DNA from: Hypomyces perniciosus
Lineage: Eukaryota > Ascomycota > Sordariomycetes > Hypocreales > Hypocreaceae
Direction: 5' to 3'
Assembly: GCA_008477525.1 (NCBI GenBank)
Contig: SPDT01000004.1
Coordinates: forward strand, 620,001-684,000
Length of the DNA: 64,000 nucleotides
Shown: one piece after another, positions 1-64,000 of the stretch
Position numbering within the stretch: position 1 is the stretch's first letter
Layout: each line of letters begins with the position of its first letter
Position numbers and translations under genes: made by a program
Notes under the pieces: model-generated
Seen by the model: the letters and a program-made list of their open reading frames with translations, nothing else
What the model was told of the DNA's origin: nothing
The model's database searches: none

Positions 1-1584
1 CCCCGAACTGAGTTGCTGACTGGTGCGTCTGACTTCGTTGGCAGACGAGATATTTGAGACCCTAGTAGTGCATCTCAAGCGCACACTGAGTGGTAGTGCG
101 ATCCAGAAGCGCAGGACATCCCAAGCACCAGGCTCCTTGCAGCCGCACCTTTGAAGTTCCAGAGATCTCTCGGAGCCATGGTTAAGCTTGTCCGAGTCGG
201 AATCCGAAAAAGTGGCCGGCGAAGTCAAGGTTGTCATCTACAACGTTGCGTGCGACCTAGTCATTCTGGCACAGTTGCACCGACATCAAAGGCATAAGGT
301 AGCCTTGACGCGAGGAATTTTGCGCTGGGTAGCTACAGCATGTAAGAAGCATAAAAAAGCCATTACCATTCACTTCATGTTGTCTTTTTTTGGTGTACCT
401 AATTGCCTGTTGGTCTAAGTGTAGCTAGTAATCGACCGACCAAATTACCTTGTCGTTGAGGAGCGGAGACGTGACTTCCAATGGCCCGAAACGAAAGTAT
501 TCAGCCTTGATGAACTGTTCTCAATTAGGCGATGGGTACCCCGAGGCTCGCAAGATTACTCGTATGGTTCAGAATGGCTCTGCGGCCGACGAGAGGGAAT
601 ATGGGACATTCCATGAGGCGGAATAAGCAGTCTATAAGGTGTCATTCTTCAGCTCAACCAGGCAAGTGACTTGAAATCCAAGTCACACCAGAAGCAAATA
701 TAAGACAGAGAGTGGACAAGAGAGAAGAGACAAGAAGATAGCAGGATGGTCGGAGCCCCAAAAATCACATCTCGAAAGCCCAACCGACCCAGTCCCCCTC
801 TTTCGAAAACATAAAATAGCGGGGGAATTCTTCTATATAAAGACAAGTCTTTTCTTTCTTTACTTTTTTTAAAGGGGGTTCAGCTGAGGGGTCGGTTTGG
901 ATTTCGAGATGTGGTTGTGGGGGCTCCTCCTCACTCTTACTGATGCGGCACGGGATCCCTCCTGAAACAAAAACCTTGTATTAGTTATCGAGCTTATCTA
1001 TTTATTTCCTACAGAGATATTGGCTATAGCTGTACGGAGTAGGTGTATATATACTCGTGCACCTCGCGCAGATCCACAATAGGATCAAAGCGACGATGCT
1101 CTATATTTAAGCCGATAAATATAGACTTAGAATCGCCGCTCTAGGATTAGTTAAGAAAACAGTGGGGCTTCGGGTAATTTTGGGTATCTATGACTAATAC
1201 TCCGTATATAATCAGTCCTTTGCATGCCATTCCCCTCTCTGCACTCCATACGGAGTACAGTAATAGCCAATTAGTTAGTCCCCGACACGTCCTTTGGACT
1301 TATCCTTCTCTTAGACTCCAAGCCCTGGGATTGGCCAGAGGCTCATATATCGGGGTGGTATACAGAAGGAGGAGTAAAAAATGATTTAAAAAAATACGGA
1401 AAACTGTCACGTAAGGTATATAACTTCATTTAAGCTACTACTGTATAACACAGTAGGCCTACACTTTTGCCGTAGTAAATTTGATAAAAACAGATTTTAC
1501 TTTACTTGGATACTACTGGTATATGTGGAATTACCCTATGCAGACTGCAAGCTCCAAGCATACTGGTCTCTTCAACAACGTTCT
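1..1584. other. Gene-free left edge
   Basis: No convincing coding region was seen on either strand; open frames are short, low-complexity or broken. The stretch is moderately AT-rich and holds three copies of the recurrent 9-mer TACGGAGTA/TACTCCGTA (near 1033, 1198 and 1249). It ends at the left arm of the inverted-repeat element. Confidence 0.6.
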
Positions 1585-2110
1585 GTCGTGTAACACGACG
1601 TAGTCAGTCTGAATGCATCACGAAAATAGGGCATTCTTGGCACCTGCATTTCTACCCTATTACACCATGGTGTGTGTGTCTGTTGCCCTGCTTCTTCCAT
1701 CATAATTGGTTTCTTTCCCCGCCCTTTTATCATAGAACCGAAACGACGCGCGTTCTATCCCATATATCGGACAATAACGAGCTCCCTTGCATAACCTCTT
1801 CGTCATTATTCTGACGGCAAGACCGACGTCATCCGACAGGTTCAGTATTCTGAAAATCCACCCTGGTTGAAGTATAGCACCTGTCTAATAACAACGGTTG
1901 AAAATGAGAGAAAATTACGAAGAAGCTGAAACCAGTTTTATGCAAGAAAGGAAGCCACGTTAAGCGGTCTGACGCAGCACAAAATAGACCATGCAGTGCT
2001 TTCTTTTTATGATAGAATCGCTGGAAAGGACACCAATGATGATGAAGGAGAGGGGTAATTTACGTACCATGTGATGTGTTCAGACTGACTGCGTAACCGA
2101 GTTACACGAC
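1585..2110. mobile_element. Non-autonomous DNA element relic (MITE-like) with imperfect terminal inverted repeats
   Basis: The segment 1585-1621 is the imperfect reverse complement of 2071-2110. Both arms share the outer block TTACACGAC/GTCGTGTAA and the inner block TCAGACTGACT/AGTCAGTCTGA, separated by a 3-base length difference and a few substitutions. The roughly 450 bp interior has no credible open frame, as expected of a miniature inverted-repeat element or a decayed DNA transposon. I could not find a matching target-site duplication, so the exact ends and superfamily are open. The right arm touches the first readable codons of the next gene, suggesting the insertion removed or replaced its 5' end. 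Confidence 0.55.
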
Positions 2111-2167
2111 ACCTATACGGTCTCCGTCGAAAATGGACGTGGTGAGAATACTACGTATGCAGTCTTC

Positions 2168-2981
2168 ATGGAACCCCCTCAGTTCACTGGGGGTGAGCAA
2201 CCTTGGATGAATGTCTGGTACACGTCATTTGTCCCTTATCATGGAAGCTTTGAAATCCGGACTGGAATGGACTTTTATGCCTGTAAGCAATAACCCTATC
2301 TGGTTCAGATTGCTAGTTTAAACCGCTATATTCCTGTTGGAGCTAATGAGTATTTTTCTAGGGGTTGGAACAGCGCCTGTGAGACCGGAACCGGGTGTTG
2401 TAGTTAATACTGGCATGAGCCTGATGGCTCGTCCTGGCTCATCTTCAGTACCTGGAAGTAGGTGCTAATTGTCTGAATTATACGAGCCATTTGGCTACCT
2501 ACAATAATGATTTCTAAACAGGCGCCTTTGACATGCGGATTATTCAAAACTTCCCTACGATTGAGGAAATCAACCCGGATTCTACTGTTCCCAATTCATT
2601 TGAAATCAAGACTGGCAATGATTTTACTGTACCCAACGAAACTTACCTCATTGGGCTTGCAAAGGTCAATAATCGGGGCCAGGTTGCCCCAGTTACATCG
2701 GTATGTTTGTCTATCTGGTTAAATTTGGTTGATCACTAACCGATTTTGACTACTAGATTGCCCCAGGAACCAACATGAATGTCCAGGTTACCCCAAAGAT
2801 GAAATTTCTCGTCGCTGAAAGTCAGCAGGTATCAGGTGAAATTGTTGACTATAGTGCTGTTGCCAGAGATGGTGCTACTATTGACTTTAGTAGTGGCATA
2901 GGACTGGGCAAGTTCTATGCCCGTGTGGTTCAAGGCACTGATGGAAGGTTTACTGTTACGTATTATGACAATTTTGACTAA
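2168..2981 (+). CDS. Unrecognised conserved-looking protein, 5' end unresolved and probably truncated
   Basis: Four exons join in frame: 2168-2282, 2362-2457, 2522-2700 and 2757-2981, giving 204 residues from the internal ATG at 2168. All three introns have GT..AG borders. The reading frame continues upstream of 2168 through plausible protein (a VSVENG..NTTYAVF stretch) into the right arm of the element ending at 2110, then hits a stop without meeting an ATG. The real N-terminus may therefore have been lost to the insertion, or may lie in an exon I cannot place. The product is rich in V, T, G and F, has no obvious signal peptide or membrane helix, and looks mainly beta-structured. I do not recognise the family. 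The intact splice sites and clean frame in the last three exons argue for recent function. Confidence 0.55.
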
Positions 2982-4579
2982 GAATGGGGTAAAGCCAGGA
3001 AGCTGCATCACTAGTTTGGGATTCCCTTTCGGAAATATCTCTCGCCTCTCTCTACCCGATACTGAACTGGAAGTTTTCGTCATTTATATATACAATGGCG
3101 CTTGAAAAACTAGTTTCATGTGATGACTGTAGATCTATACCTTATATCCTGCAGTGGCTAAGTTTCCCGATTCAAGAGTATAATATCTAACTTCCTGAGA
3201 TTTCCTAGTGCTTACCTAGTGGCAAAGTCTCTCCTAATGCTTCATCATCATCACCCTACCCTCATTCTACTGATTTTGGGTTGTGTATTGGCTCGTGAAT
3301 CCGTGCGAATTCGTTTTCGGCCGTTTGGAACCTAATTTAGCCCCCGTACAGATCATGAGGCATATTATAAATTAAACCAAAGGGTTACAGTAGCTAATAA
3401 AATATATACCAGTGAAAATTAGGACAGTGTGGCTAGAGTTAGGTTATTGGTGTTGGCTCTAGCGTGATGGTGGTGAGGTATAGGATACCTTGATCTATAT
3501 CGAATCCTCTTCCTTGCAGAGCGGGCACATCATCCGTCACCATGGCACTCCTCGCGGTGGATCCTCAGATCGTCCCAGGGCTGGTGTCGCTCAATGTCAA
3601 GGGTTCTTTGCCAGTTGTTGAGGAGCGTCTGGGAGGAAACTAGACCTTTACTTTGTTTGGTGGTGCCGTTAGTGATCATCTTTGCATTGACAGAGCCATT
3701 TGTTTGAACCGTGTCATTAGTACGTCCAATCCCGTAGTAATGCCTTTGGATGGCCAAGGGTTGATTGGGGGTCCATCAATGATGGCGGCAATACTCCCTT
3801 CAAATCCTTCAATTTTTTTCGAGTCAATAATTTTAATATTCTCATTATCAGTTTTATATCCAGCACATATATTCACCAAAGTTCCTCACAAGCACTCTTC
3901 TCGGTGCGTTAAGTGAAAACGGCATGAGTGTTGAAAAAGAACACACACCCCTAACTCATCTCTTCTGACAATATTCTTATTAAACTCCCCAAAGTGAGCA
4001 GTTGGCAAGACGCAACTACGTTAGACTATCAGAATCGCCCTGAGTTCTTGACAATACCAAGCATGCCGCTGCCCCAAAGTAGTTTCGGCACCGCCCAGAG
4101 CATGCATGCGGCCAGAGAGAATGAGACCAAGAGCGACGATTTCACTCCCAGCATAGACTGAAGAAGCCAAAGCCTACGCTGCTTCAATGAATGATACTAC
4201 ATAAAAAAGGGTCACTCTGGAGCTAATCTGACTTAAGCCTATATTCCGGGCCCGGCTCGTCGGACCCCCAGACCCACTGCCAGTCGTTGATGGCGGCGAC
4301 AAGGGCCCGTTCAAAGGCGGCGCGGGCGGAGACCTCTCGTCCGGAACGTAGATAAGATTCAAGACAGCCTGAAATCTGTCAAAATCCTAGGACTGCTGCT
4401 GCGAGCTTGTCAACAGTGAGATGCCATCGTGATCAAGGAGACGGGGAGGTTCCATTTTCCCAATCCACGTGAGACCATGTCATGGAGAAGAGGAGAGATG
4501 AGATGAAGCCGTCCAAAACAAGGCTTTTAGGACCCAGACCGATGATATTTCTTTGGTATCGTTGCCCCTAATCCACCAT
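2982..4579. other. Intergenic region, no supported gene
   Basis: About 1.6 kb between the orphan gene and the aminotransferase stop codon. A minus-strand stretch near 3530-3880 keeps two overlapping open frames of protein-like composition, but they lie in different frames with no convincing splice between them, so at best it is a decayed gene fragment. Part of the right side should be the 3' UTR of the aminotransferase. Confidence 0.5.
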
Positions 4580-5695
4580 CTAAACTCCCTCAATGCCCTC
4601 CAAGTCCTTCGCCGTTACCTCAAACCGCCATCCAAACTGATCCTCCGCCTTGCCCAACTGAATCGCCTTCAAATGGCTCAACAGCTTCAAACACACCGCA
4701 CCAGCATCCTCCTGCTCCGCCGGAATATACGTCACCGTCTCAGCCCCATCATCACCCGTCACCCTCGGCCCAGCAGGCAGCAACTTCGTCCCACGCCTCG
4801 TAATCGACCGGATCGGCACCAAAGCCGCCGCCGTTCCCGCCGCAAACACCTCCGCAAAGGCCGGTAGCTCCGTGTACTTGATCGGCCTCTTCTCGACCTT
4901 CCAGCCGTAGCTCCGCGCAATCTGCTGCACACTGTCGCTCGTCACGCTGTCGATGACGCACTTCGAATCCGGCACGACCAGCGTGATGTCGTCCTCCCCA
5001 TTCTTAAGAACACCAATGAACCCGCTCGTGCTGAACTCATCAATGTCCTCGTGCTTCGTACTGTCCAAGTGCAGAGTGATTCCAAAGCCCTCTGTCCTAG
5101 CCTTGTCGCTCCACCGCAGCACAGGCGCGTAGTTGCCTCCTACCTTTGCATGGCCAGTACCATTCGGCGCCGCTCTGTCGAACTCATCCAGAATCAAGGC
5201 CTTGACAGGATGCGATCCGTGATATACCCCCGTAGGAATCACAAATACACAGAACGTATACTCCTCCGGCGCAGACAGTCCCAACTGCGCACTCGATCCG
5301 TAAATCTGGGGCCGAATATACAGGGCCGCGCCCGTCTCATGCGGCGGCACATATCCCGCATTCAGCGCCACCGCCGCGCGCACCGCCTTCAAGAACGTAT
5401 CAACAGGCACGGGCGGCATGCACGCCACATCCGCAGAGTGCTGCAGGCGCGTGGCGTTGCGGTCCGGACGGAAGATGGAGATGCCAGCGCCGTTGGGCAG
5501 ACGGAAGGCCTTGAGACCCTCGTAGGCTTGTTGGCCGTAGTTGAGGGCGGGAGACATGCCATGGATGCGCATGAAGGGATCGGGTACGAACTTGAGGGGA
5601 GTCCATTGGCCTGTCTTCACAGAGTAGGTTGATTCGATGTGGCCATTGACTGGAGAGGAGAGGCATTAGCAAGAGACAATGAAGTGGTAGAATGG

Positions 5696-5732
<37 letters not shown>

Positions 5733-5808
5733 ACTCACCTTCGCGGACCATGAAGCCCACGTTGGACCAGTCAATGGTATCAACCACCGGCGGAGGAAAG
5801 GCTGCCAT
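4580..5808 (-). CDS. Branched-chain amino acid aminotransferase, probably cytosolic
   Basis: A PLP-dependent class IV aminotransferase that interconverts leucine, isoleucine or valine and their 2-oxo acids with 2-oxoglutarate/glutamate. Exon 5739-5808 joins exon 4580-5649 across an 89 bp intron (phase 1), giving 379 residues, the usual BCAT length. The PLP lysine is K192 in GHAKVGGNYAP; other family blocks are NYGQQAYEGLKAFR and the region around YIRPQ. The ATG at 5808 gives an N-terminus beginning MAAFPPPVVDTIDW that is not arginine-rich or amphipathic, so I infer the cytosolic rather than the mitochondrial isoform. The intron contains a (GA)n run. Fungi have several BCAT paralogues, so which pathway this copy serves cannot be read from sequence. 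Confidence 0.9.
5700..5730. repeat. (GA)n microsatellite inside the aminotransferase intron
   Basis: An uninterrupted 31 bp GA run lies directly inside the 5' splice site of the BCAT intron, reading as a CT run on the coding strand eight bases after the exon. Length variation here is likely between strains. Confidence 0.95.
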
Positions 5809-6966
5809 GATGTCTGTTGCTTCGTTGTTCGGAGAGGAAGAGTCACAGCTCTGAATTGAGTCGTCAGTCCTGTAAGAAAACGAGACACGTGTGAAGAAAG
5901 AGAGAAGCTTTGCTAGTGAGAAAAAGGACCGCAGCAGCACGAGTCATACCTTAATAGTAGTTCGTCTTTCCTTTGGATTTAGAGGTATACTGCCGATTTA
6001 TAAAGCCGATTTCGGGGTTGTTGCTGACGGCACGGGCATTACCGCCGCTTCCGGCGCGGGGGATCGGGCTGAAAGGCTGAAGGGATTGCCCAATACGCAA
6101 TCCCTGCCATTAGCCACTCACCGAGAACTCACCACCTCTCACCGAGCCTTCCAATGAGCTATACCTGTCATGTCCCTCATCTGCAAGGCTACGATGCCAC
6201 GACCTCGTATGTATCAAGAGCAAAATAAATGTCTTAATTGCAAGATCACAGAGTTGTCAATACAGAAATCACTCATACCGAGTTGACAAGTAGTATTACT
6301 ACTCCGTATGGAGTATTCCGTCCCTTGACAAATCTCACGACCCGACTCCTAGCCCGTATTAGTGGAGAATTTATATCATCAATCGTATTGACGTGCCCCT
6401 CCCTACGTCGTAAATATATCCTAAATAAGAAGTAGTGCATACGACTAGTAATAATATAGCCCATCCGTTGATAAATAGTCTGTATGCTATTTTTGCAATA
6501 TGTTCGCCCGCGTAATCCCCATGTGATCGCCATTCCGAGTCCGAATACCATGTCGTGCCCCATCTATCATGACGACTATTACTAAAACATCCCAAGAATA
6601 GAAAAAAATAACCATCAAAAAGAAAAGACAGACAGGGTTGAGAGTCAGATTGGAAGAAGAACAGCCCAAGCAGGCAACTACTCGTGAGAGCTTTAAGTAG
6701 TAAATAAAAAAAGTCCGTTCGCTTCATCCATTATCCATGGCTCAAAAATCCATGTGTCCCGTGGAGTGGGGTGTTCGGTGCGCCTTGATTCATGAATCAT
6801 GGAGCAAGCTTGATGAAGCATATGCCAGGTATCAACAATCCCATAATATCCACATAATATCCCATGCGCCTCCTTTGCATATGCCAGAGACGCCTTCAAC
6901 AAGGGAAAACATCGATCGCTAAGACAAAAGAAAGAAAAAGGAATAAAGGGAATAAAAATGGAAATC
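5809..6966. other. Promoter of the aminotransferase and 3' flank of tslA
   Basis: No supported gene. The left part upstream of 5808 is the aminotransferase promoter. A near-palindrome built on TACTCCGTATGGAGTA lies at 6300-6316. The right part must include the 3' UTR of the trehalose gene. Confidence 0.5.
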
Positions 6967-9861
6967 TTATGATGATGAAAGAGATGCGAGACGTTGCAAG
7001 CAAGTGAGAACGCCTAGAACCGTTATTAGCATATAGCCCCCCATCATGACTATGGACTGATTCACTTACCGCTAACACCTTGTGTCAATGTCGCCGTCGC
7101 CTCTGTGCTTCGACTACCGAGGCTGACGGTGACAACATGTTCAACCTTGCGCCCCTCGGCCAGGTGGTTGGCCCACTTGAACACCTTCTCATCCTCTCGG
7201 CCATCACCAATGACCATCAGGAAGTCAACCGGATTCTTATGAGTCTCATCCGAGTTCAGGTGCGCCTTCAGCATCTCAAACACTTTTTGCGCCGCTGTGC
7301 TCTTTGTCCAGTCCAATGGCTCCACCAAAATAGCACCATCTGCAGCCAGTGCGTGCACTCGCTGCGACTCACACGCGTCATTGACATGGCTGGCACAGTC
7401 AGATGCCTGGCGAGATGCCGATTCGTAGTCCTCTGCGTTGTTGTAGTGGAAGAGGAGACTGCAGCGCCGCTCCTCAATCTCAGCACCGGGAGTTCGCTCC
7501 AAGAAGTATCTCATGATGGGCTTAACCGACTGCTTCCAGTTCATGATCCGAGAACCATCAGCCATCTCAACCCAGTCGTCACTGCCGCAATCCTTGAGGA
7601 AGCACCCATTCTCGGCAATGAGGCCCAGGTTAGGCACGCGTCGGAATACACGGTCCAGCTCTTCGGGTCGTCGGCCAGACATGACATAAACTGTGTTGCG
7701 TTCATCGAGCAGCAAGTCATTCAGGACGTCCAAAGTCCGCTGAGGACTGACGGGGATGATTTGGTTCACGGGACCCCAGCTGACAAGAGTACCTTCATAG
7801 TCAAGAATGAACAGCCTGCGCTTGGCATTTTGGTATTTCGCTGACACCGCAGGTATGGACAGACGAGGAACAGAAGTTTGATCCCGCTTGTGCTGTTCCT
7901 CATACGCGCGATCAAGACGGCCGAGGAACTCACTAAACCAGTGTGAGCCGGTTTGGTGGGCAACACACTCGAAGAGCTTGTCCCAGCGGCGTGTCTTCTC
8001 CTCCTCGCCCATCTCGAGAGCCTGCTTGATGGCCTCGGCACACTGGCGGTAATCCCAGGGGTTCACTGACAGCTCATTCTTTCCAAAGAGCGATGAGGTT
8101 CCGGTAAACTCGGACAGGATGAGGGAGCCATGCTTCTTGTTGGGGAAGACTTTGCCATCCTGACAGAAGAGATACTCGTGGGAGGTGAGGTTCATACCTT
8201 CGCGCTGGCTGGTGATCATCAGCGCGTCGGCAATGGACAACAGTGCAAGATATTGTGCGTAGTCAATATCCTGCTTGAGATACACTACCGGCTGGTACGC
8301 CAGATTGGCCCATGAAGAATTAACGCGGGTGACGATATCGGACACGGCAGCGTCCAGGTCGCTCGGTTCGCCAGAGGATAGGGCCACCTGGATCAAAACG
8401 GTGTTCTCCCGCCACTGGGGGTTCTTGTTGAGGAACAGCTCATAGGCCAGCAGCTTCTGTCGCACGCCTCGCACATGATCGAGCTTGTCTCGTGCAACAA
8501 TGAGTCTCTTGCCCTGGTAGCGATCCTGCATGATGCTCAGCCACTTCATAACGTCGGCCTCCCCACGGTGCTTGTTCAGGCTGACAGGGTCGATGCCAAT
8601 GGCTAGATTCACAACATCGACAAATCGATCCTCGAGCTGTAGGCCGTCGGGTGTGGCCTCCACAGTGAGGATGCGGCTGCAGGTCTGCAGGAAGTGTCGG
8701 GTGTACTCGTGAATCTGGAAGCCGACGAGATTTGCGCCGAGCATTCCCTCGAGCAGCTCCTTTCGGACAGCCAGGCAGCGGAAGACCTCGGATGAGGGGA
8801 AAGCAACGTGCAAGAAGAAACCAATCTTGGCTTCGGGCAGCTTCTTGCGCACCATGCCGGGGACGAGGAGCAAGTGGTAGTCGTGGATCCAAATGGCATC
8901 ACCACGCTTCCAGTTCTGGACAATTTTATCAGCAAAGGCCTGATTGACCTTGACATAATACTTCCAAGAGTGGTCCTCATATGCCTTGCTCTTTGGGTTG
9001 TCCGGGATCTGGTAGTGGAAGACGGGCCAGAGAATCTGTTTGCAGAAGTGGGTGTAGTGGCCGTCGAAATCCTTGTCGGAGCAGAAGACAGCGAGCATAT
9101 CATGCTCTGTCGCAAGCGTATCCTCGATATCCTGCTTCTGCTGCGTACCCTCGAGCGCATCGGTTGGCATCCCCAGTGTGCCGACCCAAGTGTAGTCGGA
9201 CAGCTTGCCCTCGCGGGCTGCCGCCTCAGCAGCGTTGCGTAGCCCCCCATTGCCCTGATCGGCATTCACAACGCGCCATTGCGCAGAGGCAAAGACCTTA
9301 TCATGGCTCTCGCTGCGAATGAGCGGCTTGGGCTGGACGACGCCACGGCGACCCAACTCCTGGGCCTTTAGCAGGGTGCGACCGCTCTCGAAGATGTCGG
9401 CAGGAGGAGGCGTGCTGGCGCGCGACCTGGGCTGATTTACGCGACCACCCCAAGCCTCAGTCTTGTCGGAGGGGGAATTGTCGGCATGAGGAAATTGGAT
9501 GCGAAAGCCATCCTCGTTTGCGAAGGGATCGGGTGAAGTGGGTTCGTCGACAGGGGTGTGAGGAGGGGTTATGTCGGGTTGCGGCGAGAAGAGACTGGGC
9601 TGAGCATCGGGAACGGGCGTCGCAGCGGTCTGCTTGGGAGAGGCGAAGAGCTTCTGATGGCGTTTCGAAAGAGTGTGTCGTCGAGGCGTTCCGGGTAGGT
9701 TGAACTGAATCGTCTTCGGGAGGAAGCTGTTGGGCCGCCACGCGGGGCGCATCGTTAGCTTGAGATCACAATGACGCAAGTGTGTAACTAATGACTCGTG
9801 GCTCAAGTGATTTTCGATGAAGGGTTGCTGCCACTTACAGAGAGCAGATAAAGACAGTCAT
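6967..9861 (-). CDS. tslA: Trehalose-6-phosphate synthase/phosphatase complex regulatory subunit (TslA/Tsl1-like)
   Basis: Three exons: 9839-9861 (eight codons starting MTVFICSL), 7070-9726 and 6967-7013, together 908 residues. The short first and last exons are supported by GTAAGT donors, CAG/TAG acceptors and, for the last intron, a GCTAATAAC branch site. After a proline/serine-rich extension of about 180 residues comes a GT20 glycosyltransferase-like domain (HDYHLLLVPGM, FPSSEVFRC, SQREGMNLTSHEY), then a HAD-type trehalose-phosphatase domain. The phosphatase motifs are altered: the nucleophile box reads D650-Y-E-G-T instead of DxDGT, and the late acidic box reads GDGRED (848-853) instead of GDD. 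I infer a structural/regulatory subunit rather than an active phosphatase. Trehalose is a cytosolic stress protectant. Main alternative: the catalytic phosphatase orthologue, which the changed residues argue against. Confidence 0.88.
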
Positions 9862-12800
9862 GGTGGGCAACGATGCTCAAAGATCCACGAAAGCTGTTGA
9901 GGCGCCAGAAGGCCAAAGGCAGAGACAGGCGGAGAGATGAAGGAAGAAGAAGAAGAGGAAGAAGTGAAGGCACTACTTCGTCCCCGATGGGTTGCTGAAG
10001 ACAGCTATCGCTAGAGCAAAGACATATGGGAGGAATGATTCGGGTGGTGCAGAAGTAGTAAGCGATGTTGTTGTAAGAGGATAGTTGGAAGAAGGAGGAG
10101 AGCTGCAGCTGGAGCTGTATTAGAGAAGACCTTTGGGAGGGGAGCTACGAAGTACAAGGCGAAGCTCCAATACCTGCTGCTATGCCGGTATAAGAGTACC
10201 TCGACTGTGGAGTTCGGTACCTGGTAGGTATGCAAAAAAAAAAACTGGCGCCAAAAAATCTTTTGACGTGACTCGCGAGCCTTCGGATGCGCTGTTAATA
10301 ATTATCGACGTGCAATCGACATGGATTCGGCCGTACTCCGTACTCGTAAATGTTTCGGCTGGGCCGTGTTGAGCTACAGTCGCATTAGGAATACTGCATG
10401 CGGGGCCTTTTCTGGGAACAAGACACAATTAGAACTTACACCTGGTTTTTGTCTTTTAGCCCTGTCTGTCTCAAAGCCGCGCGCGGTAGTATTGACAATA
10501 ATAACCGCCGATGCTTCGTACTCGTAGCAGGGCAGAAGCAGGGCAGAAGAGCCGGCTGACGTCCTCGACTTATGAGGAGGTTTTGGTCCGAGGCGCAAGC
10601 GAAGGAAGCTCGGGTGTGTTTGAAGGGACGGCGATCGGATTTATGGCCACCAACCACACTTGTCAACTTGCCTTGCGAGCGAGGTGACTGAGTGGCTCAG
10701 ATGAGTGCGCGCTTGTTGGGAGTCCGGTTGTTCTTCAAACGGAGGCTTCGAACCCCTTGTTGTCGTCGTCCTCTTTTTCCCGCAGAAGGGGTCTCGGAGT
10801 AGCGGATACCTTAACCAACTTGGGGGCTTGGGACGCTCAAGCTTGCTTATGTACGGTTGCTGACACCATCAAGAGTCTACGGAGTACCCATGGCCGTGTT
10901 TAAGGCGTTGGGCTTGGCTGCGCCTTTATACGGCCCGCCCGATGAGATAGTGAGTACCTGACACCCAAACACCTTGGGTTGATGGGAGAGATAAAGAGGC
11001 GCAGGCTGATGTGGACAATATGTGCCACAAAACGCATACTCCGACTCATAAGTACCTCACCGTACTCTGATTGTACTACTCCATGGTGCATTCCATGCCA
11101 ATGGGCACTAAGCTTATTCGTTTGCCTTGCGGGCCGTGGAACCTCATCAGACACCTCTTGAGCCTTAAGCCTATGCTATCGAGATTCGTCACCACACCCC
11201 TCCCAAGACCTCCTACCAACAGAGGTTCAGAAAACGGGCTCATGGCTCAAGTATGAGCTCGTACATGGATGTACACACAGCGGGTCTTTTTTACGGTCCG
11301 TCTTTAAAATGCCCTCATTAGCGATGGGAAGGGCCGGTAAAGCCAGGTGGAGTCTTTTCCCTGGTTTGATGACCCATGAGAATGGCTTTTGGGAGGGGTG
11401 ACAAATTCCAGGATATCTCGGGATTTGATAAAAGCCTCCAACAAACAAACGCAGGGATGAAAAACAAAATGAACCAAAAAAAAACTCAAGGCGTATCGCC
11501 TGTCATATTTTTTTTGGGGTTCCCTTTCCTTTGGTTCCCTTCAGCCCGTTTTCTGCATGAAAAGGGGTCTAAGACAATACTAATGATGTCTCTTTGCGCG
11601 ACAAACACACACACACGCGCCAATCATTGAAACCAGCCTGAGACTCTTAGTCCATCATGTGGGAAAGAAGGGCCGCTCCGTCTCGTTTTCTCGTTGGCCC
11701 CAGCCGCCGGGTGCAACATTACAGAGTCACCTTCTTCTCTCTATAATAAATGTCTGATGAATGTGTCTGTGAATGTGTGTACTACTACTACGACGTTTGT
11801 CCAATAGCGCGTATAGGATTGCACTACTTTCAACAATAGTACCGGATTTGCGCGCTTTTTTTGGTTGATTTCTCACTTTTGTGTTTTGTTCCGATTTGTC
11901 TCCCTGCAATTACTGCCCAATGTACAAATTGAGTCCCAACGGACCCTCCCTAGGTATGCGGATTATGGAGCTTTGGGGGTGGTGGCCTCTGCGTGCGGCT
12001 CAGTCTCAAACTTTGCAACCTGTTGCCGGCGCTTATGATAATACATACGGAGGACATACTACGAAGTACATACTAATACTAATTCCTGACGGTTCCGGTG
12101 GTATTACCATGGTACCTAGCATACCTAAATAGTATTGGTATTTTTCGTTTTTGTCAACCAACAGCAACTGTTATACTAGGCCACCCCGCACAAGCAAAGG
12201 TTCCACCAGACACTTTATCTTATTCATCGTGGAACTTTACTTACCTTACAACCCGTGATACTACCATCAGAATCCATGAGGCTTCAATTTCAGCCGCTGG
12301 CCGTCCCTTGGGGCTTGGAGGACCTAGCCTAGCCCTCCCTCCCTCCCTCAGCCCAGGTTGGGCATGGCCCCAAAAATCCTGCTGTCCTGGCTGCCCAGCC
12401 CAAACAGCCGAGAGAGCCTCCACGACCCAGGCCGGCGTTTCGTGGCGCCATCCCTCCACGGGGAACAGCAACCTGGATAGGAAAAGACCATCTGCAGTAC
12501 TACCATGCATGGATACCGCCTAGATACCTGGTAGTACTCCGCACTTTGCGCACCAAACGGAAAGTCTCTTGTTTGTTTGCATGTATAGGTATGTAAACGC
12601 GAGGTTTTCCTTCGGGCATTTGCCAAAAACAAACGGCAAAGACAACAGAGAAGAGGCTGTATCACGCACGTTCCCCGATTGGTCTCCTAACCCGGATCTT
12701 CGCCTCCCAGCTCACAGCCCAGCCCAGCCAAGTCCGCCACACATACTCCGTACTACTAATCCCATGGGACTTTTCTCATGCACCGAGAACCGCCCGCATG

Positions 12801-14181
12801 CATCGTCATGACCTTGCAAATTGGCCCAATGAACGTGGACGTGGACGCTTCACCTGCCCCGAGTGGTATTATGCGCCAAGCACCCGTGACATGGCACGGG
12901 TGGCAGCCCCATGCATTATTCGCCGATCCCTCCCCAAAAGAGGGTGCAAGAGTGCGAATAGGAAGATTGGAAACATAAATCTCACGCTGCCACTGGACCG
13001 ACCGCACGAATCGTCAAAACGCCCTCCATGCCATGTCGCAGCAGTAGCAGTAGCAGTAGCAGTAGTATCGTATCGCCTTTCTTTTTATACCTCATGCTGG
13101 GGAGCAAGCTTACACCCACGTTTTACTGCCAACCGGTATCATTGGCCCTGTCGATCCCAATCCCATGTCACGCCTTGGCCGGCTTATCCTCCCCAATAAC
13201 AACCTGCATAGGTATGGAGTATCTACAGGTTGCATCTTGCGTGTGCGTAAACTCGCCTCTTACTCGACAAACCTGCAGTGCATTAACGAGGTTTATCCAA
13301 TTTACCCAATACCACATCAAGCCCGCCAACAATAGTAACACATGCAGCAGGGGTCATCCTTTTCTGCTGTGAAACGAAACCTCAACAGCTTGGAGGTTGG
13401 TGAAGAGGAAAGACAAAAAAAAGACCCCGCAACACCAGAAAAGCTTCTCGTGATCTCCACTCCACTAATATCTGCCTCAACGCCTTAACGGCGCAAACAG
13501 CCACACACGCAATCATGGAGAGAGAGAATGACGAAGAAGAGGAGGAGGAAGTTGTCGAGTCCATGTGCAAAAGTTATGGAAACGACGCTTAGGGTGTCTA
13601 ATCCATCCATCCATATACGAAGTAGATACGAAGTACGAAGTACCAAATATCCATGCAACAGAATACCTGCCAAGAACCATGCTTATTGCACATCATACAT
13701 CATCGTAAACGACCAAAACGCCACAGGCCAAGCTTCTCGCCAACAACCGGCCCATGGCTAAAGTTTCCCAGCGTCTTTACCCCGCACCACCGTCAATCAC
13801 ACCAACTTTGGCCAACGTTTGTGCCGTATCGATCCATGACTCTTCAGAGGAGGCCGCAGCATGTAGTAGTCTGCAGTCCGTACATAACTGCTCGCCAGCA
13901 GGGTAGAATCGGCCGCAGTCTCGCGCCCTTGCCAGCACACGGTTACCCGAGAGCCCAAGAACAAACAGTGCCTAATCTCACCACTCGGGTTGCACGGAGA
14001 TTGTGCGATGCCACTCACATCACATGCTCGGTCACTGGATCCCTGCGCTGCTCGTCCTGCAAACAGTGGCAGTTCGAGCCAAGTATATGCAAGTATGTGT
14101 GGCCGGCTCTGTGATGCCGATGGGAGCTGCATCTCTCAAAACGTTCATGTCGCAACGTTTCCTGCTTCACGGCTGCCCCGA
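9862..14181. other. Long gene-free interval (4.3 kb) upstream of tslA
   Basis: No open frame with protein-like composition, consistent codon use or convincing splice sites was found on either strand. The interval contains several copies of TACGGAGTA/TACGAAGTA-type words (10146, 10334, 10878, 12060, 12744 and a cluster of three at 13616-13642) and a (GCAGTA)n tract. Stress-element-like AGGGG/CCCCT pentamers occur (for example near 10750, 10785 and 11563), but they are common by chance. It may hold a long tslA promoter and 5' UTR plus the 3' UTR of RSA4, or noncoding RNA that cannot be read from sequence alone. Confidence 0.5.
13038..13066. repeat. (GCAGTA)n simple repeat
   Basis: Four to five tandem copies of GCAGTA in noncoding DNA. 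Confidence 0.9.
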
Positions 14182-15989
14182 TTAATTCCGCCACAACCGC
14201 ACAGCCTTGTCTTTGCCTCCACTGCCTACTCGCTGTCCGTCGGGGCTCCAGTCAACCTAACGGAAGAAACGGATTAGCATGTGGTCCGGATTGCCCCTGG
14301 GATTGGCATAGATGAGAATGAGGAGAGGGGGGGTACTCACAGCAAAGACCTCATCCTGGTGTCCAGGTAAGTCTACGGCCAGTTTGCATGTCGCCATCGA
14401 CCAGACCTTCAATGTTGTATCTTTCGATGCAGTCACCAGTAACCGACTATCTGCAGAGAAGGCACATTGGTAGATTGGCGCCACATGGCCACGTAGTGTG
14501 TTGATAAACTTTCCGTCCCTGCGCCGATCCCAACATTAGCTCGGATTGCGCCAGTCTGGTTTCCGTGTGTACAAACCTCGCACTCCAGATCTTGGTGTGA
14601 TTATCCCATCCTGCGCTAGCAATGAGACTTCCGTCAGGGGAGAATGTGACATGGTTAATGGCTTTCTGGTGTCCCAACAAACGCGCCACAGGTTTTGTGC
14701 CTTGGGAGGGATCCCATAGGTACATGGTAAAGTCATCCTGAATGCATCGGTTAGAGCATAGAAACATAATCCAGGGGGCTCTTCGCAACGTACTGAAGCC
14801 GACACAAGACGCTCAGCAATCTGGCCCTGGAATCTGGCCGCTTTCTCAAAGCGCTCCTTTGCCTTCTTTCTCTTCTCCTCCTCGGTGGTCGGCGTCGGCT
14901 GATGGTCGAAAAACGAAGTTCGTAGTGCAAAATCGGTAGACAGGGCCAGATGATTCACCCAATGGGCATGCGAGGAGAGAGTGTGCACAAGGGTTCCCTT
15001 CTCTGCGCTCCAAACTCTGACGGTCTTGTCATGGCTCGCCGAGTAGATGAGGCCTGTTCCTCCCCATTTTACACAACTGACACTGCTCCTGTGGCCTGAC
15101 AAGACATGCTCGGTTCGCCCAGTGTTCACTGCCCACACTCGAATCGTCGCATCCTTGCTAGCACTGGCCAAACGTGGTGACCCATTTTCCCAAAGATGAT
15201 AGGGTTCCCAGGCAATGTTGGTTACCCATTTCGAATGCCCAGTGAGTGCTCCAGGGCTGACAGCCTTTCCTGTCTCAGGATCCCATAGTCGCACGGATTT
15301 GTCCATACTTCCAGTAGCTAGGCGCATTCCATCAGGGGACCAGGCAACACATAACACCCAGTGGGTATGCCCAGACAGAGTATACTTCGGGGTACCAGTT
15401 TCTGTATCCCATATCCGCGCATTCTTATCACCCGAACCGGTGGCTAGCCGACTGCTACTTGCGGGGCTAAATTGAGCTGCCAATATTGCTTCTCCGTGAC
15501 CTGGTATCTTATGGGACATGCGAGTTACAGCCTGCACCTTGAAGACAGCCTGTGGCTCGGCGCTAAGGGTTACAGTTGTCTCGAACGGATTCTCGATTCC
15601 ATGACTACGTAGAAGCCCGAGAAGGTCTGTGGGGTATTGGTCGACGATTATATCAGTTTCCGGTATGTGTATTCGAAACCTGTATGGGAGAAACTCTTCC
15701 TTCTCCTAGACTCACTGCATCAGCCAAAACCTTTCTAGTCAGTTTATGCAGGGAGCGCGCATACCCTAGCAAGAAGTGTATTCAAAAGCAGAGACAAATT
15801 CTTCTCGGACGCATGGGCAAGAGGCACTTCAATCACATCGGCCATCTGCTTGCCGTCGCCGTCGAGGAAGCGAGCCTTGAAGGAGCCGGCCGGACCTTCA
15901 GATACCGCCGTGACATCTTGCTGGATTTGCGTTCGCTCGAGGTTTTCGCGCTTCTGGCGCTTGGAAGGGGGAGGTAAAACGGTCGCCAT
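14182..15989 (-). CDS. RSA4: Ribosome assembly protein 4 (Notchless/NLE1 family WD40 protein)
   Basis: Five exons (15765-15989, 14794-15705, 14577-14737, 14341-14518, 14182-14256) give 516 residues, the usual Rsa4 length. The N-terminus begins MATVLPPPSKRQKRE and forms the ubiquitin-like NLE/MIDAS domain (ARFLDGDGKQMADVIEVPL, then FRIHIPETDIIVDQYPTDLL). An eight-bladed WD40 propeller follows, with repeats such as GHTHWVLCVAWSPDGMRLAT and KDKAVRLWRN at the extreme C-terminus. Rsa4 acts in the nucleus on pre-60S particles, where its NLE domain binds the AAA ATPase Rea1/midasin, whose pulling drives remodelling. All exon phases close exactly. The upstream gap to the next gene on the same strand is only about 290 bp. 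Confidence 0.95.
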
Positions 15990-16278
15990 GGCGAGAGAGC
16001 GACTGCACGTCTAGGAATCGCACTTGGTGTTGTGATAAAAGTTGGCGATGAACAGATAAAAGCCGTAAATGGTGGGGCGCATTGGCAAAAAATCTGGGAA
16101 AAATAAGGCGGTGAAGCGGGGGTGGGGTCCTCTGGTGCGAGCTGAGATAGCCAGTAGCGAAGCTACCTAAGCTGCCAGTCTCTGGATGAAGCAGCATTTC
16201 GCATCCCCACCAGACGAACGTATTGGCAAACATTAGACATAAGAATGTTGTTAAAAATTCGTCAAGTTATTCTTTGTT

Positions 16279-17318
16279 TCATTGCCCAGGCTGTCCCTCG
16301 GGCTGCGCCACCATGGACGGTCGACTACGCATTCGCTTGGCAGGACTAGCGAACTGTTGAAACTGTGGCGCCATTGCGATTCCAGGAAGCGGAACTGGCG
16401 TCTGAGTTGGATTCTGAGCCAGTTGGAAATGGGGTTCCTGGAGCAATGGCTGAAGGTGGGCAGCCTGCGCCTGCGCTTCTTGTTGAAGCTGGTGTTGCAC
16501 AGCCTGTTGCTGCTCAGTGTCTTGATGTTGCAATTGCTCTCCTTGCCGACGTTGACGGCGTGCCCGTTGCTTCTGTGTTGCCAGCTGCCTCCTGTTCTTA
16601 TCAACCTGCAGATGGCGTTTGTCCTGGGCTTCCTGTCTCCGTTGGCGTTGCCAATCCTCGTTTTGCACGGCATAGACTGCGGCGATCCTGAGCTGCAGCT
16701 GTGCTAAAGCGTTAAGTCGGTCTGGCTGGGACATGTTACGATACTCGGTTTTGAGCTGCTGGAATGTGTCTCCCGTGAGGCGAAGAGTTGCGTCCGGGAT
16801 GCCTGCAAGATTGATCGCTGTGGCCGTGTCAGAATCAGGCCGAGGAGCTGTACTCGAAGGTTAGACCACTGGGGCCGTCCAATGGGGACGATGAAGCACT
16901 CACCTTCTTGCTCATCCATATCATTGTCCTCATCCTCGCTCATCTCGCTGGGCGTTGGGGGTTCTGGCGTCCCAGGGGCATGATTATGCTGGTCGCAGGA
17001 GATGGTCAACACCCAACCGCCTATGCTCTTGCGGTTCACAGCCTTGGCTTTCCAGGGGCAATCGGTCTTCTTGGTGGTAGTTTTATGCTTCGTAGCCATG
17101 CATTTATAAGGCCGGCCGCCTCGATCGCAGACCAGATCACATCGCACAATGTCGTTGCCGGGGATGTCCGCGCCCCCCATCCTAGAGCGATGCGAGCGGG
17201 CCTTGACGATCTTGTAGCCTTGCTTCTCCATGCGACCGTTCAGATCCTTAATCAGGTCGTCGTATGTGTTGAAGACACCCGAATGGGGCACCGCAACGGC
17301 CTCAAGTATACCGAACAT
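16279..17318 (-). CDS. FAR1-type DNA-binding domain protein (possible transcription factor)
   Basis: Exons 16904-17318 and 16279-16847 join in phase 1 for 327 residues. Residues 15-115 hold a FAR1/WRKY-GCM1-like zinc-binding fold: VRCDLVCDRGG, DCPWKAKAV and SCDQHNHAP supply a C..C..H-x-H set. This fold is shared by plant FAR1/FHY3 proteins and Mutator-like transposase N-termini. An acidic, serine-rich linker (SEMSEDEDNDMDEQE) and a helical region follow, then a strongly glutamine/arginine-rich coiled segment (about 220-290) of the kind seen in activators. No transposase core is present, so I read it as a domesticated or stand-alone DNA-binding protein. Targets are unknown. It starts 503 bp from MSH4 on the opposite strand. 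A CTG-repeat tract lies immediately upstream of the ATG at 17318. Confidence 0.75.
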
Positions 17319-17821
17319 TGTGGCGGCTGCTGCTGCTGCTGTTGCTGCTGCTGCGACTCTGCTGCGCTGCGGCGATAGGCGCTGGTTATCGATGGAGGAC
17401 GTGTGGATTTGCTGTTGAACCTGTGCGGGCGGATGTGATTCGTGGCGGTTGAGACGTGGAGAAGGGGTTGAGGGCGAAGGTTTGGGCTAAACTGCGGTCA
17501 AATTGTCCTCTGTGCCGTTGACGAACCCCTAACCCTCGACCTGCAGGTACGTACCTCCTGTGTGTTGGGTCCTTCCACTTCATCCACAGAACCCTCACTC
17601 TCTGCAGGAAGGCAGGTAGTACTGAAACCACTTCTGCATTTCCGAAAATCCTTTTTTTTTTCCTTCTTCTTCTTTTTCTTAGCAATGGAAATTTCATCTA
17701 TTTCAATGCCAGAATCCATCTCATCTTCAAGATTGCGATCCTCGCTCAATTCTGTGACGTGACAGACAAGCGACTTCATCCTCTCTCACCTTGATCAAAG
17801 TCAAATAAATGACTGGCCACC
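17319..17821. promoter_or_regulatory. Divergent promoter between the FAR1-type gene and MSH4
   Basis: 503 bp separate the two start codons on opposite strands. The left end carries an interrupted (CTG)n tract at about 17326-17354, and a T-rich tract lies near 17651-17670. No coding sequence was recognised. Confidence 0.6.
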
Positions 17822-20709
17822 ATGTCGTCCACATTCCGCGCTCCCTCAACGATGAGCCAATCTTCCTCGTCGTACTTTCAGAGCACTACTCTCTCAAATG
17901 CCTCCGACAGCAGCTCTGTTGTTCGAGGCCACGATCACGAGGACGCAGACAGCAGATATGACCGATCGGTTCAGTACACACCCTCTGTTGCAAGTACGAG
18001 GCCCAGCACCACCCGAACTACAATTTCGCGAGCTACGACACGTCCCAGCACGGCCTCGGGTCGCAAGTCTAGAGCAGGCACCACTCCATCAATCCTCGGA
18101 CTCAGTGAATCTCACAGTATCGTTTGCGCTGTCAGTGAAGCCCGCGGCGTTTCGCCATCAGTCGGTGTCGCCTTTGTCAATGTGTCTCTCGGTGAAGTTA
18201 CCCTCAGTCAGATATGTGATAACCAATCCTATGTCAAGACCATCCACAAGATTCAAATGGCATCACCTTCTCGAATCATATTCACTTCCGCCGTGTGTCC
18301 CCCCAACAAACCCAGCACGCTCTACTCCCTTGTGAATGAGTTGGTCCCCGAGGCTCAAATCGCCTCCTATGATCGTTCAGCTTGGTCTGAGAGAGCTGGA
18401 CTAGACTACATCCAAAGCCTAGCCTTTGAGAGCGACGTGGAGCCTATCAAAGTTGCCATTCAGGGCAAGTATTATGCAGTCTCTTGTTTCTCTGCTGTAG
18501 GCTGCTGTAGTCCCCCTCATTATCCATCCGTTCTCACAAGTGCAATCCTAGGCAATGAAGTACATCGAGCATAATTTTACCATCAGCTTCGCCCTCCATT
18601 CGTTGCGCATCAGATACCAGCCTTCAGACGACACCATGATGATCGACATTTCTGCAATCCAATCCTTGGAAGTCATGCAAAACATGAGGGCTTCCAAATC
18701 CAAGGACTCCTTGTTCGGACTGCTGAATCATACTGCTACCCCAATGGGGACTCGAATGCTTCGTAGCAATATACTTCAGCCTCCAACTCGTCACGACACT
18801 TTCATCAAGCCTCGTTATGATGCCCTAGAGGAGCTTGCTACCAATGAGGAAATGTTTCGCGAGATCCGTAAAGGCATGTATCTGACCAATACCCGGAGCT
18901 CAACATAATTCTAATCACCGATGTATAGCTCTTAAGCTATTTCATGATGTTGAGAAACTGCTGACCAAGGTTTGCTTATTCTCCCAACCAATCTACGCAA
19001 CTGACCTCCGCAGCTCATTACGGTTTCCACCGCCACTGCGGTGTCAGAGGTTGAAGAGCAAATCACTCAAGTTCTCATGGTAAAGGCGTTTCTTGAATCA
19101 GTACCAGAGCTCCATAGGGCTCTTGGCCCGGCCAGCAGTCCTTTGCTGGTAAAAATTCGCGACCTGTGTCGCCCAGAGATTACAGCCCCAATCCTCAACC
19201 ACATCAAAAAAGTCATTGAGCCAGATGTAACGTACATGAAGTCGGCATTAGATCTGCGGAATCAGCGAACATTCGCTGTCAAATCCGGCATCAGCGGTAT
19301 GCTAGATGTGGCTCGTCAGACTTACAAAGAGCTCACAGAGGAAATTCATCAGCATGTGGACGAGATAAACGGTAGGTATTATGATGGTCGCATTTCGCCT
19401 CTCCAGTCACTAAGAGCGCTGCAGAGCAGTATCGGCTTAACGCCCGCCTGAAGTTCGATAATGGCCGTAAGTATTGGCTTCGCCTTAGAGCCGTTGACGT
19501 TGATGATACGGCACTACCTCAAGTCCTCATAAACGTGATCCGAAAAAGGGATAGCATCGAGTGCCAGACACTCAGTCTCGTCAAACTCAATCAACGCCTT
19601 TCCGACACATCCAATGAAGTGATTATACGAAGTGATGTAGTCATTCAGACATTGGTCAAGGAACTGCGAGAGGAGGTGCCGCACCTCTTCCGAGTCTGTG
19701 AATCCATCGCCCTCGTTGATATGATGGCGTCTTTTGGTCAGCTTGCGACAACCCGAGACTATGTCAGGCCGGAGATTACAGACACATTGGCGTTAAAGGC
19801 TGCACGACACCCCATTCTAGACAAGGTGAAGCACTGGTATCGTGGGCTTTTGTGCTTAGCGAAAGCTAACTACCAGTGTAGAAGATGTCAAGCGATTTTG
19901 TGCCCAACGATTACTATGCGACGGAGCAGTACTGTTTTCATATTGTAACCGGATGCAATATGAGCGGCAAAAGCACATACATCCGAGCTATTGCCTTACT
20001 ACAGATCATGGCCCAGATAGGCTCATTTGTTCCCGCGGAATACGCCTCCTTCCCCATTATCCACAACATATTTGCTCGTGTGTCAATGGAGGATAACATT
20101 GAAGCAAGCCTGTCGACCTTCTCCGTCGAAATGCGAGAAATGGCTTTCATTCTCAGAAACGTGGATGAAAAGAGTCTCGCAATAATTGATGAACTAGGCC
20201 GCGGAACAAGCACTAGAGACGGTCTCGCAATCGCCATTGCCATGTCCGAGGCACTAATAGACAGCAAAGCGTCTGTATGGTTCGCCACGCACTTCGTTGA
20301 GCTCGCCCGTGTGCTTGCAGATCGTCCAGGAGTGCTTAACCTCCATCTGGCGTCAGACAGCTCAACCACCCAAGATGGTTTGCCTCATTTGACGATGCTA
20401 TACAAAGCGACTGCGGGCACAGTTGATGACCAGGAACACTACGGTATCCACCTGGCTCGCGCCATGGGAATGCCTCTGAGCTTCATCAAAGTAGCAGAGG
20501 ATGTCGCCAATGATTTGCGACAGAAAAGAGAGTCAAATCAACAAAGATCAGAATCCCGGAAGCTTCTGGCTCGTCGAAAGCTCATTCTGAATCTCCATGA
20601 ATCACTGAAGCTCGCTCTGAACAATGGAAGCGAAAAAACTCTTCTGGGGTATCTTGAGCAGCTCCAAGAAGAGTTCATCGTGCGCATGGAGGAGATTGAC
20701 AGCATGTAA
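17822..20709 (+). CDS. MSH4: Meiosis-specific MutS homologue MSH4
   Basis: Six exons (17822-18496, 18552-18873, 18929-18969, 19014-19371, 19425-19825, 19882-20709) encode 874 residues. MSH4 pairs with MSH5 to clamp recombination intermediates and promote interfering meiotic crossovers; like its orthologues it has no N-terminal mismatch-recognition domain. Residues 1-95 are serine/threonine-rich and low complexity. MutS core and lever regions follow (MMIDISAIQSLEVMQNMRA, GLLNHTATPMGTRMLRSNIL), then the ATPase: Walker A GCNMSGKST at 623-631, Walker B AIIDELGRGTS, and the ATHFVELARVL block. The GCNMSGKS form of Walker A is typical of MSH4 rather than MSH2/3/6. Intron 2 appears to use a GC donor (AAAG|GCATGT); no GT donor keeps the frame. 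Confidence 0.93.
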
Positions 20710-21475
20710 GTGCGTCGACGGCTGTAGCTCAAGTGCAGAGTCACGGGATGCCCATCTGCATAACAACGGGTGTGCGAGGTTCTTGCCATGTTCTACCAAG
20801 TATATGGTGTACCATTTACTTCTCTGTTATACGGGGCAACTGCTTGATATCACCCGTAGTAAAATTCTAGCTTTCCAAGGTTTTATAATACTCGGCGTCA
20901 TCCGTTTTCCCTTTTGTCCCTGGCATTTCCCAGGGTTCTTCTTCCGTAGGTGTTACCCACCTTATCCTTTAACCGGTGTGCATCGGCCGAAGCTCCGGGA
21001 GACGAACGGCGGGGCTCCGGTTGTAGGATTGAATTCCATTCGCCTTTGTGATTCATTTTCCGTAACATTCTGGATTTCTCAGAATCTTTCCTTTTAGTTC
21101 TCAGTTTTGACTGACAGTCATGATGCCAGCTACTACACACAGACACACTTCACATCATTATGTACGGAGTAATAGTACAGAGCTTCGTTGGAGACCTACC
21201 CGAGAGCGAGCACCGGAGGTTCCTGGGGGTCATCCTCCAATGTGTCAGAGATAAGTAATGGCAAAAATTAGTGTTCACATTTTTTGGTGGTCATTGGGTT
21301 AACATCAGCTATCCTGGTCTAAATTAGCTTTCTGCCTCAATGCAATGTGTTCATGAATCCCATGCACACACAATTTCAACCTCTTCCACCAAAACCATCC
21401 CCCCTGTCCACTCCAACTCCCTGCCTATCAAGGTAACAAACGACCTTTTTAGACACATGGGGGAAGTTTTCGCAT
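20710..21475. other. Convergent intergenic region
   Basis: It lies between the 3' ends of MSH4 and the MYND-finger gene. No gene was seen. It carries one TACGGAGTA at 21163 and should include both 3' UTRs. Confidence 0.6.
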
Positions 21476-22482
21476 TCAAGACCGTATTGACTCTCGATTA
21501 GCATGGCTTAACATATGCAACTTCAACTCAACCGCAAAGCTATTGAGCTTAGTCTTGAAGTCGGCGTTAGAGCCATCAAGTATGTCTGCACCGATGCGCG
21601 TGTTAACGAAGTCGGCGAAGTGCAGTCGAGTCTGTCGCTCCAGCTTGATATCCTCTCGCTGTGCTCGGGTCTTGGTCATGAACGGAAGAGTGGCGAAGTA
21701 ATCCAGATCTTTCGTCTCGGTCGCATCGTAGGTGGTTGGGTTGCTGGAGATTCGGCATACTTTGTCTGTGAGATACGTATTGAATGGGACAAGAACCTCT
21801 CGGAATCCGTATTGGCAGCCCATTGTATCGATAATCCATGCCTCTTCGGAAAACAGTCGTGTAACCTTGATGACTGTGTGTGGACATTCGGTGGCATCTG
21901 GACCAGGGATGAGCTTCGCTGGGACCAACAGCTTTCCGAGCTTAAGGTCCAATACTTCGATAGTCGAGGTGACCCCTACATCATGTAAGTCTCATATGCA
22001 CAACTTATTACCTTTTTTGGTTGTCTCACCTGCAAGAAGCTTCCGAGTCAAACAAGCTAGTAGTGCCATGGCCGCTGTACATTGATTAATCGTAAGAGCT
22101 GCCTCCCTATGCTCGGTGTTGGTGGTGAGATGACTCGGAAAGGGACCACGTTTGGTCTGAGCCGTCATCGATCTTTGGTTTTGGTGAAGGTACAGAATCC
22201 CTTCTCGGAAATCGATCTTCGTGAGGTCGATGTCGTAATCAACCTCCCTGTCAACAGGGCTGCCTTGAGTAGATGGGCTGCTCGAAGCAGCTTCTTTCGT
22301 TGCTTCATGGCGCGGCAATGAGTCTTGTGGCCTGGCCAGTGTTCCGTTTGACAGTCGCGGCCACAGTAGACTGCATTGAGGGAATCGCCGGGCCAGTATT
22401 CTGGAGCGTCCATGCAGGCAGTACACCTCATAGTTGCGTCCGTGCCGCAGTTTGCACATTTTGCAGAATGTGCCGGTGCCAT
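21476..22482 (-). CDS. MYND-type zinc-finger protein with an apparent one-base frameshift
   Basis: The N-terminus (ATG at 22482) carries a complete MYND finger: CANCG..RCTAC, VYCGRDCQTEHW and HKTHC. MYND domains bind proline-rich partners. The downstream part (exon 22030-22482, intron 21976-22029, exon 21476-21975) encodes an uncharacterised fungal domain with blocks NNTEH-like TTNTEHREAALT, GCQYGFREVLVPF, PTTYDATETKDLDYFATLP and HFADFVNTRIG. Between the finger and this domain, near 22245-22250, the reading frame must change: the finger frame and the frame of DYDIDLTKIDFREG differ by one base, and no intron fits in the few bases available. Either one base was lost (gene damaged, or assembly error) or the two parts are not one protein. 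An in-frame upstream ATG exists but would add an unconserved-looking leader. Confidence 0.65.
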
Positions 22483-23570
22483 CTTGATTGACGAATAGGT
22501 GTTGCCTGGAACAAGCTCAGGATTGAAATATAGTGCCAGATGTGAGGTGAGGATGTTCAAAAGACCGAGTTTATGAAGGCATGGGCATCAACCTGAGCTG
22601 CTGCCTATACGGGGTTATACATTGCGGTTGGCTGCATGTTTCGCAGGTGAATAGGCAGTGATTTTGGCTAATAATTCATTTGAATCATACAATAGGTAAG
22701 AATTGACCCTATTGTGGTCAAAGAGTTATTCTGAGTTGCTAGAAAGCTGAAAGCGATTTGGGGCATTTTGCAAACGCCCCAAGCAGTTGCGTACCAAGCA
22801 CTTGATGATACTTGTTGATAGGGGTCTATTGCTATACAGGCCATAATACACTGGTTTGTAGGGTTACTCAAAACAGTACAGATATCACTCTCGCTTGTTA
22901 CCTGTAAGAGCTCTGCGTGGAATACATGAAAAGCCTTTCAAGTTCCACTCGACTATACTATTATCTTTCAGAAGTAGATACAAAAGTATTCTCTGCTGAG
23001 AAGAAGCTTATAGTTAATGGTTGCAGTTACAGCTGAGCTATGGCTTATACTCAGAAATACTGCATGACAAGCGGATAACTAGTCTGGGATCGACTGTATT
23101 TACTAACCCCAATAATTATAGAGAAAACCACATAGATATACGTGTGAACTTTGATCCTGTTTGAACTGGGTACCTCGTAGAGATTGTGCCGAGGCGTTGC
23201 ACTGCCATCAGTCATGTGCGCCACATGGGAGACTGCGCCACAATGCGCCACATTTTTCAGCCGTGCATGTGAAGGTTGCCTCCCTCCCTTCTCTGATTCG
23301 CAACGTCACCACATACGTACTTTGACAACGACACCAGCACGACTCAATGACTCAACAAACTAATATGGTGGCGAATTATAGACGCAAGCGAAGGGCTATA
23401 GCTGCCTCGGGTGTGTGGCAGGTGGCCAGGAGGATGCCTATCACAGCGAATTCACAACAGCCCTGCGTCATGCATTGGATATAAATGAGGCTGACGAAGA
23501 CTTTGTCCAGTCTCATCAGGACCTTTAAATCCTTCCACTATCAACTGTTCAGAGGACAGAGTACGGAGTA
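22483..23570. other. Divergent intergenic region
   Basis: It holds the promoters of the MYND-finger gene and the dynamin-like gene. No coding region was supported. A TACGGAGTA copy at 23562-23570 touches the first ATG of the dynamin-like frame. Confidence 0.55.
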
Positions 23571-26135
23571 ATGGGGTCTATGTTTGTCTCCTCTCCGCCT
23601 ATGCCCACTCCACTACTTATTAACAGCCGCAGCCGCACACACGCAATGGCCCCGACCATTGGGTCTTCCTTGGACGCCCAAGGTCTCGTGAATGAGCAGC
23701 GCGGACTGTTGGATCTGATTGACAAGCTCCAATTCGCTCAGCTAGACAATGTCAAGCTCCCACAAATCGTCGTCGTTGGCGACCAGTCGGCGGGCAAGAG
23801 TACAGTCCTCGAAGCCCTCAGTGGCACCCCATTTCCCCGAGATGCTGGTGCTTGTACAAGATTCGCAACAGAAATCCGTCTGAGGAGGTCGAAGGAGACG
23901 AATCTCAAAGTATCCATCATCCCCGACAAGAATCGGCCTCACAGCGAACAGACTCGACTACTGCAATATGGCGGTGATGTCACTCTTGACTTCCCGTTTG
24001 ATGCCATGATGCGAGATGCGACCGAGCTCATCGCTCCTCGAAACATCCCAGGTCGCTTTGCAGCTCGTGACATTCTCGTGGTGGAGAAAACTGGCCCCGA
24101 AATGCCCTTGCTCACTCTCGTCGACCTCCCAGGTCTTGTCCGTGTGGCCAATCGCGACCAGTCAGAGGCTGATATTCAGACCATCGAGGCACTCTCGGAC
24201 CGATACATGAAAAGCAGTCGGACCATCATCCTGGCCGTCGTCGGTGGTAACAACGACTACGTTCAGGCGCCTATTCTGAAGAAGGCTCGCCACTTTGACC
24301 CTACTGGCTCCAGAACCATTGGTGTATTGACCAAGCCGGACATGACGGAAGGCATCGGCCTGGAAGATAAATTCATCGAGCTGGTCACCAACAAGGACCA
24401 AGAAAATAAACTCAAACTCGGCTGGTATGTCCTACTCAACCCAGGACCCGGAGAATACTGGCCATCGCAAGAGGATCGTAATCGTCGAGAGATCGACTTC
24501 TTTACTCGAGGCAAATGGTCTGTCCTACCGCCACAAATGTGGGGAGTCAATGCCCTTCGCCAGAAACTCAGCTCCCAACTGCAACGACACATTGGGAAGC
24601 ACGTCAAGTCCCTCCGCCGGCAGATTCAGCAGGCGCTCGATCAGTGTGAAGCTCAACTGAAAGCCATGGGATCTGGTAAAGATACGATTGAGGAGATGCG
24701 TTTTGAGATGGGCGAGCTGTTTACAGCTTCTAGCAACCTCGTCACACCCGCTGTCAACGGTAATTACAAGAACCCCTTTGGCGAGCGTTTCTTTGCTAGA
24801 CAATCGAGCCCCAAAGGCACACCGGCGCAAAAACTCCGAGCTCGCGTCCGCGAGGAGAGTGAGCGATTCTCGCGACTTTTCCGCCAACATGGTCGTAAAA
24901 TCACCTTTGCCTCTGGTGCCAACAATCTCCCTGCTGCTGGCGTTGTTGGTGACCAGTCCAAGAAGGAGTTTGCTCAGAGGGAGGTTGAGCCTCTTTTGCG
25001 ACAGATCCGCGGCAACGAACTTCCTCTCGACTCCAATCCCCGAGCTCCGTATATCCTCTTTCAAGACTTCTCTCACAACTGGCCTGTCATGGCTCAAGAA
25101 TACAAAGAGAATGTGGGAGTTATCGCGAATGAGTTCCTTGCCGATGTCATTGACCACGTCTGGCCTATGAGAATGCAAGACCCCCTGCGCTTCCATTTCC
25201 TAGAGATGAAGATGAAAGAGATGATGGAGAATGCAGAAAAGGAACTAGGACGGTTGACAGACGACCTGGAGCTCGAAATCCAGCCATACGACCCAGAGTA
25301 TGAGGACCGCCTCATCAAGTGGCGGGCAGAAGCTACCCAGAACGGGGGCACATATACCGAAGCAGAAGAAGTTCTAGAGAAGATGCTCATTTACTATGAC
25401 CTTACTGCCCGGATATTCACACGAAATGTCATCACCCAAGTCGTGGAGCGACACCTTCTCCTGGGCATGCTCGGATTGTTCAACCCCATTGAGATCCTGC
25501 GCATGCCAAACTCAACAGTTGAGGCCATCGCTGCGGAGAATAAAGAGACCCGCGATCGCCGGCTGGCTCTTAGGGCTAGGAAGGCGGCGATTGAAGAGGC
25601 GCGGAGTATCTGCGCTAGCTTGGCCATGAGAAGCGAGCTGCGGGCCTACGAGGATGAGCTAGATGACGATGTTGTGACAGATGATGAGGAGCAACCAGGA
25701 GCGAATATGCCTAAGCGCCGTTCCGTATCATCCTCATATGAACCAACCCACCATCAGCCCTCACGCTCACAGGACTCTACGCACCGTCAACAAAGGCGTG
25801 AAGAACGCCCTCGCCCACCGACTACCTCAGAGCCAGCGCAGCGAACTCCCGTCACACCCAAACAGCCACAGTATGAGTTCACAAACAACGGCATAACCCA
25901 AGAGTCACCGCGCGACTGGGAGCAATCATATTATGCGACTACCTCTACCGAGTCGCAGCAAAAGCCGCCGCACCATGCACCACCACCACCTCCCCGACCT
26001 CAGAAGGTAGGATTTGACGATGCTGAGCGGTATTATAATGCAACGCCGCGAGTTGAATCGGCTGGAAGGGGGAAGGAGAGTGCGCGACAGCGATTGGCGT
26101 CGGTAATGCTGGGTACGAAGAGTTCTCAGAACTGA
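23571..26135 (+). CDS. Dynamin-family large GTPase (Mx/DRP-like)
   Basis: A single uninterrupted frame of 854 residues. The GTPase domain holds G1 GDQSAGKST (70-78), G3 DLPG (185-188) and G4 TKPD (254-257), with a helical middle region and a GTPase-effector-like helical region ending near residue 690. The last 160 residues are polar and proline-rich with PPHHAPPPPPRPQK, resembling an SH3-binding tail. There is no pleckstrin domain or membrane helix. Fungi carry many such soluble dynamin-like proteins besides Vps1 and Dnm1; proposed roles are membrane remodelling or defence, and nothing here decides which. The start could be 23571 or the in-frame ATG at 23646, just before the conserved N-terminal helix; the recurrent intergenic 9-mer abutting 23571 slightly favours the later one. 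The 3' end is partly duplicated at 26440-26540. Confidence 0.88.
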   Translation: MGSMFVSSPPMPTPLLINSRSRTHAMAPTIGSSLDAQGLVNEQRGLLDLIDKLQFAQLDNVKLPQIVVVGDQSAGKSTVLEALSGTPFPRDAGACTRFATEIRLRRSKETNLKVSIIPDKNRPHSEQTRLLQYGGDVTLDFPFDAMMRDATELIAPRNIPGRFAARDILVVEKTGPEMPLLTLVDLPGLVRVANRDQSEADIQTIEALSDRYMKSSRTIILAVVGGNNDYVQAPILKKARHFDPTGSRTIGVLTKPDMTEGIGLEDKFIELVTNKDQENKLKLGWYVLLNPGPGEYWPSQEDRNRREIDFFTRGKWSVLPPQMWGVNALRQKLSSQLQRHIGKHVKSLRRQIQQALDQCEAQLKAMGSGKDTIEEMRFEMGELFTASSNLVTPAVNGNYKNPFGERFFARQSSPKGTPAQKLRARVREESERFSRLFRQHGRKITFASGANNLPAAGVVGDQSKKEFAQREVEPLLRQIRGNELPLDSNPRAPYILFQDFSHNWPVMAQEYKENVGVIANEFLADVIDHVWPMRMQDPLRFHFLEMKMKEMMENAEKELGRLTDDLELEIQPYDPEYEDRLIKWRAEATQNGGTYTEAEEVLEKMLIYYDLTARIFTRNVITQVVERHLLLGMLGLFNPIEILRMPNSTVEAIAAENKETRDRRLALRARKAAIEEARSICASLAMRSELRAYEDELDDDVVTDDEEQPGANMPKRRSVSSSYEPTHHQPSRSQDSTHRQQRREERPRPPTTSEPAQRTPVTPKQPQYEFTNNGITQESPRDWEQSYYATTSTESQQKPPHHAPPPPPRPQKVGFDDAERYYNATPRVESAGRGKESARQRLASVMLGTKSSQN

Positions 26136-27239
26136 GGGAGTGACAGCTATAGAGAGTGTCGAGATTGTCTGTGTGTTTTGGTATAACGATCCCAGAGCGG
26201 ATAGAGCACTTGGCATATGTCTTATGCGATGGCGGCATTTTGTCTTTGTAGTATTTGTAGTTGTATCAAATCGTGTACATTAAACTTGTGACAGATAAAG
26301 GAGACCGTCTTATCGCGGGATTTCGTAATAACCCCCCATATAGCTCGTCTCGCATAAAGGGGGCTGTCCTGGGATCGGGACCGACACGGTAGGGAGCTTG
26401 ACTCGGCCTGTGATATTGGGCGCTCTACTATTTCACCAGCTGCCACATCACGCACCACCAACACCCCCTCCCCGACCTCAGAAGGGAAGAATTGATGATG
26501 CTGGCGGTATTATAATGCCAGCTCAGCACGTTCTGCTGCCCTATGAGGCCCTTTTCTCATCATATGTATACTCGGGAACTAGCCAGACAAACCTGTATAA
26601 TGGGGCTGCTATGTTAGCAATCGTAGTACAACTTGATATAGGGAGATGATCGGGGCCTACTTTCCGCCAACATCACAGTTTGTATCATCAGTCTTGCCAG
26701 AGTGCTGTCACACGAATGTCCAGAGTATTGGTGGCCTGATTCCCATAGACGACCTTGATGTTTTTGATGAACTGGATAGGCTTGGAGGTGATATTAATTT
26801 TAACCATGGTTCTCTTAGTACAACTTGAAAGTGGCTGGTCTGAACCAACGAAGTGTGTATTGAGTGAGCTTCGGATGAAGTACACAATCGTTTGCTACAC
26901 GGAACTGGGATTACAGTCTTGGCCCTCTTCCTACCACCCAAATAATTGTTAGTTAAAAATGAGTATTTTTCTGCTTCATATCAGTTTTCGTTTCGACTGA
27001 GCAGAGCTCTCAACCTTGACCCACACGGCAAATACCTTCAACGGCGGTGCCACGGCTGGCAAAACATTTCCACGAGAGGCATCGACACAACCAACGCCCC
27101 TGGCTTCGTTCACTATCCGGCAAAACAACAACAGATTGTGGTTTAAATTCTGTGGACCAGAAATACCGCCCATCGATTCAACCGCATGATGGTCAAGGGA
27201 CGAGCTGCTCATCAACTGCAAACCCTGACGCCTCCTCTT
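26136..27239. other. Intergenic region with a decayed duplication
   Basis: It separates the dynamin-like gene from the NLR stop codon. Apart from the partial copy of the dynamin 3' end (26440-26540) I see only short frames; one on the minus strand near 26690-26830 has protein-like composition but no start or continuation. Confidence 0.5.
26440..26540 (+). repeat. Degenerate duplicate of the dynamin-like gene's 3' coding end
   Basis: The segment repeats about 80-100 bases of the proline-rich tail coding region at 25964-26062. Shared blocks include CTCCCCGACCTCAGAAG and GCGGTATTATAATGC, in the same order and spacing apart from small indels. The copy still encodes PHHAPPTPPPRPQK, but the frame then breaks and no GTPase sequence precedes it. 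Confidence 0.8.
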
Positions 27240-30200
27240 TCACTGGTCAAGCAGAATCTGGCCTGGTTTTTTAACCCTATCTGCGATGACCTGTCTTGCT
27301 GTCTTGGCCCCCGCTTCCGCTAGCATAGAAGCAATTTGTATCTCTTTGGCCTTGCGCGCCATGTCCAGCGGCGTAGTGCTCTGGTCCGACATCGGGTTGA
27401 GGTCAGCACCAGCCGAAAGCAGCATGCGAACGCAGGCGAGGTGGCCATTATGCGCGGCCCAGTGCAGTGGCGTCCAGCCATAATCCGTCGTGATGCTCGG
27501 GTCCACGCCGCATTCCAGCAAAAACTGGACCTCAGCAAGATGGCCGCCAGCCGCGGCCCAATACAAGCGCGTCACACCTTTTGGTCCCTTGACATTGGGG
27601 TTGGCACCTGCTCGTCGGAGGATCTTGAGCACTAGAGCAGACAACAGAATGTTAGTGGATATCTTCAACAGCCCCTTGCACGCAACCTATTTTCTTCACT
27701 CACCTGCCTCGTGCTCTTTATCAAGACAAGAATACCATGGCGTAAACCCCGAGTCATCACGCAGGTCAACCTCTGGCTTCTCCTTAAGCAACATGTGCAG
27801 TATCTCGACTGCGTTCCGCTTAGCCGCTCGATGTAACGGCGTGCAGTTTTCCAGGCCGCGCATATTTACGTTGGCACCAGCTTGCAAAAACTCTTTAACC
27901 ACTGGGGCGTGATTCAACTCAATGGCAAGGAAGAACGCTGTAGTGTTGAACATGGTCTCTTCCTTCAGGTCAATTCTGCCTTCTGAAAGCAGCTTTGTGA
28001 TTGCTTTAAGATCTCCAGACTCCACGGCTGAGAGCAATTGCAAATGGTCCTTGTGCCTAACCAGGGTAGATTTGCCTGCATTTGCAACAAGGGGAGATGT
28101 GGTTGTTTCTTCTTTCTTAGTGTTGGATCCAGGTTCCTGCTTCAGGAACAATAGATACGGCATAAGAAGGAAACCGAAGATGAAACCCAGGTACACGAGG
28201 ACAACTTGGCCGATTTCCCAATTTTTTTGATAGACTCTGAAATGTGTCAGTGGATGCAGTCCGTCAGAGATTATTGTTTGAACGAGGTCTCGTCTATTTC
28301 CCTGAGCCACATGCAACAGTAAGCTATGACCTTCTTTCGATAGTAGATCGATGACTGCCTCGTGTTTCAGGAGAATGCTAACAATATCCCAATGGCCTTG
28401 GGATACTGCCATGGTGAGTGGAGACTGGTCGTATGCGTCTAGGGTATTGATATCAAGTCTCATTTCCTTGATCTTGACAAATCTGGCAATAATGGGGGCC
28501 CAGCCGAGGAAAGACGCTACATGCATAGCTGTAATTTGTTTTTGCATCGGTGAAAACTTTAGGACGCTTCCTGGGAGTTCGGAAACACATTTGTAATCGT
28601 AAGAATCAAAATCTCTTTTGAAGAACCGCACATTACTGTGGGCATAGGTAAGTTGCATAATGCTGCTATCATGCATGAGTCGAATCAAGAAGTTTCTCTT
28701 CGGACGCTCTTGTAGTAGAACCATTAAAGATTGGAGAATATCATCTTGCAGGGATTCATCTGGCAATTGACGAAGGTGGTGTCCAAGGAAACGCGCCGCG
28801 TAGTGAAGAAACGGAAACTCGTCACATTTGTCATGGTATGTTAGTCGTTCTTTCTGACCGGTTTTAACCACCTTGGGATGGATCTGGCCCGTACCTAGAT
28901 GCTCCTGAATATGAACAAGGTCATCTGCGTAGGACATTTGATTTTCTTCATCGTCAGGTTGTTCAAGAACTTGGAAAGATAGGTATGTGATGCAGGCTTT
29001 GGCGATGGTGGACTTGAACCCAGGGAACCGACGGTCGCTAATGCCATTGAAGTAGCTCTGGGCTGTGTAGTGCACTAGTGAGACAACATCTTTCACCACA
29101 GTAACTAATCCGCCACAGAAATCCTGAATATCATCTGGCAAATGGATATTTGTGGGATCGAAATCTGGACTTCCTGGTTTGATTGCAAGGGCGTGTTGTA
29201 GCTCTCTCATCTTGAGTTGGCGACAGCTGAAGACAATCCACGACAAAGTTTTCAGTGCGAGTTCCTTCTTTTCGGAATCTGCCTCTTCGATCCTTTGCAG
29301 TATTTGGTCGTACGTATGGTCGATCTGGGTAGGCAACTCCCTGAGTCTTTCCCTGACTGCCGACAAAGTGAGAGCCGAGGCCAGAGACTTCATATGGAGA
29401 CTAGCGAGGAGAAACCTGAATTATCAGTATCACTGCGCCCTTACTGACCATTGGAGACTGCTGCTCACATGCCATCACATCTATCCCTCACAGAAGATTT
29501 GACGTCATCATGTAGCTTCGGGTCGATTTCTGAGAATTTCTTTAGACGATGATGAGAATTGAATTCATGGTCGATAAAGAGCTCGATGTCTTGATTATCC
29601 GCTTTGATTTCCCCTTTATGGAAATCCCTGGATATTTCATCAAAATCATTCAGCTGTCTTGATGTCACAAGAATGCTAATATTCCCTGTCTGGGGCTGAA
29701 TAGCGTTCATCAAACGAAGTCTAATGTCAGGGGAGCATTCATCTAATGCGTCAACAACGATGAATGTTTGTCGCTCCTTGGTTAGCTCCCCGAGTAACTC
29801 TGATAGGTCTCGCAAAGTGGCAGGTTCATCCCCTCGGTTACAACACTTCCACAGCTTGGTGAGTGGTGAAGGCAAGTCTGAGGCATCCGATATGAGCTGC
29901 TTGATGACGCTGCCTACAAGTTGTTCAGCCGTACGCGATTCCTTGTAGCTCAAATACAAGTACGCGACTCGTTGGCTTGTGTCATCTGCCTTGAGTGTAC
30001 CCTGGAGCTCTAGGAGGTGGGTGATGATGGTGGAGCTGGAGTCCAAATTAGTAGTGTCAGTAGCCCATGCATCGGGAGGCGTACGCCAGAACGGTTTTCC
30101 CAGCGCCAGCTAGATGTATTTCAAAAGTGGATATTAGCCTCTTGTCCATCATATGCGCTGTCTAAGTTGGTGTAACTTCAAGATGGCAGTAATGGTATAC

Positions 30201-30580
30201 TTACGCATTCCCAAGTACCACAGCCTTTGGATCTTACGGCAGAGCCAATCACCGAAGACATTGGACTCCAGGAGCCATCTCCCAGCATAATATTCGTTGT
30301 GAGGACTGCCCAATGTGTTAGGAAGTCGTGCCTCGGCTCGGATGTGCTCATGGGTGTGACGGAAGCCAATGCGCGAAAGCCATCGTAAAATATCGCTTCT
30401 AGGTTCATCGGAGCCGGAGCCCTTCATTATGTAAGTGTTGCCATTGTGGACTTTGGCGTGGCCATCTATTTTCTGAGGCCCAAATAAAAATGTTGTAGTC
30501 GGAGACCTAGAGACAATGGGAGAATTGTCATGAGCTGGCCACTCGATTGGACTCGGTTTAGTGTGATCGACTCTTTCCAT
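27240..30580 (-). CDS. NOD-like receptor: amyloid motif - NACHT - ankyrin repeats
   Basis: Five exons (30205-30580, 30085-30109, 29469-30035, 27704-29415, 27240-27631) give 1023 residues. Exon 2 is only 25 nt and completes the Walker A motif GMPGAGKT (124-131). Walker B is FIVVDALDEC. Residues 37-53 hold IDGHAKVHNGNTYIMKG, a HET-s-related amyloid motif (HRAM) nearly identical to the second repeat of the HeLo protein encoded next door. The C-terminal half carries ankyrin repeats (for example NCTPLHRAAKRNAVEILHML and YGWTPLHWAAHNGHLACVRM) as the likely ligand sensor. By analogy with NWD2/HET-S, ligand binding would oligomerise the NACHT, nucleate the amyloid fold and convert the effector. A hydrophobic helix (VVLVYLGFIFGFLLMPYLLF) interrupts the ankyrin region, which is unusual for a soluble receptor. 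It is divergent from its effector gene across 571 bp. Confidence 0.9.
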
Positions 30581-31151
30581 GACGGTATCGGGGCACGATA
30601 AGCTATTGAGGGTTCGTTTGATATTTTTGAGTAGTATTACTAGGCATAGCGTCTAAAGCCGAGCCGCTTAGCTAGTAGATCGATCGTTTTGGTGAATTGT
30701 GTAGAATAGTATGGTGAGGAGTGGAGAGGAAGTGGAGAGGAAATAGGCTATGCTCGGCCTAGGCGATGATCATTTCAACTCCATCTCAGCCTCAGATCCC
30801 GGTCTAACATCTCTGAGCTTAACTTCACCTACCCCGCTCCACTCAGCCTCACCCCTCTCAACCCCGCTTATCCACTATTCTCACCTACTACTACCCGTTA
30901 GTGTATACTTTCGGGAACACCAAACGTCCTTTTTAGTTTGGTGTTCACAAAGTACCACTCCAACGGGTATCTACTTCATACCTAAGGTACTTCGTGATGA
31001 CCAAGTACGGAATATCAGACCTCCTTAACAATACCTACCTAATCGTATTAGATACCCGTTATTACTCTGCTTTACGAAATATCAGTGCCTCTTGGTATAG
31101 CAATCAGCCTAAATCTCAGCTACCTATACTACTTCCTCCTCGGATTTTATA
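30581..31151. promoter_or_regulatory. Shared divergent promoter of the NLR and HET-S-like effector genes
   Basis: 571 bp between the two start codons on opposite strands. No coding sequence was seen. An inverted pair CACCAAACGTCC..GGTGTT lies near 30920-30950. Head-to-head placement would allow co-regulation of receptor and effector. Confidence 0.6.
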
Positions 31152-32030
31152 ATGGCTGAAGCATTTGGTATTGTCTCTGGCGCTGTCGGAATCGCCTCCA
31201 TCTTCAGTACCTGTGTGCAATGCTTCGACTATATCCAGGTCGGTCGCCGCTTTGGCAAGGACTTCCAAACCAACATCTTGACCCTGAATCTGCTTCGCCT
31301 GCGGCTCACGCGATGGGGCAAGGCTGTCGGCATCTATAACGATCCTCAACTCGGCAATCCAACTGCCAGCGCGGCCGACATTTCGCTGGCTAAAGACGTT
31401 ATGTACCAGATCCTGGTTCTGTTTGCGGATTCTAGGAAGTTCTCCCTCAAGTATGACCTGCAAGCCCTACCCGAGGACTCATCGGCCCTTTCAAGTGCTG
31501 GTATGGAGGCAGAGCTGTCGACCTTGAACAACAAGATGCGCGAGCTCGCTGCTCAGCGCCAAAGCAAAACCAACATACTCAAGATAACAAGCTGGGCGCT
31601 TCACGACAAAGAACGCTTCTCGAAGCTTATTGAGAGCATCGCAAAGCTACTCGACGAGCTAGAGAAACTCTTCCCTGCGCCGGAAAAGGCGACAACGCTG
31701 GTGGAGGAAGAGCTCAACCAAATCGGCGATGGACAGACAAGTAAGACTGCTACTTTAAAACTTTTACACGATTTAGCCACGGGAATCGACGGTGTCATGA
31801 AGGCCAAGACTGCAGATATGATATCAATGCGGGGTACGTCCTTTGGACAGATAATGGTCAACGACAATGCGCGCGTCAGGAATGGAGATGTTATCACTTC
31901 TGCTTGGAAAGGAGAAAAGGTTCTACCAACAGGAAGTGGTAACATGAATGTTGTTGTTATTGAGACTGGCGGGAATGCTAGAGTTCACAATGGGAATACC
32001 TACACTGATGTGGATGACTTTTGGGACTAG
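31152..32030 (+). CDS. HET-S-like cell-death effector: HeLo domain plus HRAM amyloid repeats
   Basis: An intronless 292-residue protein, close to the 289 residues of Podospora HET-S/HET-s. The N-terminus (FGIVSGAVGIASIFSTC) matches the HeLo-domain start that becomes membrane-inserting on activation. HeLo landmarks continue through FDYIQVGRRFGKD, LTRWGKAVGI and ELEKLFPAPEKA to about residue 220. The C-terminus carries two pseudo-repeats, NDNARVRNGDVI (237-248) and GGNARVHNGNTY (273-284), ending DDFWD; together they have the layout of the HET-s beta-solenoid prion-forming domain. Residue 33, which separates the toxic (H) and non-toxic (P) Podospora alleles, is arginine, so allele behaviour cannot be read. 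Known for the family: templated amyloid conversion frees the HeLo domain to permeabilise the plasma membrane. Inferred partner: the adjacent NLR. Confidence 0.93.
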   Translation: MAEAFGIVSGAVGIASIFSTCVQCFDYIQVGRRFGKDFQTNILTLNLLRLRLTRWGKAVGIYNDPQLGNPTASAADISLAKDVMYQILVLFADSRKFSLKYDLQALPEDSSALSSAGMEAELSTLNNKMRELAAQRQSKTNILKITSWALHDKERFSKLIESIAKLLDELEKLFPAPEKATTLVEEELNQIGDGQTSKTATLKLLHDLATGIDGVMKAKTADMISMRGTSFGQIMVNDNARVRNGDVITSAWKGEKVLPTGSGNMNVVVIETGGNARVHNGNTYTDVDDFWD

Positions 32031-32223
32031 GCAGGGTTATAATGATGGTGTTTGCAACGTCTTCCTTGTTGCCTTTGGTTATATGTACAGATTAGCGATG
32101 CTAATAACCCACGCTATAAGAACTTATGTCTAACTATTGTAATTGCTACCGTGGCCCATACATAGATGAATTCCCCTGTCTCCCCTCCGATAAAGGCACA
32201 CTCGGTTCGTTCATAACATCAAA

Positions 32224-33552
32224 CTAATTTGATGCCATCTCCGCCCCCTTGGCCTTTTCTACCTCCCAAAACTTCCTATACCTCTCTACAGCACCTCGAC
32301 CGTGCTCTTCTCGAACACGTAGAAGCCATTCCTCGTCAGGTTCTAGTAGCCGGTGGCAGTCAAGCTCTGTACCGCCATGGAGCAGAATCTTGACAATACC
32401 CCAGAAGCCTCTGATGACAGCCGCGTTCAACGCACTGCCGTACTTCCCGCCTCGCGCGCCGATATGGGCTCCTTTGTCCAGCAGTGGCATTACCGATTCC
32501 GTCTGGCCAGAGTAAGCCGCCGCCTGCAAAGCTGAGCCGAATACTCCACCGTGTGCGTTAACGTTGATGTCAGGACATTTTTCAAGAAGGAGCTTTGTCA
32601 AGCCAGTGCCGTAATTTGTTTCTCTGTGAAGCGGATTATGCTCTATCGCACACGCCGTCTGGAGCGCGAAGCCATACTTCCCGACCGCGAGATTGACATC
32701 AGCGCCGCGCTCGAGCAGGAAGAGGATTATATCAGAGTATTTCGAAAGCCAGTTATAGTCATCTGACCACCAGAGATGGGAGGATGTCGACAATGACAAC
32801 ACTTGCTCCAGCTCAGCATTCAAGGCAGTATTATATATGCCATCTTGTTCACGCAAATGGTTAACAGTGGCGCCGTGGTTCAGCAGCAACTCTAGCAGGG
32901 CATTGGAGGAGGAGGATGAACGAGCGGCCCCATGCCAGGCGTCATCAACTTGCAGGCGGACATTGGCGCCTCGTTCGAGCAACAAGTGCACCACCTCTAT
33001 TTTTCCCCCTGCACAGGCGGCTTGGAGTGCTGTTCCATGTAGCCCGCCTTGATCGTTAATATCGGCGCCATTGTCGAGAAGCAGTCGTACCATGTCTAGT
33101 TCACTAAAGCGGGCAGCACACACTGCTTGGAGGGCGTTACCAGAGTGCCCTCCTTGTGCATTCACATCAGCACCGCTTTTCAGTAGCAACTCGACGATCG
33201 CCGTGGATTTATTTGTCATGGATGCGGCCTGCAATGCAGTTCCGTAGTAACCTCCTGCAATATTGATATCGACATCTGCGCCACTATCAATTAGAAGATT
33301 TACAATCTTGACCCTTGTTTCGATTTGCTTATCGCTGATAATCCACGCAGCGCACACAGCCTGTAGTGCAGTGCCATGACTCGCACCCTGAGCGTTGGGG
33401 TCTGCGCCGAGGTCTAGCAGGCGCTTGATATGTTGAAGGCTGGCCTCCCTCTGGTCTGCCCCTGTACAGGCTGCCTGAAGTGGAGAGCCGAATTTCCCAC
33501 CCTGCTCAGTCTTCTGGGTCCACGCTGACAACGAGGCGACATTTGCACAAGA
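32224..33552 (-). pseudogene. Orphan ankyrin-repeat array without a start codon
   Basis: An open frame of about 440 codons encodes many ankyrin repeats of the fungal NLR-sensor style, each with a GGxxGxALQAA signature (for example GGYYGTALQAASMTNKSTAI and GGLHGTALQAACAGGKIEVV), ending EWLLRVREEHGRGAVERYRK and then an acidic tail. The frame opens after a TAG at 33553-33555 and contains no ATG before the first repeat; the first usable ATG would delete several repeats. The TTGTAG there could be a splice acceptor, but no NACHT or other exon lies in the 240 bp before the next gene. I read it as the detached 3' end of a NACHT-ankyrin gene, a possible source of new sensor repeats. Alternative: an expressed ankyrin protein with an unrecognised first exon. 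Confidence 0.6.
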
Positions 33553-33791
33553 CTACAAGTCAATCGCGAAAAGACTTGGACTCGCAAGTACTCTCAATAC
33601 TGAGGAGCTTCTGGCGGCGGTTCACCAAGGGATCGAGACAAATCCATGATGGGTGCTGCCATGTCAAATCACTTGCTTCATAGATATGCATGTGTATTGT
33701 AACAAGATTGTATATAAACGCAATACAGGACCCTTACTACTAAAAAGAAAAGCCCATATTATACAGCCTGAAATCCCTTATATATAGTGGC

Positions 33792-34825
33792 CTAACCCCA
33801 AGGACCTCTAAACCGCTTAGACGTATCAGCCCTAAAGTGCGCAGTCAACGTAGTATTTCCCGCTTTCGAGAGCTTGAGTTCTGCATGTTTCTCTTCCCGC
33901 CTTGATTGATCGATGTGCCTGGCACTGGTTGCAAGCAGTGATCGCACTTCGTGGTCGGGCAGATGCGCAAGACTTTGCTGGTCGCCGCGGGTAAGTCGTG
34001 ACAGCTGGGTACATGATGCCGCTGTAGTATTACTATCTTCCGCCGGAACAAGCTCTGATTCATGTGTTGGTGTCGCCAACGGCAAGGTCGTAGGTTCTAG
34101 GCGTCGCTCCACCGATTGACGAGCTGTTCTCGACGCGGCTGGTCCAGTTGCTCGTGTACGGTGGCTGAGAAGCTTGCCCGATGGTAGTCGCAACGATTCC
34201 TCATCGGCATGGTATTTTGGAGCAGGAATCTTGTAGAATTCCGCAACATCTGAGGCGACGTTGAATCGACAATGCCCTTTGGCCGTCATATGGTGTTGAA
34301 TACCTTCAACAGTACTGCGGCGCGCGGCGCACAGAATACACTCGCCGTATCCGTAAATGACCAGGTGCAAGTATCCGACAAGCGTCTCAAGATCGACTGT
34401 CAAACAGTCTTGATAAGGTATGGCGAAGCTGTGTGCCTTGGACATGTGCGCGAGGTTGTCATCAAAGGTGCCATTCTCCGCGCCGCAGAAAAGACATTGT
34501 TCAGGATTAAATTCCGGCTCTGCGGAAAGCTCTATGTCGCCGTCGTCGGATTCATCGTCTAAATGTGTATTGCTCTCTGCATCCGCGGCCTTTTCTGTAC
34601 TTGGTGACGCTGATGGCGGTAATACGACGGTCCCGGGTTCTGCTACTCGCACACGAAGATTGTAGACACTGCACAGGAAGGGTTAGCATCTTGTATATTG
34701 TCCCTCTCGTTTTGATCGAATCGTGAGGCGTACTGCCAATCGCTCTTTGCGTGCTGTCGCCACACACTTGGGCTGGCTAGTGCTATATTGCATAGCCTGC
34801 AGAAGGAGGGGGATTTGTCTTCCAT
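33792..34825 (-). CDS. Short REI1/ZNF622-like C2H2 zinc-finger protein
   Basis: Exons 34734-34825 and 33792-34668 join to give 322 residues. The N-terminal C2H2 finger reads FCRLCNIALASPSVWRQH, and the splice restores the family's KSDWHVYNLRVRVA block. A second pair of fingers follows (CLFCGAENGTFDDNLAHMSK, then CILCAARRSTVEGIQHHMTA and KGHCRFNV), as in REI1/REH1, which act in cytoplasmic 60S maturation by releasing Arx1. The protein is clearly shorter than canonical fungal REI1, and the basic C-terminal tail is reduced to a stretch ending RADTSKRFRGPWG. It is therefore probably a divergent paralogue whose function may differ. Its neighbours are the NLR block rather than ribosome genes. Confidence 0.8.
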
Positions 34826-37308
34826 TGTTGCCAGCAATTGGTCGCAGGTGGCTCCGATTTCTAGAATGTTGGCGGTTTAGTGGTTTTGTTGGTGGTGTAA
34901 GTGAGAGGGTGAGGCGAGATTGACGAAGGCGAGTGAGCTGGTATTACTTGGAATTAGAATTGACAATTTACCTGACAAGAGCAGAGATGGGCCTTTCATA
35001 TATACTCGTATACGAAGTATATATATATATGTGTATATAGTATATCCCTGTTTTCACAGTTGGAGCAAACAGAGCACCCGGTATTAAAGTGGGTTCAGTA
35101 TGAACCGATGGCGTCTATGACTCATATATTGCCTATTCGGGACATCTCCATCTCCACTATACATGAATTTCCATTGGGCCCAAGAATTGATCTTCTCGCT
35201 CTCTGCTACAAAGACGGTTAGAGTGTATTTACTTTGGTATGTGAGCCACTATGAATCATAAAATGATTCACCAATCCTAGCTGAATACGAAGTACTGAAT
35301 ACGAGTACATACTATACTGTATACTGTATACTGTACACAGGCTATCGGAGATGCGGGGCACTCTAAACACCGACAGTGCCGTCTCCGCGCGCCAGATAGA
35401 GACAAGTCATCTCGGAGAATAAACCATATCTTCACGGTACATGCATGATTGAAAATGGGTCCTAGAGTCCCTTTGTGTAAGGCTGTCTGCTATGCTCCAA
35501 TCGCACATGGAGCCAAATTCTACGATATTGTTGTGTACCTTGTGGCGACTTTGGTTATAGAGAAATATCATAGCAGATAAAGTGTTTGATAGAGGTGGTA
35601 TTTATACAAATGTAGATATCCATCAGACATAATACGACGATTACCTATGTTAAATGATTTGTCGGGACTAACTGACATGCCCAACACACATGCATCTCTT
35701 TTTTTTTCTGCTTTACCTAATATAAATCTACTACTACTAATATCGTAACAGCTATAAAAGAGAAGCAGATAGTTTTGGTTTAATACACAACAATCTTCTT
35801 CCCTTCTAATAATTCTTCGACCCTAGCTTGCTAGCGACAAGCATAGGAAAGCTACGAAGTCAGAGATTATTCCTTCTGGCTGCTGGCATCATGATCAAAT
35901 GATCCGCAGTGTCTTTTATATATTAGTATTAACCGCTTTGTGGTTCTATCAGCTGTGCTACCGCACGTCTTACCCATAAGTTCACTTGTGTGTGTGTGTC
36001 TGTGTGTGTGTGCATGACGATGGCCACGTGTAAAGCATCCGTCAATAATCCGTAGATTCCAGTAGAGATGTCACCGAGAAGCGCCGCCAGCGGTGTCAAG
36101 GCGTCAAGGTTCCAAGGTATGCGTACTAATATGCTACTTCGTACAGCCCACTTCTTACAGGTAGTAGTAGCAGTCATAATAGATCGATTGTCGTATTGAA
36201 TTAAGAATTCGTCAGCGGAATTCGCCAGCGGAATTCGCCTTATCGCCAAGCTCCCGGCTGTTGTTTGCCTACTTGCTCCTCATATCCAGTACGTATTATT
36301 GCTCGTATGTCTAAAGTATTCGTACTCTTAATCCACGCCCTCCAATCCCGAATCCATGTCCCAGGGAAACGGGACGCCAATCTTGTCGCCACCATCGTTT
36401 GTATGATACTCGGCGCTGTCTTCTTTCTGACACTCTTCCCAGGGGCTCACAGACGACGATGCTCTCATCAGGCCGACTCTAGCGAGCTATTAGGTGTCTC
36501 GGCGTGTCACTCTCCAGCACCAGGCATGATGGTTTATCGTATGATATCACAGAATCTCAAAAGCCAGACGACAAAGGCCCGTTCCTCCGCCCAGTAATCC
36601 ACGGCAAACCTTGTCTATCCTCACATGAGTGTCTTCTATGAGCCGCACTCAGAGAGTAATAGCGGCAGCGCCAGATGAAATCGCACCGGCCGATTGTTCA
36701 TGATTCCAAATCGGACCGCAAATCAACTAGGACGCTCGAATGCATGTTGACCTCATCTTTCATCAGGGCCAACCCGCGGTGGCAGGTGAGCGCGCCCTTG
36801 CCTGGTTGCGAACCAAACTCCCACTTATAATAGGACCTTCAGCTCCTTCGCTTTGCACGATACTAGGCTGACTATCACAAACAGGGCTGCGCCACAAAAA
36901 CGGTGTGCAGGAAATTTCTCATTAAATGTTGCTCGCCATGTGCAATTGGATCTAGGGGCAAAGCCATGCCACACCCAAAGAAAAGGGGTGTGTGGGAAGC
37001 TTTCCCGAGGTTCCGGATAGCCCTAGCCGTGAGGATGTTTCAACCATCACCACGCCAACATTGTGATTCCTCAAAATGTCCGAGTCATGGCCCTCTATTT
37101 ACTGAAAAGGACAAACATTGCCAGAATTCGATTGATCACAACCCAGCACGACGTACCCCTGGCGCGGTCGCCGAGAACACATGGATAACTTACAGACTAG
37201 GTGGCTTTGCCTAACAAAACTGCATTTTCTTCAAGGCACCCACACTAACAGAAATAGAAAGACACTCCTTTAACTGGCTGCACTCGCCGGTTGTGCCATT
37301 CCAGAGTC
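34826..37308. other. Gene-free interval (2.5 kb) with simple repeats
   Basis: No supported gene. It contains an AT dinucleotide tract near 35020-35034, repeated TATACTG words at 35315-35333, a TG microsatellite near 35987, copies of TACGAAGTA at 35011, 35286 and 36135, and a short tandem of CAGCGGAATTCGC near 36213-36238. A plus-strand frame at 36265-36597 has no recognisable domain and a composition unlike the nearby genes. Confidence 0.5.
35985..36013. repeat. (TG)n microsatellite
   Basis: About 28 bp of TG repeats interrupted once by TC, in noncoding DNA. Confidence 0.9.
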
Positions 37309-39705
37309 ATGTTCTCGGACAACGGGCCCTCTACGCGCAGTAAAGCCGTATTCGTCGGCGTGACAGTATCCTTTATATTAGCTACCATTCTTGTTTTTGC
37401 CCGGCTTGTATGCCGCTTATACATCCTTCGACGTCGAACCTGGGACGACTTTGCTATTATGCTAGCATGGGTACGTGAGCCCGTTGCCTCCTGGCCAAAA
37501 TCCAAGACTAATAATGTCAAGATTCTCACCTTTGGCATGTCCATTACTATCGACTTCAGTATCTCAAAGGGTCTAGGGCGCCAGCTACAATTCATTCCCG
37601 CCTCCTGGGCTACACCGCTGATAGCAAGCGACTATGCGGCTTTTATTCTATATAACCCAGCATTAATGGCCACCAAGACGTCCATCCTCATTCTATATAT
37701 CAGACTCTCTAAAATCACGCATGTTTTTATGCATTGGGCCTCCTATATAACCCTTATAGTCGTCAATGTCTCAGGCATTGTCCTGACTTTCTTAACCGCC
37801 TTCCGATGCCGCCCTGTAGAGGTGGCTTACACTCCTGATGTCGTCAGCCCCAAATGCATCTCGATCGAGACTATCTACCTCTCCTCAGCGCCCGTTAACG
37901 TCGCCACGGACCTGGCTGTTCTTGTCCTCCCTATTCCGATGCTGACGGCCATGAAGTTGCCGAAGCGGCAGAAGTGCATCTTAGTCTTGACATTTATGCT
38001 AGGAGTCTTTGCCACCGTTGTCGATATCATACGTATCTACTACCTACAGCTAGCAGCCGCAAGTATAAACAGCGAAAGTCTAGGCACCCATAGGGCTACG
38101 GATCTGGAATTCACGTATAATGCCAGCTTGGCACTACTGTGGTCCGCAGTGGAGGTCAATGTAGGCATTATCTGCGCCTGTATCCCTGTCCTGCGGCCGT
38201 TAATCAAGCGTGTGTTCCTGGGCAGTATTACTAGCAGCCTTACACGGGCAGACCCTTCGCCACGAGCTGCCCTTGATTTAGACAATTCTAAAGAACGTCA
38301 ACTGAGCTTCGTCGGTGCGATCCCACCGACGCAGCAAATCCAGACTCTGACTCTGGATGGGAATGCTGTACATTCTATGGGCTCGATATTCAATACACCA
38401 ACAGGTCCCAAAAGTATGCTTACTTTAAGTAACTCGGAGCCCATCAAATACGGCATCAAAGTCATCATCCTCTATACTTTCTGGGGATTCGTCCTTTCCC
38501 TACTTACCACCCTCAACAGCAAGATCCCTGTCTCGGCCAAACCAACTCTCATCAAAAGCATAGGCATGACAAGCGCTATTTATGGAGGCCGCATTGTTGG
38601 GTCGTTCCTCGGGCTATGGATCCTGCGAAGCATCGGATTCAAGGCAACCCTTCTTACAGGTTTAGGGTTGCTCTGCATTGGAACGCTTATGATGTGGCCG
38701 TCTGGACAGCTAAAATCTTATTCCGGCTTTACTGTCTCCAACTTTGTCGTCGGTTTAGGCCTCGCCCCAATGTTAATGGCATCATTCGGCTTTCTAACGC
38801 TCTGCGGGCCGTCTTATTATGCCGAGTCTCGCGTCTGTCTAGCACAAGGAATACAAGGAGCTGGGACAGTTTTAGGGGGCCTGCTCACTGAGAAAGTCCT
38901 GTTTCCGAACATCGTCCATACTGAAAGCTTGATCTCTGTGCAGTGGACATATCTCGCCAGTGCCCTTTCTACTGTTATCCTGGCATTCTATGCCTATTAT
39001 ATGTCGCTCCCAGAAGCCACTGATTCAGACCTGCAGGCCCAAGTCGAGCGTCTAAACATACCCCAGACATCCGTTTTTGGGTTGTTCCCCGTCATGCTTA
39101 TCACTCTAGCCGTGGCAGCATTGACTATAATGTTTGCTAATGGTGGGTGGGCATGCTATACCAGCTTCTTCAACTCCCTGGCCGCTGGCGTCGCTCGCAG
39201 CACTACTTCGCCCCAAGTGTTATCAACACCCAACTATTTTCTCGTGGGCGGCTCGATAAACGCAATAGGTTCGTGTGCCTTTGCTCTTCTCGGTCTTGTC
39301 GTGCCGTCGCACGTTATCCTGCTCTTGGCGTGCGCGGGCTCTGTCATATTCTCCGCATTGATCATGGGCATCAACTTCTCGTCGGCCAATCGCACCATGT
39401 CTCTGTTCCTCGTCTTCCGCCTCTTCTCGTCACCTGTGTTTCCTTTCATTTTCGCTATCGGACTGCGTGGCCTGGGCCGGTGGACTAAGCCCGCGATTTG
39501 CATCATTACCTGCGCGACTGGCGTGGGCGCTATTATATTCCCATTTATCATGTTTGCTGTGTTGCAGGCTTATGGGGTGAGATACTCGTTCGGTGTGATT
39601 ACCGCGTTGTATATCGTAACAAGCATCCTCCCGTTCTACCTTATCCTGTTTCGCCCTGCTCGGAACCAATTTAACGTGGTTGCGAGGCATCCTATAACGA
39701 TATAG
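37309..39705 (+). CDS. Fusion of a fungal rhodopsin-type seven-helix domain with an MFS transporter
   Basis: The ATG at 37309 starts a 781-residue protein if the 51 bp in-frame segment 37471-37521 is removed as an intron (GTACGT donor, GACTAATAA branch, CAAG acceptor). Removal joins LAW to ILTFGMSITIDF and restores the usual helix-2 sequence of the family; retention also keeps the frame open. Residues 1-310 show seven hydrophobic segments of the fungal rhodopsin-type/PTH11-like integral membrane family, with RRRTWDD and SKGLGR landmarks. After a polar linker, residues about 385-775 form an MFS fold of the sugar/fucose-symporter type (GGRIVGSFLGLWILRSIGF, GLGLAPMLMASFGFLTLCGP). Receptor-like and transporter halves in one chain suggest a nutrient transceptor, which is inference. 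No stop codon or splice signal separates the halves. Confidence 0.8.
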   Translation: MFSDNGPSTRSKAVFVGVTVSFILATILVFARLVCRLYILRRRTWDDFAIMLAWVREPVASWPKSKTNNVKILTFGMSITIDFSISKGLGRQLQFIPASWATPLIASDYAAFILYNPALMATKTSILILYIRLSKITHVFMHWASYITLIVVNVSGIVLTFLTAFRCRPVEVAYTPDVVSPKCISIETIYLSSAPVNVATDLAVLVLPIPMLTAMKLPKRQKCILVLTFMLGVFATVVDIIRIYYLQLAAASINSESLGTHRATDLEFTYNASLALLWSAVEVNVGIICACIPVLRPLIKRVFLGSITSSLTRADPSPRAALDLDNSKERQLSFVGAIPPTQQIQTLTLDGNAVHSMGSIFNTPTGPKSMLTLSNSEPIKYGIKVIILYTFWGFVLSLLTTLNSKIPVSAKPTLIKSIGMTSAIYGGRIVGSFLGLWILRSIGFKATLLTGLGLLCIGTLMMWPSGQLKSYSGFTVSNFVVGLGLAPMLMASFGFLTLCGPSYYAESRVCLAQGIQGAGTVLGGLLTEKVLFPNIVHTESLISVQWTYLASALSTVILAFYAYYMSLPEATDSDLQAQVERLNIPQTSVFGLFPVMLITLAVAALTIMFANGGWACYTSFFNSLAAGVARSTTSPQVLSTPNYFLVGGSINAIGSCAFALLGLVVPSHVILLLACAGSVIFSALIMGINFSSANRTMSLFLVFRLFSSPVFPFIFAIGLRGLGRWTKPAICIITCATGVGAIIFPFIMFAVLQAYGVRYSFGVITALYIVTSILPFYLILFRPARNQFNVVARHPITI

Positions 39706-40442
39706 CAACGGGGCTGTAATCAGAGTTGCAGTACGAAGTAAAGGGCTAGTACTTCGTACATGAAATTAAAGTTACTTGAACATAGCAAACACTTGAATCT
39801 AAAGGCCACATTTACTTTATTTAGTTAGCCAGTTGGCCAGCTGGGTTGGCACGCAGGACACTGATCGACATGTCACACTTACCCCTGAAGATTACTGGGG
39901 ACGAGCATATGTCGTTACCAGCACAAAAGATGGTCAGTCTCGAATGCGCAAGCGTCCATCCATCTAGGCGCCGCTTATGTCATGGTCGCAGTCCGGAACA
40001 TCCAACTAGGTAATAGCGAGGAGGCCAAGACGACCATCGAGAGGCAAACAGACGGAGGATATGTGAGGCTGAAAATCTCCGACCGAATCGGCATCGCAGC
40101 TCCGGGGCCTGAGCCGGCGGGAAATCATCCCGGACGAAACGCCACAAAACGCCTCCGATACACTAAATGTTGGAGGCATTCGCCGTTTTGCTTGGCAGAG
40201 AGATCCATCTTCTTACTCCGATCCGATGGTGGCTTACTAGCCGTGGCGCTTTTACGGGCGTGGATATAGCCCGAGATGACGACAGATACATGACATGGCA
40301 TCGTGTGAAGCGAATGCGATGATGATGAGTTGAGGGTGAATAAATAGACGTGGTAGCCTCCCTCTCGTTGAGAGGGAAAACGTCAAGATTCTCCCGGTTC
40401 CCTTTTGTATCCTATAAGCCATAGCAATCACCAATCATCACC
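39706..40442. other. Intergenic region
   Basis: No gene was supported. TACGAAGTA/TACTTCGTA words occur at 39732 and 39750 (an inverted pair). The right end is the promoter of the oxidoreductase gene. Confidence 0.55.
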
Positions 40443-41462
40443 ATGTCTGCTGTCAAAAACCGCAAAGTCGTCATCTCCCACTGCGGCGATATCTCCAACC
40501 TCACCATCGTAACTGAAAACCTCGCCGCCCCTGAAAGGAACCATGTCCAAGTCAACATTCTCTACGCCGGCTTCTCCGGCACCGACATCAACATGCGTCT
40601 CGGCCAATACCCCATGCAAAAGACCGCCCCCTTTACACCCGGATATTGCTTCGCCGGTCGCGTCACGGCCAACGGCCCCGAATGCCTCGAGTACAAACCC
40701 GGCGATCTCGTCACTGCCATGACCGTATATGACTCCGAGGCTGAGTACATCAACATTCCGGAGAAGTATCTCATCCCCATCCCTGAGGGCGTGTCCCTAC
40801 AACAGGCTGCTGCCCTCTGTCTCGACTGGACAACTGCGTATGGCATGGTGAGGCGCACCGCCATGGTATCTCAAGGTCAACGCGTTTTCATCCATGGCCT
40901 CAGCGGTGCCGTTGGCCAAGCCCTCATGATGCTCAGCCAACTCCAAGGCGCAATCGTCTACGGCACAGCCTCGGAGCGAAACCACGCTGCGCTCAAGGAA
41001 GCCGGTGCTCACCCTTTTGTCTATACCAACAAGGACTGGATTCGCTCTATCCAAGCCATCGGCGGCGTACACGCCGTCTTCGACCCTCTGGGCTTCGAAA
41101 GCCTGGACGAGTCGTACTCTATCCTCAGCGCGACAGATCCCAGCATATTGGTCTGCTACGGTAACAACCTGGCGAGTTTAAAGGGGGAAAAGCCTCGCTC
41201 CGTGTGGCCGCATCTAATCAAGCTGCTGTTTCGCAACTTGTTCTTTTGGTCCAATAAGTCCACAAGATTCTACTTCATCTCGAGGGACCAGAAGACGTTC
41301 CAGCCTGAGATGCTCTCTCTTTTGGACATGACCAAGAACGGACGCATTAGCCCGCCTATCAAGCAAGTGTGGGACATGGATGACATCAAAGAAGCGCATC
41401 AGAGCTGGGGAAAGGGTCCTGGGATGGGATCCATGCTTATCCGGGTTTCGCCTGAGAAGTGA
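40443..41462 (+). CDS. Medium-chain dehydrogenase/reductase, quinone-oxidoreductase (VAT1-like) type
   Basis: A single-exon protein of 339 residues. The GroES-like N-terminal domain ([33 protein letters not shown]) is followed by a Rossmann domain with the NADPH-binding stretch [14 protein letters not shown]. The catalytic and structural zinc ligands of alcohol dehydrogenases are absent, which places it with NADPH-dependent quinone or enone reductases. The segment [15 protein letters not shown] and the C-terminal [15 protein letters not shown] match the VAT1-like branch. The substrate is unknown. No partner genes suggest a biosynthetic cluster. Confidence 0.85.
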
Positions 41463-41935
41463 TGACGTATAAGCCGTGAAATCTGAGGAGCTGGGATAAT
41501 AAGTGCTTTATTTTCTTTTCAAGGAAGCGTGATGGCGTTTGGCATGGGATTGCTGTGTTGAACTCGATCTTTTGTCTGGAGCTCGTGTCTGTCATAACAC
41601 TACTAGCGACTGATAGCTCTAATGAAGGCGATGTACTTCGTATTTTCGTATAAATAAACAAATACCGAGAAGATCACTCTCTAGATATCCTAGTTCTCCC
41701 AGATCAGCCATGTTGGCGTCAACTGTGATGTCATCGACCTTGACGTCATGTTTGGTCATTAATGAACCGCAACCAGCAACGATGGAATTGTTCCAAGTAA
41801 AAGTGTCCCAAGTAAAAGTGTCCCAAGTAAAAGTGTCCCAAGTAAAAGTGTCCCTTGCTCTGAATTTCGTTTTCAAATTTCAAAATCTCTTTCTTGAGTA
41901 ACCCAGTTGAAGTCAACCATAACAAATCATTGACT
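41463..41935. promoter_or_regulatory. 3' flank of the oxidoreductase and promoter of the small gene
   Basis: A tandem array of a 15-mer (41793-41852) sits 84 bp before the ATG of the next gene. A TACTTCGTA copy lies at 41634. No coding sequence was supported. Confidence 0.55.
41793..41852. repeat. Four perfect tandem copies of a 15-mer
   Basis: The unit CCAAGTAAAAGTGTC is repeated four times with no mismatch, in the presumed promoter/5' UTR of the small gene at 41936. Confidence 0.95.
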
Positions 41936-42289
41936 ATGGCCATGGCAAGCTTGCGAACATCCACTACCATGAGGACAGTCCTCTGTGCTGGCGGCAGCAA
42001 CACACTCCGCCGCCATTTTCATCAGACAATGAAAGCAACAGCCGCCACTGACTCCTACGGCAAGCCACCTGACAAGAAAGGCGAGGCTGGCAATCAAAGC
42101 CCCAAGCCCAAAATCTCCAACCTCAGCATGCCCGGCATCGATAAAACGAAGCAGCTCACCGAAGAGCAGGCAAGAGATGTAGAGCAGCATAATTTGGACT
42201 TCGAGAAGAAGTTTGACCATGGACAAACAGCGCCGGATGACAAAGTTGACAAGAAGTTCTGGGAAGGTAGCGGAGGAGCCAGGAAATAA
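41936..42289 (+). CDS. Small hydrophilic protein with a probable mitochondrial presequence
   Basis: 117 residues, no intron. The N-terminus is rich in S, T and R without acidic residues and contains a classic cleavage-type run (TLRRHFHQTMKA), so import into mitochondria is likely. The mature part is charged and disordered-looking (PPDKKGEAGNQSPKPK, then TEEQARDVEQHNLDFEKKFD and KFWEGSGGARK at the end). The family was not recognised. The frame is open further upstream, but the ATG at 41936 is the first that fits a presequence. Codon use resembles the neighbouring conserved genes, supporting a real gene. Confidence 0.65.
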   Translation: MAMASLRTSTTMRTVLCAGGSNTLRRHFHQTMKATAATDSYGKPPDKKGEAGNQSPKPKISNLSMPGIDKTKQLTEEQARDVEQHNLDFEKKFDHGQTAPDDKVDKKFWEGSGGARK

Positions 42290-43389
42290 TCAGCTGTAAC
42301 CGGCGGAATGGAAAGTATATGTGCACGGAGCAGAGAAGTCGATGCCATACGATAGGTTCAGGTCGACAAATGTACAGATTACACTTGCCGCAAAGCACGC
42401 TGGCCTTTAATGCTGTTTGAAGCAATTTGGTTCCACGAACAAGCATAGCATAACTTCATCTCACAGACATGTAGAGGCCATCAGACTATCGCCTGAAGTA
42501 CAGTATTGGAGTCATAAGACTTGTGAATTCGCCCATGTATCCACATCTTAGGAGAGACAATGGCCGGCCACGTAACCTCCATACATTTGAGCTTCACCAT
42601 TCAAGTTCATCACACCATGCGAATACGGTCGACATCTAAGCACCAGGGAGGCGGACTGGAGCAGCTTGGATATGTTCGAGCTTCCCAATCATAGGACATT
42701 GAACATTACTCGATGGGTTTCGGATGCCAATCCGCACCGGCGTTGAGAATTTGAAACAATAGATCCAGAGCCATGGAAAGACATCTGATCTAGTGTTCAC
42801 TAGTTGGCAAGTTGAGGGCGCGCTCATCTTGCTAGTTGTATGCCAAGGAAGAATCCGGTAGGAACCTGGATTCCGACAACAGGATGATGCGTAGATACGC
42901 CGACTCTCGTAATGTTGCGAACATAGTTGAGCGTTCCTCCTGCCTAACGAGGCAGCCTCTCAATGTTCTTGAGGTCAATTGGTCAGATAGAGACTGATTG
43001 GCGATTGAATAGCTGATGAAGGTTAGCTTTCATCCAGAAAATGCAGTGCAGAAAAAAAAGCGTAAGAGGAACGTCAAGGTCAGAGTAACTATGAACTCAA
43101 AGATCACACAAGGAATTCCTTGTCAAATACAATCTAGCGTGAAAAGTATTCATCACGTTGACGGCTCAATGATGCAATTGAAAGATAAGAAAGGTCTGAC
43201 TCACCATTGGTTCATTCTGTTGTTTGACTGGATGCCAACAGTGACGAGAGCAAGTTGAACAGATCAACTGCAGAACGGCGGGCCAACGGGGCTGACTGGA
43301 TAAGCAGGCATATCATGCGTCTCTTTGCTGACCGTAAACTGGGATTCAGTCGGATGGAATGTTGTTCGTGCCATCACACGACCACAAAC
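42290..43389. other. Intergenic region
   Basis: No gene was supported over about 1.1 kb between two convergent genes; open frames are short with no recognisable motif. It includes the 3' UTRs of both flanking genes. Confidence 0.55.
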
Positions 43390-44071
43390 TCATGGTCGAT
43401 CCATCCCAGAGCCAGCGATTTCTCCGATCGTGCCCCGGACCCAATCAACGAGAGCCTTCACCATTCCTTGTGGTTTGCTCTTGCCTTCCATCCCACGAAC
43501 AGGCTCAGTCCCCATTGTAGGTAAGACATTGTCACCAGCAGATAAGCTCACGAACAAGGCGAAGGGAACCAGCCAGACGCACAGCCCGAAGTAGGAAGCG
43601 ATCATGGTGAAGCTTGGGACGTCGGCCTGCTCGTAATACGATGTTCGCCTGAAGGCACGGGCCTGGCTGTCAGAGAAGTGTCGGAACCATACATAGTGGT
43701 CGCACAAGACGAGCACTGTAGCCAAGGTCAGAGGGCTTCATAGCTAGCAAGTTAGGCATGATCATACCACAGGACAAAAGGAAGAGAGGGTCGGTGAGCT
43801 TGACAAATGGGAACCGCCTCATGTTGCCCAGGTAGATGACATGGGAGAAGATCCCAAGTATCGTAGCCCAGAACGGGAACCCATCCAGAAGCCAGAGAGC
43901 TGCTTGGATGCCAATGATTGTGTAGATCAAGCGAGTAAGAAGCCTCTTTGCAAGAACTGTATGCTCCTCAACGAGCTCCGACAGGTAGTAGAGACCTGAG
44001 GCGATCGATAGCGTGAGGAAGCAAAAGCCGAGGATGGCACCGGCATAGCCGATAAAAGGTAGAATCCACAT
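43390..44071 (-). CDS. SVP26: SVP26/TEX261-family ER-Golgi membrane protein
   Basis: Exons 43768-44071 and 43390-43715 give 209 residues. Four hydrophobic segments are visible, starting directly at MWILPFIGYAGAILGFCFLT, with the conserved loop YYLSELVEEHTVLAKRLLTR and the block CDHYVWFRHFS restored by the splice (GTATGA donor, CTACAG acceptor). In yeast Svp26 is a COPII cargo adaptor that sends certain mannosyltransferases from ER to early Golgi. The ATG at 44071 is chosen because the longer open frame upstream lacks one and family members begin at this helix. Confidence 0.9.
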
Positions 44072-44661
44072 CTTGTTTGGCACAAAGAGTTGTAGAGAAG
44101 AAACAGAAACATGAGAAGAAAAAAAAGTTTATATACGGGTCGCAGTGGACACGTTCTCGAAGACGCGTCGAAATCGTCATGGGTCCAACTTCGCAATTGC
44201 GGGACTATGTTTTTCCGCTCCAGCTTAGTAGACAAAATGAGCGACGTCAAACGAAATTGTGTTGGACATGGTGGAGAGCGAGAGTCAGGGAAACTCTGTA
44301 TTCACCTTCTCAGACTCGACAAAATTTGCAATTTATGTTTTCCATATCACTGGTAGTATTCATGGATAGTTATTAAAATCATTATTTGAGGCACTCTTTA
44401 TCCAATTCAGCTGAATCAGCCTCCGTATCGTCCATTTTGTGTACTATTAAATCATTGTCCGAGATAAGCCTTATCGATAAGACCCGTCAACTCGTCCACA
44501 AAAAAAAGGTCGGGATAGAGTCTTCTGAGGTGCCGACTTGTTGAACTGAGCGACGACGACCGAGACGACAACTGCGGGCCATTTAATGCCAGCGGCTCAC
44601 TAATTGGAAGCAACCCCTAATACTATACTGCTCTCCAGGTCTCGCAGTCGCAGCCGCCATC
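44072..44661. promoter_or_regulatory. Divergent promoter of SVP26 and BUD23
   Basis: 590 bp between start codons on opposite strands. An ATAAGCCTTATCGATAAG palindrome-like element lies near 44464. No coding sequence was seen. Confidence 0.6.
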
Positions 44662-45597
44662 ATGTCTCGCCCTGAGGACTCTCTGTACGCAAAACTCCCC
44701 ACCCCCGCCATCACTATCACCATCACCACTCTCCATTCTCCATTCTCGTTGCATTTCGTAGAGTCTAACGCCTCATGGAACAGCGCGGCCGACGTCCACT
44801 ATGACGACACCGAAGCCCGCAAATACACAACCAGCTCGCGTATCCAAAACATCCAAGCCTCCATGACCCGTCGCGCCCTCGAGCTTCTCGACCTCAAAGC
44901 GCCCTCCCTCATCCTCGACGTCGGCTGCGGCAGCGGTCTCTCTGGCGAGATTCTCTCCGCTGTCGAGCCCCAAAACGGCGGTCCGCACACCTGGATCGGC
45001 ATGGACGTTTCCCCCTCTATGCTGGACATCGCTCTGCAGAGAGACGTCGAGGGCGACCTCATGCTGGCGGATATCGGCCAAGGCGTGCCCTTCCGCGCTG
45101 GCACATTCGACGCTGCTATCAGTATATCTGCCATACAATGGCTCTGCAGCGCAGAAACGAGCGACACCTCACCCGCGGGGCGCTTAACACGCTTCTTCAA
45201 CGGCCTGTACGCATCACTCCGTCGCGGCGGCCGCGCAGTCTGTCAATTCTACCCCAAGAACGACCTCCAGCGTAATATGATCACCCAGGCAGCCATCAAA
45301 GCAGGTTTCGGCGCTGGTATCCTCGAGGACGACCCGGGCACCAAGAACGTCAAGCTCTACCTTGTATTAACCGTTGGCAATACCGGTGAGACAAATGTCG
45401 ACATCACGGGTGTTGTCGATGGCATGGACAATGTCGATGTGTTGGACGCCAGGAAGAAGCTCAAGGCAAACAGCGCACAGGTCAAGAAGGGCAGCAAGGC
45501 GTGGATCATCCATAAAAAGGAGCAGATGGAGCGAAAAGGAAAGGTTGTCAAGGCTACATCCAAATACACCGGCCGCAAGCGTCGTGTGCAGTTCTGA
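44662..45597 (+). CDS. BUD23: 18S rRNA (guanine-N7) methyltransferase BUD23
   Basis: Exon 44662-44684 joins exon 44784-45597 across a 99 bp intron with GTACGC donor and CAG acceptor, giving 278 residues that begin MSRPEDSLAADVHYDDTE, the family's conserved start. The intron length is a multiple of three and lacks stops, so an unspliced message would still be open with 33 extra residues; these interrupt the conserved start, so I treat the intron as real. The SAM-binding motif is LDVGCGSGLSGE, followed by GMDVSPSMLD and ISISAIQWLC. The C-terminus is basic (KYTGRKRRVQF). BUD23 with its Trm112 partner methylates a G in 18S rRNA (G1575 in yeast) in late nuclear 40S maturation. Confidence 0.95.
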   Translation: MSRPEDSLYAKLPTPAITITITTLHSPFSLHFVESNASWNSAADVHYDDTEARKYTTSSRIQNIQASMTRRALELLDLKAPSLILDVGCGSGLSGEILSAVEPQNGGPHTWIGMDVSPSMLDIALQRDVEGDLMLADIGQGVPFRAGTFDAAISISAIQWLCSAETSDTSPAGRLTRFFNGLYASLRRGGRAVCQFYPKNDLQRNMITQAAIKAGFGAGILEDDPGTKNVKLYLVLTVGNTGETNVDITGVVDGMDNVDVLDARKKLKANSAQVKKGSKAWIIHKKEQMERKGKVVKATSKYTGRKRRVQF

Positions 45598-45924
45598 ACA
45601 ATCTTATTATGAAGACTTATGGTCATGGTGGGACTTGGATGGATTGCATTGCACAGGCGTTGGTGGTGTTGTTTTAAAACGGATATATACTTGTTTATAC
45701 GAACTGTTGATACCCTCTGTTTGGTCTCAATAGACGAATGATGGCGTTGAGTGAAAGGCGTTGCACTCTTATGCTCAATCACATCGTGTTGACTGTTGAG
45801 AAAATGATACCATAACATTTTATGAAGAAAGAAAACCATTTAGAGGCGAAACACACACAAGGGCTAGAAGGATTTAGTTCTTCAAATTGTTACTCTACTC
45901 TAGTTCTTCATGAGTGATTTGGAT
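45598..45924. other. Convergent 3' flank of BUD23 and the lysyl-tRNA synthetase gene
   Basis: No gene was seen; it should hold both 3' UTRs and poly(A) signals. Confidence 0.6.
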
Positions 45925-48276
45925 TTAAGCCTCCGTTGATGCACTCGGATTCTCCTGTGCACCCGGCTTGTCTGATGGGCCAGATGTCTGCTCTGGCTTC
46001 ATGGTCGGGAAAGCCAGGACTTCTCTAATGCTGTAGTTATCGGTCAAGAACATCATCATTCGGTCAATACCCATGCCCCAGCCACCAGTTGGGGGTAGAC
46101 CGTGCTCCAGAGCACGACAGAATGTCTCATCAACCGCCTGAGCCTCGTCGTCACCCTGGGCCTTCTGCCGGGCTTGCTCTTCGAATCGCTCACGTTGCTC
46201 GGCAGCCACGTTCAACTCAGTGTAGCTGCGTTTTTGTTAGCATATTGGGCTATCAGTCACTCAGTAGAGCACATACGCGTTGATAATTTCCTTCTTGCAA
46301 ACAAAGGCCTCGAAACGCTCGCAAAGACCAGGGGTATTGCGAGAGCTCTTGGCAAGGGGTGACATCATCTTGGGATGGCCTGTGATGGTTAGCATCATTT
46401 AAGTGAGAGTCCCAGCAATATGCGGCAATTAATGCTTACCAGTGATAAAAGTAGGGTTAATCTGAGAAGACGAGTTAATAAATGATGGCATGGTGGCTTT
46501 TAGGACACAACTTACGCATTGAGACTCCAGGAACTCTCCAACTAAGGCATCCAGCATTCGAGCATTGGTGAGGGGTGCGTTGCACTCGACACCGGTCTTC
46601 TTGAGGATTCTCTTGAAGAACTCACCAGCCTCATCGGTGTGAAGCTCGTCAGCAGGAGGGAACTTCTCACCCACACACTCTTCGAGAGTGGGGATCATGT
46701 CAATTCGACGCCAGGGGGCTTCCCAGTTGACCTCAATCTCCTCGCCCTTGATGTTATGATACTTGGTCTTGTATGAGCCATGGATGTGCTTCACGAGACC
46801 AGGAACAAGGTCCTCAGTCATGGCCATGAGGTCGTAGTAGTCCGCATAGGCCATATAAAACTCCAAGCTGGTGAATTCTGGAAGATATTAGCTGCTGTTG
46901 TTAGTGGTCCAAAGAGAGAACTTACCAGGGTTGTGGGTGAGATCAACACTCTCATTTCTGAACTGGCGACCCATCTCGTAGACTCGGTTCAATCCACCAA
47001 CAACAAGCATCTTGAGGTAGAGTTCAGGAGCGACACGGAGAAACATGTCCATGTTCATGTCGTTGTGGTGGGTGATGAATGGTCTAGCCGTGGCACCACC
47101 AGCAATGGGGTTAAGCATTGGCGTCTGCACGGAAATGAAGTCTCGGTCGTCAAACCAGCGTCGGATGTAAGAATCGACCTTGGCCCTGGTAACGAAAACC
47201 TTTCGTGCGTTCTCGTTCATCATCAGGTCGAGATATCGCTGTCGGAAGCGCTGCTCAGGGTTCTTGAATCCGTAGTGGTCATCAGGAATCTAGTAACATA
47301 GTCAGACACCTGAGTCAAACGCCGCAAGATGACTATTGAATACCTGATGCAAGCACGGCGACAGTAGAACCACTTCAACGGCAGCAATTGACAGCTCGCC
47401 AGAGAAGTCACCAGATCCCTGCTTGTTCTTGGGGTTTGTCCGGGTAGGGTAGCCCCGGATACCTGGCGAGGTGTTAGATATTGCCGACAGCCGGAGGAAG
47501 AGAGTGTATACGAACCGATGATATCACCTCGGCGGAGGTTGAGGTGCTGTTCATCGAAGCTGGGAGTTGCCTCCTCGCGGTTGTCTGCTTGCGCAAGGAC
47601 TTGTAGTCGGGCGCCCTAAAATGAGTCAGGAGTGGTATCCTGGGGTTGGTTCGGGGGATTGAGAGCCATACATCGGAGCGAATGTCGTAGAAGAAGAGCT
47701 TGCTTCCTGCAGAGCGTCGAACGTATATTCTTCCTGCCAGCGAGAGCAACTTGGTCTTGTCGTAGTCGCCGTTCTTCAGGCCGGAGTAGTCGTTGGCGAA
47801 GTTGCGGATGTCGTATTCGACATGGAACTATACATATGTTAGTAACCATTAGCCATCAATCAGGCCCCCAATCAAGCCCCCAATTGCGCATACCTTGTGC
47901 GGGTAGGCCTTGCCCTTGGAATGGAGATCGTTGACTGCTCGTGATCGAATTTCGAAGTACTAGCACCATTTCAGTCAGTCCTCACGCTCCATAATTGCGA
48001 AATCGGATGTCGTGTGCGCATAGCCAAACGAACCTGATTAGGAGTGAGCTCCTTCTCGGCGGCCTCAGCATTCCTGTTACCACCAGCCTGCGATTGCGCG
48101 GGCTTAGCGGCATCCTTCTCCTTCTTCGCGGCCTCCTTTTCACGCGCCTTCTGACGCTTCTTGAGTTCAGTCTTGGAGATCATCTCTCCAGTGACCTCGT
48201 CCAGGTGCAGCTTGGCAACAGCAGCAGCAGCATCGGCCGCGCCAGCATCGTTGGTAGTGGGCTGATTGTCCGCCAT
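45925..48276 (-). CDS. KRS1: Cytosolic lysyl-tRNA synthetase (class II)
   Basis: Ten exons (48034-48276, 47894-47959, 47672-47827, 47516-47615, 47344-47462, 46926-47289, 46516-46877, 46440-46461, 46277-46379, 45925-46225) encode 611 residues; all phases close, including a 22-nt exon 8. The N-terminus carries the lysine-rich helix of eukaryotic KRS ([20 protein letters not shown]), which binds tRNA. The OB-fold anticodon domain follows ([20 protein letters not shown]), then the class II core with motif 2 ([13 protein letters not shown]) and motif 3 ([16 protein letters not shown]). It attaches lysine to tRNA-Lys in the cytosol. There is no mitochondrial presequence from the ATG at 48276. The intron density is far above that of the other genes here. 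Confidence 0.96.
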
Positions 48277-49154
48277 GTTAGCGATCCGATCCTCTGTTTT
48301 TCTTGATGAAATTCCGAGAATTGGGTATGCGGGCAAAATATATCAACTCGAAAACACGCCTCGAGTCATACAAGTGGGATGGCAGAAAACAGTCACCCCG
48401 CCATGCGCCAATGGCGGGGTTCAATGCCCAGGGCTTTTTTCCCCTAAATCGGCGGGATTTCGATTCGCCGATCCGATCCGTGAGTCACTTGTCAGCAGTG
48501 GAGGCTAAAATTGCAGTGCAGCCTGAGAGTAGGTACAGTGGGGAGAAGAAAGTTTCGGTAACTTTTATAAGGCAGCTCTATATAAAATTTACCGAAACTT
48601 TTTGCGTGGCACTGTACCGAGAGTCATGACCAGGCCAAGGCATAGACATTCATCAACTTGGAACCGCCTCAACAACTCACCAGCAACCGATATCGCAGAA
48701 CAAAAACACATCATCAAAAAAGAATATATAGTGAGGAATGACCTTTAGGAACTTCTGGGACTGTGATAAACACTATCCGAACACAAACGCTTCAACGTTG
48801 AATCGCCCCTGAGTTGAGAAGTTGAGATAGCCTCATCCCTAGATACCATATCCGTAAAGAGAAAATTCCCCGGAATTTTTTCCATCAAACAACTTTATTT
48901 CTCGTACGTAACTACCTCGTATAAGTCCTCTCTGTACTTCGTGTTTTGTATTAGTATTGGCTAAGTGGCTAAGTGGCTAGTGTCGATATCAATTATTAAT
49001 CGTTAATTATTAATGATCTTCCCTCCACCTGACATCTCTCATCTCCTACATACACAGCAACAAGTCAAGACTCAACGACCATAGAGTCAATTATATCTGA
49101 ACCAAAGCATCTAATTTAGAAGCATTAGCAAGCCCAACGTACATACAATCAGCC
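48277..49154. promoter_or_regulatory. Divergent promoter of KRS1 and the ACC-synthase-like gene
   Basis: 878 bp between start codons. An inverted pair of AAGTTTCGGTAA/TTACCGAAACTT lies at about 48550-48600: AAAGTTTCGGTAACTTTT followed by AAATTTACCGAAACTTTTT. No coding sequence was seen. Confidence 0.55.
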
Positions 49155-50465
49155 ATGGCTCTCTCCCGTCGCGCAGGTGCCCTCACCACCCCGGATCCAA
49201 CATTCCCTCTCCTCGCCAACAACTGGGACCGCGTCTCCAATCCAAACGGCTACGTGAATCTTGGTGTCGCAGAAAACTCCCTAATGCACGCCACTCTCTC
49301 CGAGCATCTTCACAGGAATATAGCCCTTCCCACAAAGGCCTTCACCTATGGAGACTTTTACATGCGATCGCGAACCGCCATCGCGCACTTCCTCACAAAG
49401 CACCTCAAGTCCGTCCAGCCCATTGAGCCGTCTCACGTCACTGTTACAAGTGGGTGCACCTCCGCCATTGAGCATATGGCATGGGCCTTTGGGAATCCAG
49501 GGGATGTGATCCTGTTGGGTCGTCCGTATTATGGGGCCTTCCCTAGTGATGCGACCTTGCGCACAGGGACGAAACTTGCCTTCGTCTCGTTTGACCAAGA
49601 TGATCCTCTTGGACCACATTGTGTGAAGCGGTACGAAGAAAAGGTTCTCGAGGCACAGGCCCGTGGGGAGAGAGTGGCGGCGTTGATTCTATGCCATCCG
49701 CATAATCCTCTGGGACGATGCTATCCGCGGGAGGTGCTCATCGACTTTCTAAAGCTTTGCCAGAAATATCAGATCCATCTAATCAGCGATGAGATATATG
49801 CGCTGTCAATTTACTCGAACAATATTGACACTTACCCTCCCCCAACTCCGTTCGAGTCTGTTCTCTCAATCGACCCAACTGGCATTATAGACCCAGCACT
49901 GGTCCATGTCCTCTGGGGCATGTCTAAGGATTTTGGCGCAAACGGCCTGCGACTCGGTGCCATCATATCTCAGCAGAACCAGGACTTACAGAATGCACTA
50001 TTCCCAGTATCTCTTTTCAGCTCTATATCTTCCCTCTCTGAGCACGTTACAGCCAATGTGCTCGAAGACGAAGACTGGGTAGAAAAGTACATTCATGAGA
50101 ACCAGGAGAAACTAGCCGAGAGACACGAACACATCACAAAATGGGCAATTGAACACGGTATTGGATATGCTGCCGGTGCTAATGCAGGTTTCTTCCTTTG
50201 GGTGGACTTGGGGAGTACATATCTCAAGAACAATAGCACTGCCGCTAGGATAGAGGACCTTGATGAAGCCGTCATGGATGCTCTCCTCGAGAAAAAGGCG
50301 TTCTTGGCACCAGGAGCTCGCTACGGGGCTGAACAGCCCGGCTGGTTCCGCGTCGTCTTCTCCCATGAGATAGGTTACCTCGATGAAGGTCTGCGTCGCA
50401 TTATCGCCGCTGTACAACCCTCAACCGAACAAGGTCACGACGTACATGTAAGCAACCAAGCATAG
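49155..50465 (+). CDS. ACC-synthase-like PLP enzyme (class I/II aminotransferase fold)
   Basis: An intronless 436-residue protein of the aspartate aminotransferase fold, subgroup close to 1-aminocyclopropane-1-carboxylate synthase. The PLP lysine is K258 in WGMSKDFGANGLRLG, with the YGDF, TSGCTSAIEHM, HPHNPLGRCYP and SDEIYALSIYS blocks in the expected order. In fungi this subgroup includes C-S lyases of epidithiodioxopiperazine clusters as well as true aminotransferases, so the reaction cannot be named from sequence. No nonribosomal peptide synthetase or other cluster gene lies in the window. The ATG at 49155 gives the usual N-terminus. Confidence 0.85.
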   Translation: MALSRRAGALTTPDPTFPLLANNWDRVSNPNGYVNLGVAENSLMHATLSEHLHRNIALPTKAFTYGDFYMRSRTAIAHFLTKHLKSVQPIEPSHVTVTSGCTSAIEHMAWAFGNPGDVILLGRPYYGAFPSDATLRTGTKLAFVSFDQDDPLGPHCVKRYEEKVLEAQARGERVAALILCHPHNPLGRCYPREVLIDFLKLCQKYQIHLISDEIYALSIYSNNIDTYPPPTPFESVLSIDPTGIIDPALVHVLWGMSKDFGANGLRLGAIISQQNQDLQNALFPVSLFSSISSLSEHVTANVLEDEDWVEKYIHENQEKLAERHEHITKWAIEHGIGYAAGANAGFFLWVDLGSTYLKNNSTAARIEDLDEAVMDALLEKKAFLAPGARYGAEQPGWFRVVFSHEIGYLDEGLRRIIAAVQPSTEQGHDVHVSNQA

Positions 50466-50884
50466 ATAGCATAGAATATATTGCCGGTGCTAATGCCGAT
50501 CCCTTCTAATTCTTCTTCATCTTAGTCAATCTCAAGCATAAGAATCACCATCAATATCATGTACGAAGACTCGACAGTTTGAACTCTTGACTGCTAATCA
50601 TGTGCGTGTACTTCCAAGCTGGCTTTCGTTTGCTGTGCTTCAGCCAGGTGCCGCGCCCCAAAAATCCATTGGCTGTCGTTGATGTATCAGAATGTGAGTT
50701 GGTGGGGATGTGAAGTGATTTGCTGCAGCATCAAGATGCCCAACCAGCTTGTGAGGCTGAGTCGCCGCAACACAGGTGCCTAAAAGAGTGATACTTGTAT
50801 TCAAGCCCAACGAGCTGGAACTTTATCCTACACCATGTTACACCAAGAATAACCTCATCCGACCGCGCGTATACGGTCTTTCAC
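50466..50884. other. Intergenic region
   Basis: No gene; presumably the 3' UTR of the PLP-enzyme gene and the promoter of the HET gene. The HET frame is open back to about 50795 but has no earlier ATG. Confidence 0.5.
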
Positions 50885-51625
50885 ATGGAGAAGTACGAGT
50901 ATGGCCCGATTGATCTTGGTGGCCCTGCAATTCGGCTTCTCCGTCTTCACCAAGGAAACGGCACCAATATATCTTGCGAGCTCTTCCAAGCATGGCTCCA
51001 TTCTGGCGACGCTGGAGTCTCCTACGAGGCTCTATCATATACTTGGGGCTCCATTGAGTTGACTGAAAAAATCGTGGTCAATAAAAAGACCCTATGCATC
51101 ACTTGGAACCTATACCGCGTCCTCCAAATGCTCTGTCTAGAAGACCAAGATCGAATATTGTGGATAGACGCCATCTGTATCGACCAAACCAACAACAAAG
51201 AGCGGGGCCACCAAGTCCAGCAAATGGGGGACATTTACAAGCAAGCTGATCAGGTCATCTTTTGGTTGGGCCCGGGAACCTATGAGACCGATATTTTCAT
51301 GAGGTCTATGCAGCTGCTTCACAAAGAGACCATCGAACTTGCGTGGAAAACCTGGACACGAGACGACAACCTCTGGAGGTATCACTGGGAAACGGTCCAG
51401 CCAAGAGTGGTATATTCAAGCCAAGCGTCAGCGAGTCTGCAGCGGGAGGGCTTACAGACTCTCCTAGACCGACCTTGGTTCCGCAGGTTTTGGATCTTAC
51501 AAGAAGTGGCCAACGCCAAAGCCGCTTTGGTTGGTTGTGGCACAAAGTTCATTTCGGCAAGTCTTTTCAGCCTCGCCCGGGACTCTTGGATGTCTATCCC
51601 GAAGCACATTGCCAATCCGTTCTAG
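50885..51625 (+). pseudogene. Truncated HET-domain protein gene
   Basis: The frame from the ATG at 50885 codes about 246 residues with an intact HET domain: YEALSYTWGS, ILWIDAICIDQTNNKERGHQ, VQQMGDIYKQADQVIFWLGP and RPWFRRFWILQEV. HET domains occur in heterokaryon-incompatibility and cell-death proteins, which are normally several hundred residues longer. Here the frame ends at KHIANPF-stop. A different frame carries on with HCQSVLDIMPTP, the kind of sequence that normally follows a HET domain, so a small indel seems to have shifted the frame near 51600. The residual homology ends within 40 bases, where the opposite-strand membrane-protein gene begins. I infer a broken gene; a short stand-alone HET protein remains possible. 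Confidence 0.7.
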
Positions 51626-52599
51626 ATATCATGCCGACTCCGTCTTTCCTTGCCATGGGAGATAACCCCAATGTCATCCTCAGCCGGCGATGTCTTTTCT
51701 CGGTGATTCGAGCCTTCACCCTCTTCCTCCTTATATGCCTGGTCTGAGACACCACTTGTAGGCGAAGGCTTGCTATATCCTTTGACAGTGAAGGTGTCTA
51801 GGGCGATACCAGTCTTAGTGGTAGTAGGTGTGTTGAAGTCCTGCATTGTAAGGTTGAAGTTTGCATCCTTCTTTCCAGTGGTAATTTCGACGAGGCGATT
51901 CAGGATAGTGAACTCGCATTTGAGCTTAATACTATAGACTAGGAGCTTCGATAATATCTGGTAGTCGTTTTGGTTGGTGAACTTAAGAGTGAGAACACTT
52001 ATATCCAGGAGGATAATAACAACGTTGACGAGGATAAGGTGCTTCATCAACCGGCGGCTTGTCTTAGTGTTCCCAATAGCTCTTTCTAGCCTCATAAGCC
52101 TTATAGTCTCGATGATGTATATGCTAGATAGGAGAGTCTCTTGGATAAAGAAGATAATGGACTGTACCCGGTCCATAATAGTATAGGGTGTTATAAAAGC
52201 TTTATGATGGGGGGACGAGTTTCCATAGGCTAGGGGGATAATAGCGCCGTGACATAAGATAGCGTTGATGATAATCATCCATAAGAGTATCTTAAGATGC
52301 CTTGGATTATCAAGTATTAGATGCAGCCGGGACCAAAGCACCACGGACTGACCAGTAACCATGCATACCCAGCCGCTTAAATTTGTCGTGCAAGAGAAAT
52401 ACCTGAGCGATGCAGGTCCCCAGAATTTGATAATAAAGCCCCCAGAGCGTAGGAAGATTCCTGAGGTCGTGATGATAAAGGACCAGAAGTACAGGCCGGC
52501 ATAGCGCTTAAATGTCGCCAGGATGATGCAAACGAGCTCGATGACATTGTAAAGGGACAGGGAAATAAAGACAATAATGACGGTTAATGAGGGGGCCAT
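51622..52599 (-). CDS. Multi-helix integral membrane protein, fungal, function unknown
   Basis: A single frame of 325 residues with about seven hydrophobic segments (first LTVIIVFISLSLYNVIELVC) and a charged C-terminal tail (SNHREKTSPAEDDIGVISHG). It resembles uncharacterised fungal seven-helix proteins (possibly the DUF7703 type), but I would not name it firmly. The coding sequence is AT-rich compared with the neighbouring genes, with many ATA, TTA and CTA codons, and it borders an AT-rich gene-poor tract. Its last codons are antisense to the decayed end of the HET gene, with which it overlaps by 4 bp, so its C-terminus may have been shaped by the same rearrangement. Confidence 0.65.
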   Translation of the reverse strand: MAPSLTVIIVFISLSLYNVIELVCIILATFKRYAGLYFWSFIITTSGIFLRSGGFIIKFWGPASLRYFSCTTNLSGWVCMVTGQSVVLWSRLHLILDNPRHLKILLWMIIINAILCHGAIIPLAYGNSSPHHKAFITPYTIMDRVQSIIFFIQETLLSSIYIIETIRLMRLERAIGNTKTSRRLMKHLILVNVVIILLDISVLTLKFTNQNDYQILSKLLVYSIKLKCEFTILNRLVEITTGKKDANFNLTMQDFNTPTTTKTGIALDTFTVKGYSKPSPTSGVSDQAYKEEEGEGSNHREKTSPAEDDIGVISHGKERRSRHDI

Positions 52600-54558
52600 A
52601 AGAGCCGGTTAAGAGGATAACACCCGCTTGAAAGATTGGAAAGATAGAAGAGGAGGAAGGAAAAGCAAATTAGGTTTTTCGATTTAAGTTTAATGGGTAA
52701 ACCTTCAATAGTGACGAGTCACGGATTCAGCGTAATTAAGGAGGCCCCGATCATAATGAGGAGACTCGAAAGTTAGGAGACGACTAGCGAAATCCGAGAA
52801 TCTATAGCGGACAGAACACAGGAAGCAGCCACTACGTTTGACTATTGAAAGTGTTGAATGCTTAAGGACAGGCGGGCGTGGCTGAGAGGTCTTGAAACTA
52901 GCCAGCGAATCAATAACTTACAATGACCCGCTCTAGGAGATAGGGGAGCACGGCTGAAGCTTGATTTCGGCTTAATAATACATAACAAATATATAATATC
53001 CAATGTCAGGAGCTTTGTCTGGCTCTTGGATCTTAGCGTAGGCCCAGTCTTAGGTTAAGGCTCTTGTGGCTGAATTAGGCTTTTAGCCATCGCACGCCAG
53101 CAATAGGGTTACTTTATTATCTCCCTATTCTATATTATTAGAGGTAACAAACTCCCACTTTAGTTAATATGAAAGCTTTATTATCATTTGGCCCTCAAAG
53201 CTAGTTAAAGATGTATTATAGTGTTTTTGTCAGAGACCAGATAGTCCTAAGGCCCAGAGACCTCCGGAAGGTTCGGAAAGGTCTAGTAAAAGAAGCTTAC
53301 AAGCTAGGACAGAGGCTACAATGAGCAGCCAATACACAGCTATAAGAAAGCCACCAAATCAGTAATCAACTAATAAAGGCATCATGCCTTGAGGAACGAA
53401 GAGACGAAAGGACTTTTAGGGCCGGGGGGCTAAGGATTGTGAGGTTATCGCCAACCCCTAATCCGTAAGGTGGTGCGTGCTTTTCTCGATGCCGGCCGAC
53501 TCTAAAAAAGAGTGGGGTCTTTTACCCCGCTTCGGAACTGCCCAATCGCTTTCTTTGCCGATGCCGCCAGCCGATGCCGCCAAAGCCGGGTTATTCATTC
53601 ATCATCATCAGGTTGACTGCTCCAACGCTTGCCTTCCATTCCCACATCCTATCTGTTTATCTGTGATGCCTTTCTGCTATAGCCCCAATAGGCCTACCGC
53701 CATTCTGATAGTCTCTTCACTAAGTCGCTCTAATTGTGCCTCCGCTACCCTTATGCTTTCCGACACCCTATTGCCTATAAAGTTGCTCTCTTACACCTCT
53801 AACAGCAGTATAATGCCATCTAGAGTCCTGCAACATAATAGCTGCATATATAAGCTGTACGGGTCATATTGGCTTAGGACTGTTCTTCTATCTATAGTCA
53901 CCGACCTTATCCTACGTGATATGCAAAGTGCAGATAAAGAGGGAAGAAGGGAAGGAAGGAAGGAAAAGGGACGATACACCTTTTATGTGTATCAGGTTAA
54001 AGATAAATACTAAATAGTGACAAGCCAGTTATATATATAAAGGAATCTATATATAATTACTGAGGTTTCAGTGAGCGTTGCTGTGATCACTGCGATAGCG
54101 CGGTGATCGAGTATTAAGTGATCACCCTTCTTGGTGTAGTGAGCGTTTGAGTGATCACTCTTAGCGCGGTGATCACTTCCTGATGATTGGTCGGTGCAAC
54201 CGATATTCTCCCGTGTCCCCGTGACCTGGTCTTCGACATGGTCGGGTCGTGACACACTAGTACTCCATCGTGGTACCGGAGTGCTTATGGCAACGCTCCG
54301 GTGGAGGTTCCGATGGAGGTTCCGATGGGGAAGCGTCTCCATCACTTCGTGGGAATAAACATTAAGGAAGAGATGCTTGTCCAAGTCCATGAGTCGATCT
54401 ACAGTGCAAGTTCTCCATTCATTACAAAGTATAAGAAGACCCAAAGTAATGTCTTCCGGGGCCACGCTTCTTACTGAAGACACCAGTTCCAATTAGAAGT
54501 TTTAAGCGCATTTCCAGACAAGAATCTTTGGACAGAATCACCACTGCCTCAATTCACT
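52600..54558. other. AT-rich, gene-poor island
   Basis: Nearly 2 kb without a supported gene. The left two-thirds are AT-rich with scattered protein-like fragments broken by stops (for example plus strand 53285-53420 and minus strand 53665-53780), suggesting a decayed transposon or gene. The plus-strand open frame at 53477-54013 has low-complexity composition and no motif. The right part holds TGATCA-rich repeats and the promoter of the GH31 gene. Confidence 0.5.
54071..54174. repeat. Imperfect direct repeat with TGATCA palindromes upstream of the GH31 gene
   Basis: A unit of about 37 bp beginning GTGAGCGTT and ending TAGCGCGGTGATC occurs at 54071-54108 and again at 54139-54174. Each copy contains GTGATCACT, and more TGATCAC words lie between and after them. 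The array is about 400 bp before the GH31 start codon. Confidence 0.8.
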
Positions 54559-56618
54559 ATGTTCTTTAAAAACGATAACTACCTTGTCTACCAATTCGAC
54601 GCGGAGCAGCTTTGGGTCGAGGCGTGGGGTCAGAACGCACTCCGTGTGCGCGCGACGAAGCAATGCTCCATACCGGAAGAGAATTGGGCGCTCATCGAGC
54701 AACAGCCAACAAAGCCCCAGATTGGCATAACGGAAACTTCTGCGTCTATCGTCAATGGAAAAGTCAAGGCTGTCATTTCGAGATCGGGCAAATTAACCAT
54801 CTCGAACTCTAATGGCAAGGTCTTGCTCGAAGAGTACACCAGGAATGGGTTGGATGTTACGGATCCCAATTGCAGTTCTTTGGAGGTTGAGGGGCGCGAA
54901 TTCAAGCCAATAATCGGCGGCGACTACCACCTAACCGCCCGATTCGAGAGCCTTGATCCAATGGAGAAGATTTTTGGCATGGGCCAATATCAGCAGCCGT
55001 ACCTGGATATAAAGGGCCACCAACTTGAGCTTGCGCAGCGCAATTCCCAGGCGAGTGTACCATTTGCGATGTCGTCTAGAGGTTACGGCTTCTTATGGAA
55101 CAATCCGTCCATCGGGAAAGTGTTTTTCGGGAAGAATATCATGAGTTTTGAGGCGCTTTCAACGAAGGCTTTGGATTATTGGATCGTTGCTGGAGATTCG
55201 CCAGCTGAAATTGAGGAAGGCTATGCAGGTGTGACCGGCAAAGTCCCGATGATGCCTGAGTATGGTCTGGGCTTTTGGCAGTGCAAGCTCCGCTATCAGA
55301 CGCAAGAGGAGTTGCTTGAAGTGGCTCGCGAGTACAAAAGTCGAAATCTGCCAATTGACGTCATCGTCGTTGACTTCTTTCACTGGCCGCGACAAGGAGA
55401 TTGGAAGTTTGATGCCACTTACTGGCCTGATCCAGGTATGTATTAGCCTGTCGCTATCTCGCACCATGTTCAGACCCCAAACATACTAACCTACAATAAA
55501 TAGATGCAATGATCAAGGAACTTCAGAGCTTGGGCATTGAGATCATGGTGTCTATATGGCCTACTGTTGAAAAGGAGTCGGACAACTATAAGGAGATGCT
55601 CGAGAAAGGCTATCTCATTCGGACGGACCGAGGCGTTAGAAATGGACAGAGCTATCTAACAGAAACCATCCACTTCGATCCAACCAATCCCGAGTCTAGA
55701 GAGTTTATCTGGAACACGGCTAAGCGGAACTATCACTCAAGGGGAGTGAAGATTTTCTGGCTTGACGAAGCTGAGCCAGAGTACACTGTCTACGACTTTG
55801 ATAACTACAGATATCATCTGGGGCCAAATATTTCCATTGGAAACATCTATCCCAGGGAGTACTCCCGAGCCTTTTATGAAGGTATGGAGAGGGAAGGACA
55901 AGAAAATATTGTGAATCTTGTCCGCTGTGCATGGGCCGGCAGCCAGAAGTATGGAGCCCTTGTGTGGAGTGGAGATGTTGCATCGTCCTGGAAAAGCTTC
56001 AGGGACCAACTGGCCGCTGGATTAAACATGGGATTATCGGGATTCCCATGGTGGACGACAGACATTGGCGGGTTCCACGGGGGGGATCCGGATGATGGAG
56101 AATTTCGGGAGTTGCTCGTCCGGTGGTTCCAATGGGGTACCTTTTGCCCTGTCATGAGGCTGCATGGCCGGCGGGAGCCAAAACAGCCCCAACATGGAAC
56201 GACAGGAGGTGCGAGATGCCGCAGTGGAGCCCCCAATGAGGTGTGGTCATTTGGACCCGATGTCTACGAGATTTGCAAGACATACATGGCCATCCGCGAA
56301 AACATGCGCGATTACACTCGAGGACTCATGAAGCAGGCCCACGAAAAAGGCACACCGGTCATCAGGACACTCTTTTACGAGTTTCCAAACGATCCTGTGT
56401 GTTGGGAGGTTGAGCAAGAGTATATGTATGGGGACAAGTACCTATGTTGCCCGGTGATGGAATCAGGTAAAACGACCATGGAGGTTTATTTTCCGAGATT
56501 GCCTGAAGGGGAAAAGTGGAAATCGTTTTGGAGTGACGACATCTTCTCCGGCGGTAGCAATGAGGAAGTGGCCTGTCCCCTTCATAAAATGCCCATCTTC
56601 ATTCGACACCGAGTCTAA
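54559..56618 (+). CDS. Glycoside hydrolase family 31, alpha-xylosidase/alpha-glucosidase-like, intracellular
   Basis: Exons 54559-55435 and 55504-56618 join in phase 1 for 663 residues. The GH31 nucleophile is D380 in WLDEAEPE and the acid/base is D450 in WSGDVASSW, both intact. Other family blocks are GMGQYQQPYLD, PEYGLGFWQCKLRYQTQEEL and RLHGRREPKQP. There is no signal peptide, so the enzyme probably acts inside the cell on imported oligosaccharides. The block order and length resemble the bacterial YicI-like alpha-xylosidase branch more than secreted fungal alpha-glucosidases. A C2H2-Zn2Cys6 regulator and a sugar-transporter pseudogene downstream suggest a former catabolic cluster. Exact substrate not determined. 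Confidence 0.9.
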
Positions 56619-57508
56619 GATGGTGTAGATAGACAGAGTATAGATGGCCATGAAATAAGAAGCTCATACTTTTCTGGTGACTCAAATTGTCGTGGATGCC
56701 TCCTAATGAAGGATATCCGGTCTTACACAACAGTAGATTCTCTAAGAAAACTGTTCGGTACTATTGAAAGCCAGGTTGGGGGTGCATCCTAACCCCCGAG
56801 GAATCGGGCACCGACGACGACAATGCCCAACGTCCCAGGGCCACGAGGAAACGGCTCCCCAACCACGGGCACACAAATTCCAATCATGGGCACACAACTA
56901 AACCACATTCGGAAAGCGAGCGAGCAAAGTAGTCCGGAGCGAAGCGAAGGTGTTGCTGCTTTGTCGAGCGTAAGCGTTCCTCAATAAATTCGGGCCAAGA
57001 TGGGCTGAGCTTTGGAAGAAATATTTACAGCCAATATTAGAGATTTTCCGAATGTGGTTTAGTTGTGTGCCCATGATTGGAATTTGTGTGCCCGTGGTTG
57101 GGTGCTCTCCACCTCAACCTCAACTTACCATCCTCCTTCAATTCCTCTTATTTTTCTCGGACAAAAGCAAGATCCATCCACCATCTAATCTGCACCTCTC
57201 CAACATTTTCAAATATATTATAGCTTATAAGGCTTTTACTATAGTTTATATAGCTTAGGGTCAGTTAAGCGTAAACTTTTACTATACCCTTATTAAGGGT
57301 ATCTTTTCTAAGTCCTATATCCTTCCGTAATAGTATACAGAAAGGTACAAGGTAAATAGATATACTCTATTTCCTTTATATAAGTGTTATCGCGTTTTTC
57401 TGGCGGTTTAGGGTTGAATTAGTGGTTTTTTAGCGATTCTTAAAGCAGGTAGGTTTTTCTTTATTTACCTTTTAAAGGCTAGTTATATAAAAGGTATTAT
57501 TATTCTAA
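56619..57508. other. Convergent intergenic region with a foldback element
   Basis: No gene; a perfect inverted-repeat element lies at 56858-57102, followed by AT-rich sequence (57200-57500) containing the 3' flank of the regulator gene. Confidence 0.6.
56858..57102. mobile_element. Foldback/MITE-like element with perfect 58 bp inverted arms
   Basis: Arm 56858-56915 is the exact reverse complement of 57045-57102, with a 129 bp centre that has no open frame. The arms start CCCAACCACGGGCACACAAA. No clear target-site duplication is visible; both flanks contain GCTC. Perfect identity over 58 bp implies a recent origin or gene conversion between arms. A transcript through it would form a long hairpin. 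Confidence 0.85.
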
Positions 57509-60500
57509 CTAGCTAATAGTTGCTATAATTAGATACTGTAAAGACTTTATGTAGGATTCTTCAATACCCCATATACTATATAGCTTTTCCTTCTCCCTTA
57601 TTTGTATATTCTGATTGGCGGGTATGGGAGAATAGTAACCTTTATCAAGAAGCCGAGTTCCTTCTTCCAGAAGCATCCTTGGCGCAGTCGGCTCGCGGAT
57701 ATTTCCAACATTCATAATATATCCGGACATTTTGTGGCCACGCTGCACAAAGGCCTGTATGAGCTCATCATCAATAGGGCGATCAAGATGAAGGAATGAC
57801 GGGTCTGAATGATCGTCCATCCCGGCATGATTAGCCTCTGGCGGTCCAGATGAGGTAGAAGATAAGCATGGGGGCTCATTGTTGGGCTCGAGCTCAAAAG
57901 CATCCAACCCCGCGAGCCTCTGAGATACGCAAAACGCCCATAGCACTAACGTAGCAATGTATATTGCGTACGGTTCCATGATGCTGTTACAGCTGTATCG
58001 CCGCACGTGCCAGAACAGCGCGCCGCAGTGAATGACACTTAACCTAGCCTTGAACTGATCTCGAATAACCCACTGCAACACCTGGTCACGCGCTTTGGCA
58101 TACTCTATATCGTGTGGTTTGTCAGCTTTTTGTCGTGATGATGCCGTTGCAAGTGTCACTATATGCGTTGTTGGTGCTAGAATGATGATACGGGAGAGAT
58201 GTAAATGCAGTATGCTGTGATGCTCGAACCCTGAATGACGGACTGCCCTAGTAGTAGCTAGCCAATGTAGAGCGTCAAGGGAGTCACAGGCACCATTACG
58301 CCACTTCGACATTGTTGAAGTAACTGGTGGCCAGGCTTCCTCCATGCAAGCTTGCTTGGATCGTTCTTGCGCCATGGCAGTCGGAGTCCACGAATTGATT
58401 CCAATTTGCTCGCGAATGGATATCTCCCTTGTCTTGCGATAGATGGCATTGACGAGCAGAGTGACACTAAATTCGCTGAGATCGGCTGGGGCCCGTTTCT
58501 CCATGTATAGCATTTCTAGAGCCTCTGGCATCGTTACTAGAAAGAGCCATGTCAGCTAGAAGCATAGGTTGCAATATCAATGGGACTTACCATAAGGATT
58601 TCTGGGTGTTCTCGTGCCACTGGAATTCTCCCAACTATCGTCAGAACTCGGCAAAGGGCTTTTCACATGGTCAAGCTGCATCAATACTTTAAGCCCTAAC
58701 TCATACTCAAACATGGAGTCAAGCAACTAATTATTATCAGTCGATTTTGGCATTACTTATGGGAAAGGGGGAGGGGTTAAGACATGCTTACCCATATCAT
58801 CATCCCGGTTCGTATTTCGCTTTCTCTCTCTATCCATTTTTTGCCGAACTCATCTCGACCTTTAGTAGAGTCCCAGAAGTTATTCGTCGTGGATTGATAG
58901 GACAGATAGCGTCGTTCGTGGCATGCTCCAACAAGATAATACCGTCCCAAAGAAGCCCGGCGGACGTGAGCTTTCCTTCCACAATGAAGCATACAGATAA
59001 CACACAAGATACCAGCCTGAATGATTTGCATCTTCGAGTTGGATTTCCAAACATGCTCGCCTGGCATAAGAAGCGTGTTATTGTCGTCCTCTAGGGACAT
59101 GCCGAACTTGACACGATCTAAAACATTCCACAAGAGATCCAGCAAAACATCTCCAGGCTGGTCACCCTGCAACTGTCGCGAGTACCGCGATCCAACGGCA
59201 GAAACGGCGAGCAGCAAGACCCATTCATCAGATGTGTCCTTTCCAAACATTTGTTTCCTCAAAAATGGAAAAACAGGATGGAAGCTGTGAAAGTAATGCT
59301 TAACAAACAGTTGGATTTCCGTGAAGGAGGGGAATGAAGCATAGTCCAACTGGAGAGCTTCGAGGCAAGATTGTGCTCTGATACAGTCTAGCATCTTGTT
59401 ATAGGTTGCAGCAGAGATGAGCTGCGCTGCAGGCGATGGCGTTGAACCGAAATCACCTGGCCTCGCTGTGTCAATGTTGACGGGAGCTCGGCGACTGCTT
59501 GTATTCCCGCGAAAAGGCACTCGTGACCCCGTTCCATGTACATAATACTTGCCAGGGGTCGATGTTGATGTAGTTGTGGAATCCCCACAACTGTGAGATA
59601 GTTCATCAGACTGCGTCTGTGAAATTTCGGATGGAGCTTGACTCCCACTATGAATGTCGGAGGTGACAGTTGTACCGATAGGGGAGTTCCATTTGTTGTT
59701 TGAAGTTATATCCTCGTTATGGGTAGGCTCGATAGCATTGAAGAAGAACGGAAACTCGCAGTTTGGAAGATTGAGACTTTCCTTTGTTGCTGAGAATTCT
59801 GCCAACAGCGCATCCCAGTGGACAGTTTGACCTTGATGTGACATCCAATTCACACATGAGACGTCTTGTCCAAACTGACTCCAGTCATATGGGGGCGTTA
59901 TTAAGGGGTCGAATTGATTCGTCGCGAAGCTGGTTGCCCACGTTGATTCTTCTGCTGCTCTGAAATCTCTATTCAGTGATTCATCAGTGTCTGGCTCTTG
60001 TCCCGTGACGATTTCCTGTTGGACCGATGCCACAGGATTGAATGGATCATGATCACATGCGGCAGCATCATTGCTTCTGTTCATTGTCCGATAGTCAGGT
60101 GAATTCTCATCCAAAATCGAGCCTGATTCATGTATAGTGTCCGCTGGATGTGATGCCAGCATTCGTCGTTCCTTCGACGGAGGGTATACGCATGAAATGT
60201 TTCGCTCGGAACACCTCTTACAAGCCTGTCCGCGAGAACAGCGGACACGGTTTGCAGCACATTGCTTACAGGCTCGTGCAGATGCTCGTGTCATTGGATG
60301 AACCACCACCTCATCATGTGAGGCCAAGTGACGGTTGAGAACATCGCTACACATTGAGTTAGGCAAGTGTGAGAACTTAGAGTCTGACATGTGGAAGTAC
60401 AAGTAGAACGACTACATAATCCTCTTGTACGTAGACTGTACTCACCGCCTTGAGAACCTCTTTCCACATGTCTTGCAATGAAACGGCTTTTCTTGAGTGT

Positions 60501-60597
60501 GAATCCTCACATGGCGTGTCAGGTGCTCCTGTCGCGCGAAGCTGTTGTCACACGTGGAGCATTTGAAGGATGGTTGAGGTTCATGAGAGGAAGCCAT
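57509..60597 (-). CDS. Dual-finger transcription factor: two C2H2 fingers plus Zn2Cys6 cluster
   Basis: Four exons (60446-60597, 58792-60346, 58591-58726, 57509-58536) give 956 residues with all phases closing. Two C2H2 fingers lie at residues about 10-65 ([20 protein letters not shown] and [20 protein letters not shown]; the second is split by intron 1). A Zn2Cys6 binuclear cluster follows ([20 protein letters not shown], then CSERNISC), then a long polar region and a fungal-specific transcription-factor domain from about residue 360 ([20 protein letters not shown]). This C2H2-C6 layout is confined to fungi. Its place beside a GH31 gene and a sugar-transporter relic suggests control of sugar use, but no target site is demonstrated. 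Confidence 0.9.
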
Positions 60598-61019
60598 GTT
60601 GCGAATGATGCTTGGGACGAAGCGGGATCCAATACTGCATCTACTTCAAGATTTCGATGACCGAATCCTGTCTGGCCAGGATAATGTCAGCAGGGTGGAG
60701 AGGTTGGTCCCCAGAAGCCATTTGAAGTGCCACGTGGACTGGATTTTTAGTAGATGAGGGACCGGTTAATATGGAAATAAACGGTATCCGGTTTGCCGAT
60801 GTCGGAACAGGCAAACAGGCTAGCTATTATTAGGAATTGGCCAATGCAATGAGCCACCGGCAATAAACCTCCACGTCTAGATATCACATCTTTTAGCAAC
60901 GCTTCTCAGATACAGACAATGACTTCCAGTTCAAACGTAATTCCTGACTAATCTGGCTTATGTTTTGGCTCTCGAATTGGCATGATGGTCTTGCGCCTGC
61001 GCTTCTCAATGCAAGCACC
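60598..61019. promoter_or_regulatory. Promoter of the dual-finger regulator
   Basis: 422 bp upstream of the regulator start, also the 3' flank of the transporter pseudogene, which lies on the same strand. No coding sequence. Confidence 0.55.
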
Positions 61020-62911
61020 CTAATTCATCTCTGCGTGACCATGTCCACCGGCACTTGGCTCCAGCTTCTTGAGATAGTCCTCTCCTTTTGCGCAAGCATC
61101 TACTTCATATTTTACAAACTCCCTTGCATTAACACCCCGTGCAAACACAATGTCCAATTCCTCGTACGTCTTGTCCTTCGTTTCTGGAAGTCGGAACCAA
61201 GTCCAGATAAAGAAAACAAAGGTGCACCCATCCCAGAAAAGTCCCGTCTTGCCCTTCCAGTCTCCTACTGTCGGGTTCAACATATACGGATTAATGGCGT
61301 TGCAAACGACCTGAGCGATGTAGTAGGAAATCCAGCTGAGGCAGACGCTTTTGTTCCGGAGGCGAGTAGATGACACGTCGCCGATAATTGCATAGCAGAT
61401 AGGACCGACAGTCAGGTAATAAACGAGTAGCCATACCAGCATCATACTTGCTTGCGCATAGTTGCCGGCATTAGAGTCACCAGCACCGATACTGATGAAG
61501 CCAACAGCGAGTTAGATAGCTGTAAGTCCCGCCAGGCCCTATAGGTATAGCGTGCGACGGCCAAATAGGTGAATGAGGAACCAGGATATGATTGTTCCTC
61601 GAGAGGCAATGCTCAGTCCACCCACTAATAGCTTGAATGAAATTGACGTGGGCAGTCCAGCGTGGACAAAGAAGCATGTAGGAGTACCCGCCATGGCTGA
61701 TCCACAGAAAGGCTGTGCCGCGAAAGCCATACAGGCAATTTCAGTACAGCGAAGGTTAATCCCTCTGAAGCACTGAAGATAAGAAGTCCCAGCATCGACT
61801 GACTTCTCGAGTTCGTTTGGGTGGATCATCATGGCAACTTTTTGCTTTGCGAGATGTCGTTGAGCTGGGCTGCCTAATAGGATAACGCTCTTCTCGGCCT
61901 CGTCATATTTGCCCACACGGACATAGTACCAGGGCAACTCAGAAGCAAACCACAGAATGGCGAAGAGAGGTAGCGGCCAAGCCCATTGGATAGCGAGCGG
62001 GATTCGATAAGACCATGAGCTGGTGCCGTCCGCAAATGCCGACCGAACTCCCGCCGAAATGAGGTGACCGAACGCCCAGCAAAGATTGACATATACCGTC
62101 AAATATCCTCACAGTACCATGGGGCACACTTCAGAAGCATATGCTGGAGCCATGGTTGCGAAGACACCCCAGGGAATGCCGCAGAGAAGCTAACCGACGA
62201 GCAGGTGTTGCGTATTGCGGATAGTGTAGTCAGCGGTCATCTTACACCACGGAGTATAAGGGTTAAAAAGGCACCTGAATTCCATCTCTATTCATCTCTC
62301 CTGCTGATGTCTGACGAACCATGCCTCCATCACTGATAGTTTCCTGGCCAGCCAATTTTATAGTGGTAGAGGAACGCGTCGCGTTCCTCTCCCCCACAGC
62401 TTTAGACCCTCCTTGAGTTCCACATCGCAATTTCCTTCGTTTCGCCTTAACGGAGTTTTCCGACCCAGTCCATACTATCCAACAGCAGGACTGGGAGATT
62501 GGGCGCAAAGAAGCACACAAAAATACAGCCCACCATCGCGAGCAAGGAAGCAAGCAGCACCTTTCTATACCAGAACTTGTATGTAGAATATCCGTTCGAA
62601 AACGCTCTAATAATCGTGCCAATGCTAACGGCATTGGTGACGCCGTCTTGTCAGTTCGCGGAGATCTGAAATTTGCCGCTCCGAGGATCGAACTCTCCAT
62701 AATGCTTCAAAAAGGCAGGCTGAGCGAGAAAAGAGCTGGTCAAGACAAGATCACACCCTTCCATGATAATGCATGTTGAGGGAAGGACCGACCATATAAC
62801 GGCGCGAGGATGATTACGGATGGCCTCACTGAAGGAGAGCTTATGCTCATCCTCTGCTGCCTGTTTCGCCAGCGTAGTATCCAGCTTTTCTTCAGGTGTT
62901 TCCGAGGCCAT
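61020..62911 (-). pseudogene. MFS sugar (maltose/alpha-glucoside type) transporter pseudogene
   Basis: Fragments in order match a fungal sugar porter of the maltose-permease type: N-terminal FSEAIRNHPRAVIWSVLPST, then CGIPWGVFATMAPAYASEVC, GYLTVYVNLCWAFGHLISAG, SWSYRIPLAIQWAWPLPLFA and the C-terminal PETKDKTYEELDIVFARGVN. At least six lesions break it: TGA after KFQISAN, TAA after WVGKLR, TAG before LLCGIPWG, TGA after CPMVL, TAG after RRTLYL and TAA after LTAI. About 260 bp of unrelated DNA (62219-62480) splits the gene before the GIPWG motif. CAG to TAG and CGA to TGA changes fit C-to-T decay. An intact version would import alpha-linked sugars for the GH31 enzyme nearby. Confidence 0.85.
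62219..62480. mobile_element. 262 bp insertion in the transporter pseudogene with imperfect terminal inverted repeats
   Basis: The segment starts GGATAGTGTAGTCAGCGGTC and its reverse complement starts GGATAGTATGGACTGGGTC: seven identical terminal bases, then partial identity. It sits between the NLPVLL and LLCGIPWG parts of the transporter, which are contiguous in intact relatives. Inside is a hairpin, GAGGAACGC-GTC-GCGTTCCTC (about 62366-62386). No coding capacity. Alternative: an enlarged, decayed intron. Confidence 0.5.
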
Positions 62912-64000
62912 CTCGCGATGTTCCTCATGTTCGTGTTTCTCATCAGAAGATATGATATCAATGATAGTGGGAGAATTGTCGACGCGCGGTTGTCTCTAGG
63001 AGAATGAACAAACAAGTTTCTGCGGATGCTCATGATTCATATACTCTGCTGATAGTGTCTTGGATAGCTCTCATTGTCACCAACATCCCATCCCCTGTTA
63101 ACTACACCCAACATGAGTGGCAACTAAGGCTTCGCTTGGTGTACGGAGTATGGCAAATCGAATCTACTTTCGAACCGTGTGGTTTAGCCTATACTCCGCC
63201 AGAGATCCCTCCGTGCCGAGATCCCGGTGGGGAAAATGATGTTGTATTGTCCGCAAACTTACCCAAGTTACGGCTAAGTAGCTAAATGGAGTAGTACAAT
63301 ATTACATTTTGCCGCTGCAACATACGAGGCTACAGTCTACAGATCTGAGGTAAACGAGGGGTAGTGGTTCGTGACAAGATGTTTGACGCAGTGTCAAGGC
63401 GTGTCAGCCACTGACCAAGCAAGCTGACACGGCATGTTTCTCTTCTCCGAGAATAGCCTAATGATTTGATCAGGGACCCTTGCACTCATTCATTATGGTT
63501 AAAATAGTTGTTATTGTTGATGTGTTTTTGTTCCCTGGAGTCTGACTCTCGGCTGGACGGCTCGCCCTCATCTGCCTTGACCTGGGGTGCGTAAACTGCA
63601 TTATACCTAAGTATTGGGTTACTACTAGGCACTAAATATGCTAAATCTAATCTTGAGCGATTTAAATATTGCTTGGTAAACTCCAAATAAGAATTGGGCA
63701 GTCGACTAGCTCAAGAGACTAGACGAAAAAAAAAAGAGTTATGGCATATTCAGACTGGGATAAAAAAGAGAGATCATATGGAAGCTCAGGTAGCTCGAGA
63801 GACTTCGAAATGGCCGATTGTATATTGTGAGGAGAGGGATAGGTCGGGTTTGGAAGAGAACAGAGCAAGACAGCGAGGAGCAACAAGCCTTGTACGAGGC
63901 TCAACAAGAAGAAAGCCTTTATTATTGTTCAGCCACAGTATTACACAACGAAGACTATTGAAAACATCAGAAGATGGGCGCTGAAGAGTAACTAAACACC
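62912..64000. other. Right edge, no supported gene
   Basis: Contains the former promoter of the transporter pseudogene, one TACGGAGTA at 63142, and a short hairpin CGTGTCAG..CTGACACG near 63396-63432. Open frames near 63694-63984 have no recognisable motif. Confidence 0.5.

Follow-up and report, generated by a model that had tools for sequence, protein, structure and literature searches.

A HeLo effector gene and a divergent NACHT-ankyrin receptor gene in Hypomyces perniciosus as a probable amyloid-signalling pair of the NWD2/HET-S type

In Podospora anserina, NWD2 and HET-S (motif class HRAM1) are encoded by adjacent divergent genes, the NLR bearing a single amyloid motif and the effector two, according to the passages on this pair in PMC3321046 and PMC4344463; the former also mentions in these passages that gene orientation differs between species. 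For HELLF/FNT1 (HRAM5), the corresponding parts of PMC7889193 describe an NLR that adjoins its effector, and a HELLF motif that does not cross-seed with HET-s. The het-eN/sesA/sesB system of Nectria haematococca comprises an ankyrin NACHT protein and neighbouring effectors with a common motif (passages of PMC3321046 and PMC5485727). The HRAM families 1-5 are characterised, in the text of PMC4518210 on their signatures, by paired 21-residue repeats with hydrophobic residues at positions 5, 8, 10 and 16, R or K at 15, G at 19 and an aromatic tail, and by a spacer of 6 to 18 residues in nearly all cases.

We analysed a stretch of 64,000 nucleotides from Hypomyces perniciosus (contig SPDT01000004.1, positions 620,001 to 684,000), referred to here as the window. 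A HeLo gene and an NLR gene were both present and divergently transcribed (Table 1), and the pair proposed by an earlier sequence-only reading was borne out by open reading frames, gene model and Pfam. The two genes are adjacent, with 571 bp between their start codons. Both reading frames are open, and the P-loop of the NLR (GMPGAGKT) is intact, being restored jointly by introns 1 and 2 of the gene model. The locus is, with a probability of roughly 0.87, a two-gene cell-death unit of the NWD2/HET-S type that signals through amyloid, because of its motifs, the match of its profile to HET-s, the fold suggested by AlphaFold2 and Foldseek, and the linkage of the two genes on the same contig in five species.

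Table 1. Positions in the window of the two genes and their parts
Feature	Position	Strand	Details and basis
HeLo (HET-S-like) effector gene	31152..32030	+	single exon, 292 aa; ORF and Pfam PF14479
HeLo domain, residues 6-193	31167..31730	+	Pfam
Amyloid repeat r1, effector residues 227-247	31830..31892	+	21-mer, HRAM numbering; AF2 strands
Amyloid repeat r2, effector residues 263-283	31938..32000	+	21-mer, HRAM numbering; AF2 strands
Intergenic region common to both genes	30581..31151	.	571 bp, start codon to start codon
NLR gene	27240-30580	-	five predicted exons, 1023 aa
NLR exon 1: r0 motif, linker, NACHT start	30205..30580	-	gene model
Amyloid motif r0, NLR residues 29-49	30434..30496	-	21-mer, HRAM numbering; similar position in relatives
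NLR exon 2: part of P-loop	30085..30109	-	25 bp; gene model
NLR exon 3: remainder of NACHT	29469..30035	-	gene model, Pfam
NLR exon 4: winged-helix region, ankyrin block 1, hydrophobic helix, part of ankyrin block 2	27704..29415	-	
Transmembrane-like helix amid ankyrin blocks, residues 712-747	28143..28250	-	hydrophobicity, conservation
Hydrophobic core of the helix, residues 727-745	28149-28205	-	
NLR exon 5: end of ankyrin block 2 and C-terminus	27240..27631	-	gene model, Pfam

The effector has an N-terminal HeLo domain, matched by PF14479 with 165.9 bits (E 1.3e-48, cut-off 23.2) and by the HeLo crystal structures 2wvn/2wvo at about 1e-45, and its C-terminus consists of two 21-residue HET-s-like repeats in one register. 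A profile built from this protein and 14 relatives matched the solved HET-s prion domain across both repeats (E 4.4e-4). The Pfam model HET-s_218-289 (PF11558) gave 14.2 bits for the whole effector and 18.9 bits for the fragment, below its cut-off of 32.2, with 58.6 bits for the positive control P0243, and the window effector was not among the seven matches of a genome scan with this model; in the part of PMC4518210 concerned, just 38 of 155 doubled-motif proteins exceeded the PF11558 signature. AlphaFold2 predicted a two-rung beta structure for the fragment 222-292, with strands at fragment residues 7-15 and 20-23 for r1 and 43-51 and 56-59 for r2, and the pLDDT of the five models ranged from 76 down to 47. 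In Foldseek, the best two PDB matches of the predicted tail were the HET-s amyloid and then the HELLF amyloid 6eka; since the scores were weak (E 1.8 and 2.0, TM about 0.3), it is their rank alone that supports a HET-s-like fold.

The NLR contains NPHP3_N (E 1.1e-28) and ankyrin (E 4.4e-64) domains in Pfam and presents the arrangement of an amyloid-signalling NLR, i.e. a single N-terminal motif (r0, weak by profile), NACHT and ankyrin repeats. The motif strings on which the earlier proposal was built, NARVRNGDV and NARVHNGNTY in the effector and AKVHNGNTY at NLR residues 42-50, were found as stated, the last being identical to the second repeat at 8 of 9 positions. Among 100,000 shuffles, the observed similarity was reached by 2 for r0/r2, 11 for r0/r1 and 121 for r1/r2. 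When compared with the 60,189 six-frame 21-mers of the window, r0 and r1 each had the two partner motifs as best non-self matches; the best match of r2 was r0, and one unrelated 21-mer ranked above r1. A profile made only from r1 and r2 of the relatives was run against 121 real NLRs and 605 shuffled decoys. The best eight real NLRs were all family members, with their matches in the N-terminal motif, and the top score among 108 control NLRs was 1.1 bits; 5 of the 13 family NLRs had no match at the motif, and the window r0 scored 2.4 bits, with 3 of the 605 decoys higher (best 4.0). As a ranking this test favours the family motif; for the window r0 itself, which did not rise above decoys, it is not significant. 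In a Pfam scan of the NLR with E values up to 1, no single-motif HET-s model came up. The r0-r1 match averaged over pairs was 28.6 within and 25.6 between species (five species, the Penicillium griseofulvum pair coming from two assemblies), and co-evolution of the two was dropped as a claim, this difference being too weak.

Both close partners were located on one contig in 5/5 named species with both listed, and we infer gene adjacency there from the equal length of the contigs that carry them. The nearest named HeLo relatives of the effector are presumably Xylariales. The protein P0160 is a HeLo-NACHT fusion model and probably a natural receptor-effector fusion; the model is partial and could be two merged genes instead, and in BLAST its 90-residue HeLo piece matches best to P0018, outside the window's group. 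The functional unit that had been claimed is well supported, by the HeLo domain, the doubled tail, r0 on the NLR, the five-species linkage and this fusion model. The earlier interpretation as a whole is partly supported; for its coupled promoter, the 571-bp intergenic region common to both genes is the one observation in favour. The same genome bears a second HeLo/NACHT pair, of HRAM1 type. Trichoglossum hirsutum and Orbilia ellipsospora, with a HeLo match outside the window group and a generic NACHT-ankyrin match on contigs that differ in length, were not counted as pairs. Two further HeLo matches in the same genome as the window, within longer open frames (C22, C23), were set aside as partners, resembling kinase-type proteins by eye, without a domain scan, and tankyrase and most other ankyrin matches were rejected as relatives on account of generic ankyrin similarity.

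The repeats r1 and r2 fit the HRAM core, r2 with T at position 10, which is permitted in the superfamily according to the relevant text of PMC4518210, and r0 fits it except for Q at position 8. All three have N at position 18, where a hydrophobic residue is general, not invariant, and HRAM4 has Q (same source and text). At position 3 they carry T, M and F. These atypical residues, together with the weak cross-species signal between r0 and r1, would suit a decayed or rewired pair, in which HeLo protein and NLR descend from such a unit, their motifs have lost the ability to cross-seed, and the two genes act separately or not at all. We consider such decay improbable: Q8 is present in 10 of 12 aligned NLR relatives, and position 18 of the relatives' r1/r2 is mostly D or N, not hydrophobic, so that the atypical residues are mostly family traits, and the open frames, the intact P-loop and the linkage kept in five species also argue against it. 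Less credible still is a chance or generic resemblance, i.e. a HeLo gene that merely lies beside an ankyrin NLR with an ARVHNG-like N-terminal string. The common string is short, a loose HRAM pattern written for this analysis had 17 six-frame matches in the window (three being r0, r1 and r2), and the window r0 scores weakly with the r1/r2 profile; against this stand the shuffle tests, the ranking of best matches, the N-terminal position of the motif in relatives, the same-contig pairing and the structural match.

The reading of the hydrophobic stretch between the ankyrin blocks is more finely balanced. In the part of the protein that follows the NACHT region, 10/13 NLR family proteins versus 5/104 controls had a peak reaching KD 1.8, which favours a membrane helix; this comparison is a narrowing of a looser one (KD 1.6, more of the protein), in which 11/13 family proteins and 29/108 controls had peaks, those of the controls largely in winged-helix or ankyrin stretches. 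There is a serious chance, just short of even, that the stretch is not embedded in a membrane and is either a buried linker helix or the product of an unrecognised intron. Such a reading is favoured by the control peaks at KD 1.6, the low AlphaFold2 confidence across the region (block means about 41-65), the charge inside the helix in several relatives and the lack of the helix in P0124, P0130 and P0134. The intron variant is opposed by retention of the stretch in other species' gene models and by the splice signals: the G at +5 shared by all four accepted NLR introns is absent from each of 14 GT-AG intervals (45-150 nt) removing the whole core, and none of the 8 in-frame intervals spanning the core has a branch-point match. 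A stretch outside the membrane is compatible with the HET-S/NLR unit. Among the openly accessible journal articles listed by literature searches, we recognised none that treats membrane-spanning helices of NLRs from fungi; PMC9815663 does not contain the word "transmembrane" (0 occurrences), and the consulted portions of the fungal NLR literature describe sensors without membrane segments.

If the locus works as an amyloid-signalling unit on the Podospora paradigm, ligand recognition by the ankyrin region would lead the NLR to oligomerise, the amyloid fold on the NLR side would template the r1-r2 tail of the effector, and the HeLo domain would insert in the plasma membrane and cause cell death. 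A conserved membrane-like helix within the recognition domain, if true, would alter both the place and the object of sensing by such receptors; it would account for the passage of the amyloid signal to an effector that targets membranes, with amyloid seeded where the HeLo protein must insert. A broader proposal, possible although the odds are against it, is that the NLR clade is anchored by this helix, which would span or enter a membrane, and seeds amyloid there, that its motif forms a sixth HRAM class insulated from the HRAM1 pathway beside it in the same cell, and that evolution has combined one anchored sensor body with r0, with HeLo in cis or with Goodbye in cis. With its two pairs of differing motif class, this genome is a ready system to probe insulation of amyloid pathways, and the probable natural fusion offers a way to learn what a motif loses once receptor and effector join in one protein.

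Compared with NWD2/HET-S, whose gene layout and motif numbers it shares, the locus has ankyrin repeats instead of WD40, r0 at residues 29-49 instead of 3-23, a motif outside the HRAM1 signature and a transmembrane-like helix in the NLR. HELLF is likewise encoded next to its NLR, and its amyloid is the second structural match noted above; it differs in its HeLo-like domain and HRAM5 motif (PMC7889193, same passages). The ankyrin NACHT protein and neighbouring effectors of het-eN/sesA/sesB resemble our pair, with the difference, in the same passages, of a sigma motif and other effector domains. The features of the HRAM families listed at the outset recur here, with a spacer of 15 residues, and the differences lie at positions 3 and 18, in the lack of Q at 16 or 18, and in Q8 of r0. 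The class signatures given in that text (N3, Q3, H3, Q18 and Q16 for HRAM1-HRAM5) were not seen in 16 r1 and 16 r2 repeats, as tallied by the five commonest residues at each position (one of the 16 being outside the tally at r1 position 16), and position 3 in most relatives is hydrophobic or T, not N, Q or H. Judged by its residues against the wording of these signatures, the window motif conforms to none of the five. In the midpoint-rooted tree (17 rows, 100/99), the Goodbye-NACHT-ANK NLRs P0171, P0211 and P0238 grouped with the window NLR clade, and their sequences carry the hydrophobic helix at the corresponding alignment position; in them, a Goodbye domain in cis replaces r0 (in P0238 slightly below the Pfam cut-off). 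This motif outside the HRAM1-5 signatures, the second, HRAM1-type pair and the transmembrane-like helix go beyond the sequence-only reading. An HRAM motif joined with ankyrin is not singled out in the passages that deal with amyloid-motif NLRs of the ankyrin type. The design of the unit is known and ankyrin NLRs with amyloid motifs have been described previously; the divergent tag and the NLR helix are the features of this version.

The window is positions 620001-684000 of contig C16, in an assembly of 44 Mb in 23 contigs, and its gene content is fungal. The two genes are transcribed divergently. The NLR open frames are connected by four GT-AG introns, all predicted, whose donors are GTAAGT, GTACGC, GTGAGC and GTGAGT; a 25-bp exon separates introns 1 and 2, which together restore the P-loop. 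In domain searches the product matched NPHP3_N/NACHT and ankyrin models; the matches listed at E up to 1 included neither WD40 nor HeLo nor a single HET-s-motif model. The scanned stretch of the ankyrin-repeat frame beyond the HeLo gene gave no NACHT match.

Coordinates of the genes, motifs and further loci
Feature	Location	Strand	Description
HeLo gene	window 31152-32030	+	single exon, 292 aa
NLR gene	window 27240-30580	-	divergent to HeLo gene; predicted product 1023 aa
r1	HeLo residues 227-247		amyloid-type repeat
r2	HeLo residues 263-283		amyloid-type repeat
r0	NLR residues 29-49		corresponding motif
Ankyrin-repeat open frame	window 32224-33552	-	tail to tail, directly downstream of HeLo gene
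C8 unit (L008)	contig C8 2499000-2508900		second HeLo/NLR pair
L011	contig C4 6406564-6406742		HET-s-like remnant interrupted by stop codons
L012	contig C22 near 3634096		NACHT-type protein (by eye), HRAM-like N-terminal stretch
L013	contig C4 near 5919004		NB-ARC-type-looking protein (by eye), HRAM-like stretch near N-terminus
L014	contig C22 near 2633605		NACHT-type protein (by eye), HRAM-like N-terminal stretch

The sequence-only reading had described a HeLo/NLR pair sharing an amyloid motif, and this pair is real. The pair scores were reached by only 11 (r0/r1), 2 (r0/r2) and 121 (r1/r2) of 100,000 shuffles. Numbered as by Daskalov et al. 2015 (PMC4518210, available passages), all three motifs have G19, R/K15 and V16, and positions 5 and 10 are hydrophobic or T; r0 has Q at position 8. 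The spacer between r1 and r2 is 15 residues long and the HeLo tail ends in FWD. The description of the motifs as HRAM-type agrees with these residues apart from Q8 of r0, but not with position 18, which is N in all three and is generally hydrophobic in published HRAM motifs, according to the same passages. The profile searches gave less: the HeLo protein scored under the cut-off of PF11558 (Pfam HET-s_218-289), the window was not among the matches of a genome scan with this model, and r0 scored only 2.4 bits against a profile of the relatives' r1 and r2, with 3 of 605 decoys higher.

The residues of 16 HeLo proteins were tallied. Position 3 was mostly hydrophobic in r1 (I14 L1 T1) and r2 (I8 V3 M2 L2 K1), and position 18 was D9 N4 S2 T1 and N12 A2 I1 T1, respectively. 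The 105 other HeLo matches listed have H at position 3 in 100 (r1) and 96 (r2) cases, which is the HRAM3 signature in the available text of PMC4518210. Mean motif identity was 0.56 (r1) and 0.48 (r2) within the window's group, versus 0.21 and 0.16 between this group and the other listed matches. Judged by the signatures in the published text, the window motif is outside HRAM1-HRAM5, and it may represent a sixth HRAM class or an unassigned branch.

Among the best 120 of 195 matches, the HeLo relatives P0003-P0017 (48-57% identity) span 12 named species, from Xylariaceae and Hypoxylon kin, Dichotomopilus, Neopestalotiopsis, Aspergillus and Penicillium. NLR relatives bearing r0 (best 120 of 1,769 matches) come partly from the same species and partly from others. 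Both partners were among the listed matches in five named species: Hypoxylon trugodes (HeLo P0007, NLR P0123), Hypomontagnella monticulosa (P0006, P0124), Aspergillus avenaceus (P0010, P0127), Xylariaceae sp. FL1651 (P0003, P0129) and Penicillium coprophilum (P0017, P0248). In 5/5 of them the partners' contigs were of identical size, suggesting that the two genes share a contig. For 6 of the seven other named species no clade NLR was among the listed matches; in P. griseofulvum the two proteins came from records with differently sized contigs, perhaps of different isolates. In the NLR gene models of FL1651 and P. coprophilum r0 is absent, and misprediction of the N-terminus is the probable cause.

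A candidate HeLo-NACHT fusion, P0160 from Lindgomyces ingoldianus, is a partial gene model in which the final third of a HeLo domain (5.9e-13) is followed by a degraded motif-like stretch (by eye) and then NACHT. Its NACHT falls inside the NLR clade (14 rows, 100/99). The HeLo piece, of 90 residues only, is in an 18-row fork with the window's group (91/81); its best BLAST match is P0018, outside this group. P0160 may be a merged gene model.

We also noticed a membrane-like helix in the NLR, whose most hydrophobic 19-mer (residues 727-745, KD 2.38) lies between two ankyrin blocks. KD 1.8 was reached at the same place in 13/15 proteins of the NLR alignment A2; P0124 and P0134 were under this value, and P0130, outside A2, was also without this stretch. 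As controls we used NACHT-ankyrin proteins from the same search as the family, and scored the part downstream of the NACHT region. KD 1.8 was reached in 10/13 family members versus 5/104 controls (Fisher 8e-9, which overstates the difference because family members are akin), and KD 2.0 in 7/13 versus 1/104; a looser first cut gave 11/13 versus 29/108. Three Goodbye-NACHT-ANK proteins, P0171, P0211 and P0238 (Trichoderma, Diaporthe, Fusarium), selected for having the stretch and excluded from the control count, have their hydrophobic helix where the alignment places that of the window's NLR; in the midpoint-rooted tree they fall with the NLR clade. The later-found P0248 and P0247 share it (KD 2.56 and 2.46). 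AF2 gave a single 36-residue helix at low confidence (residues 712-747), flanked by confident ankyrin blocks. No interval excising the whole hydrophobic core had a donor resembling those of the accepted introns. A description of such a helix was not recognised in the literature listings and passages searched.

By analogy with known systems, the pair most likely works as the unit proposed earlier, of the NWD2/HET-S type with an ankyrin sensor; the coupled promoter attributed to it is a guess. The available text of PMC4518210 reports an adjacent motif-bearing NLR at 98/155 HeLo-related genes, and the novelty here is that of a variant, in motif class and in the hydrophobic helix of the sensor.

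Apart from the C8 unit, the genome holds the loci L012-L014 with HRAM-like stretches (Table); the HeLo match closest to L014 is ~97 kb away. BLOSUM motif scores were 25-33 within the window unit and 15-54 within the C8 unit; between the units they were -4 to 23, so that the ranges overlap; the accessible part of PMC7889193 describes one species with three such pathways lacking cross-seeding. In the C8 unit, the HeLo protein P0243 (58.6 bits against PF11558) is encoded divergently to the NACHT NLR P0244. By their residues, its motifs carry the HRAM1 signature, N at position 3 (3/3 motifs), and the DNA downstream of the P0244 NACHT resembles WD40-like repeats by eye. With an HRAM1-type HeLo gene, a divergent NACHT gene and these repeats, the C8 unit is a close analogue of het-S/nwd2.
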